Assembly: GCA_944380265.1 (NCBI GenBank)
Contig: CALWGY010000001.1
Location: 67,790 to 131,789 of the forward strand
Origin: an uncultured Clostridia bacterium
Lineage (GTDB): Bacteria > Bacillota > Clostridia > Christensenellales > UBA1242
DNA: 64,000 bases
Reading direction: 5' to 3'
Part shown: in pieces, positions 1-64,000 of the stretch
Numbering within the stretch: position 1 is the stretch's first letter
How the letters are laid out: every line of letters begins with the position of its first letter
Translations under genes and position numbers: made by a program
The notes under the pieces: generated by a model
What the model was told of the DNA's origin: nothing
Seen by the model: the letters and a program-made list of their open reading frames with translations, nothing else
Databases searched by the model: none

Positions 1-3000
1 ATAATTTTGACACATACGACATTGTTGGAAATCAGGTTGTAGCTCCATCTGGACAAATTAGATATGATGATGGTGTCGTAGTAACAGTTATTCCAGTTGC
101 ATATGAAGGATTTGATTTTAAAGGTTTAATTATAAATGAACCAACAAATCCTGCTGGCGGAAACATTGTTAGTGGTGCAGTTACCGATTCACAGGCATTT
201 ACAGAAAAACTTGTAAGTGAGTTAATTTTCAAATTCACTGTTAACCATGAAGAACCAACTGGTCAGCCAATGCTAATTATGGACGAAGATATAACATCAC
301 TTTATGCTGTGTTTAGAGAAATCCAGTATGAAGTAACAAACGATTACTTGTTTGTTGGAACTTCTGAAATTAAAGTGTTTGAAGATGGCGAAGCACCAGA
401 AACAGTATTTACTCCATTAAAAAACAATGATGATTTCATGGATCCATTGTATTATGAAAATGGTGAAAAGTATTATTTAATTGGTTACTTTGGTGAATTT
501 TCAATAAAATCTGTACAAGCACCAACCAACATATTTACAGCAAAATATTTTGGTTCACAAACAGCTTTGTTTGGATCACTTAGTGACATAACAAAAGCGG
601 ATTTAAATGAAGATAACACAATAGTTGTGGAAGAGTTACCTGAAGATCCTGATGGCGGAGATACAACCACACCTGATGAAGGTAAGGAAGATGAAAACCC
701 TAAAACACAATATATGTTAATTTCCAAAAACTTGGAAGGAGACACTTTTGTTCCAAAAGATTTAGATAAACATTTTGGTATAACTGAAAGTGATGAATTT
801 TATTTCAATTCAAATCTAACAACAAAAGTATCAATTGCAACATATTTAACAAAAGTTGACCCATATTCATTTAAAGCGGTGGTTGCAAAACCAGAAGATT
901 CTACATTGGAAGAATCTATAGAATTATTAGATTTTACAACATTTAATTCAGATCCTGAACCTGTTACAATTCCAGGTAGTGATAAGTATTTTGTTGAAAG
1001 CGAAGCAAATGTTACAATGACAACAAAATATACTAAATTTACAGACACACAAACAGTTGAAGGTGAAAATGGTAAGACTTATAACTATAAAAACCTAGAC
1101 TTTAAAGGAATTTATAAAGCAGTTGAACTTGATGGACAAATAAGATATTCTCAACTATCTAGTGATTTATTAGATTTTGATTATGAAAATGGAATAATAA
1201 CTTACAATTTTGTGTCAAATATGGGAATTGCGGGTGATTATGTTGCAATATATTGGGAAAGACAAGAAGTAAATGTTAAATATACTGTGTCAGATGTTCC
1301 AACGTTAGAAAAATTAAATCATAAGCTAAACGTTGTTGGAGACATTATTCTTTCTGATATTATATGGGATAATGAGAATGACATTTTAAATGAATCCAGA
1401 ATAATAGGTGAAGCGGAATATGATAATGGAGATACTTTTTGGGTTTATTCATATCGTAATTATAATTTTTCAGTAGAAAGTCAAGATGAAGAAATTCAAA
1501 GATATTCTCCTAGAAGTATAGAATTTAATGCTTTAGATTATAATGGTGAAGAGACTAATCCATTAAAAGTTTATCGACAATCTATTATGGATGAAGGAAT
1601 TTATAACATAACTGATGTCTCATATAATTTTTTGGAAACAAATAAAACTATTATTACAATTGATTTTGGTGTTATTAGGATAATTACTATTCAATTAGAT
1701 AGAAAATATCAAAGTGATGAATTTTTAAATATTGAAGAAGTGGTTAAATTAAATGCTGAAAATTCACAAATTAATGGAACATTTACAGAGTCGAGCATAA
1801 TTAGTTCGCCAGATAAGCTACAAATTGTTATAGAAGATGGATCTACTTTAAGCATAGAATTTTATGAGTTTTTTGAAAACAACAATAAGAATTTTAGATT
1901 TAATTATCTAATAGATAATCATAATAATAAAGTTTTAACTTCTCTTCCAAATTTAGATGAAAGTTTTAGCGGAAATTATGCGTATGAATTATCCATCAAT
2001 GAGAACACAGAAGGAACATATTATGCAAATTTTGTTGAATTATTTAAGTATTATTTTGTATCAGTACCAGAGGATTTAAATATTTTTCAACTTCAAACAA
2101 TATTAACAGATGAACAAATTGATGATGGTTTAAGAAATGTTCCATATGATCCATTTGGAGAAAAGTCTGATAAATTAAGCGCTCAAGACAATTTATTCGA
2201 CTATAGTATTATTGTTGAGCTTAAAGCTACCATTCCAGAAAATTATATATTTAATGGATGGATTATAAATGATTCAACCATTATTGGAGGAAATCCTGGA
2301 ACATATATAGATATCATTACAACAACAACAGATTCAACTTTAACAAAAACCATAAATACTAATTATAATATAACTGCAGTGTTTGCAACAAAAGGTGCGG
2401 GTTTAACAATTTTTGGTGAAGGTAATGTTAGCGTTGCACAACAATCACAAACACTTTTAGAACAAAACTTTACAAATTCATCAAAAGAAATGAACTATCA
2501 AGTAGAAGTTGCAAACATCACATTAACAGCAACTCCAGGTTCTTATTCAAGTGTTGTAACTGCAAATTGCTATTTTAGATATTTAGTTAATGATGAGTAT
2601 GTATATTTCACAGTTGAAGATGGTGACTTAACTGTAACTGAAAATGCTGATGGAACTGTAACATTCACATATAACAACCCTAAAATGTACTTTGTTGAAG
2701 CATATATTGAATTTAAGAGCACAACATGGGCTTCAAATGGTAAATACATTGCTCCATCTGGTGATGGAACAATTAACAATCCATACATAATTTCAAATGC
2801 TTCTCACTTAGGTTGGGTATCATACATGCATTCTAAGGCAGCAAATCAAACTGTTAGCCCAAGTGCAGGTAAATACTTCAAACTAGCAAACGACATTGTT
2901 CTAACAGGAAACTATTGGCTACCAATTGGTAACAATGAAAGTGGAACATGGCCTTTTGCAGGAACATTTGATGGTAATGGATATAAAATTACAGGAATGG

Positions 3001-6000
3001 ATTTGTATGCATTTGAAAACATTTTCTATGCAGGAAACAATCAAATTGAAACAGTTAAAAATCTTGGATTCTTTGGTTACACCGAAAATGCAAACATTTA
3101 TAACTTAACTGTTGAAGGCTCTGTAAATTATAGGTCAAATGGAACAATTACTCGTGATGAAGATAATGAATATCCATTTGAAGATGAAAACTCTCCACGC
3201 AAAGCGACAATATTAAATTATGAATTAATCAACTTGGGTGGAATTGCAGGACTTGCAAACAACACAAACTTTGTTTATGTTCAATTTAATAATAATGTTG
3301 CATACAACGAATATAACTGGCGTGAAGACCACAATTATTCAGAAGTTTCAATTGGTGGATTAATTGGTAAAACAATTGGAAATGTTAACATAACAGATTC
3401 TGGATTTAATTCCACAATAACTGTAGGTTCTCAATTTAACTTAATTGGAAACTTATCACAAGTTGGCGGACTTGTTGGTTATGCTGCAAGTGGATCACTA
3501 AACATTTCAAGCAGCAGAGCAGCAAACGCAACAATTGCCATCACAAATGGATATATTAAACATGTTGGTGGCTTGGTTGGAAATTCTAATGCAACATTAA
3601 CAGTTTCTGATTCCTATTCTAATGGGGCATTAAATGTTACAACTGCAACTGGAATTGGTGGAATTGTTGGAACAGTTACAACTGGCACTCCAACAATAAC
3701 AAACGCGTTCTATAATCTAGAAAATGCTAACAATAACTATGGAGTTAAGTATAGCGACACCATGGACACATCAAGTTATAACTTTAACTATCCATGGGAA
3801 AACACAAGTTCTGGTCCAAGGTTATGGTTGCTAGACAACACAACTGAGTTAGTTGCAGAAGTGCCTGCTGTTGAAGGTGAAGTTTATTTAATCACAACAG
3901 TTCAACAATTATTGTGGTTTGTTCAAAACTTTAACACTTTAACAGTTAAAACTGCAAGAGTTGGTGCCGACCTAGATTTTGGCGGATCAATTTGGACAAT
4001 GGTTGATTCAGTTCCAGAAGATATTACAATTGACTTCTCTGGTTACACAGTTAAAAATGTAAGAATTAAAAATGCAAATGCAATGTTTAATTCTAATTAT
4101 GGAACAATTAAAAACTTAGTTTTAACCGAGTCTGGAAATTATAATAGTGTTGCTGTTGGTCCGCAAGCAATGGTGGTAAACAACAACTATGGAACAATTG
4201 AACATGTTCAAATTAGTGCCGACATTGTTAACAAACACTATAACCAAGCAATTAATGCAAAAACATTAGTTGTTGGTGGGGTGGTTGCAACAATTTTTGC
4301 AAATGATGGTGCAAACATTCAAAAATCATACTTCAATGGAAACATTAATATTTCAAATGGCACACTAGAAAATGCATATATTGCCGGTTTAGTTGGTAGA
4401 GTGGTTAACGTACAAAATGCTTTAATTTCTCAAAACTATGCAAGTGCAAACATTAATGTTGAAGCAAATAGTGTAACAAACTTAACAATTGGTGGTTTAA
4501 TTGGCGAAATTAATAATTCAGCAAATGCAAAGGTGTTAGATAACTATGCAGTTGGAAATATTAATTTAGGCAGTCAATTAAATGCAAGCAACACAACATT
4601 TGCAAGCGTTATTGGATCAATTACAGCACCTGCTTCAACAAATGTTTTGGTTCAACATGTATATGGTGCAAACAAAAACAATAATACAGCATTAAATTTG
4701 GGTGCAATTGGAAACATTGATGCAAACATTTCGTTAACAGTTGATAAGGCATTTGTTCTAGATTCAACAATGAATGAAACAATTAACAATCAACATGGCG
4801 AAACAAAAACTAGTGAAGAGTTAAAAGATCAAACCGTGTTAACAACTCCAACAAGCGGAACCTTTGCAAATTGGGATTTTGTTAACATTTGGAAATTTGA
4901 AAGCGGCGTTAATGAAGATTATCCAGTTTTACAAGAAACTGAAAATCATCATTACATTAACATCACCATAAACTTTGAAAAAGGTCCATTTGGATATGTT
5001 TATAGTGAAGAAAACTATTATGCAATTAATTTCTTTGAACAATATGGTTCACCAATTGAAAACATGAAGGATATTACCAGAGTTAAAGATGGTGAAGGAT
5101 TGTTTAACGGAATAACTGGTAAAATTAGAGTTCCTCACTTAACAACTATGGCTGTAACTTCAAATCCTAACACCGACTCAACATTCATGACTTTATATGA
5201 AGCATTACTAGATGGCGTTTTGCAAGAAGTAACATCAAATGAATTTATTATTCAAGATGCAAACAAAGATTACACCTTTGAATTTAATTACAGGTGGGAA
5301 CGTTATGAAATAACTGTAACCACAAACGATTCAACTTTGGGTAATGCATCAGTTAGCCGAACAAAAGATACTATTAATGTTGATGGTGTTGATGTAAGTT
5401 TTGCAGACATAACCTTGCCAAATGAATATGTTCATGGTGAAATTGTTAAACTTTCATCACAAGCATTCTCAACTGCTGGATTATTAAAATGGCAAATTTT
5501 AAATGGTGACTATGTTGACATTGTTGATTATGCTCAAAAATATACAGAAGTTTCAAACGAAACAGAACTTCAAGAAGCACTTAACAATTTAAGTGTTGGC
5601 GAATATGTTTACGACACAAAGAACTTTGAATTATATTTCTATGCAACTCGTGAAACCGAAGGAGAATATAGAGCATACTTTGTAAGAACATATGAACTAA
5701 ACTTTGCAGTTGATCCATCTGAATTTGGCGATATTATTGAAATTATTGCCGAAATGAATTTAGAAGGATACCATGGAATTGCAACAATAACAACTTATGT
5801 AAAAAATCCTGATGGAACAGAAACACCAGTTTTAAGATATGTTGAAGGAGCAAACTTAACAATTAATGTTGCCTCACATTCTAACTATAAAATTGATAGA
5901 GTGTTGCTTGGTGATGTTGAAATTATTAACTCCGATGGTGTTGCAACAAGTGAAACTTATGCAGAAAAATTTGCAATAGATTATTCACAAAGTCCATACT

Positions 6001-9000
6001 ACCATCAAAAAGCAACATTCACAATAACCGGTGTAGATGCTGTAACAGCAGGAAATTACACATTCAAGTTAAAATTAATTGATTACAAAATTAAAGTTGT
6101 AACTTCAAAAGGTGGCACATTTGAAGCACCAGGTTACACATTTGATGAAGAAAATTCAACCTTTGTTGTAACAGGTGGCGAAGACATAACATTTAACATT
6201 AGTCCACAAATGCGTTATGCTTTTGTTGAATTTAATTTGGTTGAAGATGAACTTGAACTTGAAGAACGTCCACAACCACATGAACCAAAAGATTACTTAG
6301 AAGTTATAACAAGCAGCACCGATTACACAATGCGTCGTTACGATGAATCGGGAAGTGAAGTTTATGCACAAGTGTTCAACTATGGCACAACATTCTCTTA
6401 CACATTAAGCGGTGTTAACAGCGACATGACATTATACCTAAATTATGCACAATATTCGTGGTATGATGAAGGAAGTTTGGATTCTAATGTGTTCATGGAT
6501 GAAGCAACAGGAACTCAAATTATTAACGCTGTTGGATATCATGGATTAAACAGTAGCGATGCATACATCATTCAAACAAACACTGAACTTGCAAGAGTGA
6601 TGTATTTAATCAATAGCAATAAGTCTTACACATATAATGGTCAAACTTATTACTATAAAAATGCATATTACAAAATTTCAACTAACACAATTAATCTTGA
6701 AACTAAATTCTGGTCACCAATCGCCGGATTTAGTGGAACAGAGTTTGGTGGAGTAATATTTAGCGGAACAAACGATAACAGAGTAACGGCAAGACAAACC
6801 ATTTCTAACATTTATATGGACCCATATGAAATAACACTTTCAAATGGAGTAGTAATTTCTAACTTAGATGAATTTGCAAATGGTGTTGGTTTTGTTGGAA
6901 ACGGAAATAATGCATTAATTAGTAACATTAATTTAAGTAATGTTAACATTGATTACGACCTAGATAATCATAGCTATGTGGGCAGTGTAATTGCAAAAAG
7001 CAATGGTTCACAAGTATTTAATGCAAATGTTCAAAGTTCACAAATAAATGTTTCTGGCAATGCAACCTTAGGCTCAATTATTGGACTTAATGATAATGGT
7101 GGAACATTGTTTAAGTCCACTGCAAACACAGCAATAACCATTAACGGAGATGAAAGATATGTTGGTGGTTTGGTTGGTGAAAACAATGGACTTGTTAATG
7201 CTTCATACTTTAACGGAAGCATTCTAAGCAATGGAAACAACTTTGTTGGTGGCTTAATTGGTGCAAATAATGGACTAATTAACATGTCTTACTCTGGTGG
7301 TTCAATTAAAGCATTAACACATGCTAATGTTGGTGGAATTATTGGATTTGCAAGAATAAAATCACAAATTCAAAATTCATATGTTATAACTGGTAACATA
7401 ACCAACATGGAAGATCAGGTAATTCAAGGTGCAAACGAAAAACCAATTGGCAATATGGATGACACCGAAATGTATGATATTCCACAAGCAAATATGGGAA
7501 GTGAAAGTGCATATGTTGGATTCAACTTTATAAACATTTATGTAATTTCAAATAGTGGTCCACAGTTCTACTATCCAACCTTTGACCAAACAACAAGTGA
7601 ACTTCAAGGTTCAGGAACAAAAGAAGATCCATACTTAATTTTAAATGAATATAACTTTGTTCGATTCATAACAGTTGTAAATTCTGGTGACACAGAATAC
7701 AACAATCCAAATGTTTACTATGCATTAGGTGCAAACATCAACTTACAAAGCCACGACTTTAATGCAATTGTTGAATTTAACGCAAACTTTAATGGTAACG
7801 GATACACAATTAGCGGATTACATATTGGAACAAGTGCAGAAAGCAATGTTGCATTAGTAAAAGTTAACAACGGACTAATTAGAGATGTTAAATTTGCAAA
7901 TGCAGTAGTATTTGGCGATAATAATGTTGCAGGTGTTGTAGCAGTAAATAATGGAGTGCTTCATGGCATTGTGTTCGACGGAATGGTTATGGGCAGAAAC
8001 AATGTTGCGGGTGTTGTTGCAGTAAATGGAACAACAAGCCAAAAAGGAACACTAGTTCGACTTGGTTCACATGGATTAATTTCTGGTAACACAAATGTTG
8101 GTGGCGTTGTTGGATATATGCAAAATTCAAATGTAGATAACTACAACGATGTGTTCACAATAAAACACAACACCGATGGAACAGTTGTTAACATTTACAC
8201 TGGAATAACCGAAAGTTATAGCCGTGCAACAGTGTTTGGAACAGTTAATGTTGGCGGTGTTGTTGGTAATGCAGAAAACACTGAAAACCATTTGGCAATT
8301 AAAAACGTTTACAACACAGGAACTGTTTATGGATATGATGGCGTTGCAGGAATTGTTGGTAAAATAACAAATGCAAACATTCAATTTGTTTACAGTTTTG
8401 GTGACATTACAACATACAACGAAAATGTAACTAACACCAATTTTGCAAATTCTGGTGTTGGACACATTGCAGGTGTTGCAACAAACACAACAATTGGTTA
8501 CGAACTTAATGGTGCAAGTTTAGGCGTTGCAATAATGCCAAATGATAACAGATATATTTACATGCCTAAAAACGATACATTACTAACAAATCCTGTTTCA
8601 ATTGGAACAGCATCAAATTGCCTAGATAGAACTGTAAGTTACGACTACATAATAATGCAAGTTCAACAAACTTACACACAATATGGTTTTGAATTTATCA
8701 ACATGTGGAGATTCTATGATGTTGAAAACAACTTTAACTATTCATTACCAATTCTAAAATTCTTCCACTCACATTTAATCACCATAACGGTTAATGAGTT
8801 TGGTGGCTACATGATTGATGAAAGTTTTGGAACGGTAAACGAAAATGGTGAAATTTATGTGTTAGAAGGCGATAGTTTAGTAATAACATTCGATGCTGAC
8901 ACTCATTATCACATTTACGAACAAATAGTTGATGGGGTAACAACAAAACTAGAACCAGATGTTACAACAGATAATGTTCCAAGTAACACACCAAAAGAAT

Positions 9001-12000
9001 TTGTTTACACATTTGAAAATGTAACAAGCGGTCACAGAATTCACATTAACTTCACAATTGACCGTTACAAATTTAGTTTGGAAGCATTAAACAAAGGCAC
9101 AAACATTGGTAATGTTGAAGCTCTTAACCAAGATGGAACAGTTAACAACACAGGAATTTATAACTATGGTGAAACTGTTTACTTAAAGGTTAGTGGTTTA
9201 GATCATTTCAAACTACAAAACATAAATCATATTCGTCAAGGGGCATTTGCTTCAACAACAGTAATTCAAATTGACGAAACAAACATTTCAGATTCAACCT
9301 ACATCCACACAAGCACAGATGGAGTTTACACAATAACTGAAACAAGGGAATTGTTAACAACTGTAATTGATGGTGCAGATTATGAATTAAACTATTCAAC
9401 AAAAGAAGTTGTTTTAAGTTTTGTTGCAAACGATTACACAGCAAATGGCATTGACATTGATGCAGAAGGTTGCGAACCTGCAACTGGTGAATATCAAGCA
9501 AACTTCATAAAACAATATGATTTGCAAGTTAATGTTAAAACATGGCGTGATATTTTAATTCCAGAAGAATCATTAGAAATTGGTGGAACGGTTGTTTCAG
9601 AAACAACTGTTGGCGGCTTGCCAATTGTTAATGAAACAGGATATGGGTTAATTGATGAAGGCACAAGTGTTAAACTTTCATCTTATCCAAACTATGGATA
9701 TAAGTTCATAGACTACACAAATGGAATTAGACCAGACCACGAAGTGTTAAGCACAAACAGCATTGAAAACTTTGTAATTAATTCAAACAGAACAATAACT
9801 TCAAACTTTGAATTAAATGGTTACCAAATTGACATAATTTTGGGTCAAAATGGTCAGTTGATTCTTTACACTCAAAACATTTCAACAGGCGAGTTTGTTC
9901 CAACAACATACACAATTCCTGGAACATACTCAATTGAAATTAAACATGGTTATGTTTTAAAATTCACAGCAAAATCTAATGAAGGTTATGCAATTGCAAG
10001 CATTGTTGCTTCTGAAAACAAACCACCTAACACACAAGAAGTTATGGATACAAGTTTAATTTATGAACGTCCTGTTGAATATCGAAATGTTGTTGGACCA
10101 TTCAGTGTTGAAATAACATTCCGTAGAGAACTTTGGACAGACCATCCAAGCGATAGTTTGTCGGGCTCAGGAACAAAAGATGATCCATACTTAATAACTA
10201 ATGGACACGACCTAGGCTTAATTGCAAACGAAGTTAACTTAAACGGTAACACTTATGCTGGAAAATACTTTAAGGTTTATCCATTGGATGAAGAGGGTAA
10301 TTTAATAAGTGGCATAGATTTAAGTCAATATTACTTTAACCCAATTGGTGTGGCAGGAGATGCAAACAAACAATTCAAAGGAATAATTTCTGGCGAATTT
10401 AAGTCGTTTGATAACATCAAAATTGATGGTGTTTCATCAAGGCTTGGCTTCTTCATTGAACCTAGTGCAACAATTACAAACCTAACATTTAACAACATCT
10501 CAGTGCTATCAAGCACAGCAGGTGCATATGTTGGTGGTGTTGCAGCACGTAACTTAGGAACTTTAACAAACATTCAAGTTAATGGTGTTGTTGAAGGTGC
10601 TGGTTACACAGGTGGTGTTGTTGGCGTAAATGATGGAACAATAACAAAAGTTAAATCAAGTGTTCAAGTTACAGGATATGGCACTTACACTGGTGGAATT
10701 GCAGGAATTAACAACGAAACAATTCAAATTGCAAACAATTCAGGAGTTGTTTCGGGTGGAACAAATTCAGAATATGTTGGCGGTATTGCAGGATTTACAA
10801 ACTTAAATAGTTTGATTTTGGAAGCTGGCAACTATGGATCTGTTTCAGGAAAAACTGCTGGTGGAATTGTTGGTAACTTTGCGCGCGGAACATTAACCAA
10901 TGTTTATAACGTTGCACAAGTTAACGGTAGTTCATTTGCAGGTGGATTGTTTGGTTATAAAAACACCGAACTTGAAACCGAAGCTAATGTAAGTTTTGCT
11001 TACAACAGTGGCAGAGTAACTGGTGGTTCAACTGGTGGCATTTATGGCTATATGGCAGAAGGTTTGGATAACAACTTTAATAATGTTTATTATCTAAACA
11101 CATACAGCGGTAACACTGCACAAGTTGGTGCCGATAGCAAAACACTATCCGAACTTCAAAACATTAACACATTTGCAAACTTTAATTTCCAAGAAATTTG
11201 GGGCATTAAAACTTACGATGTTGCACAAGCAAACTTCAATAATGGCTTACCATTCATTTGGAGTGTTGCAACTTGGGATAATTGGAACGATTATGCTGTG
11301 GAAGAAGTTGTTCCAGACGAAAATGGAATTTATCACATAACAACTGCCGAAGAATTGGCATGGCTAAGCAAACAAAGCAATTTAACTGCTGGCTTTGCTG
11401 ATAGCAAGCAATTTGTTATTGATAACAACATTAACTTGTATGGACATTACTTCACACCAATAAGCCATAATCAAACAACTTCAACCGATTATTCATACGC
11501 ATTTAATGGTGAGTTTGATGGAAACAACAAACTAATTGAAGGTTTAACAATTGAACAAAATTATGTTGAAAACATTAACAACATGGCACTATTTGGAATT
11601 GTTGGAAATGCATTAGTAACCAATGTTGCAATGGAAAACACTCACATTGTGGTTACTTCAAACAGTTCAAATGCTGCTTCACTTGCTGCAATAGTTAGTG
11701 GAACAAGCACAATTGAAAATGCACAAATTAATTTAGCTTACAAAACAAATAGTGGTGCAATTATTGTTAATGATGGTGTTAACCAAGCTTGGGTTGCTTC
11801 AACAATAGCAACTGTTGTAAATAATGCAAATATTAGCAAAGTTAACAGTTACTTAAACTTAATTGTTAACAACGAACAAAGTGGTGTTATTGTTGGTGGC
11901 ATAGTTTCAACATTAAAACAAGCTTCAAGCGTTGACCAAGTTTCATACAGTGGCAAAATTGAAGTTGAAAATGCAACAAGCGTTGGTGGAATTGTTGGCG

Positions 12001-13139
12001 AACTTAACGACACAGCAAGTTTAACAAATGCATTTGTTAACGGACAATTTAGCGTTAATAACGGCGGAACAATTGGTGGTGTTGTTGGTGCAAAACAAAG
12101 TGCTGGAAGCACATTAAAATACACCTACTTCAATCCAACATTGTTCAGTGCAAACGGAACAAATGTTGGCGGAATTGCAGGTAAAGTTTCCGATTACACA
12201 CCACAAGCAGTAACAGACACCGATACATTTGCATACAACTACTTCACATCAAACACAGGGCTAAGTGCAATTGAGGGTGTTGGAATTGCTGGAAGCACAA
12301 ACAACACAAACTTTGATTCAACATTCTATGTAAACCGTGCGGAAATGAAAACACCAACTCAATTAAAAACTGAAAGTACCTTTGTAAATTGGGATTTCGA
12401 CTTTATTTGGGCAATAGACTACACAAGCGGAAACTTAAATGAAGGATATCCATTGTTCTACTATAACAACGATTATAAAATAATTGAAGTTACTGTTGAG
12501 CATGAACTTTACGACCTTGATGGAGTTGAATATGGCCAAGTTATAAGAAGAAATTACAATCATGATGGCACACAAAGCAGTAGGTCAATAAGCAAGAACT
12601 TAACGACCGAACAAGTTTATGTTTTAACAAATAACTATGTTGGCTTTGATGTTGTTCCTCATGAAGAAGGTGTTATTGAAACAGTTAAAGTAGATGGCAT
12701 TGAACAAGTTGGAGCAGCACGCGAATTAATTGAATTTGGTCAAGTTACAGATGGACACACAATTGAAGTGTACTTCATAAGAAAACTTTACGAATTCACA
12801 ATTCATGGGGTAATTGATTCAGTTGAAGGAATCACAGTTGATTCTGATGCAAAAATCAATGCAATATTAAAAAATACCGACACAGGCACAGCATATATGA
12901 TTACTCTAAATAATGGCGACACAAAAACTTTATATGACATTGCTCGTGGACACTATGTTTTAATTGTAAACCCTCCAATGTTCTATAATTGTTACATGCA
13001 GGTTCTAGATGGTGAAAAAGTTGAAACCAACAAAATGGAATTTGACTTAATACCAACGGCAACCGACACAGAAATAACTGTAACAATAACAAAAGTTAAC
13101 GATAGGTGGTTAAACGATTCTAACCATAACTTTGAATAA
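1..13139 (+). CDS. Giant GLUG-repeat surface-type protein, 5' end outside window
   Basis: The reading frame (codons from base 3) is open from the window edge, so at least 4378 residues are seen and the N-terminus is missing. The first in-frame ATG codons near 270 are internal. Many copies of the GLUG-type motif (VGGLVG, GGIVG, IGGLIG with variants) lie in six blocks at about 2750-3840, 3870-4940, 6470-7590, 7600-8770, 10150-11270 and 11310-12460. Several blocks open with a GSGTKEDPYLI-like strand and close with a W-F/G-Y-P-x-L segment. Between block pairs lie beta-rich stretches of InlB/bacterial-repeat style. GLUG proteins are usually secreted adhesin-like beta-helix proteins, so a cell-surface role is inferred. 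No LPXTG motif, membrane helix or SLH domain is seen at the C-terminus, which ends in NDSNHNFE. Exact function is unknown. Confidence 0.85.
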   Translation, partial: NFDTYDIVGNQVVAPSGQIRYDDGVVVTVIPVAYEGFDFKGLIINEPTNPAGGNIVSGAVTDSQAFTEKLVSELIFKFTVNHEEPTGQPMLIMDEDITSLYAVFREIQYEVTNDYLFVGTSEIKVFEDGEAPETVFTPLKNNDDFMDPLYYENGEKYYLIGYFGEFSIKSVQAPTNIFTAKYFGSQTALFGSLSDITKADLNEDNTIVVEELPEDPDGGDTTTPDEGKEDENPKTQYMLISKNLEGDTFVPKDLDKHFGITESDEFYFNSNLTTKVSIATYLTKVDPYSFKAVVAKPEDSTLEESIELLDFTTFNSDPEPVTIPGSDKYFVESEANVTMTTKYTKFTDTQTVEGENGKTYNYKNLDFKGIYKAVELDGQIRYSQLSSDLLDFDYENGIITYNFVSNMGIAGDYVAIYWERQEVNVKYTVSDVPTLEKLNHKLNVVGDIILSDIIWDNENDILNESRIIGEAEYDNGDTFWVYSYRNYNFSVESQDEEIQRYSPRSIEFNALDYNGEETNPLKVYRQSIMDEGIYNITDVSYNFLETNKTIITIDFGVIRIITIQLDRKYQSDEFLNIEEVVKLNAENSQINGTFTESSIISSPDKLQIVIEDGSTLSIEFYEFFENNNKNFRFNYLIDNHNNKVLTSLPNLDESFSGNYAYELSINENTEGTYYANFVELFKYYFVSVPEDLNIFQLQTILTDEQIDDGLRNVPYDPFGEKSDKLSAQDNLFDYSIIVELKATIPENYIFNGWIINDSTIIGGNPGTYIDIITTTTDSTLTKTINTNYNITAVFATKGAGLTIFGEGNVSVAQQSQTLLEQNFTNSSKEMNYQVEVANITLTATPGSYSSVVTANCYFRYLVNDEYVYFTVEDGDLTVTENADGTVTFTYNNPKMYFVEAYIEFKSTTWASNGKYIAPSGDGTINNPYIISNASHLGWVSYMHSKAANQTVSPSAGKYFKLANDIVLTGNYWLPIGNNESGTWPFAGTFDGNGYKITGMDLYAFENIFYAGNNQIETVKNLGFFGYTENANIYNLTVEGSVNYRSNGTITRDEDNEYPFEDENSPRKATILNYELINLGGIAGLANNTNFVYVQFNNNVAYNEYNWREDHNYSEVSIGGLIGKTIGNVNITDSGFNSTITVGSQFNLIGNLSQVGGLVGYAASGSLNISSSRAANATIAITNGYIKHVGGLVGNSNATLTVSDSYSNGALNVTTATGIGGIVGTVTTGTPTITNAFYNLENANNNYGVKYSDTMDTSSYNFNYPWENTSSGPRLWLLDNTTELVAEVPAVEGEVYLITTVQQLLWFVQNFNTLTVKTARVGADLDFGGSIWTMVDSVPEDITIDFSGYTVKNVRIKNANAMFNSNYGTIKNLVLTESGNYNSVAVGPQAMVVNNNYGTIEHVQISADIVNKHYNQAINAKTLVVGGVVATIFANDGANIQKSYFNGNINISNGTLENAYIAGLVGRVVNVQNALISQNYASANINVEANSVTNLTIGGLIGEINNSANAKVLDNYAVGNINLGSQLNASNTTFASVIGSITAPASTNVLVQHVYGANKNNNTALNLGAIGNIDANISLTVDKAFVLDSTMNETINNQHGETKTSEELKDQTVLTTPTSGTFANWDFVNIWKFESGVNEDYPVLQETENHHYINITINFEKGPFGYVYSEENYYAINFFEQYGSPIENMKDITRVKDGEGLFNGITGKIRVPHLTTMAVTSNPNTDSTFMTLYEALLDGVLQEVTSNEFIIQDANKDYTFEFNYRWERYEITVTTNDSTLGNASVSRTKDTINVDGVDVSFADITLPNEYVHGEIVKLSSQAFSTAGLLKWQILNGDYVDIVDYAQKYTEVSNETELQEALNNLSVGEYVYDTKNFELYFYATRETEGEYRAYFVRTYELNFAVDPSEFGDIIEIIAEMNLEGYHGIATITTYVKNPDGTETPVLRYVEGANLTINVASHSNYKIDRVLLGDVEIINSDGVATSETYAEKFAIDYSQSPYYHQKATFTITGVDAVTAGNYTFKLKLIDYKIKVVTSKGGTFEAPGYTFDEENSTFVVTGGEDITFNISPQMRYAFVEFNLVEDELELEERPQPHEPKDYLEVITSSTDYTMRRYDESGSEVYAQVFNYGTTFSYTLSGVNSDMTLYLNYAQYSWYDEGSLDSNVFMDEATGTQIINAVGYHGLNSSDAYIIQTNTELARVMYLINSNKSYTYNGQTYYYKNAYYKISTNTINLETKFWSPIAGFSGTEFGGVIFSGTNDNRVTARQTISNIYMDPYEITLSNGVVISNLDEFANGVGFVGNGNNALISNINLSNVNIDYDLDNHSYVGSVIAKSNGSQVFNANVQSSQINVSGNATLGSIIGLNDNGGTLFKSTANTAITINGDERYVGGLVGENNGLVNASYFNGSILSNGNNFVGGLIGANNGLINMSYSGGSIKALTHANVGGIIGFARIKSQIQNSYVITGNITNMEDQVIQGANEKPIGNMDDTEMYDIPQANMGSESAYVGFNFINIYVISNSGPQFYYPTFDQTTSELQGSGTKEDPYLILNEYNFVRFITVVNSGDTEYNNPNVYYALGANINLQSHDFNAIVEFNANFNGNGYTISGLHIGTSAESNVALVKVNNGLIRDVKFANAVVFGDNNVAGVVAVNNGVLHGIVFDGMVMGRNNVAGVVAVNGTTSQKGTLVRLGSHGLISGNTNVGGVVGYMQNSNVDNYNDVFTIKHNTDGTVVNIYTGITESYSRATVFGTVNVGGVVGNAENTENHLAIKNVYNTGTVYGYDGVAGIVGKITNANIQFVYSFGDITTYNENVTNTNFANSGVGHIAGVATNTTIGYELNGASLGVAIMPNDNRYIYMPKNDTLLTNPVSIGTASNCLDRTVSYDYIIMQVQQTYTQYGFEFINMWRFYDVENNFNYSLPILKFFHSHLITITVNEFGGYMIDESFGTVNENGEIYVLEGDSLVITFDADTHYHIYEQIVDGVTTKLEPDVTTDNVPSNTPKEFVYTFENVTSGHRIHINFTIDRYKFSLEALNKGTNIGNVEALNQDGTVNNTGIYNYGETVYLKVSGLDHFKLQNINHIRQGAFASTTVIQIDETNISDSTYIHTSTDGVYTITETRELLTTVIDGADYELNYSTKEVVLSFVANDYTANGIDIDAEGCEPATGEYQANFIKQYDLQVNVKTWRDILIPEESLEIGGTVVSETTVGGLPIVNETGYGLIDEGTSVKLSSYPNYGYKFIDYTNGIRPDHEVLSTNSIENFVINSNRTITSNFELNGYQIDIILGQNGQLILYTQNISTGEFVPTTYTIPGTYSIEIKHGYVLKFTAKSNEGYAIASIVASENKPPNTQEVMDTSLIYERPVEYRNVVGPFSVEITFRRELWTDHPSDSLSGSGTKDDPYLITNGHDLGLIANEVNLNGNTYAGKYFKVYPLDEEGNLISGIDLSQYYFNPIGVAGDANKQFKGIISGEFKSFDNIKIDGVSSRLGFFIEPSATITNLTFNNISVLSSTAGAYVGGVAARNLGTLTNIQVNGVVEGAGYTGGVVGVNDGTITKVKSSVQVTGYGTYTGGIAGINNETIQIANNSGVVSGGTNSEYVGGIAGFTNLNSLILEAGNYGSVSGKTAGGIVGNFARGTLTNVYNVAQVNGSSFAGGLFGYKNTELETEANVSFAYNSGRVTGGSTGGIYGYMAEGLDNNFNNVYYLNTYSGNTAQVGADSKTLSELQNINTFANFNFQEIWGIKTYDVAQANFNNGLPFIWSVATWDNWNDYAVEEVVPDENGIYHITTAEELAWLSKQSNLTAGFADSKQFVIDNNINLYGHYFTPISHNQTTSTDYSYAFNGEFDGNNKLIEGLTIEQNYVENINNMALFGIVGNALVTNVAMENTHIVVTSNSSNAASLAAIVSGTSTIENAQINLAYKTNSGAIIVNDGVNQAWVASTIATVVNNANISKVNSYLNLIVNNEQSGVIVGGIVSTLKQASSVDQVSYSGKIEVENATSVGGIVGELNDTASLTNAFVNGQFSVNNGGTIGGVVGAKQSAGSTLKYTYFNPTLFSANGTNVGGIAGKVSDYTPQAVTDTDTFAYNYFTSNTGLSAIEGVGIAGSTNNTNFDSTFYVNRAEMKTPTQLKTESTFVNWDFDFIWAIDYTSGNLNEGYPLFYYNNDYKIIEVTVEHELYDLDGVEYGQVIRRNYNHDGTQSSRSISKNLTTEQVYVLTNNYVGFDVVPHEEGVIETVKVDGIEQVGAARELIEFGQVTDGHTIEVYFIRKLYEFTIHGVIDSVEGITVDSDAKINAILKNTDTGTAYMITLNNGDTKTLYDIARGHYVLIVNPPMFYNCYMQVLDGEKVETNKMEFDLIPTATDTEITVTITKVNDRWLNDSNHNFE

Positions 13140-13175
13140 AACTTACTTAGTTTGAATTGTTCTAACGTAACAAAT

Positions 13176-13204
13176 AAAAAACACCCATTTTGGGTGTTTT
13201 TTAT
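13176..13204 (+). terminator. Rho-independent terminator of the giant gene
   Basis: Perfect 11-bp stem AAAAACACCCA / TGGGTGTTTTT with a TTT loop and a T-rich tail, 37 nt after the stop codon. Confidence 0.9.
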
Positions 13205-13337
13205 TTTGTTTTTTTTAATAAAAAAATACTTGCATTTATAGCAAAAAAATAAATAATGTTAAATAAAGTGCTAAATTAAATTTAAAGTATTTTATTGTAA
13301 TATTAATAAATTTTAAATTAATTTAATATATTATTTT

Positions 13338-14354
13338 ATGAAAAAAACATTCACATTAACATGCCTTGTTCTTGCATCAATAATTGGGGCAGGGTTTGCA
13401 AGTGGCAAAGAAATTCAGGTGTTTTTTACAAAATATGGTGTAATCAGTTTTGTTTGCATTGGCATTTCATTTTTCTTGTTTTACTACTTAATAAAGTTGC
13501 ATTTAACGTATGGCAATAAATTTAAGCCAGCAACTTTTTTTGATGCCAATAAATGCATTTTTGGAAAACATGCAAACATTTTTAACATCTTTTTTTTGGT
13601 GTGCTATTTAATTGTTCTTGCTGGCATGTTTGCTGGTGTTTACGAAATATATTTAAACATTTCAACTCCAATTTGGGCAAAAGTTTTGGTTGTAATAACC
13701 GCGTTTCTTTGTGCAATTGAAAACTCTGGCGGAATTAAGACTATGAACATAATTAACAACATTTTCATTCCATTAACAATGTTAATTTTGCTAGTTTCTG
13801 CACTTATTAGTTTTAACAACCTTGTTCCACAAAACAATATTATAACAATAAATAACACGGTTGGGGCAGTGGGTTCACTTATTGTTTATTTAGGTATGAA
13901 CTTGCTTTTAACCAGTGGAGTTTTGATGCAAGTTGGAAAAAACTATTCAACAAAAACCATTAAAAATTCTGCAATTATAAGTGCTTTTGTTTTGGTTTTA
14001 ATTATATTAATTTTTAATGTTGCATTATACTTTAACAACATCAGCACAGAAATGCCAATGCTTACACTTGCATTTAACATTAACTATTGGTGGGGATTAC
14101 TTGTTTTAATTTGCATTTGGTTTTGTGTTTACTCTGCAATAACATCTTTAACATATGTTATTGTTGGTTATTTTAGTTCAAGCAAACAAAACAATTTTGC
14201 ATACAATTTAATTGTTGTGTTTATTGCATACATAACAAGCTTGTTTGGTTTTAGTGAAATTGTGTCGTATTTATACCCAATAATTGGGGTGGTTGGAACA
14301 ATTTATAGTATTGTAATTTTTTTAAAGTTAAACAAATTAAAAACAAAAATTTAA
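13338..14354 (+). CDS. YkvI-like multi-pass membrane protein (APC-type transporter family)
   Basis: This 338-residue, very hydrophobic protein has about ten predicted membrane segments. Its N-terminus has the family hallmark IIGAGFASGKEIQVFF, as in Bacillus YkvI and related amino-acid-permease-like proteins. The substrate is unknown for the family, so none is assigned. The ATG at 13338 is the only start that keeps the conserved N-terminus. There is no Shine-Dalgarno sequence and the upstream DNA is almost pure A/T, so initiation may be weak or near-leaderless. It stands alone between the terminator of the giant gene and a convergent ABC operon. Its stop codon lies inside a 16-nt word found twice more in the window. 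Confidence 0.75.
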   Translation: MKKTFTLTCLVLASIIGAGFASGKEIQVFFTKYGVISFVCIGISFFLFYYLIKLHLTYGNKFKPATFFDANKCIFGKHANIFNIFFLVCYLIVLAGMFAGVYEIYLNISTPIWAKVLVVITAFLCAIENSGGIKTMNIINNIFIPLTMLILLVSALISFNNLVPQNNIITINNTVGAVGSLIVYLGMNLLLTSGVLMQVGKNYSTKTIKNSAIISAFVLVLIILIFNVALYFNNISTEMPMLTLAFNINYWWGLLVLICIWFCVYSAITSLTYVIVGYFSSSKQNNFAYNLIVVFIAYITSLFGFSEIVSYLYPIIGVVGTIYSIVIFLKLNKLKTKI

Positions 14355-14366
14355 CTACTATGCAAA
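14351..14366 (-). repeat. Copy 1 of a 16-nt intergenic word (reverse orientation)
   Basis: TTAACTACTATGCAAA is the exact reverse complement of the word at 30646-30661 and 49356-49371. This copy overlaps the stop codon of the YkvI-like gene. Confidence 0.7.
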
Positions 14367-14407
14367 GTGGTGAAAATATGCGAATTAAAGGCAATTTAAC
14401 AAAAAAA

Positions 14408-14440
14408 TATTCCAGCAATTTTTTTGCTAGAATACTTTTT
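14408..14440. terminator. Bidirectional terminator between convergent genes
   Basis: A stem TATTCCAGCAA / TTGCTAGAATA (one C-A mismatch) with a T5 loop, flanked by A7 on the left and T6 on the right. It can stop transcripts from both the YkvI-like gene and the ABC permease gene. Confidence 0.75.
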
Positions 14441-14444
14441 TAAT

Positions 14445-15287
14445 TTAATGAATATTTCTTTTCTTTTTAACAATTTTTTCAATTAAAACAACTAAAAAAT
14501 ACATTAGCGCTGCAAGAATACATAAAATCACTGTGCTTGCCATAACCAAATCTAATTTAAACACTTGACCACCATAAACAATCAAATATCCAAGTCCTGC
14601 ACGGCTAACCAAATATTCTCCCATAATTGTGCCAACCCATGTTAAGCCAACATTAATTTTTAAAACTGAAATAAACTCAACAAGCGAGTTGGGTAGTATT
14701 AGTTTAAACAAAATTTGAAATTTGTTTGCACCCATGCTTTTTAGAAGTAATATTTTGTTTTCATCACAAGAATTAAATGCGTTAAGCATGCTTAAAATTG
14801 TTATAACAATCATAATTAAAACATCCATTGCAACAATTGCACCAGTGCCAGCACCAATCCAAATAATCAAAATTGGTCCAAGTGCAATTTTAGGTAAACT
14901 ATTCAAAACCACAATGTAGGGGTCCAAAATTTTCCTAATTGTTTCGTTCCACCATAGTATAATTGCAATAAGTGTTCCGCCAAGGGTTGCAATCAAAAAG
15001 CCAATAATGGCCTCATAAAGCGTTACTCCAATATGATAAAACAAAGTTCCGTTGTTAAACAAAATTGCAATTTGACTTAAAATTTTGCTTGGTGAACTCA
15101 TAATAAAAGTGTCAATAACATTTGTTATTGCAAAAATTTCCCAAATAGCAAAAATAGCTATTAAAATTGCTAACTGAATCGTTATAATAACGACTTTTTT
15201 TCGTTTTACTTTTTTTAAATATGTTGCATATTCTTTTGAACGAATTGGCTTTTCTTTAACTGGTTTAATATCAATATTTTTCTTCAC
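14445..15287 (-). CDS. ABC importer permease (SsuC/TauC/ThiX type)
   Basis: An integral membrane permease of the BPD_transp_1 family, with about six hydrophobic segments and the EAA-type loop (residues near GANKFQILFKLILPNS) that contacts the ATPase. It has the size and layout of sulfonate, taurine, nitrate or pyrimidine importers. I start it at GTG 15287 (280 aa) rather than the upstream ATG 15302, because AAGGAG sits 5 nt before the GTG. With this start it overlaps the ATPase stop codon as GTGA, a classic coupled junction. Together with the ATPase and the lipoprotein at 17280 it should form one importer; the substrate cannot be read from the sequence. Confidence 0.85.
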   Translation of the reverse strand: MKKNIDIKPVKEKPIRSKEYATYLKKVKRKKVVIITIQLAILIAIFAIWEIFAITNVIDTFIMSSPSKILSQIAILFNNGTLFYHIGVTLYEAIIGFLIATLGGTLIAIILWWNETIRKILDPYIVVLNSLPKIALGPILIIWIGAGTGAIVAMDVLIMIVITILSMLNAFNSCDENKILLLKSMGANKFQILFKLILPNSLVEFISVLKINVGLTWVGTIMGEYLVSRAGLGYLIVYGGQVFKLDLVMASTVILCILAALMYFLVVLIEKIVKKKRNIH

Positions 15288-16090
15288 GTTAACTCCTTCC
15301 ATATTTCATTAAAATAAACATTAAACCCCGTTTCCTCTCTTCTTTTTAATGGTGTTTCTGCTTTTAATGAAATTTTATGTTCATTTTTAACCACTGCCGG
15401 TCTTTTAGATAAAACAATAATTCTATCCGACATGCTAATAGCTTCGGAAATGTCATGAGTAACCAGCACCGCAGTTTTGTTTTCTGATTTTAAAATTTTA
15501 TAAACATCATCACACAAATTAAGGCGGGTTTGAAAGTCTAGGGCAGAAAACGGTTCATCTAAAAGCATTATTTCAGGTTTTAATGCAAGGGTCCTAATAA
15601 GCGAAACTCTTTGGCGCATTCCACCTGAAAGTTGATTTGGATATTTGTCCTTAAATTCCCACAAACCATATTTTTTAAGTAATGATAAAGCATATTCTTT
15701 GTCTAAATTAAACTGTTCGTTTTTTTGTTTTAATCGGTCTTTAAAATGGCTTGATTTAATGTTTTCGTCTCCATATTTGTTTTTATATTTTCGAACTTCT
15801 AAACCTAAAAGAATGTTTTTTTCAATTGTTCTCCAATCAAACAAATGGTCCTTTTGAAACATATATCCGCAAAATTGTGATTTAACAGGTTCGTTGTTAA
15901 TTAAAACTTCTCCGTTTGTTGGTTTAATTAAGCCAGAAATTAAGGAAAGTATGGTTGTTTTTCCACATCCCGATGGCCCAACAATGGAAATAAGTTCGCC
16001 ATCATTTATTTTAAACGACACATCTTTAAGTGCCATAGTTTCACCATTTTTGCTGTAATAATTTAAAGCAACATTTTTAAGTTTTAACAT
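15284..16090 (-). CDS. ABC importer ATPase (SsuB/TauB type)
   Basis: A 268-residue nucleotide-binding subunit that powers the adjacent permease. It has Walker A GPSGCGKTT (near residue 40), the signature LSGGMRQR, Walker B IMLLDEPFSALD and the switch His in VTHD. An insertion between Walker A and the signature (roughly residues 95-140, rich in K, N and D) is longer than in most SsuB proteins. The ATG is preceded by CGGAGA. Transcription probably starts upstream on the minus strand, where a TATAAT (16147-16142) precedes an inverted repeat. Its normal partner gene, the binding protein, lies beyond an oppositely oriented gene. Confidence 0.88.
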   Translation of the reverse strand: MLKLKNVALNYYSKNGETMALKDVSFKINDGELISIVGPSGCGKTTILSLISGLIKPTNGEVLINNEPVKSQFCGYMFQKDHLFDWRTIEKNILLGLEVRKYKNKYGDENIKSSHFKDRLKQKNEQFNLDKEYALSLLKKYGLWEFKDKYPNQLSGGMRQRVSLIRTLALKPEIMLLDEPFSALDFQTRLNLCDDVYKILKSENKTAVLVTHDISEAISMSDRIIVLSKRPAVVKNEHKISLKAETPLKRREETGFNVYFNEIWKELT

Positions 16091-16114
16091 ATTTTCTCCG
16101 AAAATTTTTATTTA

Positions 16115-16134
16115 ATTAGGTGGCAAAACCTAAT
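16115..16134. promoter_or_regulatory. Operator-like inverted repeat upstream of the ABC ATPase gene
   Basis: Perfect 7-6-7 inverted repeat ATTAGGT-GGCAAA-ACCTAAT, just downstream of a minus-strand TATAAT. The position suits a repressor site or a 5' UTR hairpin. No regulator gene is identified nearby. Confidence 0.4.
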
Positions 16135-16200
16135 ATACTTCATTATATTTTTTAGTTTTAATTATTGTGTTTAATTAAGGTTAAACAATAAAATTTAGTA

Positions 16201-16229
16201 TTGTACTTTTAAAAGTTTTGTGTTAAAAT
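16201..16229 (+). promoter_or_regulatory. Sigma-A-type promoter for the zeta-like kinase gene
   Basis: TTGTAC, 17-nt spacer, TAAAAT, ending 21 nt before the ATG. An AAAGG ribosome-binding site lies between. Confidence 0.6.
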
Positions 16230-16250
16230 TAGGTTGTAAAAGGTTTAAAT

Positions 16251-17207
16251 ATGATTAATGAAAACAAAATTTTAAATTTAATAGAAAATTTTGAACCATA
16301 TGGCAGTGCTGAAACCATTACCATTTTAATGGAATATGCAAAACTAAAAAACAGCATTCAAAATTATAGAACCGACAAAACCTTATACGTTTTGGTTGGT
16401 CCTTCTGGCAGTGGCAAAAGCACATTTATTGCAAACATGTATAAACAAAACATCTTTGGCAATTCCGAGCACAATTTTGTGCCTTTTGTTAACAGACATT
16501 ATGCAAGCCAAAACATGACATTAGAGGAAGAAATTGCGTTTAAAACAAATTTGTTAGACCAAGGCAAGTCTTTCATGATTGAATCTGCACAGTTTGATGA
16601 AAAATATTGTGATTTTATTAAAGTTATAAAAACTATTTATGATTATGATGTTTGCTTAATTTACATGACCAAAAATCATCCGCAAGAAAATATTTCCATG
16701 GTAAAAAAACGTAAAACCGAAGGTGGGCATGGAACAGAGCAAGTTGAATTAAATGAAGATGTCATAACAAAAATGTATAAAATCGACAGCCAAAATTTAA
16801 TTGAAATTTTACCTTATTGTGATTCATGTTTTATAATTAACAATCAAACAATGGAAAAAGGTGATGAAATAACAAAACCAGTTGTTTTACTTCAAAAACA
16901 ATTAAATGGGAAAATTGTCTATAATCGAGATTATAAATATGCAGACTTTTTATATAGGCAAATTTTAAAATCACAAGTTCCAAGAAAACCAAAACAAACA
17001 TTTAGGATTGCAAAACCTGTTAATGCTCAAACCTTAAAATTTTTAAGGCGTACTAGTAAAAAAAGAGTTTTGTTTTTAAAACCAATGCTTGAAAAACAAA
17101 TTGAAGCAACATTAAAAAAATTAAGTTTAAAACCAATTCAAAAAGATGAATTCACAATGGAAGAAATAGAAAGTATTTTAAAGGGTGAAGGCAGACCAAA
17201 AAATTAA
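16251..17207 (+). CDS. Zeta-toxin-like P-loop kinase/ATPase
   Basis: A 318-residue protein with a P-loop GPSGSGKST at residues 50-58. A later segment, NISMVKKRKTEGGHG followed by an E-x-V-I-x-K-M-Y stretch, matches the R-x-x-x-GGH region of the zeta-toxin/UDP-GlcNAc-kinase-like family. The C-terminal ~90 residues are Lys/Arg-rich and not recognised. No small epsilon-type antitoxin gene is adjacent, so a free-standing toxin is not supported; a housekeeping sugar or nucleotide kinase is equally possible. It sits alone on the plus strand inside what should be an ABC importer operon. It has its own promoter and a palindromic terminator, consistent with insertion as a unit. Confidence 0.65.
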   Translation: MINENKILNLIENFEPYGSAETITILMEYAKLKNSIQNYRTDKTLYVLVGPSGSGKSTFIANMYKQNIFGNSEHNFVPFVNRHYASQNMTLEEEIAFKTNLLDQGKSFMIESAQFDEKYCDFIKVIKTIYDYDVCLIYMTKNHPQENISMVKKRKTEGGHGTEQVELNEDVITKMYKIDSQNLIEILPYCDSCFIINNQTMEKGDEITKPVVLLQKQLNGKIVYNRDYKYADFLYRQILKSQVPRKPKQTFRIAKPVNAQTLKFLRRTSKKRVLFLKPMLEKQIEATLKKLSLKPIQKDEFTMEEIESILKGEGRPKN

Positions 17208-17211
17208 AAAT

Positions 17212-17243
17212 AAAAAAATAGAAGGAATTCCTTCTATTTTTTT
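17212..17243. terminator. Palindromic bidirectional terminator
   Basis: A perfect 18-nt palindrome TAGAAGGAATTCCTTCTA flanked by A7 and T7. It serves both the plus-strand kinase gene and the minus-strand lipoprotein gene. Confidence 0.9.
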
Positions 17244-17279
17244 TGTTAGAAACTAATAAATTAAAAAAATTAAAATGTT

Positions 17280-18284
17280 TTATTTATTTAATTCGGCCAT
17301 AACTTCGTTGGCAATTGTGTTGTCAACAATTGTGCTAAATGGCACATTTTGTTCAAGTTCGCCAGCATCAGTCATAATTGTAATTAGTCTGTTGTAAGCA
17401 TCTTCTGTCATTGCAGGGGAGCTAACCCAAGCATCAATGCCTTTATAACTTTCAATACAGTTTTTAAGTTCTTGTCTGCTAGATGTGTCAAATGAAGGAA
17501 CAAGGGCGTCAATAACATCTTCAACATCGGCAGTCATAATAAAGTTGTATCCTTTCATAACAGCACGCAAAAATGCTTTAACTCTGTCTTTGTTTTTGTT
17601 AATATAACTTTCATTAGCCATAAAACAAGTAAAAGGAACTTCGCCTGATTCTTCGCCCACACTTGCAACAACATAAGCATTGCCAGCAGCAACAAGTTGG
17701 CTTGCGGCAGGTTCAAATGCCGTAACATAATCGCCTGTTCCACCTTGGAAAGCAGTTGTGGTGTTGTTAAATTCAATGTCATATCTTAAAGTAACATTTT
17801 CGCCATCAACCAATCCATTTTTCTTTAATGCATATTCAAGTGCCATTGCAGGCATTCCACCACGTCTGCCAGCAATAATTTCTGTTCCTTCCAAATCTGA
17901 CCACTTAAAGTTTTCGTTTGGTGTTCTGCCAATTAAAAAAGAGCCATCACGTTTTGTTAATTGTCCAAAAACTTTTGGTAAATCTTTCTTTCCTTGCGCA
18001 GCAACATACACAGCAGTTTCTGGACCCATAAGTCCAATGTCAGCAGAGCCTGAAAGTAAAGCAGTCATCGAAACATTAGAGCCACCGCCGTTTGTTAGTT
18101 CAATTTTAATGTTTTCTTCTTCAAAATATCCTTCGTTCATTGCAACATACATTGGGGCATAAAAAATACTGTGTGTAACTTCGTTAACTCTAATAACATT
18201 CTTTTTAGATGAGCAACTGCAACCAGTTAACAACACAGTTATTCCAATGCAAAAAGCAATCATAAAATAAGTAAATTTTTTCAT
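17280..18284 (-). CDS. ABC importer substrate-binding lipoprotein (NMT1/SsuA-like)
   Basis: A 334-residue lipoprotein with a signal peptide ending in the lipobox LLTGC (lipidated Cys22). The mature part reads like the NMT1/SsuA/TauA periplasmic-binding fold: YAPMYVAMNEGYFEEENI near the start, then the GSADIGLMGPE segment and EPAASQLVAAG. It would capture a small organic substrate (sulfonate, taurine, nitrate or thiamine-precursor type) for the permease-ATPase pair at 14445-16090. No TPP riboswitch is seen upstream, so a thiamine link is not supported. The start has GGAGG 6 nt upstream. It is separated from its presumed partners by the kinase gene. Confidence 0.82.
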   Translation of the reverse strand: MKKFTYFMIAFCIGITVLLTGCSCSSKKNVIRVNEVTHSIFYAPMYVAMNEGYFEEENIKIELTNGGGSNVSMTALLSGSADIGLMGPETAVYVAAQGKKDLPKVFGQLTKRDGSFLIGRTPNENFKWSDLEGTEIIAGRRGGMPAMALEYALKKNGLVDGENVTLRYDIEFNNTTTAFQGGTGDYVTAFEPAASQLVAAGNAYVVASVGEESGEVPFTCFMANESYINKNKDRVKAFLRAVMKGYNFIMTADVEDVIDALVPSFDTSSRQELKNCIESYKGIDAWVSSPAMTEDAYNRLITIMTDAGELEQNVPFSTIVDNTIANEVMAELNK

Positions 18285-18461
18285 GCTACCTCCAAAATTG
18301 AAAATTTTACTTAGTTTATAATATTCAATTAAAAAAAATTGGGTTAAAATTTTGCATTGGATTAATTTTATATGGTTGTTAAAAATTAATTTAATAAAAA
18401 TTTTACTTAAAATTTGCTGTAAATATCTTATTAAAAATTATATAATTAAATTATATTAGAC

Positions 18462-18490
18462 TTGAATTTAAAGTTGTTATTTGATATACT
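18462..18490 (+). promoter_or_regulatory. Sigma-A-type promoter for the small membrane gene and valS
   Basis: TTGAAT, exact 17-nt spacer, TATACT, 32 nt upstream of the ATG at 18523. Confidence 0.7.
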
Positions 18491-18522
18491 TATAAATAAT
18501 TAAAAAACCATAAGGGGATAGT

Positions 18523-18792
18523 ATGGGAATTTTATTAAGTTCTGTTTCTGATTTTTTTTCAACATATTTTAATAATATGGGATTAATGCTAAAATCCGTT
18601 GATGTTATCATCGGAGTTTGTTTTTGCGTTTTAGGCGTTGCCACTGCGGTGCTAGCACGACGCATTACCCGAATAATCAGAAAAAGAAATGATATTGATG
18701 ATAATGATCCAGCCTTAATTGCAATTAAGGCAACAGGTCTTGTGTTTATGCTGGTCGCATTCTTAATTTTAGTTTTGGAAATAGTAGCTTAA
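18523..18792 (+). CDS. Small two-helix membrane protein
   Basis: An 89-residue protein not recognised as a named family. Hydrophobic helices lie at about residues 25-45 and 68-88, joined by a basic-then-acidic loop (ARRITRIIRKRNDIDDND). AAGGGG precedes the ATG by 5 nt and a good promoter lies upstream. The gene ends 28 nt before valS, so the two are probably cotranscribed. A reverse-strand reading frame over the same DNA is an antisense shadow. Confidence 0.7.
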   Translation: MGILLSSVSDFFSTYFNNMGLMLKSVDVIIGVCFCVLGVATAVLARRITRIIRKRNDIDDNDPALIAIKATGLVFMLVAFLILVLEIVA

Positions 18793-18820
18793 AAATAATC
18801 AGCATAAAGGAAAATTTATC

Positions 18821-21436
18821 ATGGAAAAATCTTTTGAACCGAAAAAATTTGAATCTGAAATTTACAAAAACTGGATGGAAAAAGGCTATTTTAAAGCCGA
18901 TGAAAATTCCACAAAAAAACCTTTCACAATTGTAATGCCTCCACCAAACATAACAAGTAAGTTGCATATTGGTCATGCTTACGGCATTTCAATTATGGAT
19001 AGCATAATTAGATATAAACGCATGAAAGGGTTTGAAGCATTGCTTTTGCCTGGAACCGACCACGCAGCACTTGCAACAGAAGTTAAGGTTGTTGAACGCT
19101 TGGCTGAAAAGGGCGTAAAAAAAGAAGATATTGGCAGAGAAGCTTTTCAACTAGAAATGCAAAAATGGTATGATGAGTATGGCGGACTCATTCTTTCTCA
19201 ATTTAAAAAAGTTGGCATTTCCTGTGATTGGAACAGGCTTGCTTTCACCTTGGATGAAGAAAGGTCTAAAAGTGTTAGACAATCTTTTTATGATTTATAC
19301 AATAAGGGATTAATTTATCAGGGCAGCAGAATAACCAATTGGTGCACATGTTGCAAAACCGCACTTAGCGATATTGAAGTTGACTATCAAACCGATAAAG
19401 GTCACATTTGGCACATAAAATATCCAATTGAAAATTCTAACAAATTCATTGTGGTTGCCACCACCAGACCAGAAACAATGTTTGGCGACGTTGCTGTTGC
19501 AGTTAACCCAAAAGACAAGCGTTACAAAAAATTAATTGGCACAAATGTTATTTTACCAATTGTTAACAAACCAATTCCAATCATTGCCGACAGTTATGTT
19601 GACATATCTTTTGGAACAGGTATGGTTAAAATAACCCCAGCACACGACCCTAACGACTATGAAATTGGTAAACGCCACAATTTGCCTTTAATTAATGTTA
19701 TTAACCTTGATGGCACAATGAACGAAAATGCTGGAAAATATTGTGGCATGAAAAGTTTAGACTGCCGTGAAGAGTTGGTTAAAGAACTAACAAGTTTAAA
19801 CTTGATGGAAAAAATTGAAAACTATTCACACAATGTTGGTCATTGTCAACGTTGCCACAGCGCACTTGAACCAATTGTTACAAAGCAATGGTATGTTAAA
19901 ATGGACGGCCTTGCAAAAAAAGCAATTGAAAAAGTTAAAGATGGAACAATAAAATTCCACCCAAAACGTTTTGAAAAAATTTATTTCCATTGGATGGAAA
20001 ACATTAAAGACTGGTGCATTTCACGTCAACTTTGGTCAGGTCACAGAATTCCTGTTTTCACGTGTTCTAAATGTGGTGCAGAAATTGTTGAGTTAACCGA
20101 CCCAACAAAATGCCCAAAATGTGGTTGCACAAATTTGGTGCAAGACCCAGATTCGCTAGACACATGGTTTAGTTCGGCATTGTGGCCATTTAGCACATTG
20201 GGTTGGCCAAACCAAACAAAATCCATGGAAAAGTTTTATCCAACCGATTTAATGGTTACGGCATACGACATAATTTTCTTCTGGGTTGCAAGAATGATTT
20301 TTTCTGGTCTTGAATACACTGGCAAAGAACCATTTAAAGATGTTTTGCTTCATGGCTTAATTAGAGATGAATTAGGCAGAAAAATGAGTAAAAGTTTGGG
20401 TAATGGAATTGACCCAATTGACATAATTGAAAAATATGGAGCCGATTCTTTGCGTTTTGCGTTGCTTACTGGAACAGGTGTTGGCATGGATTCAAGGTTT
20501 AGTTACGACAAAGCGGAAAATGCAAGCAACTTTATTAACAAACTATGGAACGCAAGCCGTTATGTTGTTGAAAACGTTAACAAAACAAAATTTGAAACAA
20601 TACCATTAACACAATTAAAATTAAGTTTGGCTGATAAATGGATTTTAACAGAACTTAACAACACAATTGCAACCATCACAAAACTTTATGATAAATATGA
20701 TGTTGGCATGGTTTGCAATGCAATTTATGATTTTATTTGGAATAAATATTGCGATTGGTACATTGAAGCAACCAAACCAAGTTTGTTTGGTGATGATGAA
20801 AGCAAACTTACAGCACTTAATGTTTTGGTTTATGTTTTAGATAAAATTTTAAAAATGTTGCATCCAATAATGCCATTTGTAACCGAAACAATATATAGGG
20901 AACTACCAAATGCAAACGAAAGCATTATGATTTCATCTTTCCCAGAAGTTAACAAAGAACTAAGTTTTGCAAGTTCATTTAAAACAATGCAAGAAGTTAT
21001 GCTAGTTATTAAAAATCTAAGAAATGTTAGAAAAGAAATGAATGTTGCCGACAATGTTAAAACAAACCTAATTATTGAAACACATAATCGCGAAATTAAA
21101 AATTCCTTGGAAATAATTAAAAAACTTGCAAACGGAAAGGAAGTAAGTTTGTTAAAAGATGGCACTGATGTTTCAAATTGCACAGTTGTTGTTAGTGATT
21201 TAATTAAAATTTACATTCCAACCACCGACATGATTAATCCGGAAAAGGAACTAGAAAGATTAAATGCGGAACTAGCAAAAACAGAAGCGGAAATTGTTAG
21301 AGCAGAAAAAATGTTAAACAATGCAGGCTTTGTTGCTCGTGCTCCAAAACAACTTGTGGAAAGTGAAAAAGAAAAATTAGTTAAATACACCGAAATTAAA
21401 GAAAACTTACTAAAAATGATTGCAAAATTAAAATAA
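18821..21436 (+). CDS. valS: Valyl-tRNA synthetase
   Basis: Charges tRNA-Val with valine in the cytoplasm. At 871 residues it matches the usual ~880. The class I signature PPPNITSKLHIGHAYG has HIGH at residues 49-52, and KMSKS is at about 521-525. The editing (CP1) domain is intact (TTRPETMFGDVAVAV, GTGMVKITPAHDPNDYE). A Cys4 cluster (CSKCG...CPKCG) follows in the catalytic half. The C-terminus is the Val-specific coiled coil. The start has AAAGGA upstream. No T-box leader is visible in the short upstream gap, unlike in many clostridia. Confidence 0.97.
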   Translation: MEKSFEPKKFESEIYKNWMEKGYFKADENSTKKPFTIVMPPPNITSKLHIGHAYGISIMDSIIRYKRMKGFEALLLPGTDHAALATEVKVVERLAEKGVKKEDIGREAFQLEMQKWYDEYGGLILSQFKKVGISCDWNRLAFTLDEERSKSVRQSFYDLYNKGLIYQGSRITNWCTCCKTALSDIEVDYQTDKGHIWHIKYPIENSNKFIVVATTRPETMFGDVAVAVNPKDKRYKKLIGTNVILPIVNKPIPIIADSYVDISFGTGMVKITPAHDPNDYEIGKRHNLPLINVINLDGTMNENAGKYCGMKSLDCREELVKELTSLNLMEKIENYSHNVGHCQRCHSALEPIVTKQWYVKMDGLAKKAIEKVKDGTIKFHPKRFEKIYFHWMENIKDWCISRQLWSGHRIPVFTCSKCGAEIVELTDPTKCPKCGCTNLVQDPDSLDTWFSSALWPFSTLGWPNQTKSMEKFYPTDLMVTAYDIIFFWVARMIFSGLEYTGKEPFKDVLLHGLIRDELGRKMSKSLGNGIDPIDIIEKYGADSLRFALLTGTGVGMDSRFSYDKAENASNFINKLWNASRYVVENVNKTKFETIPLTQLKLSLADKWILTELNNTIATITKLYDKYDVGMVCNAIYDFIWNKYCDWYIEATKPSLFGDDESKLTALNVLVYVLDKILKMLHPIMPFVTETIYRELPNANESIMISSFPEVNKELSFASSFKTMQEVMLVIKNLRNVRKEMNVADNVKTNLIIETHNREIKNSLEIIKKLANGKEVSLLKDGTDVSNCTVVVSDLIKIYIPTTDMINPEKELERLNAELAKTEAEIVRAEKMLNNAGFVARAPKQLVESEKEKLVKYTEIKENLLKMIAKLK

Positions 21437-21447
21437 ACAGGAAAAAT

Positions 21448-21480
21448 AAAAAAACAACCAAAAATTTGGTTGTTTTTTTT
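21448..21480. terminator. Bidirectional terminator after valS
   Basis: Stem ACAACCAAA / TTTGGTTGT with an AA loop, flanked by A-run and T8. It also lies just past the stop codon of the convergent TSCPD gene. Confidence 0.9.
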
Positions 21481-21505
21481 GTGTGATAAAATAATAAAAA
21501 TGTGA

Positions 21506-21754
21506 TTACTTGTTTTCGTTTAAATATTGTTTTAACGCTTGTGCAAGTTGGTCAGGGCAGGATGTTGTTGGTCGGCACTTAATGCCTTCAAGTTTTTTAA
21601 TAACATCTTCCACTTTCATGCCTTCGGCAAGTTTTGCAACGCCTGTTGTGTTGCCCATGCAACCACCAACAAACTTAATGTTTTTAACTTTGCCATCTTC
21701 AACATCAAACATAATTTCTCTTGAACAAACTCCAACTGGTTTATATGAGTACAT
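21506..21754 (-). CDS. TSCPD-domain protein, TIGR03905-like
   Basis: A small protein with the diagnostic TSCPD pentapeptide near its C-terminus and conserved Cys residues in PVGVCSREI and GGCMGNTTGV. This matches the family of short proteins related to the C-terminal TSCPD domain of vitamin-B12-type ribonucleotide reductases. Its biochemical role is unknown. I start it at ATG 21754 (82 aa), because AAGGAG lies 7 nt upstream; the ATG at 21775 sits inside that region and overlaps nothing conserved. The ribosome-binding site follows directly on the stop codon of the DUF4364 gene 10 nt upstream, so the pair forms one transcript. Confidence 0.82.
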   Translation of the reverse strand: MYSYKPVGVCSREIMFDVEDGKVKNIKFVGGCMGNTTGVAKLAEGMKVEDVIKKLEGIKCRPTTSCPDQLAQALKQYLNENK

Positions 21755-21764
21755 TGTTTTCTCC

Positions 21765-22313
21765 TTAATTATCAATTATTGTGTCATACAAATATTCAAA
21801 AATGTTTGCAGCGTTTTCTTTCCATTTTTTGCAAGCAGTAATTGCTGAATGCCTGTTTGGGGCTTTAAGTTTAATTTCCAAAAGTGGGGTGGTTAGCACT
21901 GGTTCCTTAATTTTTAATGTTACAGTGTGTGTGCCATCTGGATTTTTAACATAATCCGAAACATATTCCTGACTGCGTTTTAAGTTTAATTTGTTTTCTT
22001 TAATAAAGTTAGAAATTTCTTCTCGTAAACTTTGTGGAATTCTTAAAAAGAAATGGCTTAAACAATTTCTTCCGTCAATGGTAATGCCATATCTTGGTTC
22101 TTCATCGCCATTTTCTGTTTTATAAATAAAACCAACTTCCATAAGTTGCCACAAAATTTCTTTGCAGTCCATATAGTTAATCCAATTGTTTCTGCTTGTA
22201 CAAATGTCAATAATATTGTTTTCCGTTAGTGGAATTTCCATTTTATCAAGCAAAAATAACAATTTTAACTTGTTAATTGTGTTGTCTTGTGTATATTCTA
22301 AAACATTGTCCAT
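21765..22313 (-). CDS. DUF4364 family protein (winged-helix-like)
   Basis: Matches DUF4364, a clostridial family with an N-terminal winged-helix-like part (NKLKLLFLLDKMEIPLTEN, then a Y-M-D-C-x-E-I-L-W-Q-L helix and GFIY). The C-terminal half contains strands such as YVKNPDGTHTVTLKI. A role as DNA-binding regulator is inferred from fold only. I prefer ATG 22313 (AGGTG 6 nt upstream) over GTG 22322. It is first in a two-gene operon with the TSCPD gene and diverges from the gene at 22497. Confidence 0.75.
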   Translation of the reverse strand: MDNVLEYTQDNTINKLKLLFLLDKMEIPLTENNIIDICTSRNNWINYMDCKEILWQLMEVGFIYKTENGDEEPRYGITIDGRNCLSHFFLRIPQSLREEISNFIKENKLNLKRSQEYVSDYVKNPDGTHTVTLKIKEPVLTTPLLEIKLKAPNRHSAITACKKWKENAANIFEYLYDTIIDN

Positions 22314-22423
22314 TCTAAACACCTAATTCAAATTTGCTAAAATTAGTATATCACATTTAATAATATTGCACAAAAACAATTTATATTGTTGAATAATTAA
22401 TTTTTATGAGTTTTTTATTTTAA

Positions 22424-22452
22424 TTGATTAAATTTCATAAATTTACTATACT
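22424..22452 (+). promoter_or_regulatory. Sigma-A-type promoter
   Basis: TTGATT, 17-nt spacer, TATACT, 44 nt upstream of the ATG at 22497. Confidence 0.65.
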
Positions 22453-22496
22453 TAATTATAACAAATAAAACATTTACACACAATTTTGGAGTTAAA

Positions 22497-23267
22497 ATGA
22501 AATATCCAGAGTCAGAAAACATAAAAATAAAAAACTTTTTTGATGCTTGCAATGAAATGATTCAGGGCAGGTTTATTTTGTCAGACATAAAAATTTCAAA
22601 AATATTAAAAGCAATTGCTAATTCCGAAGTGCTATATAACTTGTTTGCAGAAGTTTTAAGCGACTTCAAATTTAAAGAAGAATTTGAAAATGCAAAAACA
22701 CCAAACAAAGTTAATGGTGGATATTTTGCTGTTCCTGAACAAGATGAAAAAATTGTTGCATTAGTGTTCTGCATTTTATTGGAAGTTGACAATCAAAAAA
22801 TGAATTTGCAAAATTTTGTTAATGACTATTTTTATAGCCCAGAAGGTTATAACATAAGTTACAGCAACTTTTCGTTAAGTGTTTTGGTACCGTTTAAAAA
22901 TGCTGTGTTAAATTTGCTTGGTTGCAACGAAGATGGCACTCCAATTAAGGAAGAAGAGGAAGAAGTTGAACCAGAGGAAGAAGAAATAGAAGAAGAACCA
23001 AATCACAAACAAAAAATTTTGTTTGCCAATTTAAGAATGAGTTTAAACGAACTTTTGTCGGTAATTGTTAAAAGCAAAATTAGTTATGAAGAAAAAGAAG
23101 AATTAAAAATTATAATAAACGCTCTTTTTGAAGCAATTGAAATGGAAAGTTTAATTATTATAAACGCATTGGTTATTCCACTTGAACACATGATTGGCAA
23201 AAACAAACAAGTAAAATTTTATTACAACGATTTTAAAGAATGTTTGGTTCAGTTTTATTATAGTTAA
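22497..23267 (+). CDS. Unrecognised soluble protein with acidic linker
   Basis: A 256-residue protein that I cannot place in a family. Two helical halves are joined by a strongly acidic Glu-rich linker at about residues 150-168. There is no signal peptide and no membrane segment. The coding signal is good: GGAG ribosome-binding site, consensus promoter, codon use like its neighbours and a strong terminator. It is monocistronic and convergent with the equally unrecognised gene at 23343. Confidence 0.7.
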   Translation: MKYPESENIKIKNFFDACNEMIQGRFILSDIKISKILKAIANSEVLYNLFAEVLSDFKFKEEFENAKTPNKVNGGYFAVPEQDEKIVALVFCILLEVDNQKMNLQNFVNDYFYSPEGYNISYSNFSLSVLVPFKNAVLNLLGCNEDGTPIKEEEEEVEPEEEEIEEEPNHKQKILFANLRMSLNELLSVIVKSKISYEEKEELKIIINALFEAIEMESLIIINALVIPLEHMIGKNKQVKFYYNDFKECLVQFYYS

Positions 23268-23298
23268 AAAAAAGATTGGAAATTTTCCAATCTTTTTT
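23268..23298. terminator. Bidirectional terminator between two unrecognised genes
   Basis: Stem AAAAAAGATTGGAAA / TTTCCAATCTTTTTT with a minimal T loop, directly after the stop codon of the plus-strand gene. Confidence 0.9.
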
Positions 23299-23342
23299 GT
23301 TTTTATTAAGTTTTCCAATTTTCAAAAACTAGTTTTGTTATA

Positions 23343-24464
23343 TTACTTTGATAAACCACTTTCAAATTCTAGTTTTGCACTAACAGATTTGTCTAAATTG
23401 TAAATAATGTTATCATCAACTTTTTCATTGGTTTTAGATAAATAAACAATCATGCTTTGCCTTGCATCATCATAAATTGCTTCGCAAGCAGGAAAGTGGT
23501 GGCAGTATCTAATAAACAAATATGTAAATTTGTTTGTTATGTTAAACTGATTTTTGTTATGTTTTTCCAAAAATTCTCTGCGTTTTTCTCTGTTATATTT
23601 TTTAATTTGTTCAACAAGCGTTGAGTTTTCGGAAGTTTCTTTGGACACTGGCTTTGTGTTTTTTATGTATCCTGCAATTTTGTTTCCATTATATCTAACT
23701 GGCATAAAATTTGGTGCAACAATTCTTTTTATTCCGCTTTGCTTAATTAGCGAGTTAAAAAGTGTTAACGAAACAAGTGCATTGGGTGACACATTTGAAA
23801 TAACTTCATTTGTGTCAACATTTTTGTTAACCTTTCTAAAATATCTGTCAAGTTTTTTTCTAAGCGGATTTGTTTCTTTGTCTGCTTTGTTTTGAACTGC
23901 CATAACAAAACATGTGTCATCAATTGTTCCAAAACTAATTGAGGGAAGTTTAAACCTGTTTCCGTGTTGGTCTTCAAAAGCCACTTCAAATTCATAGGGT
24001 GTTTCAAGCCCTGATGGATTTTTAATAACATTGCCCAAAATTGTTAAGCCTTCATACTCGCCAAGTTTAAAAACACCAGTTTTAAGTGGGTTTTCAATCA
24101 TCTTTTTTCTTGTTTGAATGTGTGAAATAAAATTGTTAAAATCAAAGTTTGTTGCATTAACAACCAAGTCTAAAAACAATTTTTGCGTAAAACTTTGGTT
24201 GTTTAACATGTAATAATTTTGGTCATTTGCATAAAACTTTTTGGCGGTTTGCAAATAACTTTCAAGTTCATTTAAAAATGTGTTGTAGTTTGGAATGTTA
24301 ATTATTGGATATTTTGTGTTTTTTGCATTTGTTTTACCTTCAATTTGAAAATAAAAACGTGTGTAAAAATGCCAAAAACCAAAGTTTTCGTCACCAATTT
24401 TAATAAAACCATTTTCGGCTTGTTTAATAATGTTTTCAATTGCAATTTTATCGCTTTTTAACAT
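23343..24464 (-). CDS. Unrecognised 373-residue protein
   Basis: No family is recognised. The protein is soluble and rich in Asn, Lys and Phe. It has a Trp/Tyr/Phe cluster near the N-terminus (FGFWHFYTRFYFQ) and a Cys/His stretch near the C-terminus (IRYCHHFPACEAIYDDARQ) that could bind metal, though this is only a guess. GGTG precedes the ATG. It is monocistronic, with convergent transcription from 22497 and YlbJ-like membrane protein gene upstream on the same strand. Confidence 0.65.
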   Translation of the reverse strand: MLKSDKIAIENIIKQAENGFIKIGDENFGFWHFYTRFYFQIEGKTNAKNTKYPIINIPNYNTFLNELESYLQTAKKFYANDQNYYMLNNQSFTQKLFLDLVVNATNFDFNNFISHIQTRKKMIENPLKTGVFKLGEYEGLTILGNVIKNPSGLETPYEFEVAFEDQHGNRFKLPSISFGTIDDTCFVMAVQNKADKETNPLRKKLDRYFRKVNKNVDTNEVISNVSPNALVSLTLFNSLIKQSGIKRIVAPNFMPVRYNGNKIAGYIKNTKPVSKETSENSTLVEQIKKYNREKRREFLEKHNKNQFNITNKFTYLFIRYCHHFPACEAIYDDARQSMIVYLSKTNEKVDDNIIYNLDKSVSAKLEFESGLSK

Positions 24465-24588
24465 GTTTTCACCAATTTTAAGTTTTAATTTAACACCACA
24501 TAAATCTATTAATATAATACAACAATTAACACGCTAAATCAATACTCAAACAAACTAAATATTCAGTTTTATTTTTTTAATTTGAAAA

Positions 24589-25563
24589 TCACAAAATAAC
24601 AAGTCCAAACAAAAATGCTAAAACCATGCTAAACAGGGCATGAGTTAATTTTTGACAAAAATAAAATTTCAAATTAATGTTCATTTTTTTTAAAAATGTT
24701 AGTGCTTGCAAATTTATGGAAATTCCACCAAAAGAAATTAGACCACTCAAAATTATTGCACTAACATTTAAGTTTAGTCCACATGTGCTAAGGTCCAAAC
24801 AACCACGAGTTAGTTCAATAATTCCGTTTAAAACAGAAGTTACAACATTAACATTTAAGTTTGGGAAAATTTTTGATAAAACAAAAGTTATTGGCAAAAA
24901 TAAATTAAAATGGTTAAAAATTGTTATCAACATAAAAAATATTGCAATATATCCACCAACAATTAAAATGCTTTTAATTGAACTAAACATGCAATTTTCC
25001 AAAATGTTTTCAGTTTTTGTTGCAGAAACATTGTTAGGTTTTATAGTTTTTTCCGTTTTTAGCATATATTTTCTATAACATAACCCATTAACAATGGCAC
25101 CAATAAAATGGGCTAGCAAAACAACATATCCAAGGGTTTTGTTTTCAAACATTCCAACAGCAACTGTGCCCAAAATAAACAACGGACCACTTGTGCTTGT
25201 GAACGTTACAATTCTGTGTGCTTCGCCTAAATCAATAATTTTGTTTTCATAAAGGTCGCTTGTTATTTTTGCTCCAACCGGATAACCAGATAAAATGCTC
25301 ATTAAATAAACATAACTGCTAATTCCCGATGTGTTAAACAAACGTTTTGTAAGTGGGGCAACACCACGGCTAATGTATGTAATAAAACCAAGGTCACCAA
25401 GCAGTTTAGTAAAAAAGAAAAATGGAAAAAGGGCGGGCAAAATGCTTGTTGCCCAAACATTAATGCCTGTTAAACATGCACTTATTGAAACTTCGGGAAC
25501 AATAACTAAAAATGACAATAATATAATTAAAAGTATTGAAATAAAAACAATGTGTTTTTTCAA
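24589..25563 (-). CDS. ylbJ: YlbJ-like membrane protein (nucleoside-recognition/Gate family)
   Basis: A 324-residue polytopic membrane protein with about eight segments. Landmarks of the YlbJ/sporulation membrane protein family are ILPALFPFFFFTKLL, ILSGYPVGAKITSDLYE and FTSTSGPLFILGTVAVGMF. In Bacillus the family member is needed for spore cortex or coat integrity; whether this organism sporulates cannot be judged here. Its neighbours ylbK, ylbM/tmcAL and rpmF are the same set as in Bacillus, which supports the call, although strands alternate here. Confidence 0.82.
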   Translation of the reverse strand: MKKHIVFISILLIILLSFLVIVPEVSISACLTGINVWATSILPALFPFFFFTKLLGDLGFITYISRGVAPLTKRLFNTSGISSYVYLMSILSGYPVGAKITSDLYENKIIDLGEAHRIVTFTSTSGPLFILGTVAVGMFENKTLGYVVLLAHFIGAIVNGLCYRKYMLKTEKTIKPNNVSATKTENILENCMFSSIKSILIVGGYIAIFFMLITIFNHFNLFLPITFVLSKIFPNLNVNVVTSVLNGIIELTRGCLDLSTCGLNLNVSAIILSGLISFGGISINLQALTFLKKMNINLKFYFCQKLTHALFSMVLAFLFGLVIL

Positions 25564-25708
25564 ATGGTTGTCCTAAAAAAATTGTTATGTTAATATATAT
25601 TAAAATTAAAAATGAAAAATGAATTTTAACAACTTTTATAGTAAAAATTAATAAAAAAATAAACAAGTTATAATTTTATAACTTTAAAATAAAAATTAGG
25701 AGTTTGCT

Positions 25709-26521
25709 TTGGAAAATATTAAAATTGGTTTAGCCCTTGGCGGTGGTGGTGCATTAGGAATTGCTCACGTAGGAGTTTTAAAGGCATTAGAAGAAAATGG
25801 AATTAAACCAAGTGTTGTTGTTGGAACATCAATTGGTGCTTTGGTTGGCGGGGTGTATGCAACAGGCATGAAAATTGAAAAAATGGAAGAAGAATCTGCA
25901 AAAATAAAAACCTTGCACTTATATGATGTTAACTTAAATACATCAGGTTTTTTAAGTGGAAGAGCTGCCGTTAAAACATTAAAAAAAATTATGGGGAAAG
26001 ACTATCAAATTGAAAATCTGCCAACACGTTTTGCGGCGGTTGCTGTTGATTTAAAAAGTGCAGAGGAACTGTTGCTTAAAAATGGGTCATTAATAAATGC
26101 CATAAGGGCAAGCATAAGCGTTCCGGGGGTTTTCATTCCATTTAAGCACGATGAAAAATTATTAATTGATGGCGGAGTTTTAAACAACTTGCCAGAAGAC
26201 CAAGTTAAAAACATGGGTGCAGATGTTGTTTTGTCGGTTGATTTGTTGCACAATTACAACCCATATTCAAAGCCAAAAACAATTTTTCATTCAATAATGC
26301 TTGGTTGGGTTATAATGCAAAATAAATTAACACAAACAAAACAAAATTTTTCAGATTTCAGAATAAGTCTTAACCTTAATGGTTTTAAACAATACATTTT
26401 CAACAAAAATGTTGCAAAACAATTAATAAAAATTGGATATGATGAAACCATAAAACAAATGCCTGAAATTTTAAAAGTAATAAAAAATGCTGAAAATAAA
26501 CAAAAAAAATCACTTAAATAA
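25709..26521 (+). CDS. ylbK: Patatin-like phospholipase/esterase (YlbK/RssA type)
   Basis: A 270-residue NTE/patatin-family serine hydrolase. It has the oxyanion loop GGGGALG at residues 11-17, nucleophile motif GTSIG with Ser41, and the dyad Asp154 in LIDGGV. It probably cleaves acyl esters of lipids; the natural substrate is unknown. Translation starts at TTG 25709, with AGGAG 6 nt upstream. It is transcribed divergently from ylbJ and its last codons form part of the terminator stem. Confidence 0.85.
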   Translation: MENIKIGLALGGGGALGIAHVGVLKALEENGIKPSVVVGTSIGALVGGVYATGMKIEKMEEESAKIKTLHLYDVNLNTSGFLSGRAAVKTLKKIMGKDYQIENLPTRFAAVAVDLKSAEELLLKNGSLINAIRASISVPGVFIPFKHDEKLLIDGGVLNNLPEDQVKNMGADVVLSVDLLHNYNPYSKPKTIFHSIMLGWVIMQNKLTQTKQNFSDFRISLNLNGFKQYIFNKNVAKQLIKIGYDETIKQMPEILKVIKNAENKQKKSLK

Positions 26522-26530
26522 GTGATTTTT
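26505..26530. terminator. Terminator overlapping the ylbK stop codon
   Basis: Stem AATCACTT / AAGTGATT with flanking A-run and T8. It lies between convergent ylbK and tmcAL. Confidence 0.85.
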
Positions 26531-26531
26531 T

Positions 26532-27785
26532 TTAAATTTTAATGCTTTTTGTTAATAGATCTGGCGAATAATTTGGAATGGCTTTATTTTTTCTAAGTAA
26601 CATTGAATAAACCTGATTTGCTCGGTCTTCCAAATTTGCTAGTTCTTTATAAATGTCCGATTGTTCTTTTTCAACATTATTAACTCTAATAATTAAGTTT
26701 GTGTTTGCACTAACACTTTTTAAAAGTTCTTCATTGTCGTTTTTAAAAGCCAAAACTTTAATAAATGGAAGAACTTGTAAGTCATAAATTGTTTTAACAA
26801 GTTTAGCGTTAATGTTTAACAAATTACCCAAAATTATGCGTTTAATTCTTGTAAAGGTGTAACGTTTTGTTTTAACTGATAACAAAAAGTCACTTAAAGT
26901 TTTTGTGTTTCGGCTAACTTCATAAAATCTGTTTTCCAACCCTTCGCTAACATCAAAAACTTTTTTAATATCTTCTTTGTTTGCCATTTTTAGGGCATAC
27001 ATACATAGGTCATTAAATAGGGCAGTGTCAGGAAGTCCAAAGGTTTTAATTTCTTCTTTCATTAAAGTGTAAGAAAATTTTGGCACAAGTTTTTTAATTT
27101 TTCTAACTTTTCCAGTTTTATAAAGCCTTGCTCTAATTGCTGTTGCACTGGAATTTTTGCCCACAACTTCTTCGCTTAAATAATCGCTGTCGCCACGCAT
27201 GGTAAACACAGGAGTAATTTTGCTGTTTGTTTTAATTAATGCTTTTAAATATTCAATTGCCAAAATGTTGTTTGGTTGTTTTAAAATTTTGCTTACTTCT
27301 GTTATTTCACTAAAACTAACAAGGTCGTTTTTAATTAAATCTTCAATTGCTTTTTGTCGGCTAACAACAAGCGAGTTTCCTTGGTCTAAATATTTTTTTA
27401 ATCTTGTTTTATATTCTTTTGGTTCGTTTGCAAAAAATTTTGCAAGTTCCATAAGTAGGTCAGTGTTAGAAGTTTCACAGCCAAAAGCAAGGTGAGTAAC
27501 ATTTTCAAAACTGTTTGCAATTTTAACACCAGCAAGTGCAAAAATTTCGGCTGTGCTTGTTGCATATGCAGTTGGCATTTGAACAACAATGTCGGCTCCT
27601 GCTTCCAAAGCAATTCTTGCTCTAACATATTTGTTTAAAATGCAAGGCTCGCCACGTTGAGTAAAATTGCCGCTTAAAATAATCATAACTGCATCAGCAC
27701 CACTTTGGCGTTTTGCATCTGTAATGTGTTTTAAATGTCCATAGTGAAAAGGGTTATATTCACTAATAATTGCACAAATTTTCAT
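26532..27785 (-). CDS. tmcAL: tRNA(Met) cytidine acetate ligase
   Basis: Forms N4-acetylcytidine at the wobble base (C34) of elongator tRNA-Met, using ATP and acetate. The N-terminus has the nucleotidyltransferase-like signature ISEYNPFHYGHLKH, followed by MSGNFTQRGEP-like residues (IILSGNFTQRGEP) typical of YlbM/TmcAL. Length is close to Bacillus TmcAL. I start at ATG 27785 (417 aa), where AGGTG lies 6 nt upstream; GTG 27794 and ATG 27791 are in frame but overlap that site. It is convergent with ylbK and divergent from pta, whose product acetyl phosphate feeds acetate metabolism. Confidence 0.92.
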   Translation of the reverse strand: MKICAIISEYNPFHYGHLKHITDAKRQSGADAVMIILSGNFTQRGEPCILNKYVRARIALEAGADIVVQMPTAYATSTAEIFALAGVKIANSFENVTHLAFGCETSNTDLLMELAKFFANEPKEYKTRLKKYLDQGNSLVVSRQKAIEDLIKNDLVSFSEITEVSKILKQPNNILAIEYLKALIKTNSKITPVFTMRGDSDYLSEEVVGKNSSATAIRARLYKTGKVRKIKKLVPKFSYTLMKEEIKTFGLPDTALFNDLCMYALKMANKEDIKKVFDVSEGLENRFYEVSRNTKTLSDFLLSVKTKRYTFTRIKRIILGNLLNINAKLVKTIYDLQVLPFIKVLAFKNDNEELLKSVSANTNLIIRVNNVEKEQSDIYKELANLEDRANQVYSMLLRKNKAIPNYSPDLLTKSIKI

Positions 27786-27803
27786 ATTCATCACCTATTT
27801 AAG

Positions 27804-27832
27804 TTTACTAGTTTATTAATACATTATATAAT
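27804..27832 (+). promoter_or_regulatory. Promoter for pta
   Basis: TTTACT, 17-nt spacer, perfect TATAAT, 57 nt before the pta ATG. Confidence 0.6.
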
Positions 27833-27889
27833 ATTAACGTTTAATTTAGCAAAGAAAAAATTAAAGTTTTAACTATTGTGAGGTAATAA

Positions 27890-28903
27890 ATGAACATTGA
27901 CGGATTAAATTCAGCATTTGAACAAAAATTGCTTGAAGGAGCAAAAGAAAAATGTAAAACAATTGTTTTGCCAGAAGCAGGAATGAATGAACATGTGTTA
28001 AATGCAGGAATAATTGTGGCACAAAACAAAATTGCAAAAATTGTTTTACTTGTTAGCGATAAAAAACTAATTAACAAATTTGATGTTAAAGAAAATGATT
28101 ATTTAAAAATTGTTAACATAACAAACAGTGAACTTCTTCCAATTTTGCAAAATGCACTTTATTTAAAACGTAAAGATAAAGGCTTAACAGAAGAAGGTGC
28201 AAAAGAACTATTAAAAAATCCAATGTATTTTGGAACAATGATGGTTGAGCTTGGGCTTGTTGACGGACAAGTTGGCGGAGCAGAATTCACATCTGCCGAC
28301 GCATTAAGACCAGCACTTCAAATTGTTAAGGGTAAAACACCAACTTCATTAATTTCAAGTTTAATGATTATGATATCCGAAAACACAAATTATGGCGAAA
28401 ATGGAGTAATAATGCTATCCGATTGTGGACTAAACATGGATCCAACAAGTGAACAATTAAAAACAATTTGTTTCGACACAGTTAACTCAGCTCGCAAAAT
28501 TGTTAACATAAAAAATCCTGTTGTTGCTTTGCTTTGCTATTCAACAAAGGGCAGTGCTGATGGCGATTGTGCACTTAAAGTTAGAAAGGCAAACGAACTA
28601 ATTAACAATGAAAATCCAGATTTTATTGTTGATGGTGAATTTCAGTTTGATGCTGCTGTTGTAAAAAGTGTTTGCAACAAAAAAGCACCAGGAAGCAAAG
28701 TTGATGGAAAAGCCAACATCTTAATTTTCCCAGACTTGCAAAGTGGAAACATTGCTTACAAAATTATGCAACGTTTTGCAGGTTTTAAATGCATTGGACC
28801 GATAACACAAGGTTTCAAAAAACCTGTTAACGATTTAAGCCGTGGGGCAGACACAAACGAAATTGTTCGTGCCATTGCAATAACAGCTTTGCAATGTGAG
28901 TAA
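27890..28903 (+). CDS. pta: Phosphate acetyltransferase
   Basis: Converts acetyl-CoA and phosphate to acetyl phosphate, the first step of ATP-yielding acetate production. A 337-residue class I enzyme with the KTIVLPEAG start and the conserved segments VGGAEFTSADALRPALQ and DGEFQFDAAVV. GAGGT precedes the ATG by 6 nt. ackA follows in the same direction after a 214-nt gap with structured repeats, so the two are probably expressed together but may be separately tuned. Confidence 0.95.
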   Translation: MNIDGLNSAFEQKLLEGAKEKCKTIVLPEAGMNEHVLNAGIIVAQNKIAKIVLLVSDKKLINKFDVKENDYLKIVNITNSELLPILQNALYLKRKDKGLTEEGAKELLKNPMYFGTMMVELGLVDGQVGGAEFTSADALRPALQIVKGKTPTSLISSLMIMISENTNYGENGVIMLSDCGLNMDPTSEQLKTICFDTVNSARKIVNIKNPVVALLCYSTKGSADGDCALKVRKANELINNENPDFIVDGEFQFDAAVVKSVCNKKAPGSKVDGKANILIFPDLQSGNIAYKIMQRFAGFKCIGPITQGFKKPVNDLSRGADTNEIVRAIAITALQCE

Positions 28904-28945
28904 GTTGGTTTTGAAAATTTGAAAAAATATGGTAAAATGTTAACA

Positions 28946-29023
28946 CTGCGATGTTAAAATTTAACCAGGTTAAATTTTTTCTTTTGCTAACGCAAAATTG
29001 CACAACACTTTGTGCCATTGCAG
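28946..29023. repeat. Cloverleaf-like palindromic element, copy A
   Basis: A terminal stem CTGCGATG / CATTGCAG (one G-T pair) encloses three adjacent hairpins: AAAATTTAACC/GGTTAAATTTT, TTTTGC/GCAAAA with loop TAAC, and GCACAA/TTGTGC with loop CACT. The same terminal-stem-plus-three-hairpin plan is seen at 44281-44365. Its function is unknown; it lies within the pta-ackA gap. Confidence 0.6.
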
Positions 29024-29045
29024 TTAAAATAACTTAATAAAATAT

Positions 29046-29086
29046 AACATTGTTTTTTAATGTCCATTAAAAACATTAGTAATGTT
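29046..29086 (+). promoter_or_regulatory. Hairpin upstream of ackA
   Basis: Perfect inner repeat TTTTTAATG-TC-CATTAAAAA (29054-29073) inside an outer pair AACATT / AATGTT. It ends about 30 nt before the ackA ATG and has no T-run after it, so it is not a normal terminator. It may be a processing or mRNA-stability element. Confidence 0.45.
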
Positions 29087-29117
29087 AAAATAATAAAAAA
29101 TAAAGGAAGAAATTAGT

Positions 29118-30302
29118 ATGAAAATTTTAGTTTTAAATGCAGGAAGTTCAAGTTTAAAATTTCAACTTCTTAACATGGAAGATGAAAGCGTTATTGCAAA
29201 AGGAAATGCTGAAAGAATTGGCATTGACGATTCGTTTTTAACATATAAGGCACACGGAAAGGCAATAACAAACAAATTTGTAATGCCAACTCATGTTGAA
29301 GCAATGCAACACATTTTGGAAGCATTAACCGACAAAGAAAATGGCGTTATTAAAAGCGTTAACGAAATTTCTGGTTTTGGTCACAGAGTTGTTAATGTTG
29401 GGGAAGATTACTTTGATTCAGTTGTTGTTACGCCAGAAATTTTGGAAGACTTTAAAAGCAAAAAAGATTTTTCTCCACTTCATGTTCCAGGTGCAATTTC
29501 TGGAATGGAAGCATGCTTAAAAATTGCTCCAAAAATTAAAAATGTTGCAGTGTTTGACATTGGTTTTCATAAAACAATGCCAGACTATGTTTATCGTTAT
29601 GCAATCCCAAAAGAAGACTATGAAGTTTTAAAAATTAGAAAGTATGGCGCTCATGGCACAAGCCACCGCTATGTTTCACAAGAATGCTTAAAACTTTTGG
29701 GCAGAACTGAAAACACAAAAATTGTTACTTGCCATTTGGGAAGTGGAAGCAGCATGTGTGCAGTAAAAGACGGCAAAAGTTTTGACACATCAATGGGCTT
29801 TACACCACTTGAAGGCTTAATTATGGGCACAAGAAGTGGTGATATTGATGCATCAGTTGTTGGATTTTTGTGCGATAAAAAGGGCATGAGTGTTAAAGAA
29901 GCAGTTAACTATTTAAACAAAAAAAGTGGTATGCAAGGTTTGTGCGGATTCAGCGATATGCGTGATGTTGAAGCAAACCTAAATCAAAATGCCGATTGTA
30001 AACTTGCCTACGATGCAATGTGTTACAGAGTTACTAAATACATTGGTTCATATGCAGCAGCAATGGGCGGATTAGATGCCATTGTTTTCACTGGCGGAAT
30101 TGGCGAACGCGACCCAATGGTTAGAGAAACAGTGCTTAGTTCACTTGAATTTTTGGGTGTTGAATTTGATAAAGAAAAAAATCCAAATGTTTTTGGTGAA
30201 TTTGGTGAACTTTCAACTGAAAATAGCAAGGTTAAAGTGTATGTTATTCCAACAAACGAAGAACTTGTTATTGCTCGTGAAACAATTGCATTAATTAAAT
30301 AA
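29118..30302 (+). CDS. ackA: Acetate kinase
   Basis: Transfers phosphate from acetyl phosphate to ADP, making ATP and acetate. A 394-residue enzyme with the ASKHA-fold start ILVLNAGSSSLKFQ, the CHLGSGSS phosphate loop and TGGIGERD near the C-terminus. Together with pta it shows fermentative acetate formation. AAGGA lies 10 nt before the ATG. Confidence 0.97.
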   Translation: MKILVLNAGSSSLKFQLLNMEDESVIAKGNAERIGIDDSFLTYKAHGKAITNKFVMPTHVEAMQHILEALTDKENGVIKSVNEISGFGHRVVNVGEDYFDSVVVTPEILEDFKSKKDFSPLHVPGAISGMEACLKIAPKIKNVAVFDIGFHKTMPDYVYRYAIPKEDYEVLKIRKYGAHGTSHRYVSQECLKLLGRTENTKIVTCHLGSGSSMCAVKDGKSFDTSMGFTPLEGLIMGTRSGDIDASVVGFLCDKKGMSVKEAVNYLNKKSGMQGLCGFSDMRDVEANLNQNADCKLAYDAMCYRVTKYIGSYAAAMGGLDAIVFTGGIGERDPMVRETVLSSLEFLGVEFDKEKNPNVFGEFGELSTENSKVKVYVIPTNEELVIARETIALIK

Positions 30303-30324
30303 ATAAAAAAATATCAGTTTATAA

Positions 30325-30353
30325 TTGACAAACGTTTATAATTGTTTTATACT
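30325..30353 (+). promoter_or_regulatory. Near-consensus promoter for rpmF
   Basis: Perfect TTGACA, 17-nt spacer, TATACT, 39 nt before the rpmF ATG. It shows that L32 is transcribed separately from ackA. Confidence 0.8.
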
Positions 30354-30392
30354 TTGTAAGCGATTTAAAAAATTAATTAGGAGGTGCTATTA

Positions 30393-30590
30393 ATGGCAGT
30401 ACCAAAGGGAAAGGTTTCTAAGGCAAGACGCAATTCCAGAAAAGCAAACTGGAAAGCTTCAACACCTTCTATTGTTGAATGTCCTCATTGTCACGAACTA
30501 ACTGCTCCTCATAGAGTTTGCTCAAAATGCGGATACTATGATGGTGTTGAAGTTAAAAAAGTTGGCAAGGAAAAAAAGGAAACTAAGTAA
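30393..30590 (+). CDS. rpmF: Ribosomal protein bL32
   Basis: A 65-residue large-subunit protein. It has the basic start AVPKGKVSKARRNSRK and a zinc ribbon of Cys30, Cys33, Cys43 and Cys46, so this is the zinc-binding (C+) form. ATG 30393 is chosen because AGGAGG lies just upstream; an in-frame GTG at 30384 overlaps that site. The DUF177/YceD gene that usually precedes rpmF is absent. Confidence 0.96.
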   Translation: MAVPKGKVSKARRNSRKANWKASTPSIVECPHCHELTAPHRVCSKCGYYDGVEVKKVGKEKKETK

Positions 30591-30610
30591 TTTATTTTAA
30601 CAAAATAAAC

Positions 30611-30641
30611 AAAAAATGCTCTTAATATAGGGCATTTTTTT
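30611..30641 (+). terminator. Terminator of rpmF
   Basis: Stem AAAAATGCTC / GGGCATTTTT (one T-G pair) with an AT-rich loop and T7 tail. Confidence 0.85.
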
Positions 30642-30993
30642 GTTGTTTGCATAGTAGTTAATAAGTCAAAAAATTTAATGTAAATCAACAAAGCAAATTA
30701 ATTTTTTAACAACTTTTTATTCTAATCTTTAAGCCTTAAAAATTTAATAAAAAATTCAACACAAATTTAAAATTAAAATTTTAAAAAATCAAACAAAAAA
30801 TGTGCATAACACAATTTGCCAAGGGTTTTTAAAATTTTATTTTTTTAATGCCAATTTTAGGTGAAAATTAGGCAAAAAGTTGTGTAATATGCATATATTT
30901 TTAATTATTATTAAAAATGTTTTGTTAATTAATTTTTGTTTATTTTTTAAATGTGCTAAAATGTTATTTAGGAAAATTAAAATTGGAGTAATC
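30642..30993. promoter_or_regulatory. plsX upstream region with long imperfect inverted repeat
   Basis: No gene is seen in these 352 bases. An open frame from 30880 lacks a ribosome-binding site and conserved residues and is rejected as plsX coding. A 16-nt repeated word lies at 30646-30661. A long hairpin pairs 30803-30820 with 30871-30893 in three helices (TTTGCC/GGCAAA, ACACAA/TTGTGT, TGCAT/ATGCA). Inside it is the inverted repeat AATTTT-AGGTG-AAAATT (30853-30869), shared with the rplS upstream region. A TAAAAT at 30957 may be the plsX -10 box. Confidence 0.45.
30646..30661 (+). repeat. Copy 2 of the 16-nt intergenic word
   Basis: TTTGCATAGTAGTTAA, identical to 49356-49371 and to the reverse complement of 14351-14366. 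It lies 5 nt after the rpmF terminator. Confidence 0.7.
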
Positions 30994-32022
30994 ATGATTA
31001 AAATTGTTTTAGATGTTAATGGCGGAGATTATTCTCCAACCGAACTTGTTTTGGGTGCAATAAAATCTGTTAAGCAAATACCAGATTTAAACATGGTTCT
31101 ATGTGGACCCAAAGCAGATATTGAAAAAATTCTTAACGAAAACAAATGTGACAAAACCAGGTTTGAAGTTGTTGATGCACCCGACACAATAACCAACATG
31201 GATGTTCCAACTGTTGCAATAAAACAAAAAACCGAAAGTTCACTTTATAAGGCAATTGATTTGCTTAAAAACAATAGTGATGTTTGTGCAATGGTTAGTG
31301 CTGGTTCAACAGGGGCAGTTTTAACAGGCGCGTTTTTGCGTATAGGCAGAATTAAAGGTGTTTCAAGGCCTGCAATTTGTCCAATTCTTCCAACTGTTGA
31401 TAGGCCCAATGGCATGGTTGCAATAATTGATAGTGGAGCAAATGTTGATTGCAAACCAATAAATTTGGTGCATTTTGCAATTATGGGCAACGCATATTTA
31501 AAAAATGTTTATGGCATCGAAAGCCCTCGTGTTGCACTTTTAAACATTGGAACAGAAGAAAAGAAGGGTAACGAACTTTTACACGAAACATATCCAATGC
31601 TTAAAGATTTAAAAGATATTAATTTTGTTGGAAACATGGAAGGCAGAGAGTTGTTAAGCGGAAATGTTGACCTTGTTGTAACCGATGGCTTTGGCGGAAA
31701 TGTTTTGTTAAAAAGCACAGAGGGTGCGGTTTTAAATTTGTTAAAACTACTAAAAGATGACATAAAAAGCAGCCCAATGTCGTTAATTGGTGCAATGTTT
31801 ATGAAGGGAACTTTCAAACGCATAAAACAACGCATGGATTACAACAAAAAAGCAGGTGGCGTGTTGTTGGGTTGCAAAAAGTTGGTGGTTAAAGCACACG
31901 GAAGCAGCAAAGCAGAAAGCATTTATCAAAGCATTTTGCTTGCTTACAACATGCACAAAGCAAATTTGTGTGAAATAATTGAAAAGGAAATAAGTAAGGT
32001 TAACATTGAAACAAATGAATAA
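30994..32022 (+). CDS. plsX: Phosphate acyltransferase PlsX
   Basis: Makes acyl-phosphate from acyl-ACP for phospholipid synthesis. With start ATG 30994 (GGAG 5-6 nt upstream) it is 342 residues, the normal family length. It opens with IVLDVNGGDYSP, has the VSAGSTGAVL and VVTDGFGGNVLLKS segments, and ends in SIYQSILLAYN. The usual downstream fab/acpP genes are absent and rnc overlaps its stop codon by 8 nt, so plsX, rnc and smc form one transcription unit. Confidence 0.93.
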   Translation: MIKIVLDVNGGDYSPTELVLGAIKSVKQIPDLNMVLCGPKADIEKILNENKCDKTRFEVVDAPDTITNMDVPTVAIKQKTESSLYKAIDLLKNNSDVCAMVSAGSTGAVLTGAFLRIGRIKGVSRPAICPILPTVDRPNGMVAIIDSGANVDCKPINLVHFAIMGNAYLKNVYGIESPRVALLNIGTEEKKGNELLHETYPMLKDLKDINFVGNMEGRELLSGNVDLVVTDGFGGNVLLKSTEGAVLNLLKLLKDDIKSSPMSLIGAMFMKGTFKRIKQRMDYNKKAGGVLLGCKKLVVKAHGSSKAESIYQSILLAYNMHKANLCEIIEKEISKVNIETNE

Positions 32023-32683
32023 TAATAATTTTGCCGACCTAGAAAAAATTGTTGGCTACGAATTTAAAAATAAGGAACTAATTAAACGGGCGGTAACACA
32101 TTCATCTGCATCAAGCACGTTTAATTACGAACGTATGGAATTTTTGGGTGATAGTTTGCTTTCAATGATTGTTGCTGAACACCTTTATAAAAACACAAAT
32201 TACAAAGTTGGTTCCATGAGTGTTATTAGAAGCAATTTGGTTTCCACCGAAGCACTTAGCAAACTTGTGCTTAAACACGATTTAAAAAAATTTATTGTGG
32301 TTGGTGGAAGTGTTGCAGGAACAAAAAATGTGGCAACAAATGTTTTGGCAGATTTTTTTGAAAGTTTAACCGCAGGAATTTATTTAGATGGCGGTTTTGA
32401 AGTAACAAAAAATTTTGTTGAAAAATTTGTTTTAAGCGATGTTGAGCATTTTGTTAATGCCGACTATAAAACATTGCTTCAAGAAAAACTTGCCACAATA
32501 GACAAAAAATCAAAACTTGAATATGGTTTAATTGGGTCAAGTGGTCCAAACCATCAATTAACTTTTGAAATGGGCATTTATTTTAATGATGAATTAATTT
32601 TAACTGCCAAAGGAAAAAGCAAAAAAGAAGCAGAACAATTATGTGCAAAATTGTTTTTAGAAAAATTAGAAAAAACAACTTAA
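32015..32683 (+). CDS. rnc: Ribonuclease III
   Basis: Cleaves double-stranded RNA, including rRNA precursors. A 222-residue enzyme with the catalytic signature ERMEFLGDSLL, the second acidic motif ADFFESLTAGIYLDGG and a C-terminal dsRNA-binding domain (KTLLQEKL ... GKSKKEAEQLCAKLFLEKL). The ATG at 32015 overlaps the plsX end as ATGAATAA; the TTG 9 nt further upstream is less likely. Confidence 0.95.
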   Translation: MNNNNFADLEKIVGYEFKNKELIKRAVTHSSASSTFNYERMEFLGDSLLSMIVAEHLYKNTNYKVGSMSVIRSNLVSTEALSKLVLKHDLKKFIVVGGSVAGTKNVATNVLADFFESLTAGIYLDGGFEVTKNFVEKFVLSDVEHFVNADYKTLLQEKLATIDKKSKLEYGLIGSSGPNHQLTFEMGIYFNDELILTAKGKSKKEAEQLCAKLFLEKLEKTT

Positions 32684-32721
32684 ATGTTTTTTAAAAAATT
32701 TTTAAGTTTGGAGGATTTACT

Positions 32722-35700
32722 TTGAATTTTAAACAAATAGAAATGGTTGGCTTTAAGTCGTTTGCCGACCCAATTAAAATAACTTTCAATAATGGAATAA
32801 CTGCAATTGTTGGTCCAAATGGTTGCGGAAAAAGTAATGTTGCCGATGCAATTAGGTGGGTGCTTGGTGAACAAAGCAGTAAAATGTTACGTGGAACAAG
32901 CATGCAAGACGTAATTTTTAAAGGAACTGAAAAAAGAAAAAGTATGTCTTTTTGTGAAGTTTCCTTGCTTTTTGACAACAGTAATAAAATTTTTAAAAGC
33001 GACTATGAAGAAATTTGCATAACCAGAAAACTTTACAGAAGTGGTGAAAGCGAATATTTGTTAAACCACACAAATTGCCGATTAAAAGATATCACTGAAC
33101 TTTTGCACGATTCAGGAATTGGCAAAAGTGGTTATAGTATTATTGGACAAGGTAAGGTTGAAGAAATTATTAATTCAAAACCAATTGACCGCCGTGCAAT
33201 TTTTGAGGAAGCAGCAGGAATTGCTGGTTTTAAAGCCAAAAAAGTTGATGCGGAACGTAAATTGGAACGCACCAGAGATAATTTGGTTAGAATAACCGAC
33301 ATTGTTTCGGAAATTGATAGGCAACTAAAACCATTAAAACATCAAGCAGAAGTTGCAAAAAAATATTTGGAACTTAAAGAAAAGTTAAAGGTTTTGGAAG
33401 TTAATGCTTACATTTATCAATATGATTATGCAGCAGCAAACAAAGCCGAAATTGAAGAAAAAATTAATGCAATTGTGGAAGAAATGAATTTGCGTCAGGG
33501 CAAACTTGACCAAGTTATTTTGGACTATAACAACACATTTGAAAAAGTAAATTCCATTGATGCCGACATTTCAGGTTTACGAGACATTATTTTAAACATA
33601 ACCGTTCAACTTGAAAAACAAGCAGGTCAAACAAACTTAATAAACGAAAAAATTCAAACCAGAGAACAAGAACTTAAAAGGTTAAACGAAGAACTTTTAA
33701 AACTAACAGAAAATGAACAAGGTTTTTCACAAGAATTAAACAGCAAAACAAGTGAATTAAATTTAAAGAAAAACAAGTTAACCGAACTTAAAAAAGTTAT
33801 GGAACAGGTTTCTGTTTACTACGAAAAAATTAATTCAGAACTTTCGCAAAGTGAAAACGAAGCACAAGAAACTCAACGTAAACTTTTTGAAACATTAAGT
33901 AAATTGGGCGATGTTAAAGCACAAATTAGTGCTTTAAATGCTGAAAAAACCACATATAGTGAACAACTTAAAAACTTGGAAGTTAATGTTAGAACCGTTA
34001 AAAACAAGTTAATTGAAAGCAGGGTTAATGTAACTGATTGTAAAAAAGTTATTGAAAAATTAAACTTGCAAAAAGAAGAATTAAACTTGTCAATAAACGA
34101 GCATTTGGCTGAGCAAAACAAATTGGACAGTGAGTTTAAACAATCCGAAACAAATTTAAACAACATAAACTCAAACATTTTGTCCTTAGAACATCGCAAA
34201 AAAATGCTTGAAGATATGCAACGCGAATATGAAGGTTACAATGGTTCTGTTAAAAGGTTGTTAACCGATGCTGAAAAAAATGCGAACTTAAAAAACAAAA
34301 TTGTTGGTGTTTTGGCATCACTAATAAAAGTGCCACAAAACTTTCAATCAGCAATTGAAATGGCTCTTGGCAGCGCAGTTCAAAATGTTGTAACATTTAG
34401 TGATGATGGTGCAAAAGAACTTATTAATTACTTAAAACAACGCGAATATGGCAGAGTAACATTCTTACCAATTAACACCATAAAAGAACGTTATTTTGAT
34501 AATTCATTTAGGAAACTTTTAACTGGTCCAGGCATTTTTGGTGTTGCAAGCGAACTTATTTCTTACAACAAAAACATTGCAAACATCATTTCAAACTTGT
34601 TAGGAGCAACTGTTGTTGTTGACAATATTAACACAGCAGTAAATTTGGCAAAACAAAGCAGATATAGTTTTAGAATTGTAACACTAGATGGCGATGTTAT
34701 TAATCCGCAAGGAAGCATAACAGGTGGAAGTAAAAAAGCACAAGTTGCAAATTTGTTGTCGCGTGAAACCGACATTGAACTTTCAACAAAAGCAATTTTA
34801 AAATTGCAAACCGAAAAAGAAGAATTGTTAAAACAAATCAGCAATTTGTCAAACAAGTTGGCTGCTGTTAATGAAGTAATAAAACAAAAAAGCAACAGTC
34901 TTAGGGAAGTTGAAATTAGTTTTGCTGCCGAGAGTGAACGATACGAAAAATATAATAGTATTTGTTTAAGTTTGGAACAAGAAAGCAATTCATTATCTAG
35001 TGAAGTTGCAAAAACCAATCAGATTATTGAAGGAATTTCTAACGAAATCAGCAAAATTAGTAACACCGAAAACCTTAACGAAAACCCAACCACAACACTT
35101 GAACAAAACAACAGTCAATTTACTGAAATGCGTTCAAAACGCGATGATTATGCAAATCAAATAACAAATTTAAAAGTTGAAATTGCTTCAATTAGCAGTG
35201 AAATTTTAAGTTTGGAAAGTGATATTGAAAGAATCAAATTTGCTCTTTCTAATGCCGTTTCAATGCGTGAAGAACTAAACAGTGCATTAACTGAAAACAA
35301 AAATAATCTTGCAAATTTAAGAGGTATGGCTGAACAAAGTGGAGTAAATAGCACTGTGGGTGTTGACACTGAAAAATTAAATCAAACAAAAATTGAAGTT
35401 GAAAACTTAACAAATCAAAAATCCACTTTGCAATCAACACTTAGAAGTTTGGAAGAAGAAAGAATGGCTCTTGGTGTTGAAGTTAATAAATTGCAAGACA
35501 GAAAACATCAACAAGAAATTAATTTAAGCAAAATTGACACCGACATTGAAACATTGCAAGAACGTGTTTGGACAGAGTATGAACTAACATATAACACTGC
35601 ACAAGACTATAAAGTGGCAGATTTTGATGTTAAACAAGGTTTGCAAGATATTAACAAACTTCGCCGTGAAATTAATGGTCTTGGCAATGTTAACGTTAAT

Positions 35701-36300
35701 GCAATTGAAGATAGCAAACTTTTGGAAGAACGCCACGGAAACTTATATGTTCAAGCACAAGACTTAATTAAAGCGGAAGAAGACTTAAAGCAAATAATTA
35801 AAGACTTATCCGATGAAATGACAGCACGCTTTGATGAAGCATTCAATCAAATTAACTCAAACTTTGGAGTTGTGTTCAAGGAATTGTTTGGTGGCGGAAG
35901 TGCAAAACTTCAACTTGTTCAATCAGAAGACATGCTTGAAGCAGGGGTTGACATTGTGGCAGAACCACCTGGAAAAAAATTAAGTAACATAACACTTTTG
36001 TCTGGTGGTGAAAAATCACTTACCGCAATTGCAATTTTGTTTGCAATTTTGCGTTTAAGACCAATGCCTTTCTGCTTATTAGACGAAATTGAAGCAGCAC
36101 TAGATGAAGCCAATGTTGCAAGGTTTGCAAAGTACTTGCAAAGGTACTCGGAAGAAACTCAATTTATTGTTATAACCCACAAAAAACCAACCATGGAACA
36201 TGCTGATGCGTTGTTTGGTGTAACAATGGAGGAAAAAGGTGTAAGTAAAGTTGTTTCAGTAAAACTTACTGATGCAATCAAAAATATAGAGGAAAGATAA
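32722..36300 (+). CDS. smc: Chromosome segregation protein SMC
   Basis: The condensin ATPase that compacts and separates chromosomes. At 1192 residues it is full length. It has Walker A GPNGCGKSN near residue 35, a long coiled coil, a hinge near residues 515-630 (SAIEMALGSAVQNVV), a second coiled coil, then the C-loop LLSGGEKS and Walker B FCLLDEIEAALDEAN. It starts at TTG 32722, with GGAGG 7 nt upstream. ftsY begins one base after the stop. Confidence 0.97.
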   Translation: MNFKQIEMVGFKSFADPIKITFNNGITAIVGPNGCGKSNVADAIRWVLGEQSSKMLRGTSMQDVIFKGTEKRKSMSFCEVSLLFDNSNKIFKSDYEEICITRKLYRSGESEYLLNHTNCRLKDITELLHDSGIGKSGYSIIGQGKVEEIINSKPIDRRAIFEEAAGIAGFKAKKVDAERKLERTRDNLVRITDIVSEIDRQLKPLKHQAEVAKKYLELKEKLKVLEVNAYIYQYDYAAANKAEIEEKINAIVEEMNLRQGKLDQVILDYNNTFEKVNSIDADISGLRDIILNITVQLEKQAGQTNLINEKIQTREQELKRLNEELLKLTENEQGFSQELNSKTSELNLKKNKLTELKKVMEQVSVYYEKINSELSQSENEAQETQRKLFETLSKLGDVKAQISALNAEKTTYSEQLKNLEVNVRTVKNKLIESRVNVTDCKKVIEKLNLQKEELNLSINEHLAEQNKLDSEFKQSETNLNNINSNILSLEHRKKMLEDMQREYEGYNGSVKRLLTDAEKNANLKNKIVGVLASLIKVPQNFQSAIEMALGSAVQNVVTFSDDGAKELINYLKQREYGRVTFLPINTIKERYFDNSFRKLLTGPGIFGVASELISYNKNIANIISNLLGATVVVDNINTAVNLAKQSRYSFRIVTLDGDVINPQGSITGGSKKAQVANLLSRETDIELSTKAILKLQTEKEELLKQISNLSNKLAAVNEVIKQKSNSLREVEISFAAESERYEKYNSICLSLEQESNSLSSEVAKTNQIIEGISNEISKISNTENLNENPTTTLEQNNSQFTEMRSKRDDYANQITNLKVEIASISSEILSLESDIERIKFALSNAVSMREELNSALTENKNNLANLRGMAEQSGVNSTVGVDTEKLNQTKIEVENLTNQKSTLQSTLRSLEEERMALGVEVNKLQDRKHQQEINLSKIDTDIETLQERVWTEYELTYNTAQDYKVADFDVKQGLQDINKLRREINGLGNVNVNAIEDSKLLEERHGNLYVQAQDLIKAEEDLKQIIKDLSDEMTARFDEAFNQINSNFGVVFKELFGGGSAKLQLVQSEDMLEAGVDIVAEPPGKKLSNITLLSGGEKSLTAIAILFAILRLRPMPFCLLDEIEAALDEANVARFAKYLQRYSEETQFIVITHKKPTMEHADALFGVTMEEKGVSKVVSVKLTDAIKNIEER

Positions 36301-36301
36301 T

Positions 36302-37192
36302 ATGGGATTTTTTTCAAAGTTATTTTCAGGACTTAAAAAAACAAAAGAAAGCATTGCAAACAAAATCAGTAGCATTTTTGTTGGCGAACTTAACGATGAA
36401 TTTTTTGAAGATTTAGAATACGTTTTAATAAGTTCCGATATTGGTGCTGAGGCAAGTGTTGAGATTATTGAAGAAGTTAAAAAACAATCTAAAAAACAAA
36501 AAATTAAAACTGGCGAAGATTTTAAAGCACTGCTTAGAAAAGTTATGATTGAAATGCTTAACAGCACAAACGATGAAGAAATTTCCTATCCAGCATTAAT
36601 AACTTTTGTTGGAGTTAATGGTGTTGGAAAAACAACAGCAATAGGCAAAATTGCTAACAAATTCAAAAATGAACACAAAAGCGTTTTAATGGTTGCAGGC
36701 GACACTTTTCGTGCCGCTGCAAGCGACCAATTAACCGAATGGGCAAAACGCGTTGGCGTTAGAATTGTTAAATATAGTGAAGGGGCAGACCCAGCAGCAG
36801 TTGTGTTTGATGGAATTAGCAGTGCGCAAGCAAAACACGATGATGTTGTGCTTGTTGACACAGCAGGCAGGCTTCACAACAAATCAAACTTGATGGAAGA
36901 ACTTAAAAAAATTTACAAAATAATAAATCAAAAATGGCAAGGCGACCACAAAAACTATTTGGTAATTGATGCCACAACTGGTCAAAATGCGCTTTCGCAA
37001 GTTGAAACATTCAACGAATTTGTGGGCATTGATGGCATTGTTTTAACAAAACTAGATGGCACAGCCAAAGGCGGAATTGTGTTTGCAATTGCAAAACAAT
37101 TTGGAATTCCTGTTAAATATGTTGGTGTTGGTGAAGGGGTAGATGACCTAATTGAATTTAACGCCGAAGAATTTGTTAATGGAATAATTTAA
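36302..37192 (+). CDS. ftsY: Signal recognition particle receptor FtsY
   Basis: The membrane-associated SRP GTPase that docks ribosome-nascent-chain complexes. A 296-residue short form without the acidic A domain; the N-terminus has only a short amphipathic start (FFSKLFSGLKKTKESI). GTPase motifs are GVNGVGKTT, the DTFRAAA loop, DTAGRL and TKLDGTAKGG. Immediate adjacency to smc is typical of Bacillota. A strong terminator separates it from the ylxM-ffh unit, which encodes its partner Ffh. Confidence 0.97.
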   Translation: MGFFSKLFSGLKKTKESIANKISSIFVGELNDEFFEDLEYVLISSDIGAEASVEIIEEVKKQSKKQKIKTGEDFKALLRKVMIEMLNSTNDEEISYPALITFVGVNGVGKTTAIGKIANKFKNEHKSVLMVAGDTFRAAASDQLTEWAKRVGVRIVKYSEGADPAAVVFDGISSAQAKHDDVVLVDTAGRLHNKSNLMEELKKIYKIINQKWQGDHKNYLVIDATTGQNALSQVETFNEFVGIDGIVLTKLDGTAKGGIVFAIAKQFGIPVKYVGVGEGVDDLIEFNAEEFVNGII

Positions 37193-37217
37193 AAAAGCAC
37201 AAAATTTGTGCTTTTTT
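37191..37217 (+). terminator. Terminator of the plsX-rnc-smc-ftsY unit
   Basis: Stem AAAAAAGCACAAA / TTTGTGCTTTTTT that begins within the ftsY stop codon. Confidence 0.9.
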
Positions 37218-37358
37218 GATTGTGAATTACTATTTTTTATTTGCTAATTTTAATTTAATTTTGATTTTATTTTTCTAATTTTATGTTTAAACTAAAACTT
37301 TTAATTATTAAAACAAATAATTAAATTTTATTTCTTTCAGGTAATAAACAAAAATTTA

Positions 37359-37387
37359 TTGACAACAAAAAAAAGATAATGTAATAT
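37359..37387 (+). promoter_or_regulatory. Near-consensus promoter for ylxM-ffh
   Basis: Perfect TTGACA, 17-nt spacer, TAATAT, 40 nt before the ylxM ATG. Confidence 0.75.
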
Positions 37388-37392
37388 ATTAT

Positions 37393-37412
37393 GTAAAGTA
37401 AAATTACTTTAC
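37393..37412. promoter_or_regulatory. Inverted repeat at the predicted +1 of ylxM-ffh
   Basis: Perfect 9-2-9 repeat GTAAAGTAA-AA-TTACTTTAC that starts 6 nt after the -10 box. It could be a repressor operator or a 5'-terminal mRNA hairpin. Confidence 0.5.
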
Positions 37413-37427
37413 AGTTGTGAGTTTGTT

Positions 37428-37748
37428 ATGAATTTAGAAAAAACAATGCATTATAGTTCGCTTTACGTAATATATGGCGAATTATTAACAAAAAAACAAC
37501 AACAAATTGTTGAGTGTTACATTTTTGAAAATTTAAGTTTGGGCGAAATTTCTGAAAATTTTAACATTTCAAGGCAGGCGGTGCTAGACACGGTTAACAA
37601 GTCGTATGAAATTTTAAAAAACTACGAAGAAAAATTGCATGTTTTAAAAAAGAACAAAAACTTAAAAACAGCATTGTTAAACCTTAAAAAAGGCATATCA
37701 GATGAAAATTTGGTTGAACAAATAAACAACATAATCGAAAATTTGTAA
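37428..37748 (+). CDS. ylxM: YlxM, SRP-associated sigma-like HTH protein (UPF0122)
   Basis: A 106-residue helix-turn-helix protein resembling sigma-factor region 4 (LTKKQQQIVECYIFENLSL, then GEISENFNISRQAV). In Gram-positive bacteria YlxM is encoded next to ffh and modulates SRP GTPase activity. Here it ends 10 nt before ffh. The Shine-Dalgarno match (GTGAG) is modest. Confidence 0.9.
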   Translation: MNLEKTMHYSSLYVIYGELLTKKQQQIVECYIFENLSLGEISENFNISRQAVLDTVNKSYEILKNYEEKLHVLKKNKNLKTALLNLKKGISDENLVEQINNIIENL

Positions 37749-37757
37749 GGAGTAAAA

Positions 37758-39077
37758 ATGGCTTTATTTGGAACTTTAAGTGAAAAATTATCGCATGTGT
37801 TTTCCAAACTTACCAAACGTGGCGTTTTAACAGAACTAGAAATTAAAAACGCAATGCGTGAAATAAGAATTGCACTTTTAGAAGCTGATGTTAACTTTTT
37901 GGTTGTTAAAGATTTGGTTTCTAAAATAAGCGAAAAATGTTCTGGCGAACGAGTTTTAAAAAGTTTAACACCGGGGCAACAAGTAATAAAAATTGTTAAT
38001 GAAGAATTAACTGCATTAATGGGAAGCACAAACTCCAAGTTAACAATTGCAAGCAAGCCTCCAACAATAATTTTGATGTGTGGCCTGCAAGGTGCAGGAA
38101 AAACCACAATGTGTGGAAAACTTGCAAAAATGTTAAAAAAACAAGGCAAAAAACCACTTTTGGTTGCGTGCGACATTTACAGACCAGCAGCAATTAATCA
38201 ATTGAAGGTTGTTGGGAAAAGTGTTGATGTTGAAGTTTACGATGAAGGAACAAGCAAGCCAGAAAAAACAGCAGTTAATGCTCTAAAATATGCTGAAAAG
38301 AAAACTTACGATGTTGTTATTATTGACACAGCGGGCAGGCTTCACATTAATGAAGAATTAATGGATGAACTAAAAAACATTAAAAAAGCTGTAAAACCAA
38401 CAGAAATTTTGTTAACTGTTGATGCAATGACTGGTCAAGATGCAGTAACAGTTGCTGAAACATTTAATAAAGAACTTGACATTACTGGTGTAATTTTAAC
38501 CAAACTTGATGGTGACACTCGTGGTGGTGCAGCATTAAGCATTAAAGCAGTAACAGGCAAACCAATAAAGTTTTGCGGTGTTGGCGAAAAAATGGACGAT
38601 ATTGAACCATTTTATCCCGACCGTATGGCATCAAGAATTTTGGACATGGGCGATGTGCTAACATTAATTGAAAAAGCACAAGCAAATGTTACAGAAGAAG
38701 AAGCAAAAAAACTAGAAAAGAAAATTAGAGAAAATTCCTTCACTTTTGAAGATTACTTAGAACAGTTTGACCAAATGAAAAAATTGGGCAATATTTCCGA
38801 CATTTTAAACATGATTCCGGGTGCTGGAAAGTTTAAGTTTAATGCAAACATGATTGATGAAAAGCAAATTGCAAGAAACAAAGCAATAATTCAAAGCATG
38901 ACACCTTATGAACGCCGAAATCCAGATGTTATTAAGGGCAGTCAGAAAAAAAGAATTGCTGCCGGAAGTGGCACATCAATTCAGGAAGTTAATGCGTTAA
39001 TAAAACAGTTCTATCAATCAAAAGAACTAATGAAGCAAATGTCCAGTGGCAAGGGCAGATTTAGAATGCCATTTTAA
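37758..39077 (+). CDS. ffh: Signal recognition particle protein Ffh
   Basis: The 54-kDa SRP subunit that binds signal sequences and the SRP RNA. A 439-residue protein with N, G and M domains. The G domain has GLQGAGKTT, DTAGRLHINEELM and TKLDGDTRGG. The M domain has FDQMKKLGNISDIL, the RNA-binding MTPYERRNPDVI and GSGTSIQEVN segments, and the end RFRMPF. TAAGGAG of the ylxM stop serves as its ribosome-binding site. Confidence 0.97.
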   Translation: MALFGTLSEKLSHVFSKLTKRGVLTELEIKNAMREIRIALLEADVNFLVVKDLVSKISEKCSGERVLKSLTPGQQVIKIVNEELTALMGSTNSKLTIASKPPTIILMCGLQGAGKTTMCGKLAKMLKKQGKKPLLVACDIYRPAAINQLKVVGKSVDVEVYDEGTSKPEKTAVNALKYAEKKTYDVVIIDTAGRLHINEELMDELKNIKKAVKPTEILLTVDAMTGQDAVTVAETFNKELDITGVILTKLDGDTRGGAALSIKAVTGKPIKFCGVGEKMDDIEPFYPDRMASRILDMGDVLTLIEKAQANVTEEEAKKLEKKIRENSFTFEDYLEQFDQMKKLGNISDILNMIPGAGKFKFNANMIDEKQIARNKAIIQSMTPYERRNPDVIKGSQKKRIAAGSGTSIQEVNALIKQFYQSKELMKQMSSGKGRFRMPF

Positions 39078-39146
39078 TTTAGGTTTTTAAATTTTTTTGA
39101 ATAAAAAAATTGTATATATTAAATTACAAAAAAGGAGAAAAAAGTT

Positions 39147-39443
39147 ATGGCAGTTAGAATTAGATTAACACGTTTAGGAGATAAAAAATCACCTTTTTAT
39201 CGTGTTGTTGTTGCTGATTCAAGAACATCAAGAGATGGCAAAGTTATTGAAAAACTTGGCACATATGACACACTAAAAGACCCAGCAGAAATCAAAATTG
39301 ATGTTGAAAAAGCAAAAGAATGGTTGCAAAAAGGTGCACAACCAACAGAAACCGCTAAAACAATTTTAGTTAAAGCTGGCGTTATTGCACAAACCAACAA
39401 AAAAACAGCCCCTAAGTCAGACAAAAAGAAAAAACAAGCATAG
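39147..39443 (+). CDS. rpsP: Ribosomal protein bS16
   Basis: A 98-residue small-subunit protein with the conserved start [20 protein letters not shown] and [10 protein letters not shown]. The C-terminal tail is Lys-rich. A strong AAGGAG lies upstream. It is followed 21 nt later by khpA and shares its terminator. Confidence 0.97.
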
Positions 39444-39464
39444 TTGTTTTTTAGGAGATTAGGT

Positions 39465-39695
39465 ATGGAAGAATTAGTATCATACATTGTTAAATCTTTG
39501 GTTGACAACCCAGACAAAGTTGAAGTTACATCTGAAAACGAAAGTGAAAAAGTTGTAATTGTTAAGGTTACAGTTGATCCAGAAGATTTAGGCAAAGTTA
39601 TTGGAAAAGGTGGCAGAATTGCAAATTCAATTCGCACAATAATAAAATCTGCAAGTGCAAAATCGGGCAGACGTTTTATTGTTAAAATTTCATAG
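39465..39695 (+). CDS. khpA: KH-domain RNA-binding protein KhpA
   Basis: A 76-residue single KH-domain protein (YlqC family) with the nucleotide-binding GKVIGKGGRIANSIRTI loop. KhpA with KhpB binds small RNAs and affects cell division in Gram-positive bacteria. ATG 39465 is chosen: AGGAG lies 7 nt upstream and the product has the typical length. It is located between rpsP and rimM, as in most Bacillota. Confidence 0.95.
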   Translation: MEELVSYIVKSLVDNPDKVEVTSENESEKVVIVKVTVDPEDLGKVIGKGGRIANSIRTIIKSASAKSGRRFIVKIS

Positions 39696-39698
39696 TTT

Positions 39699-39725
39699 AA
39701 AAGTGCTTAATTTAGCACTTTTTTT
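39699..39725 (+). terminator. Terminator after khpA
   Basis: Stem AAGTGCTAA-like: AAAGTGCT / AGCACTTT with an AT loop and T7. Confidence 0.85.
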
Positions 39726-39727
39726 AT

Positions 39728-39756
39728 TTGTTAAAATGTGTTTAATATGTTAAACT
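39728..39756 (+). promoter_or_regulatory. Promoter for rimM-trmD
   Basis: TTGTTA, 17-nt spacer, TAAACT, starting right after the khpA terminator. Confidence 0.55.
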
Positions 39757-39827
39757 ATTTATATATATTAAGTATTATGCAAAACAACAAAATTGGCAAA
39801 ATAAAGCCATAATTCATTGAGGGAAAC

Positions 39828-40298
39828 ATGACAAAAATTGAAATTGGATTTGTAACAAAACCACAAGGTTTAAAAGGCGAATTTAGAATAAAACCAAGTG
39901 AAAATGCTTTTAAAATTTTATCAAGTTTGTCAAAACTTGAAATTAATGGAAAGCAGTTAACTGTTGTAAAAGTTACAAACAAAATTGGCTACTTTATTTT
40001 CAAAGTTAAAGAACTAACAACCATTGATGAAGTTGAAGTTTTAAGAAACAAACCAGTTTTTGCGTTTGTGTCCGAAACTGATGCAAAACAATTTCAAAAT
40101 TTTGCAGGCTACAAAGTTTTATCAAATGGCAAAGAAGTTGGTGTTGTGGAAGAAGTTAAAAATTTTGGTGCAACTGATGTGTATTTTTTAGCAAACGGAA
40201 AATCTTTTCCACTTGTTCCAAACCTTGTTTTAAATGTTTTTGATGAAAAGGAAGAAATTGTTGTTGATTCAAAAATTTTAGAAGAGGTTATTTTATGA
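39828..40298 (+). CDS. rimM: Ribosome maturation factor RimM
   Basis: Assists assembly of the 30S head (binds S19). A 156-residue protein with the N-terminal IGFVTKPQGLKGEFRIKP and a C-terminal PRC-barrel-type half (GYKVLSNGKEVGVVEEV, PLVPNLVLNV). Its stop codon overlaps the trmD start as ATGA. Confidence 0.95.
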   Translation: MTKIEIGFVTKPQGLKGEFRIKPSENAFKILSSLSKLEINGKQLTVVKVTNKIGYFIFKVKELTTIDEVEVLRNKPVFAFVSETDAKQFQNFAGYKVLSNGKEVGVVEEVKNFGATDVYFLANGKSFPLVPNLVLNVFDEKEEIVVDSKILEEVIL

Positions 40299-40969
40299 AA
40301 ATAACAATTTTAACATTATTTCCAAAAATGTTTGAAGCCTTAAACGAAAGTTTAATTGGCCGTGCAATAAAAAATAAGTTGCTAGAAATTGAAGTTGTTA
40401 ACTTCCGTGATTTTTCATTAAATAAGCACAAAAAAGTTGATGACTATGCGTTTAGTGGCGGAGCAGGCATGGTGCTTACTCCTCAACCAATTTACGATGC
40501 TATTCAAAGCGTTAAAACAGAAGATAGTTATGTTGTTTATATGTCGCCAAAAGGAACACCACTAACACAAAACAAAGTTAAACAACTTTCAACAGATGTT
40601 AAGCATTTAATTATAATTTGTGGGCACTATGAAGGTATTGATGAACGCATAATAAGCCTTTGTGTTAACGAACAAATAAGTATTGGCGATTTTGTGTTAA
40701 CTGGTGGTGAAATTCCGGCAATGGCACTTGTTGATGCTGTTTCAAGATATGTTGATGGGGTGTTGCACAACAGCGAAAGCACAACCGACGAAAGTTTTTC
40801 CGATGGACTTTTGGAGTATCCACAATACACACGTCCACAAGAATTTATGGGATTAAAAGTTCCTGATGTTTTAATTAGTGGTAACCACAAAGAAATTGAA
40901 AAATGGAAAAATGAACAAAAAATTTTGGAAACAAAAAAATACAGACCAGACTTGTTAAGTAAAAAATAA
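40295..40969 (+). CDS. trmD: tRNA (guanine37-N1)-methyltransferase
   Basis: Methylates G37 next to the anticodon using SAM, preventing frameshifts. A 224-residue SPOUT enzyme with the family segments SGGAGMVLTPQPI, ICGHYEGIDERI and SIGDFVLTGGE forming the trefoil knot, and the C-terminal YTRPQEF. It is translationally coupled to rimM. The usual next gene rplS is instead 2.8 kb downstream. Confidence 0.96.
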   Translation: MKITILTLFPKMFEALNESLIGRAIKNKLLEIEVVNFRDFSLNKHKKVDDYAFSGGAGMVLTPQPIYDAIQSVKTEDSYVVYMSPKGTPLTQNKVKQLSTDVKHLIIICGHYEGIDERIISLCVNEQISIGDFVLTGGEIPAMALVDAVSRYVDGVLHNSESTTDESFSDGLLEYPQYTRPQEFMGLKVPDVLISGNHKEIEKWKNEQKILETKKYRPDLLSKK

Positions 40970-40999
40970 AATAAAAAATAAAACAGGAGAAAATTAACT

Positions 41000-41485
41000 T
41001 TGACAAAAGAAAAACTAACAATAAAAAAAGTGGTTAATCCAAACAAAGCAACATTAAAAATAATAACAGATTGGTTTTTTAATTGGTGGGGCAAAAAAAA
41101 TGGATTAACTTATGAAGAAGTTCAATGTTATGCTGAACATAGTGTTAACGATTCAAAGTTACCACAAATTTTTGGATTGTTTCTAAATAATAAAATAATT
41201 GGCATGTATGAATTTGTTTTATCAGATTTTGAAGTGCGTCCAGATATTTATCCTTGGCTTGCTAATGTTTATATTGATGAAAAATATAGAGGCAAAGGCT
41301 ATGGCAGGGTGATGTTAGAAACAGTAAAAAAATCAGCACAAGAAAATTTAAATTTTAATGAGATTTATTTATATACACATCACATTGGATTATATGAAAA
41401 ATTTGGCTGGGAATTTGTGTCAGATTTTAACACATTTAGTAAAGTTCCTAAAATTCAAAGATTATACAAATTAAAGTTAAAATAA
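41000..41485 (+). CDS. GNAT-family N-acetyltransferase
   Basis: A 161-residue GNAT-fold enzyme with the acetyl-CoA-binding motif RGKGYGRVML after the strand LANVYIDEKY, and a final substrate strand LYEKFGWEF. The substrate is unknown. It starts at TTG 41000, with GGAGA about 9 nt upstream. It is wedged between trmD and rbgA, where Bacillota usually carry rplS. Its stop codon lies within the first ATAATATAAA box of the tandem structured repeats, which suggests it arrived or was remodelled along with them. Confidence 0.85.
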   Translation: MTKEKLTIKKVVNPNKATLKIITDWFFNWWGKKNGLTYEEVQCYAEHSVNDSKLPQIFGLFLNNKIIGMYEFVLSDFEVRPDIYPWLANVYIDEKYRGKGYGRVMLETVKKSAQENLNFNEIYLYTHHIGLYEKFGWEFVSDFNTFSKVPKIQRLYKLKLK

Positions 41486-41628
41486 TATAAACTATGTGAT
41501 GTTGATTTGCTCACGATGCTTACAAACCAAATTGCTAAACGCAAATCCACTTAAAAGTGGCATCACAGTTTGAATAACCATCAGTTTTGCTTGCAAATAC
41601 CTAACCGCGCTTGCAGACAAAACTTCCG
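41482..41628. repeat. Tandem structured repeat, unit 1 (147 bp)
   Basis: Starts at box ATAATATAAACT. Stem AAACT-(AT)-GTGATG (41489-41501) pairs with CATCAC-AGTTT (41561-41571). Inside are GATTTGC/GCAAATC and a CCACT/AGTGG hairpin. A second stem AGTTTTG (41583-41589) pairs with CAAAACT (41618-41624). It ends in TTCCG before the next box. No coding potential is seen. Confidence 0.75.
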
Positions 41629-41777
41629 ATAATATAAACTAAGCGGCGTTAAAATTTTACTAACATAAAATTTTACTAAATTCTAACTAATTTTTTGTGC
41701 TTTCGCACAATACCGCAGTTTGAATTAACATCAGTTGTATGCAAATATCCCTGCGGGTTGCTTGCCTACAACTTCCG
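41629..41777. repeat. Tandem structured repeat, unit 2 (149 bp), plus closing box
   Basis: Starts with the same box and keeps AAACT-(AA)-GCGG (41636-41646) paired with CCGC-AGTTT (41713-41721). Inside are three hairpins (AAAATTTTA/TAAAATTTT, AAATT/AATTT, TTGTGC/GCACAA). The second stem is AGTTGTA (41733-41739) with TACAACT (41767-41773). A third box ATAATATAAA (41778-41787) closes the array 13 nt before rbgA. Confidence 0.75.
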
Positions 41778-41800
41778 ATAATATAAAAAATGGAATTTAT

Positions 41801-42703
41801 ATGGGTAAATACGTAACAAACATAAATTGGTTTCCGGGGCATATGACAAAAGCCCTTAGGATGATGGAAAAGGAAATAAAAATTGTTGACGCAATAATTT
41901 ACGTGCTAGATGCTCGTGCGCCTTTTTCGTGCGTTAATCCAAAACTTAACAAATTAATTGGCGATAAGCCAATAATTTATGTTTTAAACAAATGTGATAT
42001 GGCAAATTTGGAAATAACAAAAACATGGCAGGAATATTTTGCAAAATTGGGCAGTGGTTGCATAATGCTAAATTCCACCGAAAGTGGAACAGCAAAAAAA
42101 GTGGAAAATGCAGTTGTTCAGGCATTGCATGCAAAAATTGAAAAACTAAAACAAAAAGGCGTAAAATTCATTTTGCGTGTTATGGTTTTGGGTGTTCCTA
42201 ACAGCGGAAAAAGCACTTTAATTAACAATTTGTGCGGAAGTGCAAAAACACAAACTGGCAACAAGGCTGGTGTAACGCGTGGAAAACAATGGGTAAAAAT
42301 TGCCAGTGGAATTGAAGTTTTAGATACCCCTGGAACATTGTGGCCAGCATTTGATAACAATCAGGTTGCACATCATTTGGCATACATTGGCTCAATTAAG
42401 GAAGAAGTTTTAGATGTTCCAAGTTTGAGTTTAGACCTTATTTTAGACTTAATTAACATAGATAAAAACATTTTAATTAATCGTTATAAAATTGAAATTT
42501 TGCAAGAAGATGAACCTGTTAACATTTTAGAAAAAATTTGTGAAAACAGAGGTTTTTTGCTTAAAAAGAACGAACTAGATTACGACCGTGGAGCGTTTGC
42601 AGTTTTAAACGATTTTAAGCAAAACAGGCTAGGCAAAATTTCACTTGAAACAGTTAACGACATAAAAAAATTAACAATAAAAGATAGGAAAGAAAATGCT
42701 TGA
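41801..42703 (+). CDS. rbgA: Ribosome biogenesis GTPase RbgA (YlqF)
   Basis: A circularly permuted GTPase needed for late assembly of the 50S subunit. With ATG 41801 it has 300 residues and begins with the family start NINWFPGHMTKAL. The motif order is permuted: G4 NKCD, then G1 GVPNSGKST, then G3 DTPG. An in-frame ATG at 41735 falls within the upstream repeat and adds no conserved sequence, so it is rejected. The ribosome-binding site is weak. It overlaps rnhB by 8 nt. Confidence 0.95.
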   Translation: MGKYVTNINWFPGHMTKALRMMEKEIKIVDAIIYVLDARAPFSCVNPKLNKLIGDKPIIYVLNKCDMANLEITKTWQEYFAKLGSGCIMLNSTESGTAKKVENAVVQALHAKIEKLKQKGVKFILRVMVLGVPNSGKSTLINNLCGSAKTQTGNKAGVTRGKQWVKIASGIEVLDTPGTLWPAFDNNQVAHHLAYIGSIKEEVLDVPSLSLDLILDLINIDKNILINRYKIEILQEDEPVNILEKICENRGFLLKKNELDYDRGAFAVLNDFKQNRLGKISLETVNDIKKLTIKDRKENA

Positions 42704-43301
42704 TTACGAACTTGAATATTACAAATCTGGCAAAAAACTAATTGCTGGTGTTGATGAAGCAGGGCGTGGTCCACTTGCAGGTCCTGTGTGTGTTGCAGCA
42801 GTTATAATGCCATTTGAACAAGATAAAATAATTGAAGAAATTAACGATAGCAAAAAACTTACTGAAAAAAAGCGTGAACAACTTTTTGAAAAAATTAAAA
42901 ACACAGCAATAAGTTACAACATTGTTTTTGTTGATGAAAAAACAATTGACAGCATAAACATTTTAAACGCCACAAAACTTGGTATGAAACAGGCAATTGA
43001 GGGTTTAAGTGTTAAGCCGGAACTTGTGCTTATTGATGCTGTTAAAATTGACACATGCGTTCCAACAGAAAGCATAATTAAGGGTGATGCAAAAAGTTAT
43101 AATATTGCGGCGGCTTCAATTTTGGCAAAAGTAACGCGTGACAAATTAATGGTTGATCTTGATAAAAAATATCCTGAATATAACTTTAAAAAACATAAGG
43201 GTTATGGAACAAAAGAACACATTGAAAATTTAAAAAAGTTTGGTAAATGTGAAATTCACAGAAACAGTTTTATTAAACACTTTGTAGGTGAAAATGAATA
43301 A
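42696..43301 (+). CDS. rnhB: Ribonuclease HII
   Basis: Removes ribonucleotides from DNA and the RNA of RNA-DNA hybrids. A 201-residue enzyme with AGVDEAGRGPLAGPV containing the catalytic Asp-Glu pair, and a further Asp in VLIDAVKI. It starts inside the rbgA stop region (ATGCTTGA) and overlaps yraN by 8 nt. Confidence 0.96.
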   Translation: MLDYELEYYKSGKKLIAGVDEAGRGPLAGPVCVAAVIMPFEQDKIIEEINDSKKLTEKKREQLFEKIKNTAISYNIVFVDEKTIDSINILNATKLGMKQAIEGLSVKPELVLIDAVKIDTCVPTESIIKGDAKSYNIAAASILAKVTRDKLMVDLDKKYPEYNFKKHKGYGTKEHIENLKKFGKCEIHRNSFIKHFVGENE

Positions 43302-43626
43302 TTTGGGTTTGGCTGGCGAGCAAGAAGCACAAAAATTTTTAAAAAAGAAAAAATATAAATTGCTTGAATGCAACTATAAAAACAAACTTGGCGAGATAGA
43401 TATTATTGCAAAACAACACAACACCATTGTTTTTGTTGAAGTTAAATCGCGAAGTTCGCTTGCATTTGGCATGCCACGCGAAAGTGTTACAAATCACAAA
43501 CAACAAAAAATAAAACAAGTTGCAATGTGTTATTTAAGTTTAAATAAATTATCAAATTGCAGTGTGCGGTTTGATGTTATAGAAATTTTAAACGGACAGA
43601 TAACACATATTCCAAATGCTTTTTAA
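43294..43626 (+). CDS. yraN: YraN family endonuclease-like protein (UPF0102)
   Basis: A 110-residue protein of the YraN/UPF0102 family with the nuclease-fold signature NKLGEIDIIAKQ ... IVFVEVKSRS. Its activity in cells is poorly defined, with links to DNA processing. ATG 43294 is preferred; AGG lies 5 nt upstream, in the rnhB end. The trio rbgA-rnhB-yraN is conserved in Bacillota. Confidence 0.93.
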   Translation: MNNLGLAGEQEAQKFLKKKKYKLLECNYKNKLGEIDIIAKQHNTIVFVEVKSRSSLAFGMPRESVTNHKQQKIKQVAMCYLSLNKLSNCSVRFDVIEILNGQITHIPNAF

Positions 43627-43632
43627 ATATGA

Positions 43633-43651
43633 CCAATTTTAGGCGAAAATT
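43633..43651. promoter_or_regulatory. 19-nt inverted-repeat motif shared with the plsX upstream region
   Basis: CCAATTTTAGGCGAAAATT contains AATTTT-AGGCG-AAAATT. It differs by one base, in the centre, from 30851-30869. It lies 34 nt upstream of the rplS -35 box. Confidence 0.45.
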
Positions 43652-43684
43652 TTAAAATATTTAAGAATATTTTGCAAAAAATAC

Positions 43685-43713
43685 TTGTATAAATGTAATG
43701 ATTATGTTATTAT
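43685..43713 (+). promoter_or_regulatory. Promoter for rplS
   Basis: TTGTAT, 17-nt spacer, TATTAT. It is followed within 5 nt by the structured leader. Confidence 0.65.
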
Positions 43714-43717
43714 ATTG

Positions 43718-43793
43718 CAGTGACTTCGGTTGGTCCGCTGATTACAAGTATGTGTCATGAACAACTAATAAAAATTAGGAGGAATTGTAAGTC
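43718..43793 (+). promoter_or_regulatory. Candidate L19 mRNA leader
   Basis: The predicted 5' UTR opens with a hairpin CAGTGAC/GTC(C)GCTG (43718-43740) and ends with CTAAT-AAAA-ATTAG (43765-43778), whose 3' arm overlaps the AGGAGG ribosome-binding site. This suits autoregulation by L19. It is a structural guess, not a match to a stored model. Confidence 0.4.
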
Positions 43794-44153
43794 ATGAACT
43801 TAATTGATTTAATTGAAAAAGAAAATTTAAAACCTGAATTACCTGAATTTGGTGTTGGTGACACTGTTAAAGTTTTCATCAAAATTGTTGAAGGTGGCAA
43901 GGAACGTATTCAAGCATTTGAAGGCGTTGTAATTTCTAAAAAACATTCCAGTGTTAGAGAAACTTTCACAGTTCGTCGTGTTTCATTTGGCGTTGGTGTG
44001 GAAAAAACTTTCCCATTGCACAGCCCACGTATTGACCACATTGAAGTGTTAAAGAAAGGTAAAGTTAGACGTGCAAAACTTTATTACTTGCGTGAACTTT
44101 CAGGTAAAGCATCAAAAATCAAAGAAAAACAAACAACAAAATCAGAAAAATAA
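43794..44153 (+). CDS. rplS: Ribosomal protein bL19
   Basis: A 119-residue large-subunit protein located at the 30S-50S interface. Conserved segments are [46 protein letters not shown] and [16 protein letters not shown] lies 9 nt upstream. It is transcribed alone, between its own promoter and terminator, instead of following trmD. Confidence 0.97.
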
Positions 44154-44159
44154 AAATAT

Positions 44160-44186
44160 CCGCTTAATTTTTGAGCGGTTTTTTTA
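44160..44186 (+). terminator. Terminator of rplS
   Basis: Stem CCGCT / AGCGG, extendable by one pair, with an AT loop and T7. Confidence 0.85.
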
Positions 44187-44522
44187 TTGCGAATTTTGGT
44201 TTTATCAAATTAGATGTTAAACTATGTGCGGCAAACTGTGTAAACAAGATGTGTAAATTTTATGAACAATGGTGGCAAATTGTGCGATGTTAAAATTTTA
44301 CGAAAGTAAAATTTTAAAAAATTCTACCGAATTTTTGTGCTTGTGCACAAGCACAACATCGCACAGTGTTCAAACACCAGCAAAATTTAACAATCATTTT
44401 CACTGTGCTAATCTCTAATTTTCCATAACAAAATTATATTTAGTATTATATATAATTTATATATAATAAAGATAATAATTTAGTTTATTATAATAATTAT
44501 ACTTATGTTGTGTAATATTTTG
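44187..44522. other. Intergenic region with divergent relative of the structured repeats
   Basis: No gene is seen between rplS and comM. TTAAACTATGTGCGG near 44216-44230 resembles the start of tandem unit 1 (AAACTATGTG). The 85-nt cloverleaf palindrome follows at 44281. GCACAGTG (44361-44368) can also pair with CACTGTGC (44401-44408). AATTTTCCATAACA near 44421 resembles the unit ends AACTTCCGATAATA. The rest is A/T-rich sequence before the comM promoter. Confidence 0.5.
44281..44365. repeat. 85-nt four-way-junction palindrome, copy C
   Basis: A perfect 11-bp terminal stem TGTGCGATGTT / AACATCGCACA encloses three abutting hairpins: AAAATTTTAC-GAAA-GTAAAATTTT, AAAAATTC-TACC-GAATTTTT, and the full palindrome GTGCTTG-TGCA-CAAGCAC. 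Only one base lies unpaired between arms. The first loop is a GNRA tetraloop closed by C-G. It is not a tRNA. Confidence 0.75.
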
Positions 44523-44551
44523 TTGTTAATTTAAGCAATTTTTGATATTAT
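44523..44551 (+). promoter_or_regulatory. Promoter for the comM-dprA-topA unit
   Basis: TTGTTA, 17-nt spacer, TATTAT, 44 nt upstream of the comM ATG. Confidence 0.6.
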
Positions 44552-44595
44552 AGTTAACGTTATAAATTTTAAAAATTCAAGTTTAAGGATTAATC

Positions 44596-46131
44596 ATGCT
44601 TTCAATAATTAAAAGTTTTGGATTAAATGGAATTGATGGCTACGAGGTTTGTGCCGAAGTTGACATAAACCAAGGCATTCCCAGTTACGACATTGTTGGT
44701 CTTGTTGGCACAGCCATAAAAGAAAGCAAGGAAAGGGTTAGAAGTGCCATAAAAAACAGCGGATTTAACTATCCAATAACAAGAATAACAGTTAACTTAG
44801 CACCTGCAAACACGCACAAAGATGGCCCGGTTTACGACCTTGCCATTGCTGTTGGAATTTTGTCGGCAACAAACCAAATAAAAATTGAAAACACAAAAAA
44901 TTTTGTGTTTTTGGGTGAACTTTCACTAGATGGAACAATTAGAAAAATTAATGGTGTTTTGCCAATTTTAATTTCGGCAAAACAACTTGGAATAACAAAC
45001 TTAATAATTCCTTACGACAACAAAAATGAAGCAAGTTTTTTGAAGGGCTTAAATGTTTATGCTGTTAAAAGTTTAAAGGAAGTTGTTAGTTTTTTAAACG
45101 ACGAAACAAAACTTGAACCAATTTTGTTTTGTGACTATAACGAAACAATTAAAAATTTTGAAAGCCCATATAATTTTAAAAATGTTAAAGGGCAAAGTGC
45201 TGCAAAACGAGCACTTGAAATTGCAGCCGCTGGCGGACACAACATTTTAATGGTTGGACCACCAGGAAGCGGAAAAACTTTGCTTGCAAAATGTTTTCCA
45301 AGCATACTTCCAAACTTAACATTTGAAGAAGCACTAGAAGTAACAAAAATTCACAGTGTTGCTGGCGTTTTAGACAATTCGGTTGGCATTGTTTGTTCAA
45401 GGCCATTCCGTTCTCCACATCACACCACAACAACTGTGGCATTAACTGGTGGTGGCAGAACTGCAAAACCGGGCGAAATAAGTTTGGCACACAACGGAGT
45501 GTTGTTTTTAGATGAATTGCCAGAATATTCAAGGCACGCCATTGAAACATTAAGGCAACCGCTTGAAGATGGTGTTATTAACGTTTCCAGAATTGAAAAC
45601 ACAGTGGAATATCCTGCAAACTTCACATTAATTGCAAGCATGAACCCTTGCCCATGTGGAAACTTTGGAAACAGAGAAAAGGAATGTAAGTGCACACCAC
45701 AACAAATTCACAAATATCTTGCAAAACTTTCGGGTCCATTAATGGACAGAATTGATATTCATCTAGAAGTAGATAATGTTAAGTTTTCCGACTTAAAAAG
45801 CACAACAGAAGAAGAAAGCAGTGAACAAATTAAACAGCGTGTTGACAAAGCACGACAAATTCAATTAAACAGGTTTAAGGGCGCAAAAAATTATAGCAAT
45901 TCAAAAATGAACGATGTTCAACTAAAAAAGTTTTGTAAATTAGATGCTGAAAGTGAAGAAATTTTAAAACTTGCTTTCGAAAATTTTGGGTTAAGTGCCA
46001 GGGCTTATTCCAGAATTTTAAAACTAGCCAGAACCATTGCCGACCTTGATGGACAGGAAAATATTCATGCAAACCATTTAATGGAAGCCATTTCATATAG
46101 AACCATAGATAAAAAATATTGGAATAATTAA
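44596..46131 (+). CDS. comM: ComM/YifB-type AAA+ helicase-like ATPase
   Basis: A 511-residue Mg-chelatase-like protein with an N-terminal Lon-type domain (VDINQGIPSYDIVGL), Walker A GPPGSGKTLL, Walker B VLFLDELPEYS and a C-terminal Mg-chelatase segment (GLSARAYSRILKLARTIADL). ComM promotes branch migration during integration of transformed DNA. It is followed after 2 nt by dprA, another transformation protein, so the pair suggests recombination of incoming DNA. Confidence 0.94.
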   Translation: MLSIIKSFGLNGIDGYEVCAEVDINQGIPSYDIVGLVGTAIKESKERVRSAIKNSGFNYPITRITVNLAPANTHKDGPVYDLAIAVGILSATNQIKIENTKNFVFLGELSLDGTIRKINGVLPILISAKQLGITNLIIPYDNKNEASFLKGLNVYAVKSLKEVVSFLNDETKLEPILFCDYNETIKNFESPYNFKNVKGQSAAKRALEIAAAGGHNILMVGPPGSGKTLLAKCFPSILPNLTFEEALEVTKIHSVAGVLDNSVGIVCSRPFRSPHHTTTTVALTGGGRTAKPGEISLAHNGVLFLDELPEYSRHAIETLRQPLEDGVINVSRIENTVEYPANFTLIASMNPCPCGNFGNREKECKCTPQQIHKYLAKLSGPLMDRIDIHLEVDNVKFSDLKSTTEEESSEQIKQRVDKARQIQLNRFKGAKNYSNSKMNDVQLKKFCKLDAESEEILKLAFENFGLSARAYSRILKLARTIADLDGQENIHANHLMEAISYRTIDKKYWNN

Positions 46132-46133
46132 TT

Positions 46134-47216
46134 ATGTTAAATAATGTAGAAAAAGCAATTTTGTTTGTAAGCACTTGCGATTTTATTGGTGCAAAAAAGC
46201 AATATAAAATTGTAACTGAAACTAATTTAGAAAATTTAATAGAAAATTTTTCCGAATTTAAACAAAGTTTAATGGGTATTTTATCACAAAAAGAAATTGA
46301 ACAAATAGAAAATGCTTTTAATTTAGCAAATCTAAATTCCTATATTACAAATTTAGAAAAAAGCAACATTAAGGTTGTAACCATAAAATCAAAAACATAT
46401 CCAAAACTGTTAAAAGAAATTACTAATCCGCCAATTGTTTTGTACGCAAAAGGAAATGTGGAACTGCTTAATTCAACTTGCGTTGCAATTGTTGGTTCAA
46501 GGCGTGCATCACGATATGGCAAAGATGTTACCGAGCAGTTTTCAAAAGCAATTGCGGAAAGTGGAGTAACAATTGTTAGTGGTCTTGCCGATGGCGTTGA
46601 CACTTTTGCTCACACAGCTTGCTTAAATGCAAAAGGTAAAACCATTGCTGTTTTAGGATGTGGCATAAACGAAATTTATCCAGCCACAAACACAAATTTA
46701 GCCAATAAAATTGTGGAGTGTGATGGTTTATTAATTAGTGAGCACAAACCTAATGAAAAACCGCAAACATACTACTTTCCAATAAGAAACCGTATTATTG
46801 CAGGTCTTTGCAAGGCTGTGGTTATAACTGAGGCGACAGAAAAAAGTGGAAGCATGCACACAAAAAACTATGCACTAGATTTTGGCAGAGAAGTTTTTGC
46901 AGTGCCGGGCAGAATAACCGACATTTATTCTGTGGGTTGCAACAAAATTATAAAAAATTGTCAAAGTGCAATTGCGCTTGGTCCATCTGATGTGCTAAAC
47001 TTTTTAGGCAAGAATTTTGTAGAAAACAAACCAAATGTTGTTCAGTATAGTTTAACAGACAAGATAATATTAGATATAATAGATGTTAACGAAGTTCATT
47101 ACGAAGAAATTTTACAGAAAAGTGGAATGGACAGTAAGGAACTTAACACAGCATTAATTAGGTTGGAACTAAAAAAATTAATCAAAAAATTGCCAGGTAA
47201 TTTTTATAGCAAATAA
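46134..47216 (+). CDS. dprA: DNA processing protein DprA
   Basis: Binds incoming single-stranded DNA and loads RecA. A 360-residue protein with the Rossmann-like core IVGSRRASRYGKDV, VSGLADGVDTFAH, LGCGINEIYP, PIRNRIIAGL and SGSMHTKNYALDFGRE. A C-terminal winged-helix domain (residues about 300-358) is present. Cotranscribed with comM and topA, as in many Bacillota. Confidence 0.96.
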   Translation: MLNNVEKAILFVSTCDFIGAKKQYKIVTETNLENLIENFSEFKQSLMGILSQKEIEQIENAFNLANLNSYITNLEKSNIKVVTIKSKTYPKLLKEITNPPIVLYAKGNVELLNSTCVAIVGSRRASRYGKDVTEQFSKAIAESGVTIVSGLADGVDTFAHTACLNAKGKTIAVLGCGINEIYPATNTNLANKIVECDGLLISEHKPNEKPQTYYFPIRNRIIAGLCKAVVITEATEKSGSMHTKNYALDFGREVFAVPGRITDIYSVGCNKIIKNCQSAIALGPSDVLNFLGKNFVENKPNVVQYSLTDKIILDIIDVNEVHYEEILQKSGMDSKELNTALIRLELKKLIKKLPGNFYSK

Positions 47217-47227
47217 TTGGAGGAAAA

Positions 47228-49354
47228 ATGAACTTAGTCATAATTGAAGGTGTTGGTAAAAAGGACACAATAAAAAAATATTTAGGATCAAATTATGAAG
47301 TTGTTGCAACAAAAGGTCATGTTCGCGATTTACCAGCAAATTCGTTTGGTGTTAATTTACACGATAATTTTAAACCTCAATACGAAATAATGCCTGATAA
47401 AACAGACATTGTTAAAATGTTAAAAGAAAAAGCACAAAAAGCCGACAAAATTTATCTTGCAACCGACCCAGATAGGGAAGGTGAAGCAATAAGTTGGCAT
47501 TTGTGCAACATTTTAGGGTTAGACGAAACAAAACCAATAAGAATAACATTTAACGAAATTTCAAAAAATGCAGTTAACAAGGGGCTAGAAAACCCAAGAG
47601 GAATTGATATTAAACTTGTTAATGCTCAACAAGCACGCCGTGTGCTAGATAGAATTGTGGGTTACAAAATTTCTCCAATTCTATGCAAAAAAATTCAACC
47701 ACGCCTAAGTGCAGGTCGTGTTCAAAGTGTTGCACTAAAACTTGTTGTCGACCGCGAGCACGAAATTCAAAAATTTGTTCCAACAGAATATTGGACACTT
47801 AGTGCAAACTTGTATCCAAACAACATAAAAGATTTGTTTAAAGCAACATTAACAAAATTTAACAACAAAAAAGTTAACATTGAAAATTCCGAACAAATGG
47901 ATAAAGTTTTAGAAGAACTAAAACAAAACAACTTTGTTGTTAAATCAGTTAAAAAAACAACACAAAAAACACATGCACAAGCACCATACACAACTTCAAC
48001 AATGCAACAAGAAGCATTAAACAAGTTGGGCTTTAATCTTAAAAAAGCAAGTTTTTGTGCTCAAGAACTTTACGAAGGCGTAACACTTGGCGAAGAAGGA
48101 AAAGTTGCATTAATAACCTACATTCGTACCGACTCTGTTCGTGTTGCACCAGAAGCAATGAGCATGGCAAAAGATTTCATTTTAAAAAACTATGGCGAAA
48201 AATATTTGCCAGCAAAACCAAATATTTACAAAACAAAGGGCAGTGCACAAGATGCTCACGAAGCAATTAGACCAATATCACTAGAACGCACACCAGAAAA
48301 GGTTAAACCATATTTGTCAGCCGACAACTATAAATTATATAAATTAATTTACAACAAATTTTTAGCAAGCCAAATGGCAGATGCAACACACAACTTGGTT
48401 GTTGCTGAAATTGAAAACGGAAACTACACATTCAAAGCAAGCGGAAAAACTCCAATTTTTGATGGTTTTATGGCTGCTTTTAATCAAGAAAAAAAGGCAA
48501 CTAAAAAAGAAACTAGTGAAGAAGATGACGAAGAAGGATTAAATGCAAATTTACCTGTTTTAAATGAAGGTGACAAACTAAATTTAGACAAACTAAATCC
48601 TGCTCAAAAATTCACAAAACCTCCACAAAGGTTTACGGAAGCAACACTAGTTAAGGAAATGGAAGAACGCGGAATTGGTCGTCCTGCCACATACACACCA
48701 ACCATAACATTGCTTGCAAGCCGTCATTACACAGAAAAAGATGGAAAATATTTAAAACCAACCGAACTTGGTGAAAAAATTAATGAACTACTAGAAAAAT
48801 ATTTTAGCGATGTTATAAATGTCAAATTCACAGCAAAAATGGAAAGTCAACTAGATGAAATTGCCGAGCACGACATTAATTGGCAAGACATGGTTAGCGA
48901 TTTTTACAAAGATTTTTCAAAATTGCTTTATGCTTGTGATAAAGACAGTGTTAAATTCAAAATTCCACCAAAAGAAACCGACATAAAATGCGATAAATGT
49001 GGTGGAAAAATGGTTATAAGAACAGGTAAGTATGGCGAGTTTTTGGCTTGTTCAAACTATCCAAATTGCAAAAACATTCAACCATTAACAAAAGAAATTG
49101 GTAAATGCCCAAAATGCGGAAAACCAGTTTTGGAACGTAAAAGCAAAAAAGGAAAAACATTCTACGGCTGTTCAGGATATCCTGATTGCGACTTTATTTC
49201 ATGGGAAATTCCAACAGAATATAAATGCCCAAAATGTGGTGAATATTTAACCAAAAAAACAGTGTACGGAAACACCCGTTATAAATGTTCAAATGTTAAT
49301 TGTGATTACACTAAAACAGTTAAAAAACCAACGCAAGAAAGCGAAAATAAATAA
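47228..49354 (+). CDS. topA: DNA topoisomerase I
   Basis: Relaxes negatively supercoiled DNA. A 708-residue type IA enzyme with the Toprim start LVIIEGVGKKDTIKKYL (Gly in place of the more usual Ser near SPxK), DPDREGEAISWHL, and the active-site Tyr at about residue 298 in ITYIRTDS. The C-terminus carries three zinc ribbons (CDKCGG, CPKCGK and CPKCGE starts). It lies 11 nt after dprA. Confidence 0.97.
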   Translation: MNLVIIEGVGKKDTIKKYLGSNYEVVATKGHVRDLPANSFGVNLHDNFKPQYEIMPDKTDIVKMLKEKAQKADKIYLATDPDREGEAISWHLCNILGLDETKPIRITFNEISKNAVNKGLENPRGIDIKLVNAQQARRVLDRIVGYKISPILCKKIQPRLSAGRVQSVALKLVVDREHEIQKFVPTEYWTLSANLYPNNIKDLFKATLTKFNNKKVNIENSEQMDKVLEELKQNNFVVKSVKKTTQKTHAQAPYTTSTMQQEALNKLGFNLKKASFCAQELYEGVTLGEEGKVALITYIRTDSVRVAPEAMSMAKDFILKNYGEKYLPAKPNIYKTKGSAQDAHEAIRPISLERTPEKVKPYLSADNYKLYKLIYNKFLASQMADATHNLVVAEIENGNYTFKASGKTPIFDGFMAAFNQEKKATKKETSEEDDEEGLNANLPVLNEGDKLNLDKLNPAQKFTKPPQRFTEATLVKEMEERGIGRPATYTPTITLLASRHYTEKDGKYLKPTELGEKINELLEKYFSDVINVKFTAKMESQLDEIAEHDINWQDMVSDFYKDFSKLLYACDKDSVKFKIPPKETDIKCDKCGGKMVIRTGKYGEFLACSNYPNCKNIQPLTKEIGKCPKCGKPVLERKSKKGKTFYGCSGYPDCDFISWEIPTEYKCPKCGEYLTKKTVYGNTRYKCSNVNCDYTKTVKKPTQESENK

Positions 49355-49355
49355 T

Positions 49356-49371
49356 TTTGCATAGTAGTTAA
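49356..49371 (+). repeat. Copy 3 of the 16-nt intergenic word
   Basis: TTTGCATAGTAGTTAA directly after the topA stop codon, ending within the trmFO ribosome-binding region (AAGGA). Confidence 0.7.
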
Positions 49372-49380
49372 GGAACCCAT

Positions 49381-50706
49381 ATGAATTCAAAAAAAGTTGT
49401 TAATGTAATAGGTGCTGGTTTGGCTGGAAGCGAGGCGTGTTTTCAGCTACTAAAACGTGGTTACACAGTTAACTTATATGAAATGAAACCAACAAAGTTT
49501 TCGCCAGCACACAAAAACAGTAATTTTGCAGAACTAGTTTGTTCCAATTCTTTAAAATCCAACGATGTAACAAGTGCTTGTGGGCTACTAAAACAGGAAC
49601 TTAGAATGCTTAATTCGCTTGTAATAAGTGTTGCAGACGAAGTTAAAGTTCCAAGCGGACAAGCACTTAGTGTTGATAGGGAACAGTTCAGCGAAAAAAT
49701 AACACAAAAAATTAAAAGTTTTAAAAACCTTAATTTAATAACGGAAGAAGTTACAAGTTTTGATTTAAACTTACCAACCATAATTGCAACAGGACCATTA
49801 ACCAGCAACAGTTTGGTGGAGTTTTTAAAAACAATTTTCAACTCGGAATATTTATATTTTTTTGACGCAATTGCTCCAATTGTAACATATTCTGGCATTG
49901 ACTTTAACAGTGCATTCATTGCTGACAGATATGATAAAGGAACAGGTGATTATGTTAATTGTCCACTAAACAAACAAGAGTATGAAGAGTTTTATAACGC
50001 ATTAATATCTGCCGAAACCGTAAAACTTAAAGACTTTGAAAATTCGAAAGTTTTTGAAGGGTGCATGCCGGTTGAAGTGCTTGCAAAACGTGGCGTTGAC
50101 GCGTTAAGGTTTGGACCACTTAAACCTGTTGGCTTAACTGATCCAAAAACTGGAAGATACCCTTATGCCTGTGTGCAACTCCGCCGTGAAACCAACAATC
50201 TAGACATGTTTAATATGGTTGGTTTTCAAACAAACTTAACATTTAAGGAACAAGAAAGAGTTTTTAAATTAATTCCAGCCTTAAAAAACGCGGAGTTTTT
50301 AAGATATGGTGTTATGCACCGAAACACATTTATTAATGCACCAACAATTTTAAACAAATTTTATCAAGTAAAAAATTATCCAAACATTTTTGTTGCAGGG
50401 CAACTTAGTGGTGTTGAAGGTTATGTTGAAAGCATTGCAAGTGGTTTAACTTGTGCATTAAACATGGATAAATACTTAAACAATTTGCCACTTATTGATT
50501 TTGGTTGTCACACAATGATTGGTGCGCTTGCAAACTATATTGCAACAGCAAATCCAAAAAATTTTCAACCAATGGGTAGCAATATGGGACTACTTTTAGG
50601 CAGTGAAGAGCGTATTAAAGATAAAAAAGAAAAATACAAAAAATTAAGTGATACATCGCTTAACAAAATGTCAGAATTAATAAGCGTTTATAAAATAAAA
50701 ATTTAA
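49381..50706 (+). CDS. trmFO: Folate-dependent tRNA (uracil54-C5)-methyltransferase TrmFO
   Basis: Makes m5U54 in the T-loop of tRNAs with FAD and methylene-tetrahydrofolate. A 441-residue flavoprotein with the dinucleotide-binding start [15 protein letters not shown], then [35 protein letters not shown] and [14 protein letters not shown]. It sits next to topA as in Bacillus. AAGGA lies 6-8 nt upstream, within the 16-nt repeated word. Confidence 0.97.
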
Positions 50707-50717
50707 AAGAGGTAAAA

Positions 50718-52049
50718 ATGGAACTATCACCTAAGCAAATAGTAATTGAACTAGATAAATATATAGTTGGTCAATCAAAAGGAAAGCGTGCAGTTGCAGT
50801 TGCTCTTAGAAACCGCTATCGCAGAAGCAAACTTCCAAAGGAAATGCGTGATGAAATAACACCTAAAAACATAATAATGAAAGGTCCAACTGGTGTTGGT
50901 AAAACTGAAATTGCAAGAAGGCTTGCAAAACTTGTTAAAGCACCTTTTGTTAAGGTTGAAGCAACAAAATTCACCGAAGTTGGCTATGTTGGCAGAGACT
51001 GCGAAAGCATGGTTAGAGATTTGGTTGATGTTGCTGTAAGGCTTGTTAAAGAAGAAAAAATGCACGAAGTTAGCGTTAAGGCAAAGGAAATTGTTAACAA
51101 CAAAATTTTAGATGTTATTTATCCAATTAGAAAACAAAGCAATCCAGACATGGATGTTGACAAATTACGTGCCGAAATTTTGGAAGAAATTGAATCTGGA
51201 AAAATTGATAACGAAATAATTGAAATTCCAGTGCTTGACAATTCAAAACCAATTGGCATGATGGCGGGCATGGGTGGCGAACTAGACCTTGGCAACATGC
51301 TAGGTTCAATTTTTCCACCACAGAAAAAACGCAAAAAAATCACTGTTGAAAAAGCAAAAGAACTTCTTTTAATGGAAGAAAGTGATAAGTTAATTGACAC
51401 CGACAGTTTAAATGCCGAAGCAATTAGGCGAGCAGAGCAAGAAGGCATAATTTTTATTGATGAAATAGACAAAATTGCTGGCAAAAATTCAAAAGGTCCA
51501 GATGTTAGCCGTGAAGGTGTTCAACGTGACATTTTGCCACTTGTTGAAGGTTGCAATGTAACAACAAAATATGGTGTTATTAAAACCGATTACATTTTGT
51601 TTATTGCCGCAGGTGCTTTCCACATTAGCAAAGTTGAAGATTTAATTCCAGAATTTCAAGGAAGGTTTCCAATCAGGGTGGAACTTAACAACTTAACAAA
51701 AGAAGATTTCTTTAACATCTTAACACAACCTAAAAATGCTTTAACAAAGCAATATGCCGAAATGTTAAGTGTTGACAACATAAACCTAAACTTCACAGAA
51801 GATGCACTTAAAGAAATTGCTGCAATTGCCGAACGTGAAAATGAAAACGATGAAAATATTGGAGCAAGGCGCTTGCACACAATTTTGGAACTATTGCTAG
51901 AAGACATTTCGTTTAATGCTGATGGAACACATCCAATGCTTGACGTTACAATTGACAAAGCATATGTTGACAAAATGTATAACGAATCAGGGCTAAAAAA
52001 TTCAAAAAAGAAACTGCCACTTGGTTTTAATGTTTTAGAAAATGAATAA
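50718..52049 (+). CDS. hslU: HslU/ClpY ATPase without adjacent hslV
   Basis: An AAA+ unfoldase of the HslUV (ClpYQ) protease, 443 residues. Walker A GPTGVGKT is at residues 56-63, pore loop GYVG at 89-92, Walker [12 protein letters not shown] and sensor region [10 protein letters not shown]. In Bacillus the order is topA-trmFO-xerC-hslV-hslU-codY; here xerC, hslV and codY are missing. The C-terminus ends in [10 protein letters not shown] and lacks the DLSRFIL/DLSQFIL-type tail that docks into and activates HslV in known members. It may work with a distant HslV by another contact or as an unfoldase alone. It overlaps helD by 8 nt. Confidence 0.9.
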
Positions 52050-54144
52050 AGAAGTACTAAAAGAAGAAAAAGAATATTTAAATAAAGTTGAAAAGCAGAT
52101 AAAGAAGAATATTGATTCTTTATCAGCTTTTTTAAATTCAGAAAAAGAAAGAATTCAACAAGAAAAATTTGAAATGCGTTCAACATATGCAACAAAAGAA
52201 GATGTTGACGACACATTTTTAGATATTTATGCTGAATCACTAGATTTTGAAGAAAAAGAAAAAGAACGCACACAACTTTTGCGTATGCAAAAAAATCCGT
52301 ATTTTGCCCGAGTTGATGTTAGAGAAAACAACAGCAAAAAGCAATATTATAACTACATTGGTTACAGAAGTTTAACAAATGATGATGGCGGATTTTATGT
52401 TATTGATTGGCGTGCACCTTTTGCAAGTTTGTTTTACGATTACGATAAAGGAAATTTTAGTTACAACACTGTTAGCGGAACTGTTAGTGGAAAAATTTTA
52501 AATAAACGTCAATTTAAAATTGAAAACGAAGAATTAAAGTATTATTTTGATGCCGACATTAAGGTTGATGATGATATTTTGCAAGAAACATTATCAGGCA
52601 CAACCAACGAAAAAATGAAAAACATTGTTGCCACCATTCAACGTGAGCAAAACCAAATTATTCGTTGTTCCGAAAAATTTAACACTTTTGTGTTGGGTGT
52701 TGCAGGCAGTGGAAAAACTTCCATAGCACTTCATCGTGTTGCATATTTACTATATAAACTAAAAGGAAAACTAAAAAGCAGTGAAGTGTTAATTCTTTCA
52801 CCAAACGATATGTTTTCTGCATATATTTCCGAAGTTTTGCCTGACCTTAACGAAGATAATGCATTAAACACAACTTTTGAACAAATTTTAAAAAATGAAC
52901 TTGGAGAAAATGTTATTTTTGAAACCAAGTTAGAACAAGTTCAGCGTAAAATATTGGGCAAGTTTCCTGTTGATGAAGAAAAAAATTCCTATGCGTTTTT
53001 GGTTGATTTATATAACTTTTTAATCAAATTTGCTTCCACTTCTTTTAAGCCAACATTAATAAGGCTTGGCAACTATAACATACCTGAAAGCAAAATTGCT
53101 GGAATGTATTTTAAGTCATATTCCAAAGTTTTTCCATACAAACGCATTGAATGGATAATTGAAAACTTAATTGAAACATTCTTCTCAAACTTTAAAAAGT
53201 TGGAGTTTAAGTTGCAAGAATTTTTGCGTGCAAAACTTTACAGAATGTTTTTAAACAACAATCCAATTAATTTATATAAAAAATTTTTAAGTTCAAAAAA
53301 TAAAAAATTCACATTAATAAACGGAAAAATTAAATACGAAGATGTTTGTGCAATTTTGCTTATTCATTTTTTCATTTATGGAAGCATAGATTACACATCG
53401 TTTAAACATGTTGTTATTGATGAAGCACAAGATTATAATGCAATTCAGTTGTTTATTTTAAATTCATATTTTAATTGTCCAAAAACAATTGTTGGCGATG
53501 TGGGGCAGTCATTAAATGTAACAAGCACAAACGACACCATAAGCCACATAAACGAAATTTTTAGCATTTCAAATGCGGAACATCAAATTGTTGATGTTAA
53601 CAATTTTGAGTTAAAGGAAATAAAAACTTTAAATTTAACAAAAAGTTATAGGTCAAGTTATCAAATAACAACTTTGGCGAACAGCATTTTAAACCGAACC
53701 GATTGTGAAGCAATTAAACGTGTTGGTCAAAATCCTGAATTATGCAAAATAAGTAGCAAATCTGGTTTTGTTTCCAAGTTTAAAAATTTGTTTGAAAGTT
53801 ACAAACAAAAAGGCTATAATAACATTGGAATAATAACTAAAACCTTAAAAAATAGTAAAGAATTGTTTGATTTGTTGCATCCACATTTTAAGGATATTAA
53901 ACTTATAACAAACACAGAACACTACTTAAATGGGGTTGTTGTTTTAGATGCTTTTAGTTCTAAGGGGTTAGAATTTGATGCTGTTATTGTGTTTAATGCT
54001 AACACAGATGAATATAATTCGGAACTTGATAGGCAACTTTTATATATTGCAGTAACTAGGGCACTTCATGATGTTTGCTTAATTTACACAAAACAACCAA
54101 GTAAATTTGTTTTAAATTATTTTAATTTGTTGGAGGAAAAATGA
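52042..54144 (+). CDS. helD: HelD-like UvrD/Rep-family helicase (RNA polymerase recycling)
   Basis: A 700-residue SF1 ATPase. The N-terminus is a long coiled coil (about residues 1-60), as in Bacillus HelD, which inserts into RNA polymerase to free stalled enzyme. Family landmarks are [34 protein letters not shown], Walker [15 protein letters not shown], Walker [10 protein letters not shown] and the C-terminal VTRALHD. It is somewhat shorter than Bacillus HelD (774 aa). It overlaps both hslU (8 nt) and hisS (4 nt). Confidence 0.88.
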
Positions 54145-55388
54145 TTAACATACCAAAGGGCACAAAAGATGTGTTACCAAACGAAAGTTATAAATGGAAC
54201 GAAGTGGAAAGAGTTGTTCAAACTTTAAGGCACAGATATAATTTGCACGAAATTAAAACCCCAATGTTTGAACACACCGAACTTTTTGTTAGAGGTGTTG
54301 GAAACAGTACCGACATTGTTAACAAGGAAATGTACACTTTCACCGACAAGGGTGGCAGAAGCATAACTTTAAAACCAGAAGGCACAGCAGGTGTTGTTAG
54401 AAGTTTTATTGAAAACAGTTTGTTTAACGAACCACTTCCACTAAAACTTTATTACATCACACCTTGTTTTAGATATGAACGCCCACAAGCAGGAAGGTTA
54501 AGGCAACACACACAATTTGGTAGCGAATGGTTTGGCTGTGATTCTGTGGAAGCAGATGCCGAAATTTTAATGCTTGCATCAGATTTTTATAAGTCGTTTG
54601 GAATTAATCCAACTGTTTTAATTAACAACTTGGGTTGCTCGGAATGCAGAAAAAACTATATTAGTGCATTAAAAGAATTTTTTGCACCAAAAATTAAGGA
54701 TATGTGCCCAGATTGTGCAAAACGTTTTGAAACAAATCCTTTAAGAATTTTGGATTGCAAAGTTGAAGAATGCAAACAAATTAACAAATCAGCACCAAAA
54801 ATTAGTGACTATTTGTGTGAAGACTGCAAAACCAGATTTGAACAACTAAAAACATTGCTTACAAAACTTGGTGTAAATTACAAATTTGACCCAATGCTTG
54901 TTCGCGGATTGGACTATTACACAAATTTGATTTTCGAGTTTGTTGATGAAGATAAAAAACTTGGACAAAATGCACTTGGTGGTGGCGGAAGATACAACAA
55001 CTTAGTTGAAGAACTTGGCGGAAAACCAATGCCTGTTGTTGGCTTTGGAATTGGTATTGAAAGATTGCTTTTATATCTTGAAAACAAGGGCATAGAAGTT
55101 AAAAATAATCAAGTTTTAGATGTTTATGTTGCAAATGCCACAAACAATTTAGAACCAATTGTAAAAATTGTGAAATTGTTGCGTGATAACAACATTTCTT
55201 GCGAAATGAATTTAAGCAATCGTAGCCTAAAAGCGCAATTTAAGTATGCCGACAAAATTAATGCTAAAAACGTTTTGGTTATTGGCGATGATGAACTTAA
55301 ACAGAAAAAGTTTACAATAAAAAATTTAAGTGAAGGCAAACAAACCGAAATTGGTGAAGAAGATTTAATTAAATATTTTAAGGGTTAA
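54141..55388 (+). CDS. hisS: Histidyl-tRNA synthetase
   Basis: A 415-residue class II synthetase that charges tRNA-His. It has motif 1 with the IPKGTKDVLP start, motif 2 CFRYERPQAGRLRQHTQFG, the His-specific LVRGLDYYTN and GGGRYNNLVEELGG, and motif 3 GFGIGIERL. A Cys-rich insertion (CSECRKN, CPDCAKRFETNPLRILDCK, CEDCKTRF) is the kind seen in many Bacillota HisRS. The ATGA junction couples it to helD. aspS, the usual next gene, is absent. Confidence 0.96.
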   Translation: MINIPKGTKDVLPNESYKWNEVERVVQTLRHRYNLHEIKTPMFEHTELFVRGVGNSTDIVNKEMYTFTDKGGRSITLKPEGTAGVVRSFIENSLFNEPLPLKLYYITPCFRYERPQAGRLRQHTQFGSEWFGCDSVEADAEILMLASDFYKSFGINPTVLINNLGCSECRKNYISALKEFFAPKIKDMCPDCAKRFETNPLRILDCKVEECKQINKSAPKISDYLCEDCKTRFEQLKTLLTKLGVNYKFDPMLVRGLDYYTNLIFEFVDEDKKLGQNALGGGGRYNNLVEELGGKPMPVVGFGIGIERLLLYLENKGIEVKNNQVLDVYVANATNNLEPIVKIVKLLRDNNISCEMNLSNRSLKAQFKYADKINAKNVLVIGDDELKQKKFTIKNLSEGKQTEIGEEDLIKYFKG

Positions 55389-55389
55389 A

Positions 55390-56073
55390 ATGTCTATTTT
55401 TGAACGAACGGAATTGCTTATTGGCAAAAGTGGAATAGAAAAACTTAATAACAGCCATGTTGCGGTTTTTGGTTGTGGTGGTGTTGGTGGTTATGTTTGT
55501 GAAATGCTTGTGCGTTGTGGTGTTGGCACACTTACAATTGTTGATTTTGATGTTGTGTCCGAGTCAAACATAAACAGACAAATAATTGCCTTACATTCCA
55601 CAGTTGGAAAACCAAAAGTTGAAGTGTTAAAAAACAGATTATTAGATATTAATCCAACTTTAATTGTTAATTGTTATCCAACAAAATATGATGAAAGCAC
55701 AAAAAACACTTTGTTAAACCAAAAATATGACTATGTTGTTGATGCAATTGATATGGTTAAAAACAAAATAGATTTAATTGAAACCTGCCACAAACTAAAC
55801 TTAAAAATTGTTAGTGCAATGGGGACTGGCAACAGGTTTGATGTGCCAAACTTTGAAGTGTGCGACATTTTTAAAACTTACAATGATGGTCTTGCAAAAG
55901 TACTACGCAAACAACTAAAAAACACCGAAATTAAGGAACATAATGTGGTGTTTTCTAAATCACAAGCCACACCTAATGGAAGGGTTGTTGGAAGCATTTC
56001 ATATTATCCTTCAATGTGTGGTTGCGTTATTGCTGGATTTGTTATTAACGAACTATTAAACAAAAAAAATTAA
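55390..56073 (+). CDS. tcdA: tRNA threonylcarbamoyladenosine dehydratase TcdA
   Basis: An E1-like/ThiF-fold enzyme that cyclises t6A37 of tRNA to ct6A with ATP. A 227-residue protein with the nucleotide-binding VAVFGCGGVGGYVCEMLVR, DFDVVSESNINRQ and the C-terminal SISYYPSMCGCVIAG region. Placement next to hisS matches Bacillus yrvM. It could also be a generic ThiF-family protein, but length and context favour TcdA. Confidence 0.88.
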   Translation: MSIFERTELLIGKSGIEKLNNSHVAVFGCGGVGGYVCEMLVRCGVGTLTIVDFDVVSESNINRQIIALHSTVGKPKVEVLKNRLLDINPTLIVNCYPTKYDESTKNTLLNQKYDYVVDAIDMVKNKIDLIETCHKLNLKIVSAMGTGNRFDVPNFEVCDIFKTYNDGLAKVLRKQLKNTEIKEHNVVFSKSQATPNGRVVGSISYYPSMCGCVIAGFVINELLNKKN

Positions 56074-56119
56074 AATTACTAAACGAATTAAAAATAAAAA
56101 AACACAAACACTAAAACTG

Positions 56120-56139
56120 TCATTAGATTAGACTAATGA
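56120..56139. promoter_or_regulatory. Inverted repeat upstream of the thioredoxin gene
   Basis: Perfect 7-6-7 repeat TCATTAG-ATTAGA-CTAATGA. A weak promoter (TTAGAC, 17 nt, TAAAAT at 56151) would overlap it, so it fits an operator. Confidence 0.4.
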
Positions 56140-56213
56140 AATTATAAGCGTAAAATAAGTGTTATGTTTTAATTTGGAATAATAGGCATAAGTTAAATTT
56201 TTGGAGATAAATT

Positions 56214-56528
56214 ATGATTAAGGAAGTTAAGGCGGAAGAATTTGAAAATGAATTAAAAAACAACGAAACAATGCTAGTCGAGTTTTATGGAACATGGTGT
56301 ATGCCATGCAAAATGTTGTCTGGAATTTTAGAAAAGGTTGACGAAAAACTTGAAAGCAAGTTTCCAATTTTAAAAATTGACGTTGATACCAACATGAAAT
56401 TGGTTAGAAAATATGGTGTTTTAACCACACCAACATTAATAATGTTTAAAAATGGTGAAGAAGTTGAAAAGGTTGTTGGTTTTAGGCAAGAAAAACAAAT
56501 TTTGGATTTAATTCAACAATATAAATAA
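56214..56528 (+). CDS. trxA: Thioredoxin with CMPC active site
   Basis: A 104-residue disulfide reductase with a typical thioredoxin fold: VEFYGTWCMPCKM with Cys29 and Cys32, then VDTNMKLVRKYGV and TPTLIMFKNGEEV with the cis-proline. The dipeptide between the cysteines is Met-Pro instead of Gly-Pro, which may shift redox potential or partner choice. GGAG lies 6-7 nt upstream. It has its own terminator just before the Fe-S cluster genes. Confidence 0.92.
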   Translation: MIKEVKAEEFENELKNNETMLVEFYGTWCMPCKMLSGILEKVDEKLESKFPILKIDVDTNMKLVRKYGVLTTPTLIMFKNGEEVEKVVGFRQEKQILDLIQQYK

Positions 56529-56531
56529 ATT

Positions 56532-56563
56532 AAAAATAGTTCTTTTTTAAAGGGCTATTTTTT
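56532..56563 (+). terminator. Terminator of the thioredoxin gene
   Basis: A 14-bp stem AAAAATAGTTCTTT / AAAGGGCTATTTTT (two T-G pairs) with loop TTT and T-tail. Confidence 0.85.
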
Positions 56564-56572
56564 GTTTTGATA

Positions 56573-56601
56573 TTGACAACACAGTTTTAACAATTTATAA
56601 T
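56573..56601 (+). promoter_or_regulatory. Perfect consensus promoter for nifS-nifU
   Basis: TTGACA, 17-nt spacer, TATAAT, 33 nt before the nifS ATG. Confidence 0.85.
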
Positions 56602-56634
56602 TTAATTAGAAAATTTTTAATGGAAGTAAAATAA

Positions 56635-57807
56635 ATGGCAAAAAGAATTTATTTAGATAATGCAGCAACAACACAAGTTAGCGGGGAAGTGTTAAACGAA
56701 ATGCTTCCATATTTTACCAGTATTTATGGAAATTCTAACAGTTTGCACAGTTTTGGTAGAGATGCCGATAATGGTGTTGATATTGCTCGTGATAGAATTG
56801 CAAAAGCAATTAATGCAAACACATCTGAAATATATTTTACCAGTGGTGGAACAGAAGCAAACAACTGGGCACTTAGGGGAATTGCATATGCAAACCAAAA
56901 ACGTGGAAAACACATTATTGTTTCACAAATTGAACATCATTCAATTTTAGAAACTTGCCAAGAACTTGAAAATGAAGGTTTTGAAGTTTCCTATTTGCCA
57001 GTTGATGAAACAGGCTTGGTTTCAATTCCAGAATTGTTGCACGAAATTAGACCAGACACAATTTTGGTATCAATTATGGCTGTTAACAATGAAGTTGGAA
57101 CAATTCAACACTTAAAGGCTATTGGCGAAATTGTTAAGGATTTTAAAGCATTTTTCCACACAGATGCAGTGCAGGCATTAGGGGTTTTAGATATTGATGT
57201 TAAGGATATGCACATAGACCTTATGAGCATGTCTTCACACAAAATTCATGGTCCAAAGGGTGTTGGCGCACTTTATGTTAGAAAAGGTGTTCCAATCAAA
57301 AAAATAATTTATGGCGGAGAACAAGAACGTGGAAAACGTGGTGGCACAACCAATGTTCCGGGCATTGTTGGTTTTGGAAAAGCAATAGAAATTACTAAAC
57401 GTGATTTAAAAATTGTTAACAAAAAACTAACAAACCTAACAAATTATTTCATTAAAAAAGTTGAATATGAAATTCCAAACATAAAAATTAATGGAAATCT
57501 AAACCAAAAAGCACCAGGAATTGTTAACATTTCGTTTAAATACATTGAAGGCGAAAGCATTTTAATAAAACTAGATTTAAACAATGTTGCTGTTTCAACA
57601 GGTTCTGCGTGTGCATCTGGAAGTTTGCAAAAATCTCATGTTCTAAAAGCAATGGGGTTAAAACCAGAAGATGTTAACGGTGCAATAAGATTTTCGTTTG
57701 GTGTTGACATAACAAATGATGATGTTGATTATGTTGTTAGAAAGTTAACACAAATTGTTGAAGAGTTAAGGGCAATGAGTCCACTAAACAAAAAGGTTAA
57801 AAAATAA
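56635..57807 (+). CDS. nifS: Cysteine desulfurase NifS/IscS
   Basis: A PLP enzyme that takes sulfur from cysteine for Fe-S clusters and tRNA thiolation. A 390-residue class V aminotransferase with [27 protein letters not shown], the PLP lysine in [12 protein letters not shown] (Lys203) and the sulfur-carrying Cys326 in GSACASGS. nifU follows after 13 nt, giving a minimal clostridial Fe-S assembly operon; iscR and mnmA are not adjacent. Confidence 0.96.
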
Positions 57808-57820
57808 GGAAAAAATTATT

Positions 57821-58225
57821 ATGTATAACAACAAAGTAATTGAAATTTTTAATAATCCAAAAAATGTTGGCGAGTTAAAAGGTGCAAACGGCATTGGAAC
57901 CGTTGGCAATGAAGCATGCGGCGACATTATGAAACTTTACTTAAAAATTGATGATAATGGAATAATTGAAAACGCAACATTTAAAACTTTTGGTTGTGCT
58001 GCGGCAATTGTTTCAAGTTCTGTTGCAACCGAAATGATTAAAGGAAAAAGCATTGATGAAGCCTTAAAACTTGAAAATAGCGACATTATTAACTATTTGG
58101 GAGGGCTTCCAGACAACAAAATTCATTGCAGCATTTTGGCAAAAGAAGCAATTGTTGAAGCCATTAAAGATTACAGAAAAAAACAAGCAAAAAAACTTAA
58201 AAAACAAGAAAACAAAAAGGCATAA
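57821..58225 (+). CDS. nifU: Fe-S cluster scaffold NifU/IscU
   Basis: A 134-residue scaffold with the three ligand cysteines Cys33 (EACGD), Cys59 (FGCAAA) and Cys103 (IHCSILA). The C-terminus has a Lys-rich tail of about 20 residues (YRKKQAKKLKKQ) beyond the usual fold. It works with NifS immediately upstream. Its final codons form the left arm of the terminator. Confidence 0.95.
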   Translation: MYNNKVIEIFNNPKNVGELKGANGIGTVGNEACGDIMKLYLKIDDNGIIENATFKTFGCAAAIVSSSVATEMIKGKSIDEALKLENSDIINYLGGLPDNKIHCSILAKEAIVEAIKDYRKKQAKKLKKQENKKA

Positions 58226-58238
58226 ATTGCCTTTTTTT
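58214..58238 (+). terminator. Terminator overlapping the nifU stop
   Basis: Stem AAAAAGGCA / TGCCTTTTT with a 5-nt loop and T7. Confidence 0.85.
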
Positions 58239-58322
58239 AATTGGAAAAATAAAGAAATTTAACGCTTAAATAAATTTTTGCTTTTTGGTTAAAATAATTT
58301 AAAACCAAGGAGGAAAAAAATT

Positions 58323-58457
58323 ATGAAAGATTGTTTATTATTAGGAATGGCACTTGGGCTAATTGCAGGTGCATTAATTGTTACAAACAATTCAAAAGCC
58401 GAACAAATTGTGGAAAAAGGCAAAAAAGCCATAAAAAAACAGATTGAAAAAATGTAA
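58323..58457 (+). CDS. 44-residue YtxH-like single-helix membrane protein
   Basis: A short gene of 44 codons. It has a strong AAGGAGG 8 nt before the ATG, one hydrophobic helix with small-residue spacing (LGMALGLIAGALIV, residues 7-20) and a Lys-rich amphipathic tail (KGKKAIKKQIEKM). The layout resembles YtxH-type small proteins. Function unknown. Confidence 0.75.
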   Translation: MKDCLLLGMALGLIAGALIVTNNSKAEQIVEKGKKAIKKQIEKM

Positions 58458-58473
58458 ATAATAAATTTTTAAT

Positions 58474-58502
58474 TTGCTAAAATAGTAAAATTATGGTATT
58501 AT
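58474..58502 (+). promoter_or_regulatory. Promoter giving a leaderless ruvX transcript
   Basis: TTGCTA, 17-nt spacer, TATTAT. The A of the ruvX ATG is 7 nt after the -10 box, at the expected transcription start. Confidence 0.6.
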
Positions 58503-58508
58503 TCAAGT

Positions 58509-58952
58509 ATGGAAAGCACATACTACAAAACAATGGGTTTAGACCTTGGCGAAAGAAGAATAGGAATTGCTTTAAGTGATTTAATGGGAATTATTGCAAG
58601 TGGGCTAGAAACCTACGAGCGTAAAGATGTTAAATCCGATTGCGAGCACATTTCAAATCTTGTTTCAAAGCATGGGGTTAAAGAAATTGTTGTTGGGCTT
58701 CCAAAAAACATGGACGGCACAAGCGGTGATAGAGTAACAAAAACATATGAGTTTTGTGAAGTGTTAAAACAATTCACAAATGCAAAAATTGTGTTTTTTG
58801 ATGAAAGATTAACCACTGTTGCAGCAGAAAAATTGCTGATTTCTGCCGATGTGTCCAGAAAAAAAAGAAAAACTGTAATTGATAAATTGGCAGCAACAAT
58901 AATATTACAGGACTATTTAAACTTCAATCAAAGGGGAAAGAAAAATGAATAA
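58509..58952 (+). CDS. ruvX: Holliday junction resolvase-like RuvX/YqgF
   Basis: A 147-residue RNase H-fold protein implicated in 16S rRNA 5' maturation and possibly junction resolution. It has MGLDLGERRIGIALSD with the first catalytic Asp, EIVVGLPKNMDG, FFDERLTTVAAE with the conserved acid and the C-terminal DKLAATIILQDYL. No Shine-Dalgarno precedes ATG 58509 and a promoter ends 6 nt upstream, so a leaderless mRNA is likely. It overlaps the DUF1292 gene by 8 nt. Confidence 0.93.
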   Translation: MESTYYKTMGLDLGERRIGIALSDLMGIIASGLETYERKDVKSDCEHISNLVSKHGVKEIVVGLPKNMDGTSGDRVTKTYEFCEVLKQFTNAKIVFFDERLTTVAAEKLLISADVSRKKRKTVIDKLAATIILQDYLNFNQRGKKNE

Positions 58953-59265
58953 AGAAGAAAAAAGTCAAATTGAATTATTGTTAGATGAAAATAATACCGA
59001 TAATTTAAAACTATACGATGAAAACAACAAAGAAACTGAATTTGAACAAGTTGCAGTAATTCCACTAAACGAAAAAATTTACGCAATTTTAAAACCAGTT
59101 ACAAAAATTGTTGGTGTTAACGATGATGAAGCTTTGGTTTTTGTAATTGAAGAAATTGACGATGAAGATTGTTTAGTAATTGTTGATGATGCAAAAATTG
59201 TTGATGAAGTTTTCAAAGAATATTATGAACTTTTAAAAGCAGAAGGAATTAATGTTGAAGAATAA
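58945..59265 (+). CDS. yrzB: DUF1292 protein (YrzB-like)
   Basis: A 106-residue acidic protein of the DUF1292 family, with the paired strands FEQVAVIPLNEKIYAILKPV and ALVFVIEEIDDEDCLVIV. Its role is unknown, but the ruvX-yrzB order is widely conserved in Bacillota. GGGG/AAAG before the ATG lies in the ruvX end. Confidence 0.85.
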   Translation: MNKEEKSQIELLLDENNTDNLKLYDENNKETEFEQVAVIPLNEKIYAILKPVTKIVGVNDDEALVFVIEEIDDEDCLVIVDDAKIVDEVFKEYYELLKAEGINVEE

Positions 59266-59287
59266 TTTTTCTAAAACAAAAAAATAA

Positions 59288-59320
59288 AGAGAAAAGGGAA
59301 GTTTGCCCTTTTCTTTTTTG
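59288..59320 (+). terminator. Terminator of ruvX-yrzB
   Basis: Stem AGAAAAGGG / CCCTTTTCT with a 7-nt loop and T6. Confidence 0.88.
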
Positions 59321-59362
59321 TTTTTATTTAATAAAAAAAATAAAATTTTAAGTTAATAATTG

Positions 59363-59391
59363 TTGAAAATAAATTAATATTATGATAAAAT
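59363..59391 (+). promoter_or_regulatory. Promoter for rpsB-tsf
   Basis: TTGAAA, 17-nt spacer, TAAAAT. Confidence 0.7.
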
Positions 59392-59412
59392 TAGTCGTTT
59401 GAAAATTACACA

Positions 59413-59474
59413 CCCAAATACAATTTGTTAACCGTTGCCAGTTTGGTTGTTAACAGAGCTATAAAGTTTTGGGG
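59413..59474 (+). promoter_or_regulatory. Candidate structured leader of rpsB
   Basis: An outer stem CCCAAA / TTTGGG (59413-59418 with 59468-59473) encloses TGTTAAC (59426-59432) paired with GTTAACA (59449-59455). It ends just before the AAGGAGG of rpsB. This would suit feedback by S2, but I cannot match it to a described leader. Confidence 0.45.
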
Positions 59475-59501
59475 AGGAATAAAAACAAGGAGGAAATAAA
59501 A

Positions 59502-60278
59502 ATGGCTGTAATTTCAATGAAACAATTACTTGAAGCAGGAGTTCATTTCGGTCATCAAACAAGAAAATGGAATCCTAAAATGAGTAAGTACATTTTTACT
59601 TCTAGAAACGATATTCACATCATCAATCTAGAAGACACCGCAGTGTTAGTAGAAAAGGCATACGAATTTGTTCGTGACGCTGCAAAAGAAGGTAAAACAA
59701 TTTTATTTGTTGGCACCAAAAAACAAGCACAACAAGCAATTGCTGATGAAGCAAAACGTTGTGGAATGTTTTATGTTAACTCACGTTGGTTAGGTGGAAC
59801 ATTAACAAACTTCAAAACCATTCGTTCAAGAGTTGACAGATTAAACAAAATCAATCAAATGGAAAAAGTTGGTGAATTTAACCTACTTCCTAAAAAAGAA
59901 GTTTTAAAACTTCAAGCAGAACGTGACAAATTGGAAAAATATCTTGGCGGAATTAAAGAAATGACAAAACTTCCAGATGTTATGTTTATTGTTGACCCTA
60001 AAAAGGAACACATTGCTGTTAAAGAAGCTCGCACATTAAACATTCCAATTGTTGCTTTGGTTGACACAAACTGTGACCCTGATTTAATTGACTATGTAAT
60101 TCCTGGCAACGATGATGCAATTAGAGCAGTTTCATTAATTGCTGGTGTTATGGCAAATGCTGTAATTGAAGCAAAAGAAGGTGTTGTTGTTAACGCTGAC
60201 GAAGAAGAAACTGAAAAAGCAGAAGAAGTTAAAGAAGTTCAAGAAACAACCGAAGAACAAGTTGAAGATAAAGAATAA
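59502..60278 (+). CDS. rpsB: Ribosomal protein uS2
   Basis: A 258-residue small-subunit protein with [42 protein letters not shown] and the C-terminal [13 protein letters not shown] and [11 protein letters not shown] segments, ending in an acidic Glu-rich tail. ATG 59502 is chosen over TTG 59469 because AAGGAGG lies 6-7 nt upstream and the family start is MAVISMKQ. It is cotranscribed with tsf. Confidence 0.97.
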
Positions 60279-60299
60279 TTTAAAAGGGGAATAATAATT

Positions 60300-60956
60300 A
60301 TGTCTACAACCGAAGATATTGTAAAACTACGTAAAAGAACAAATTGCGGAATGATGGATTGCAAAAATGCATTAGATGCATGCAATGGCGACCTAGATAA
60401 AGCAACCGAATGGTTAAGAGAAAAAGGAATGGCAAAAGCAGCTAAAAAAGCCGACAGAATTGCAGCTGAAGGTTTGGTTGCTTCATACATTCACATGGGC
60501 GGAAAAATTGGTGTTTTGCTAGAAGTTAACTGTGAAACCGACTTTGCTTCAAAAAGTGAACAATTCACACAACTTTGCAAAGATATTGCAATGCACATTG
60601 CAGCTGCAAACCCAACATATGTAAGACGTGAAGAAGTTCCTGCTGCAAGTTTGGAACATGAAAGAGAAGTTTTAAGAGCACAAGCATTAAACGAAGGAAA
60701 ACCTGCACAAATTGTTGAAAAAATGATTGATGGCAGACTTAAAAAGTTCTATGAAGAAACTTGCTTAATGGAACAACCTTTTGTTAAAAATCCAGACCAA
60801 ACAATTACCGATTTAATTAACGAAGCAGTTTTAAAAATTGGTGAAAAAATAACAGTTCGTCGTTTTGTTCGTTATGAAATGGGCGAAGGTCTTGAAAAAA
60901 GAGTTGATAACTTTGCAGAAGAAGTTATGAGCCAAGTTAATGGCACAACAAAATAA
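60300..60956 (+). CDS. tsf: Elongation factor Ts
   Basis: The guanine-nucleotide exchange factor for EF-Tu. A 218-residue short form, with the N-terminal UBA-like [18 protein letters not shown], the core [32 protein letters not shown] and a compact C-terminus ([16 protein letters not shown]). It lacks the second coiled-coil repeat of longer EF-Ts proteins. pyrH does not follow. Confidence 0.96.
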
Positions 60957-60964
60957 CAAAAAAC

Positions 60965-60994
60965 AAAAAAATCACTTTAAAAGTGATTTTTTTT
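60965..60994 (+). terminator. Terminator of rpsB-tsf
   Basis: Stem AAATCACTTT / AAAGTGATTT flanked by A-run and T8. Confidence 0.9.
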
Positions 60995-61113
60995 GTTGAA
61001 AAAATTCAATTTTTAAATTTTTGTTAAAAATTTTTAGTGTAAACAAATAAAAAAATAATTTAATATATTATTATTATAAATATTATATTTAATTATGTAT
61101 TAAAGGTTTTTGT

Positions 61114-61142
61114 TTGCCAATATCATAAAATTCTAGTAAAAT
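61114..61142 (+). promoter_or_regulatory. Promoter for frr, with duplicated -10 box
   Basis: TTGCCA, 17-nt spacer, TAAAAT. The 11-nt word TCTAGTAAAAT (61132-61142) is repeated at 61145-61155, so a second -10 box lies 13 nt further on. Confidence 0.6.
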
Positions 61143-61207
61143 AATCTAGTAAAATGTAAGTGCAATTTGTGCCAGTTTTACACAAATAAAATAAAAGGGC
61201 GGTTTTT

Positions 61208-61774
61208 ATGACTGAGACTGTTGATTTAAGTTTATTAAATTATGAAGAAAGCATTGAAAAGGCAATTGACTTTTTCACGGGAGAACTTTCTGTAATAAGG
61301 GTGGGCAGAGCAAACCCAAAAATTATTGATAAAGTTATGGTGGATTATTACGGAACACCAACACCAATCAATCAAATGGCAAACATTTCTGTGCCTGAGG
61401 CAAGAATGATGTTAATTTCTGTTTGGGACATTTCACAAGTTAAAGCAATTTCTAAGGCTATTGAAGCGGCAAATTTGGGTGTTAATCCATCAGACGATGG
61501 CAGAGTTATTAGGCTTGTTTTTCCAGCATTAACAGAAGAAAGAAGAAAAGAAGTTGTTAAGGAAGTTAACAAGTTAACAGAAAATGCAAAAGTAAGTTGC
61601 AGAAATTGCCGTAGAGATGTTTTGGATGAATTTAAAAAGATGAAAAAGAACAATGAACTAACAGAAGATGAACTTGCATCTTTGGAAAAAGAAGTTCAAA
61701 AAACATTAGATTTGGCAATTGAAAAAATTGAAAAAATTTCAACTGCAAAAGAAAAAGAAGTTATGGAAATTTAA
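61208..61774 (+). CDS. frr: Ribosome recycling factor
   Basis: Splits post-termination ribosomes together with EF-G. A 188-residue three-helix-bundle protein with IRVGRANPKIIDKVMVDYYG, TPINQMANISVPEARM, GLNPSDDGR-like GVNPSDDGRVIRLVFP and LTEERRKEVVKEV. AAGGGCGG lies 5 nt before the ATG. It is separated from tsf by a terminator and its own promoter; pyrH, normally between them, is missing. Confidence 0.96.
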   Translation: MTETVDLSLLNYEESIEKAIDFFTGELSVIRVGRANPKIIDKVMVDYYGTPTPINQMANISVPEARMMLISVWDISQVKAISKAIEAANLGVNPSDDGRVIRLVFPALTEERRKEVVKEVNKLTENAKVSCRNCRRDVLDEFKKMKKNNELTEDELASLEKEVQKTLDLAIEKIEKISTAKEKEVMEI

Positions 61775-61931
61775 TTTTTAACATACAAACGAAAAAATAT
61801 GAATATTAATTTAAACATTTTTGAATTTATTTTAATTTTCAAATTGTTTAAATTTTTATTATAATTTTACTTGTTTTGGTTATCAATTAATAAGATAACT
61901 CGTTTAATTTAAATTATTTTGGAGTGTGTTA

Positions 61932-62651
61932 ATGTTAAAACAAATTGAGTTAAATCCTGAAAAATTTCCAAACCATATTGCTTTTATTATTGATGGAAAT
62001 GGGCGTTGGGCAAACAAACGCGGGCTTCCTAGGTCATATGGGCACAAAGCAGGAATTAAGGCGTGCAAAGTTGTTATTGAAGAATGTTTAAAACTTGGTA
62101 TTAAATATGTTAGTTTATATGGTTTTTCCACCGAAAATTGGAACAGACCAAAGGATGAAATTGAAACACTTTTTAATTTGTTTAGGCAGTTTATTAAAAC
62201 CGATTTAAAAAAGGTCTTAAAGGAAGATGTTAAATTTATTGTTTCAGGCGATTACACAGCATTTCCATCCGATTTGGTGGAAGTTATTGAAGATTGTTTA
62301 GAAAAAACAAAAAACAACAAAAAAATGGTTTTAAATCTTTGCATAAATTATGGTGGTAGACCTGAAATTGTTAGAGCAATAAACAACATAATAAAAGATG
62401 GAATAAAGGAAGTTGATGAAAAAACAGTTGCAAGTTATTTGTACACAGCATCCATTCCAGACCCAGATTTTATTGTTAGAACAAGTGGCGAAAACCGAAT
62501 TTCAAACTTTATGCTTTGGCAATGTTCATATGCGGAATTTTATTTTCCAAAAACTTTATGGCCAGATTTTAATAAAAGGGAACTATACAAATCATTAGAT
62601 AATTTTTCAAAACGTAACAGACGTTTTGGAGCAATTAAGGAGAACAAATGA
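61932..62651 (+). CDS. uppS: Undecaprenyl diphosphate synthase
   Basis: A cis-prenyltransferase that makes the C55 carrier for peptidoglycan. With ATG 61932 (GGAG 7 nt upstream) it has 239 residues. Motifs are HIAFIIDGNGRWA with catalytic Asp21, YGFSTENWNRP, LNLCINYGGRPEI and DFIVRTSGENRISNFMLWQ. GTG 61926 lies too near the ribosome-binding site. Its stop overlaps the cdsA start as ATGA. Confidence 0.96.
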   Translation: MLKQIELNPEKFPNHIAFIIDGNGRWANKRGLPRSYGHKAGIKACKVVIEECLKLGIKYVSLYGFSTENWNRPKDEIETLFNLFRQFIKTDLKKVLKEDVKFIVSGDYTAFPSDLVEVIEDCLEKTKNNKKMVLNLCINYGGRPEIVRAINNIIKDGIKEVDEKTVASYLYTASIPDPDFIVRTSGENRISNFMLWQCSYAEFYFPKTLWPDFNKRELYKSLDNFSKRNRRFGAIKENK

Positions 62652-63583
62652 AAACACGATTACTTACCAGCACATACATTGTAATAGCATTAATTTTGGC
62701 ATTTGTGTCAAGAATGTTAACACCATACATTTTTGACTTTGTTATTGGTGCTTTGGCAGTTATTGGTGCAGTTGAAGTTGGCAGAGTTTTTGAACGTAGC
62801 CATCAATATAATAACATATATTTGGTTGGTTCATTTCCAGCAGTTTTGTTTGTTGGATATGTAATTGGCTTTGTTAATGGTTGGTTTTGGCAACATTATT
62901 TAATTTTAATAATTTGCTTAATGCTTGTTTATTTTATTGTTGCGTATTTATTAACATTAATTTTAAAAAAGCAAACAGCAAGGGAACTTAGCAAATATCA
63001 AGTAACCGACACAAAGGGTGTTTATGCTTTAAAAAAGGCAGTTAACACTTCAATAATTTTGGTTTATCCAACTGTGCTATTTTCAACATTGTTTATAATA
63101 AACCACTTTTTCGACCTAGCAATTAGCACAGATTTTATTGGCATTCCACTAGATTACTACTTTTTGTTAACAGTGTTTTTAGTAACAATGATAACCGATT
63201 CTCTTGCAATGGTTATTGGAAGTTTGGTTAAAGGACCAAAGTTGTGTCCAAGAATTAGCCCTAACAAAACAATAAGCGGAGCGGTTGGTGGACTTGCTGG
63301 CGGAGTGCTTGCAGCATTTGTTGTTTATTGGTTATTTTCAATTAACAACGATTTCTTTAACGCATTCCATTCTGTTGCGTCACTTTGGACAGTTGCAGCC
63401 CTAGGATTTTTTGGTTCAATAATAAGCCAGTGTGGCGACATTTTTGCAAGTTACTTAAAAAGACGTGCTCGCGTTAAGGATTATGGAACAATTTTTCCAG
63501 GACATGGTGGTGTTATGGACAGGGTTGATGGTTTAATTTTTAACTCTGCATTTGTGTTAATTTACATTTTAATACTGCTTTAA
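62648..63583 (+). CDS. cdsA: Phosphatidate cytidylyltransferase
   Basis: Makes CDP-diacylglycerol from phosphatidate and CTP. A 311-residue membrane enzyme with about eight segments and the C-terminal family signature running from SYLKRRARVKDYG to PGHGGVMDRVDG. It is coupled to uppS. dxr, which often follows, is absent and rseP comes next after 83 nt. Confidence 0.95.
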   Translation: MKTRLLTSTYIVIALILAFVSRMLTPYIFDFVIGALAVIGAVEVGRVFERSHQYNNIYLVGSFPAVLFVGYVIGFVNGWFWQHYLILIICLMLVYFIVAYLLTLILKKQTARELSKYQVTDTKGVYALKKAVNTSIILVYPTVLFSTLFIINHFFDLAISTDFIGIPLDYYFLLTVFLVTMITDSLAMVIGSLVKGPKLCPRISPNKTISGAVGGLAGGVLAAFVVYWLFSINNDFFNAFHSVASLWTVAALGFFGSIISQCGDIFASYLKRRARVKDYGTIFPGHGGVMDRVDGLIFNSAFVLIYILILL

Positions 63584-63666
63584 AATTAATTAAATTAATT
63601 TTTTAAGTATAAATAACAATAAATATAAATATTATTTAATAGTTAAATTTTTTAGGGGTGCTAAAT

Positions 63667-64000
63667 TTGTTTTCTAGTTTACTTAGCATTGGCAGTGCAT
63701 TTTTGCAAATTGGTTATGTGTTACTTGCAATAGTAATTCTATTGTTTATGATAACAATTCACGAACTTGGACATTACACTGCTGGAAAAATTTTAAAATT
63801 TAAAATAAACGAATTTTCTGTTGGTTTTGGTAAGGCACTATTTTCAAAAACTAAAAAAAATGGTGAAGTTTTTTCCATTAGATTAATTCCTCTTGGTGGA
63901 TATTGTGCATTTGAAGGGGAAGACACCGCAAACGAAAACTCAGATTCGTTTAATGCACAAGAACCTTGGAAACGATTGATTGTTTTGTTTAGTGGGGCAT
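63667..64000 (+). CDS. rseP: Site-2-type membrane metalloprotease RseP, 3' end outside window
   Basis: Only the first 111 codons are inside the window. Translation probably starts at TTG 63667, preceded by AGGGGTG. The first hydrophobic helix carries the zinc-binding HELGH at residues 32-36, followed by FKINEFSVGFGKALFS and RLIPLGGYCAFEGE, which mark the RseP/RasP intramembrane protease family. In other bacteria it cleaves anti-sigma factors and signal peptides. The PDZ domain and second catalytic motif lie beyond the edge. Confidence 0.92.
   Translation, partial: MFSSLLSIGSAFLQIGYVLLAIVILLFMITIHELGHYTAGKILKFKINEFSVGFGKALFSKTKKNGEVFSIRLIPLGGYCAFEGEDTANENSDSFNAQEPWKRLIVLFSGA

Follow-up and report, generated by a model that had tools for sequence, protein, structure and literature searches.

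Repeat locus in the trmD-rbgA gap

The analysed window, a stretch of 64,000 nucleotides from the genome of an uncultured Clostridia bacterium (G000; 1,207,958 bp in 16 contigs), carries two tandem repeat units between a GNAT gene and rbgA (Table 1). Three exact boxes, ATAATATAAA, reported in the earlier note on this DNA at 41482, 41629 and 41778, were confirmed together with their spacing of 147 and 149 bp, the left one overlapping the stop codon of the GNAT gene (TAA, 41483-41485). While the box positions hold, the start of the box does not mark the unit border, the best cut being GATAA^TATAAA. The stems are also as described, i.e., AAACT-AT-GTGATG/CATCACAGTTT and AGTTTTG/CAAAACT in unit 1, and AAACT-AA-GCGG/CCGCAGTTT and AGTTGTA/TACAACT in unit 2. 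Near-identical copies of unit 1 were detected by blastn at C8:17854 (97 %) and C5:92759 (94 %).

The GNAT gene (41000-41485) shares the trmD-rbgA gap with the array and terminates within the left box. In three congeners, trmD directly precedes rbgA, with neither the GNAT gene nor repeat units in the gap. Judged from gene order, GNAT gene and repeat array are evidently both additions to this gap in the window's genome.

Table 1 Features of the repeat in the window
Feature	Position	Strand	Description
Unit 1	41486-41632	+	147 bp, TATAAACT...ACTTCCGATAA
Unit 2	41633-41781	+	149 bp; other allele combination, ends as unit 1
Left attachment junction	41482-41491	+	Box ATAATATAAA; host ..TAA (GNAT stop) joined to element end TATAAACT
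Internal unit-unit junction	41622-41649	+	dif-like 28-mer ACTTCCGATAA-TATAAA-CTAAGCGGCGT
Right attachment junction	41771-41787	+	Right end ACTTCCGATAA joined to host TATAAA
Unit 1, P1 domain	41489-41571	+	AAACT-(AT bulge)-GTGATG / CATCAC-AGTTT around small hairpins
Conserved P1-P2 linker	41572-41582	+	GAATAACCATC
Unit 1, P2 hairpin	41583-41624	+	AGTTTTG...CAAAACT
Unit 2, P1 domain	41636-41721	+	AAACT-(AA)-GCGG...CCGC-AGTTT, three hairpins inside
Unit 2, P2 hairpin	41733-41773	+	AGTTGTA...TACAACT
Degenerate copy, P1 domain only	28936-29042	+	Intergenic gap 5' of acetate-kinase-like gene
Degenerate copy	44272-44430	+	Between 119-aa ORF (43794-44153) and comM-like ORF (44596-46131)

Copy number, arrays and distribution

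Searches with a covariance model (R1) revealed many further copies, both in the window's genome and in relatives. In the former, 39 matches were obtained, about three of which are antisense echoes of the palindromes, compared to ~31 matches to the locus by blastn (E<=1e-3); the ~36 units are spread over 12 of the 16 contigs. Units have a length of ~147-163 bp across the family and occur singly or as direct head-to-tail arrays that comprise two to four of them, with no gene between tandem units. All are intergenic; the gaps that hold them are divergent or co-directional, in one case convergent, and the units have either orientation relative to the genes. Since arrays often terminate contigs (C3, C9 and C16 in the window's genome as well as numerous contigs of the CALWOV and CALWMK MAGs), the copy numbers represent lower bounds.

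Among 59 sampled genomes, eight (counting the window's own) yielded R1 matches. With the same model, neither the three congeners nor the 24 genomes belonging to other families of the order gave a match, while the distribution of the repeat within the same family is patchy (78 of 297 genomes, 21 of 42 genera). A sequence pattern retrieved 96 stretches from GTDB representatives; among the 80 of these that were listed, all belong to Clostridia, Clostridiales or Firmicutes MAGs, several of them with herbivore-host names, and Candidatus Caccovivens faecavium is the sole named taxon. The phage, plasmid and viral-contig sets searched contained no match to the repeat, 72,556 plasmid records gave no blastn match to the locus, and the open-licence literature searched contained no published description of the family.

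We regard it as near certain that the units represent miniature mobile DNA repeats of a new family. The family is spread through gut Clostridia, protein-free and previously undescribed. A decayed known mobile element, which the earlier note had named as an explanation that would overturn its reading, was not found to match, the repeat being a mobile type of its own. Two further conditions named there, a lack of other copies and of significant covariation, did not apply. The earlier view of an RNA or DNA structure outside the known riboswitch, ribozyme and repeat families holds on most points. In Rfam searches at gathering as well as relaxed thresholds, no match was obtained in the window at the gathering threshold, and the best one at the locus (E 1.4) is far below the gathering score.

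Fold and covariation

Each unit is composed of P1, the conserved linker and P2. P1 comprises AAACT, a 2-nt bulge and a 4-6-bp stem around up to three small hairpins. For both window units, the predicted fold of either strand is more stable than that of dinucleotide shuffles (z -2.9 to -4.4). The compensatory stem changes seen between these two units proved to be part of a significant covariation: among 96 distinct matches found outside the window's genome, the paired fraction of pair cells is 90.2 %, two-sided changes occur in 47 of 49 pairs, and the score of this model-fitted alignment is 0.492 versus 0.135+/-0.005 in shuffled and 0.04-0.08 in slid controls. An unfitted MAFFT alignment of 11 units (A2) scores 0.213 versus 0.096 in shuffles (0/500), with 88.3 % of the cells pairing and two-sided changes at 19 pairs versus 7.4 in shuffles.

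P1 and P2 each occur in several alleles, which are freely combined between units. Among the units of all genomes, different P2 alleles repeatedly show a tandem A-C/T-G mismatch in the stem (AT opposite GC), as if it were recognised as an asymmetric mark.

Probable structure at the DNA level

The 78 covarying pairs comprise 3221 Watson-Crick, 53 G-T and 60 A-C combinations (binomial p 0.57). The lack of a wobble excess on either strand indicates that selection (or a mutational process) sees both strands alike, and the similar frequencies of G-T and A-C give the palindromes a DNA-level appearance. In tRNAs from the same loci, 18 G-T and no A-C were counted in 336 cells, an outcome toward which ARAGORN biases this control. 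The palindromes thus seem to be maintained as DNA rather than as RNA.

Strong covariation, a cloverleaf-like P1 and stable folds on either strand would also be expected of a selected RNA, i.e., of tandem structured small RNAs or of 3'-UTR/terminator elements. This is, however, very improbable, given that G-T is not commoner than A-C (contrasting the tRNA control), that units occupy divergent gaps and both orientations relative to genes, and that the repeat is mobile, patchy, missing from congeners and without an Rfam match. Of the selected RNA or DNA structure proposed earlier, the covariation stands, and the evidence favours DNA over a small RNA, in view of the equal G-T and A-C frequencies, the placement in divergent and co-directional gaps in either orientation, the insertion of the units and the identity of the box with the junction of a site-specific insertion. 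Terminators or regulatory RNAs were rejected on the basis of strand symmetry and gene orientation.

Near absence of wobble intermediates, strand symmetry and the shuffling of domain alleles among units could alternatively reflect perfect palindromes maintained through mutation, by template switching between the hairpin arms, instead of by selection on structure, with spread by homologous recombination and duplication. Correction of one arm by the other would, however, erase the 2-nt bulge and the A-C/T-G pair of P2, both of which survive, and exact ends together with empty sites demonstrate true insertion, rendering this explanation quite improbable.

Insertion sites

In G294, one unit interrupts a stem-loop downstream of a dnaA-like gene, at TTTTA^TAGAC, whereas the orthologous stem-loop AATCTATAAG(n)CTTATAGATTTT is uninterrupted in four relatives (G308, G309, G165 and G325). 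This empty orthologous site identifies the G294 unit as a clean insertion at TA, without a longer target duplication. A general flank signal for insertion inside palindromes was not detected (p 0.78), the site downstream of dnaA being the one clear case.

Among isolated units, conservation of the outer flanks is confined to positions -4 to -1 on the left host side (A.61, T.75, A.88, A.82), and on the right host side, which reads TATAAA-nTA, comprises +5 and +6 (A.81 and.73) as well as +8 and +9 (T.62, A.70); right-flank positions +1 to +4 are imposed by the search pattern in the MAG copies, so that positions from +5 onward and the covariance-model copies are those that count. The resulting pattern, ATAA-N6-nTA, corresponds to the inner portion of the two dif arms. 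Lost units may have left some of the right flanks behind as remnants. No covariation was seen between left and right flanks, which argues against target duplication. Insertion is into intergenic ATAA^TATAAA-like cores, with no target duplication beyond the shared TA or TATA. Derivation from a DDE transposon (MITE) was rejected, since the ends match as inverted repeats at only 3 of 12 positions and target duplication is lacking.

Direct repeats between flanks were sought and found in two cases, both in G257, where the units at L281 and L280 lie between imperfect 18-19-bp direct repeats (AAATTGTTACCAGT and TATATGGAAAATATT); these are not general. Near 2005 in L108 (C3:109504 of the window's genome), an incomplete right end (..CGATAATTCCGATAATATGATTG) comes after another right end, an arrangement that looks like the scar of a lost neighbouring unit.

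A dif-like junction

The right and left ends of adjacent units commonly form a 28-bp site, ACTTCCGATAA-TATAAA-CTATGTGATGT, with 11-6-11 layout, CTATGTGATGT being the commonest right arm outside the window. With B. subtilis dif (PMC3025954) as reference, this common junction is identical at 21 of 28 positions and represents the best 28-mer in the unit (0/300 shuffles, shuffle maximum 18). The junction allele of the window shares 18 of 28 positions, a value reached by 6 of 300 shuffles. Comparison with dif of E. coli and Frankia gave a weaker or no signal. The crossover deduced from the flank statistics, ACTTCCGATAA^TATAAA, coincides with the boundary between XerC arm and centre in the dif alignment.

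The inverted arms of an 11-6-11 Xer/dif site are displayed by the SIG417/RGIG4566 junction (ACTTCCGATAA-TATAAA-CTATCGGAAGT, 10/11 inverted repeat) and by one junction of G049 (ACTTCCGTTAA-TATAAA-TTATAGGAAGT, 9/11, the complement of TTATAGGAAGT being ACTTCCTATAA), compared to only 7/11 in the commonest allele. By inspection, the linker with its flanks, when inverted (AACT-gatggttattc-AAACT), repeats the junction (AACT-tccgataatat-AAACT) in degenerate form and in the same frame. Circular single-stranded units fold in silico as P1 and P2 hairpins flanking the junction.

A host dif was sought in 59 genomes with B. subtilis-type, looser-core, difSL-like and symmetric ACTTCC-arm patterns, yielding nothing or matches at chance level. 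A lone 11-6-11 near-palindrome, ACTTCCCATAA-GGAACA-TTATGCGAAGT (L279, C4:59368-59395 of the window's genome), is located between genes of a possibly conjugative element and could be a genuine Xer-type site.

The dif likeness might be an AT-rich coincidence in a clade-specific repeat of the bcr1 type, moved by site-specific recombination or transposition unrelated to Xer. For the repeats of the B. cereus group (BCR), which are likewise clade-restricted, mobility resembling site-specific recombination and linked to repeated TTTAT boxes has been suspected (PMC6542083). The complement of the present core, AGTTTATA, contains TTTAT, and the failure to find a host dif would fit as well. Compared by description only, both repeats share a size within 100-400 bp, tens of copies and the TTTAT motif, but the present one belongs to another clade and has a dif-like 28-bp junction, modular alleles and head-to-tail arrays. 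This explanation is regarded as unlikely, because the dif match falls exactly on the independently deduced crossover and, for the common allele, exceeds all shuffles, and because some alleles possess the 11-6-11 layout with inverted arms.

Proposed mode of movement

We propose that the repeat is non-autonomous and that a Xer-type tyrosine recombinase mobilises it, perhaps in the form of folded single-stranded DNA, a reading to which we assign a probability of roughly one half. Insertion by such a recombinase appears most likely, at about even odds, HUH-type (see below) and bcr1-like movement being the main rivals. We infer the recombinase step; a dependence on XerC/D, XerS or XerH would follow from the layout of the junction only. 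According to this proposal, a Xer-type tyrosine recombinase of the host would cut at the boundary between arm and centre, and a circular unit, perhaps single-stranded and folded into hairpins, would undergo strand exchange with secondary dif-core sites; exchange with the junction of a resident unit would give rise to arrays. A single-stranded form is proposed because a Xer reaction on double-stranded DNA would be mechanically hard with a 150-bp circle. On a miniature scale, this would follow the logic of Xer-exploiting elements of the CTXphi type and of integron attC sites. A further-reaching reading, considered less likely than not, is that of a new class of mobile element, in which ~150 nt of gene-free DNA would hijack chromosome-dimer resolution by a single, XerS-like recombinase and combine transposition as hairpin-folded single strand into secondary dif-core sites with integron-like arrays of their own recombination site and swappable hairpin modules.

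For CTXphi, attP has been described as a ~150-bp fold of two att sites on single-stranded DNA, 90 nt apart (PMC5357621); in the present repeat, the junction and its inverted degenerate copy lie opposite one another across a ~150-nt unit. With CTXphi and other elements that exploit Xer recombination (IMEX), the repeat has a dif-like attachment site in common and, by inference, the use of a host recombinase. Known IMEX are, however, phage genomes or islands at dif, whereas the repeat is ~150 bp long, gene-free and present at many intergenic sites. Integration at a chromosomal dif is typical of IMEX; the copies of the repeat are scattered, and no chromosomal dif was identified with the patterns tried.

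Integron attC sites and Vibrio cholerae repeats are 60-150-bp palindromes, imperfect and containing unpaired bases, which are arranged in head-to-tail arrays and serve as substrates of a Xer-related recombinase. Imperfect palindromes, unpaired bases and head-to-tail arrays are found here too; an assignment to attC was nevertheless rejected, as the end cores RYYYAAC/GTTRRRY are lacking (one internal RYYYAAC occurs in the P2 loop) and no genes lie between units. Modular organization is also known from BOX repeats. Pneumococcal BOX and RUP are small interspersed repeats of bacterial chromosomes (PMC3049150); compared by description only, the present repeat differs in that its ends form a recombination-like site.

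With its defined crossover point, target, empty sites and dif-like junction, the repeat renders Xer-driven spread of a gene-free element directly testable. To our knowledge, a mover has been assigned to only a minority of the small repeats of bacteria. If correct, the proposal would link chromosome-dimer resolution with CTXphi-like integration of folded single strands and with the evolution of integron attC sites, provide a handle on dif in these uncultured gut Clostridia, which form a large clade, and explain assembly breaks in their genomes.

Candidate enzymes

Single-strand movement could alternatively be of the HUH type, with the repeat as a non-autonomous relative of REP/REPIN and IS200/IS605 elements: a trans-acting Y1 transposase would recognise the hairpins, cleave 3' of a short AT target and insert the strand without target duplication. 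REP/REPIN and IS200/IS605-derived elements are hairpin-based, non-autonomous, intergenic and multi-copy (PMC3733652, PMC3116915), as is the present repeat. The bulged, imperfect hairpins with their conserved mismatches, the lack of target duplication and of inverted terminal repeats, strictly head-to-tail arrays and strand-symmetric palindromes would all agree with such a mode. However, the repeat-rich genomes G000, G017, G047 and G049 lack Y1_Tnp (PF01797), which is present in 13 other genomes of the set. Moreover, the short fixed target of IS200/IS605 lies solely in the left flank, while host bases here show conservation to the left as well as to the right of the cut; the unit is far longer than those of REP/REPIN and IS200/IS605-derived elements, and its junction matches dif. 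HUH-type movement is therefore doubtful.

As to the proposed Xer-type movement, a core tyrosine recombinase of ~350 aa is encoded in 16 of 17 genomes searched, mostly with a lexA-like gene downstream; G023 gave only a fragment match. For the protein of the window's genome (L148, C1:196111-196659; orthologues L142-L156), the best NCBIfam match is XerS with 185 bits, which is below the curated cut-off of 267. In G017, which carries five units, the core recombinase is the sole PF00589 match. This XerS-like protein of the clade is a candidate mover. Around its gene, no recognisable dif or difSL was found, only the downstream lexA-like gene with a LexA-box-like motif.

Open reading frames beside units in ~30 genomes belong mainly to housekeeping clusters, and no transposase or integrase was detected among them as an autonomous partner. 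A NUDIX-like gene between inverted arrays (G047, C19) and the genes around C25 of G049 were considered as such partners and rejected, as they look ordinary. A 314-aa tyrosine recombinase encoded on C8, with relatives in G047, G044 and G014, was dismissed as mover because of its phage/invertase-like appearance. Tyrosine recombinases of ~315 aa are common to the window's genome (L160, C8:51573) and G047 (L161, C18:13466). They possibly represent a phase-variation invertase; in G047, the gene adjoins DNA-methyltransferase-like and Fic-like genes.
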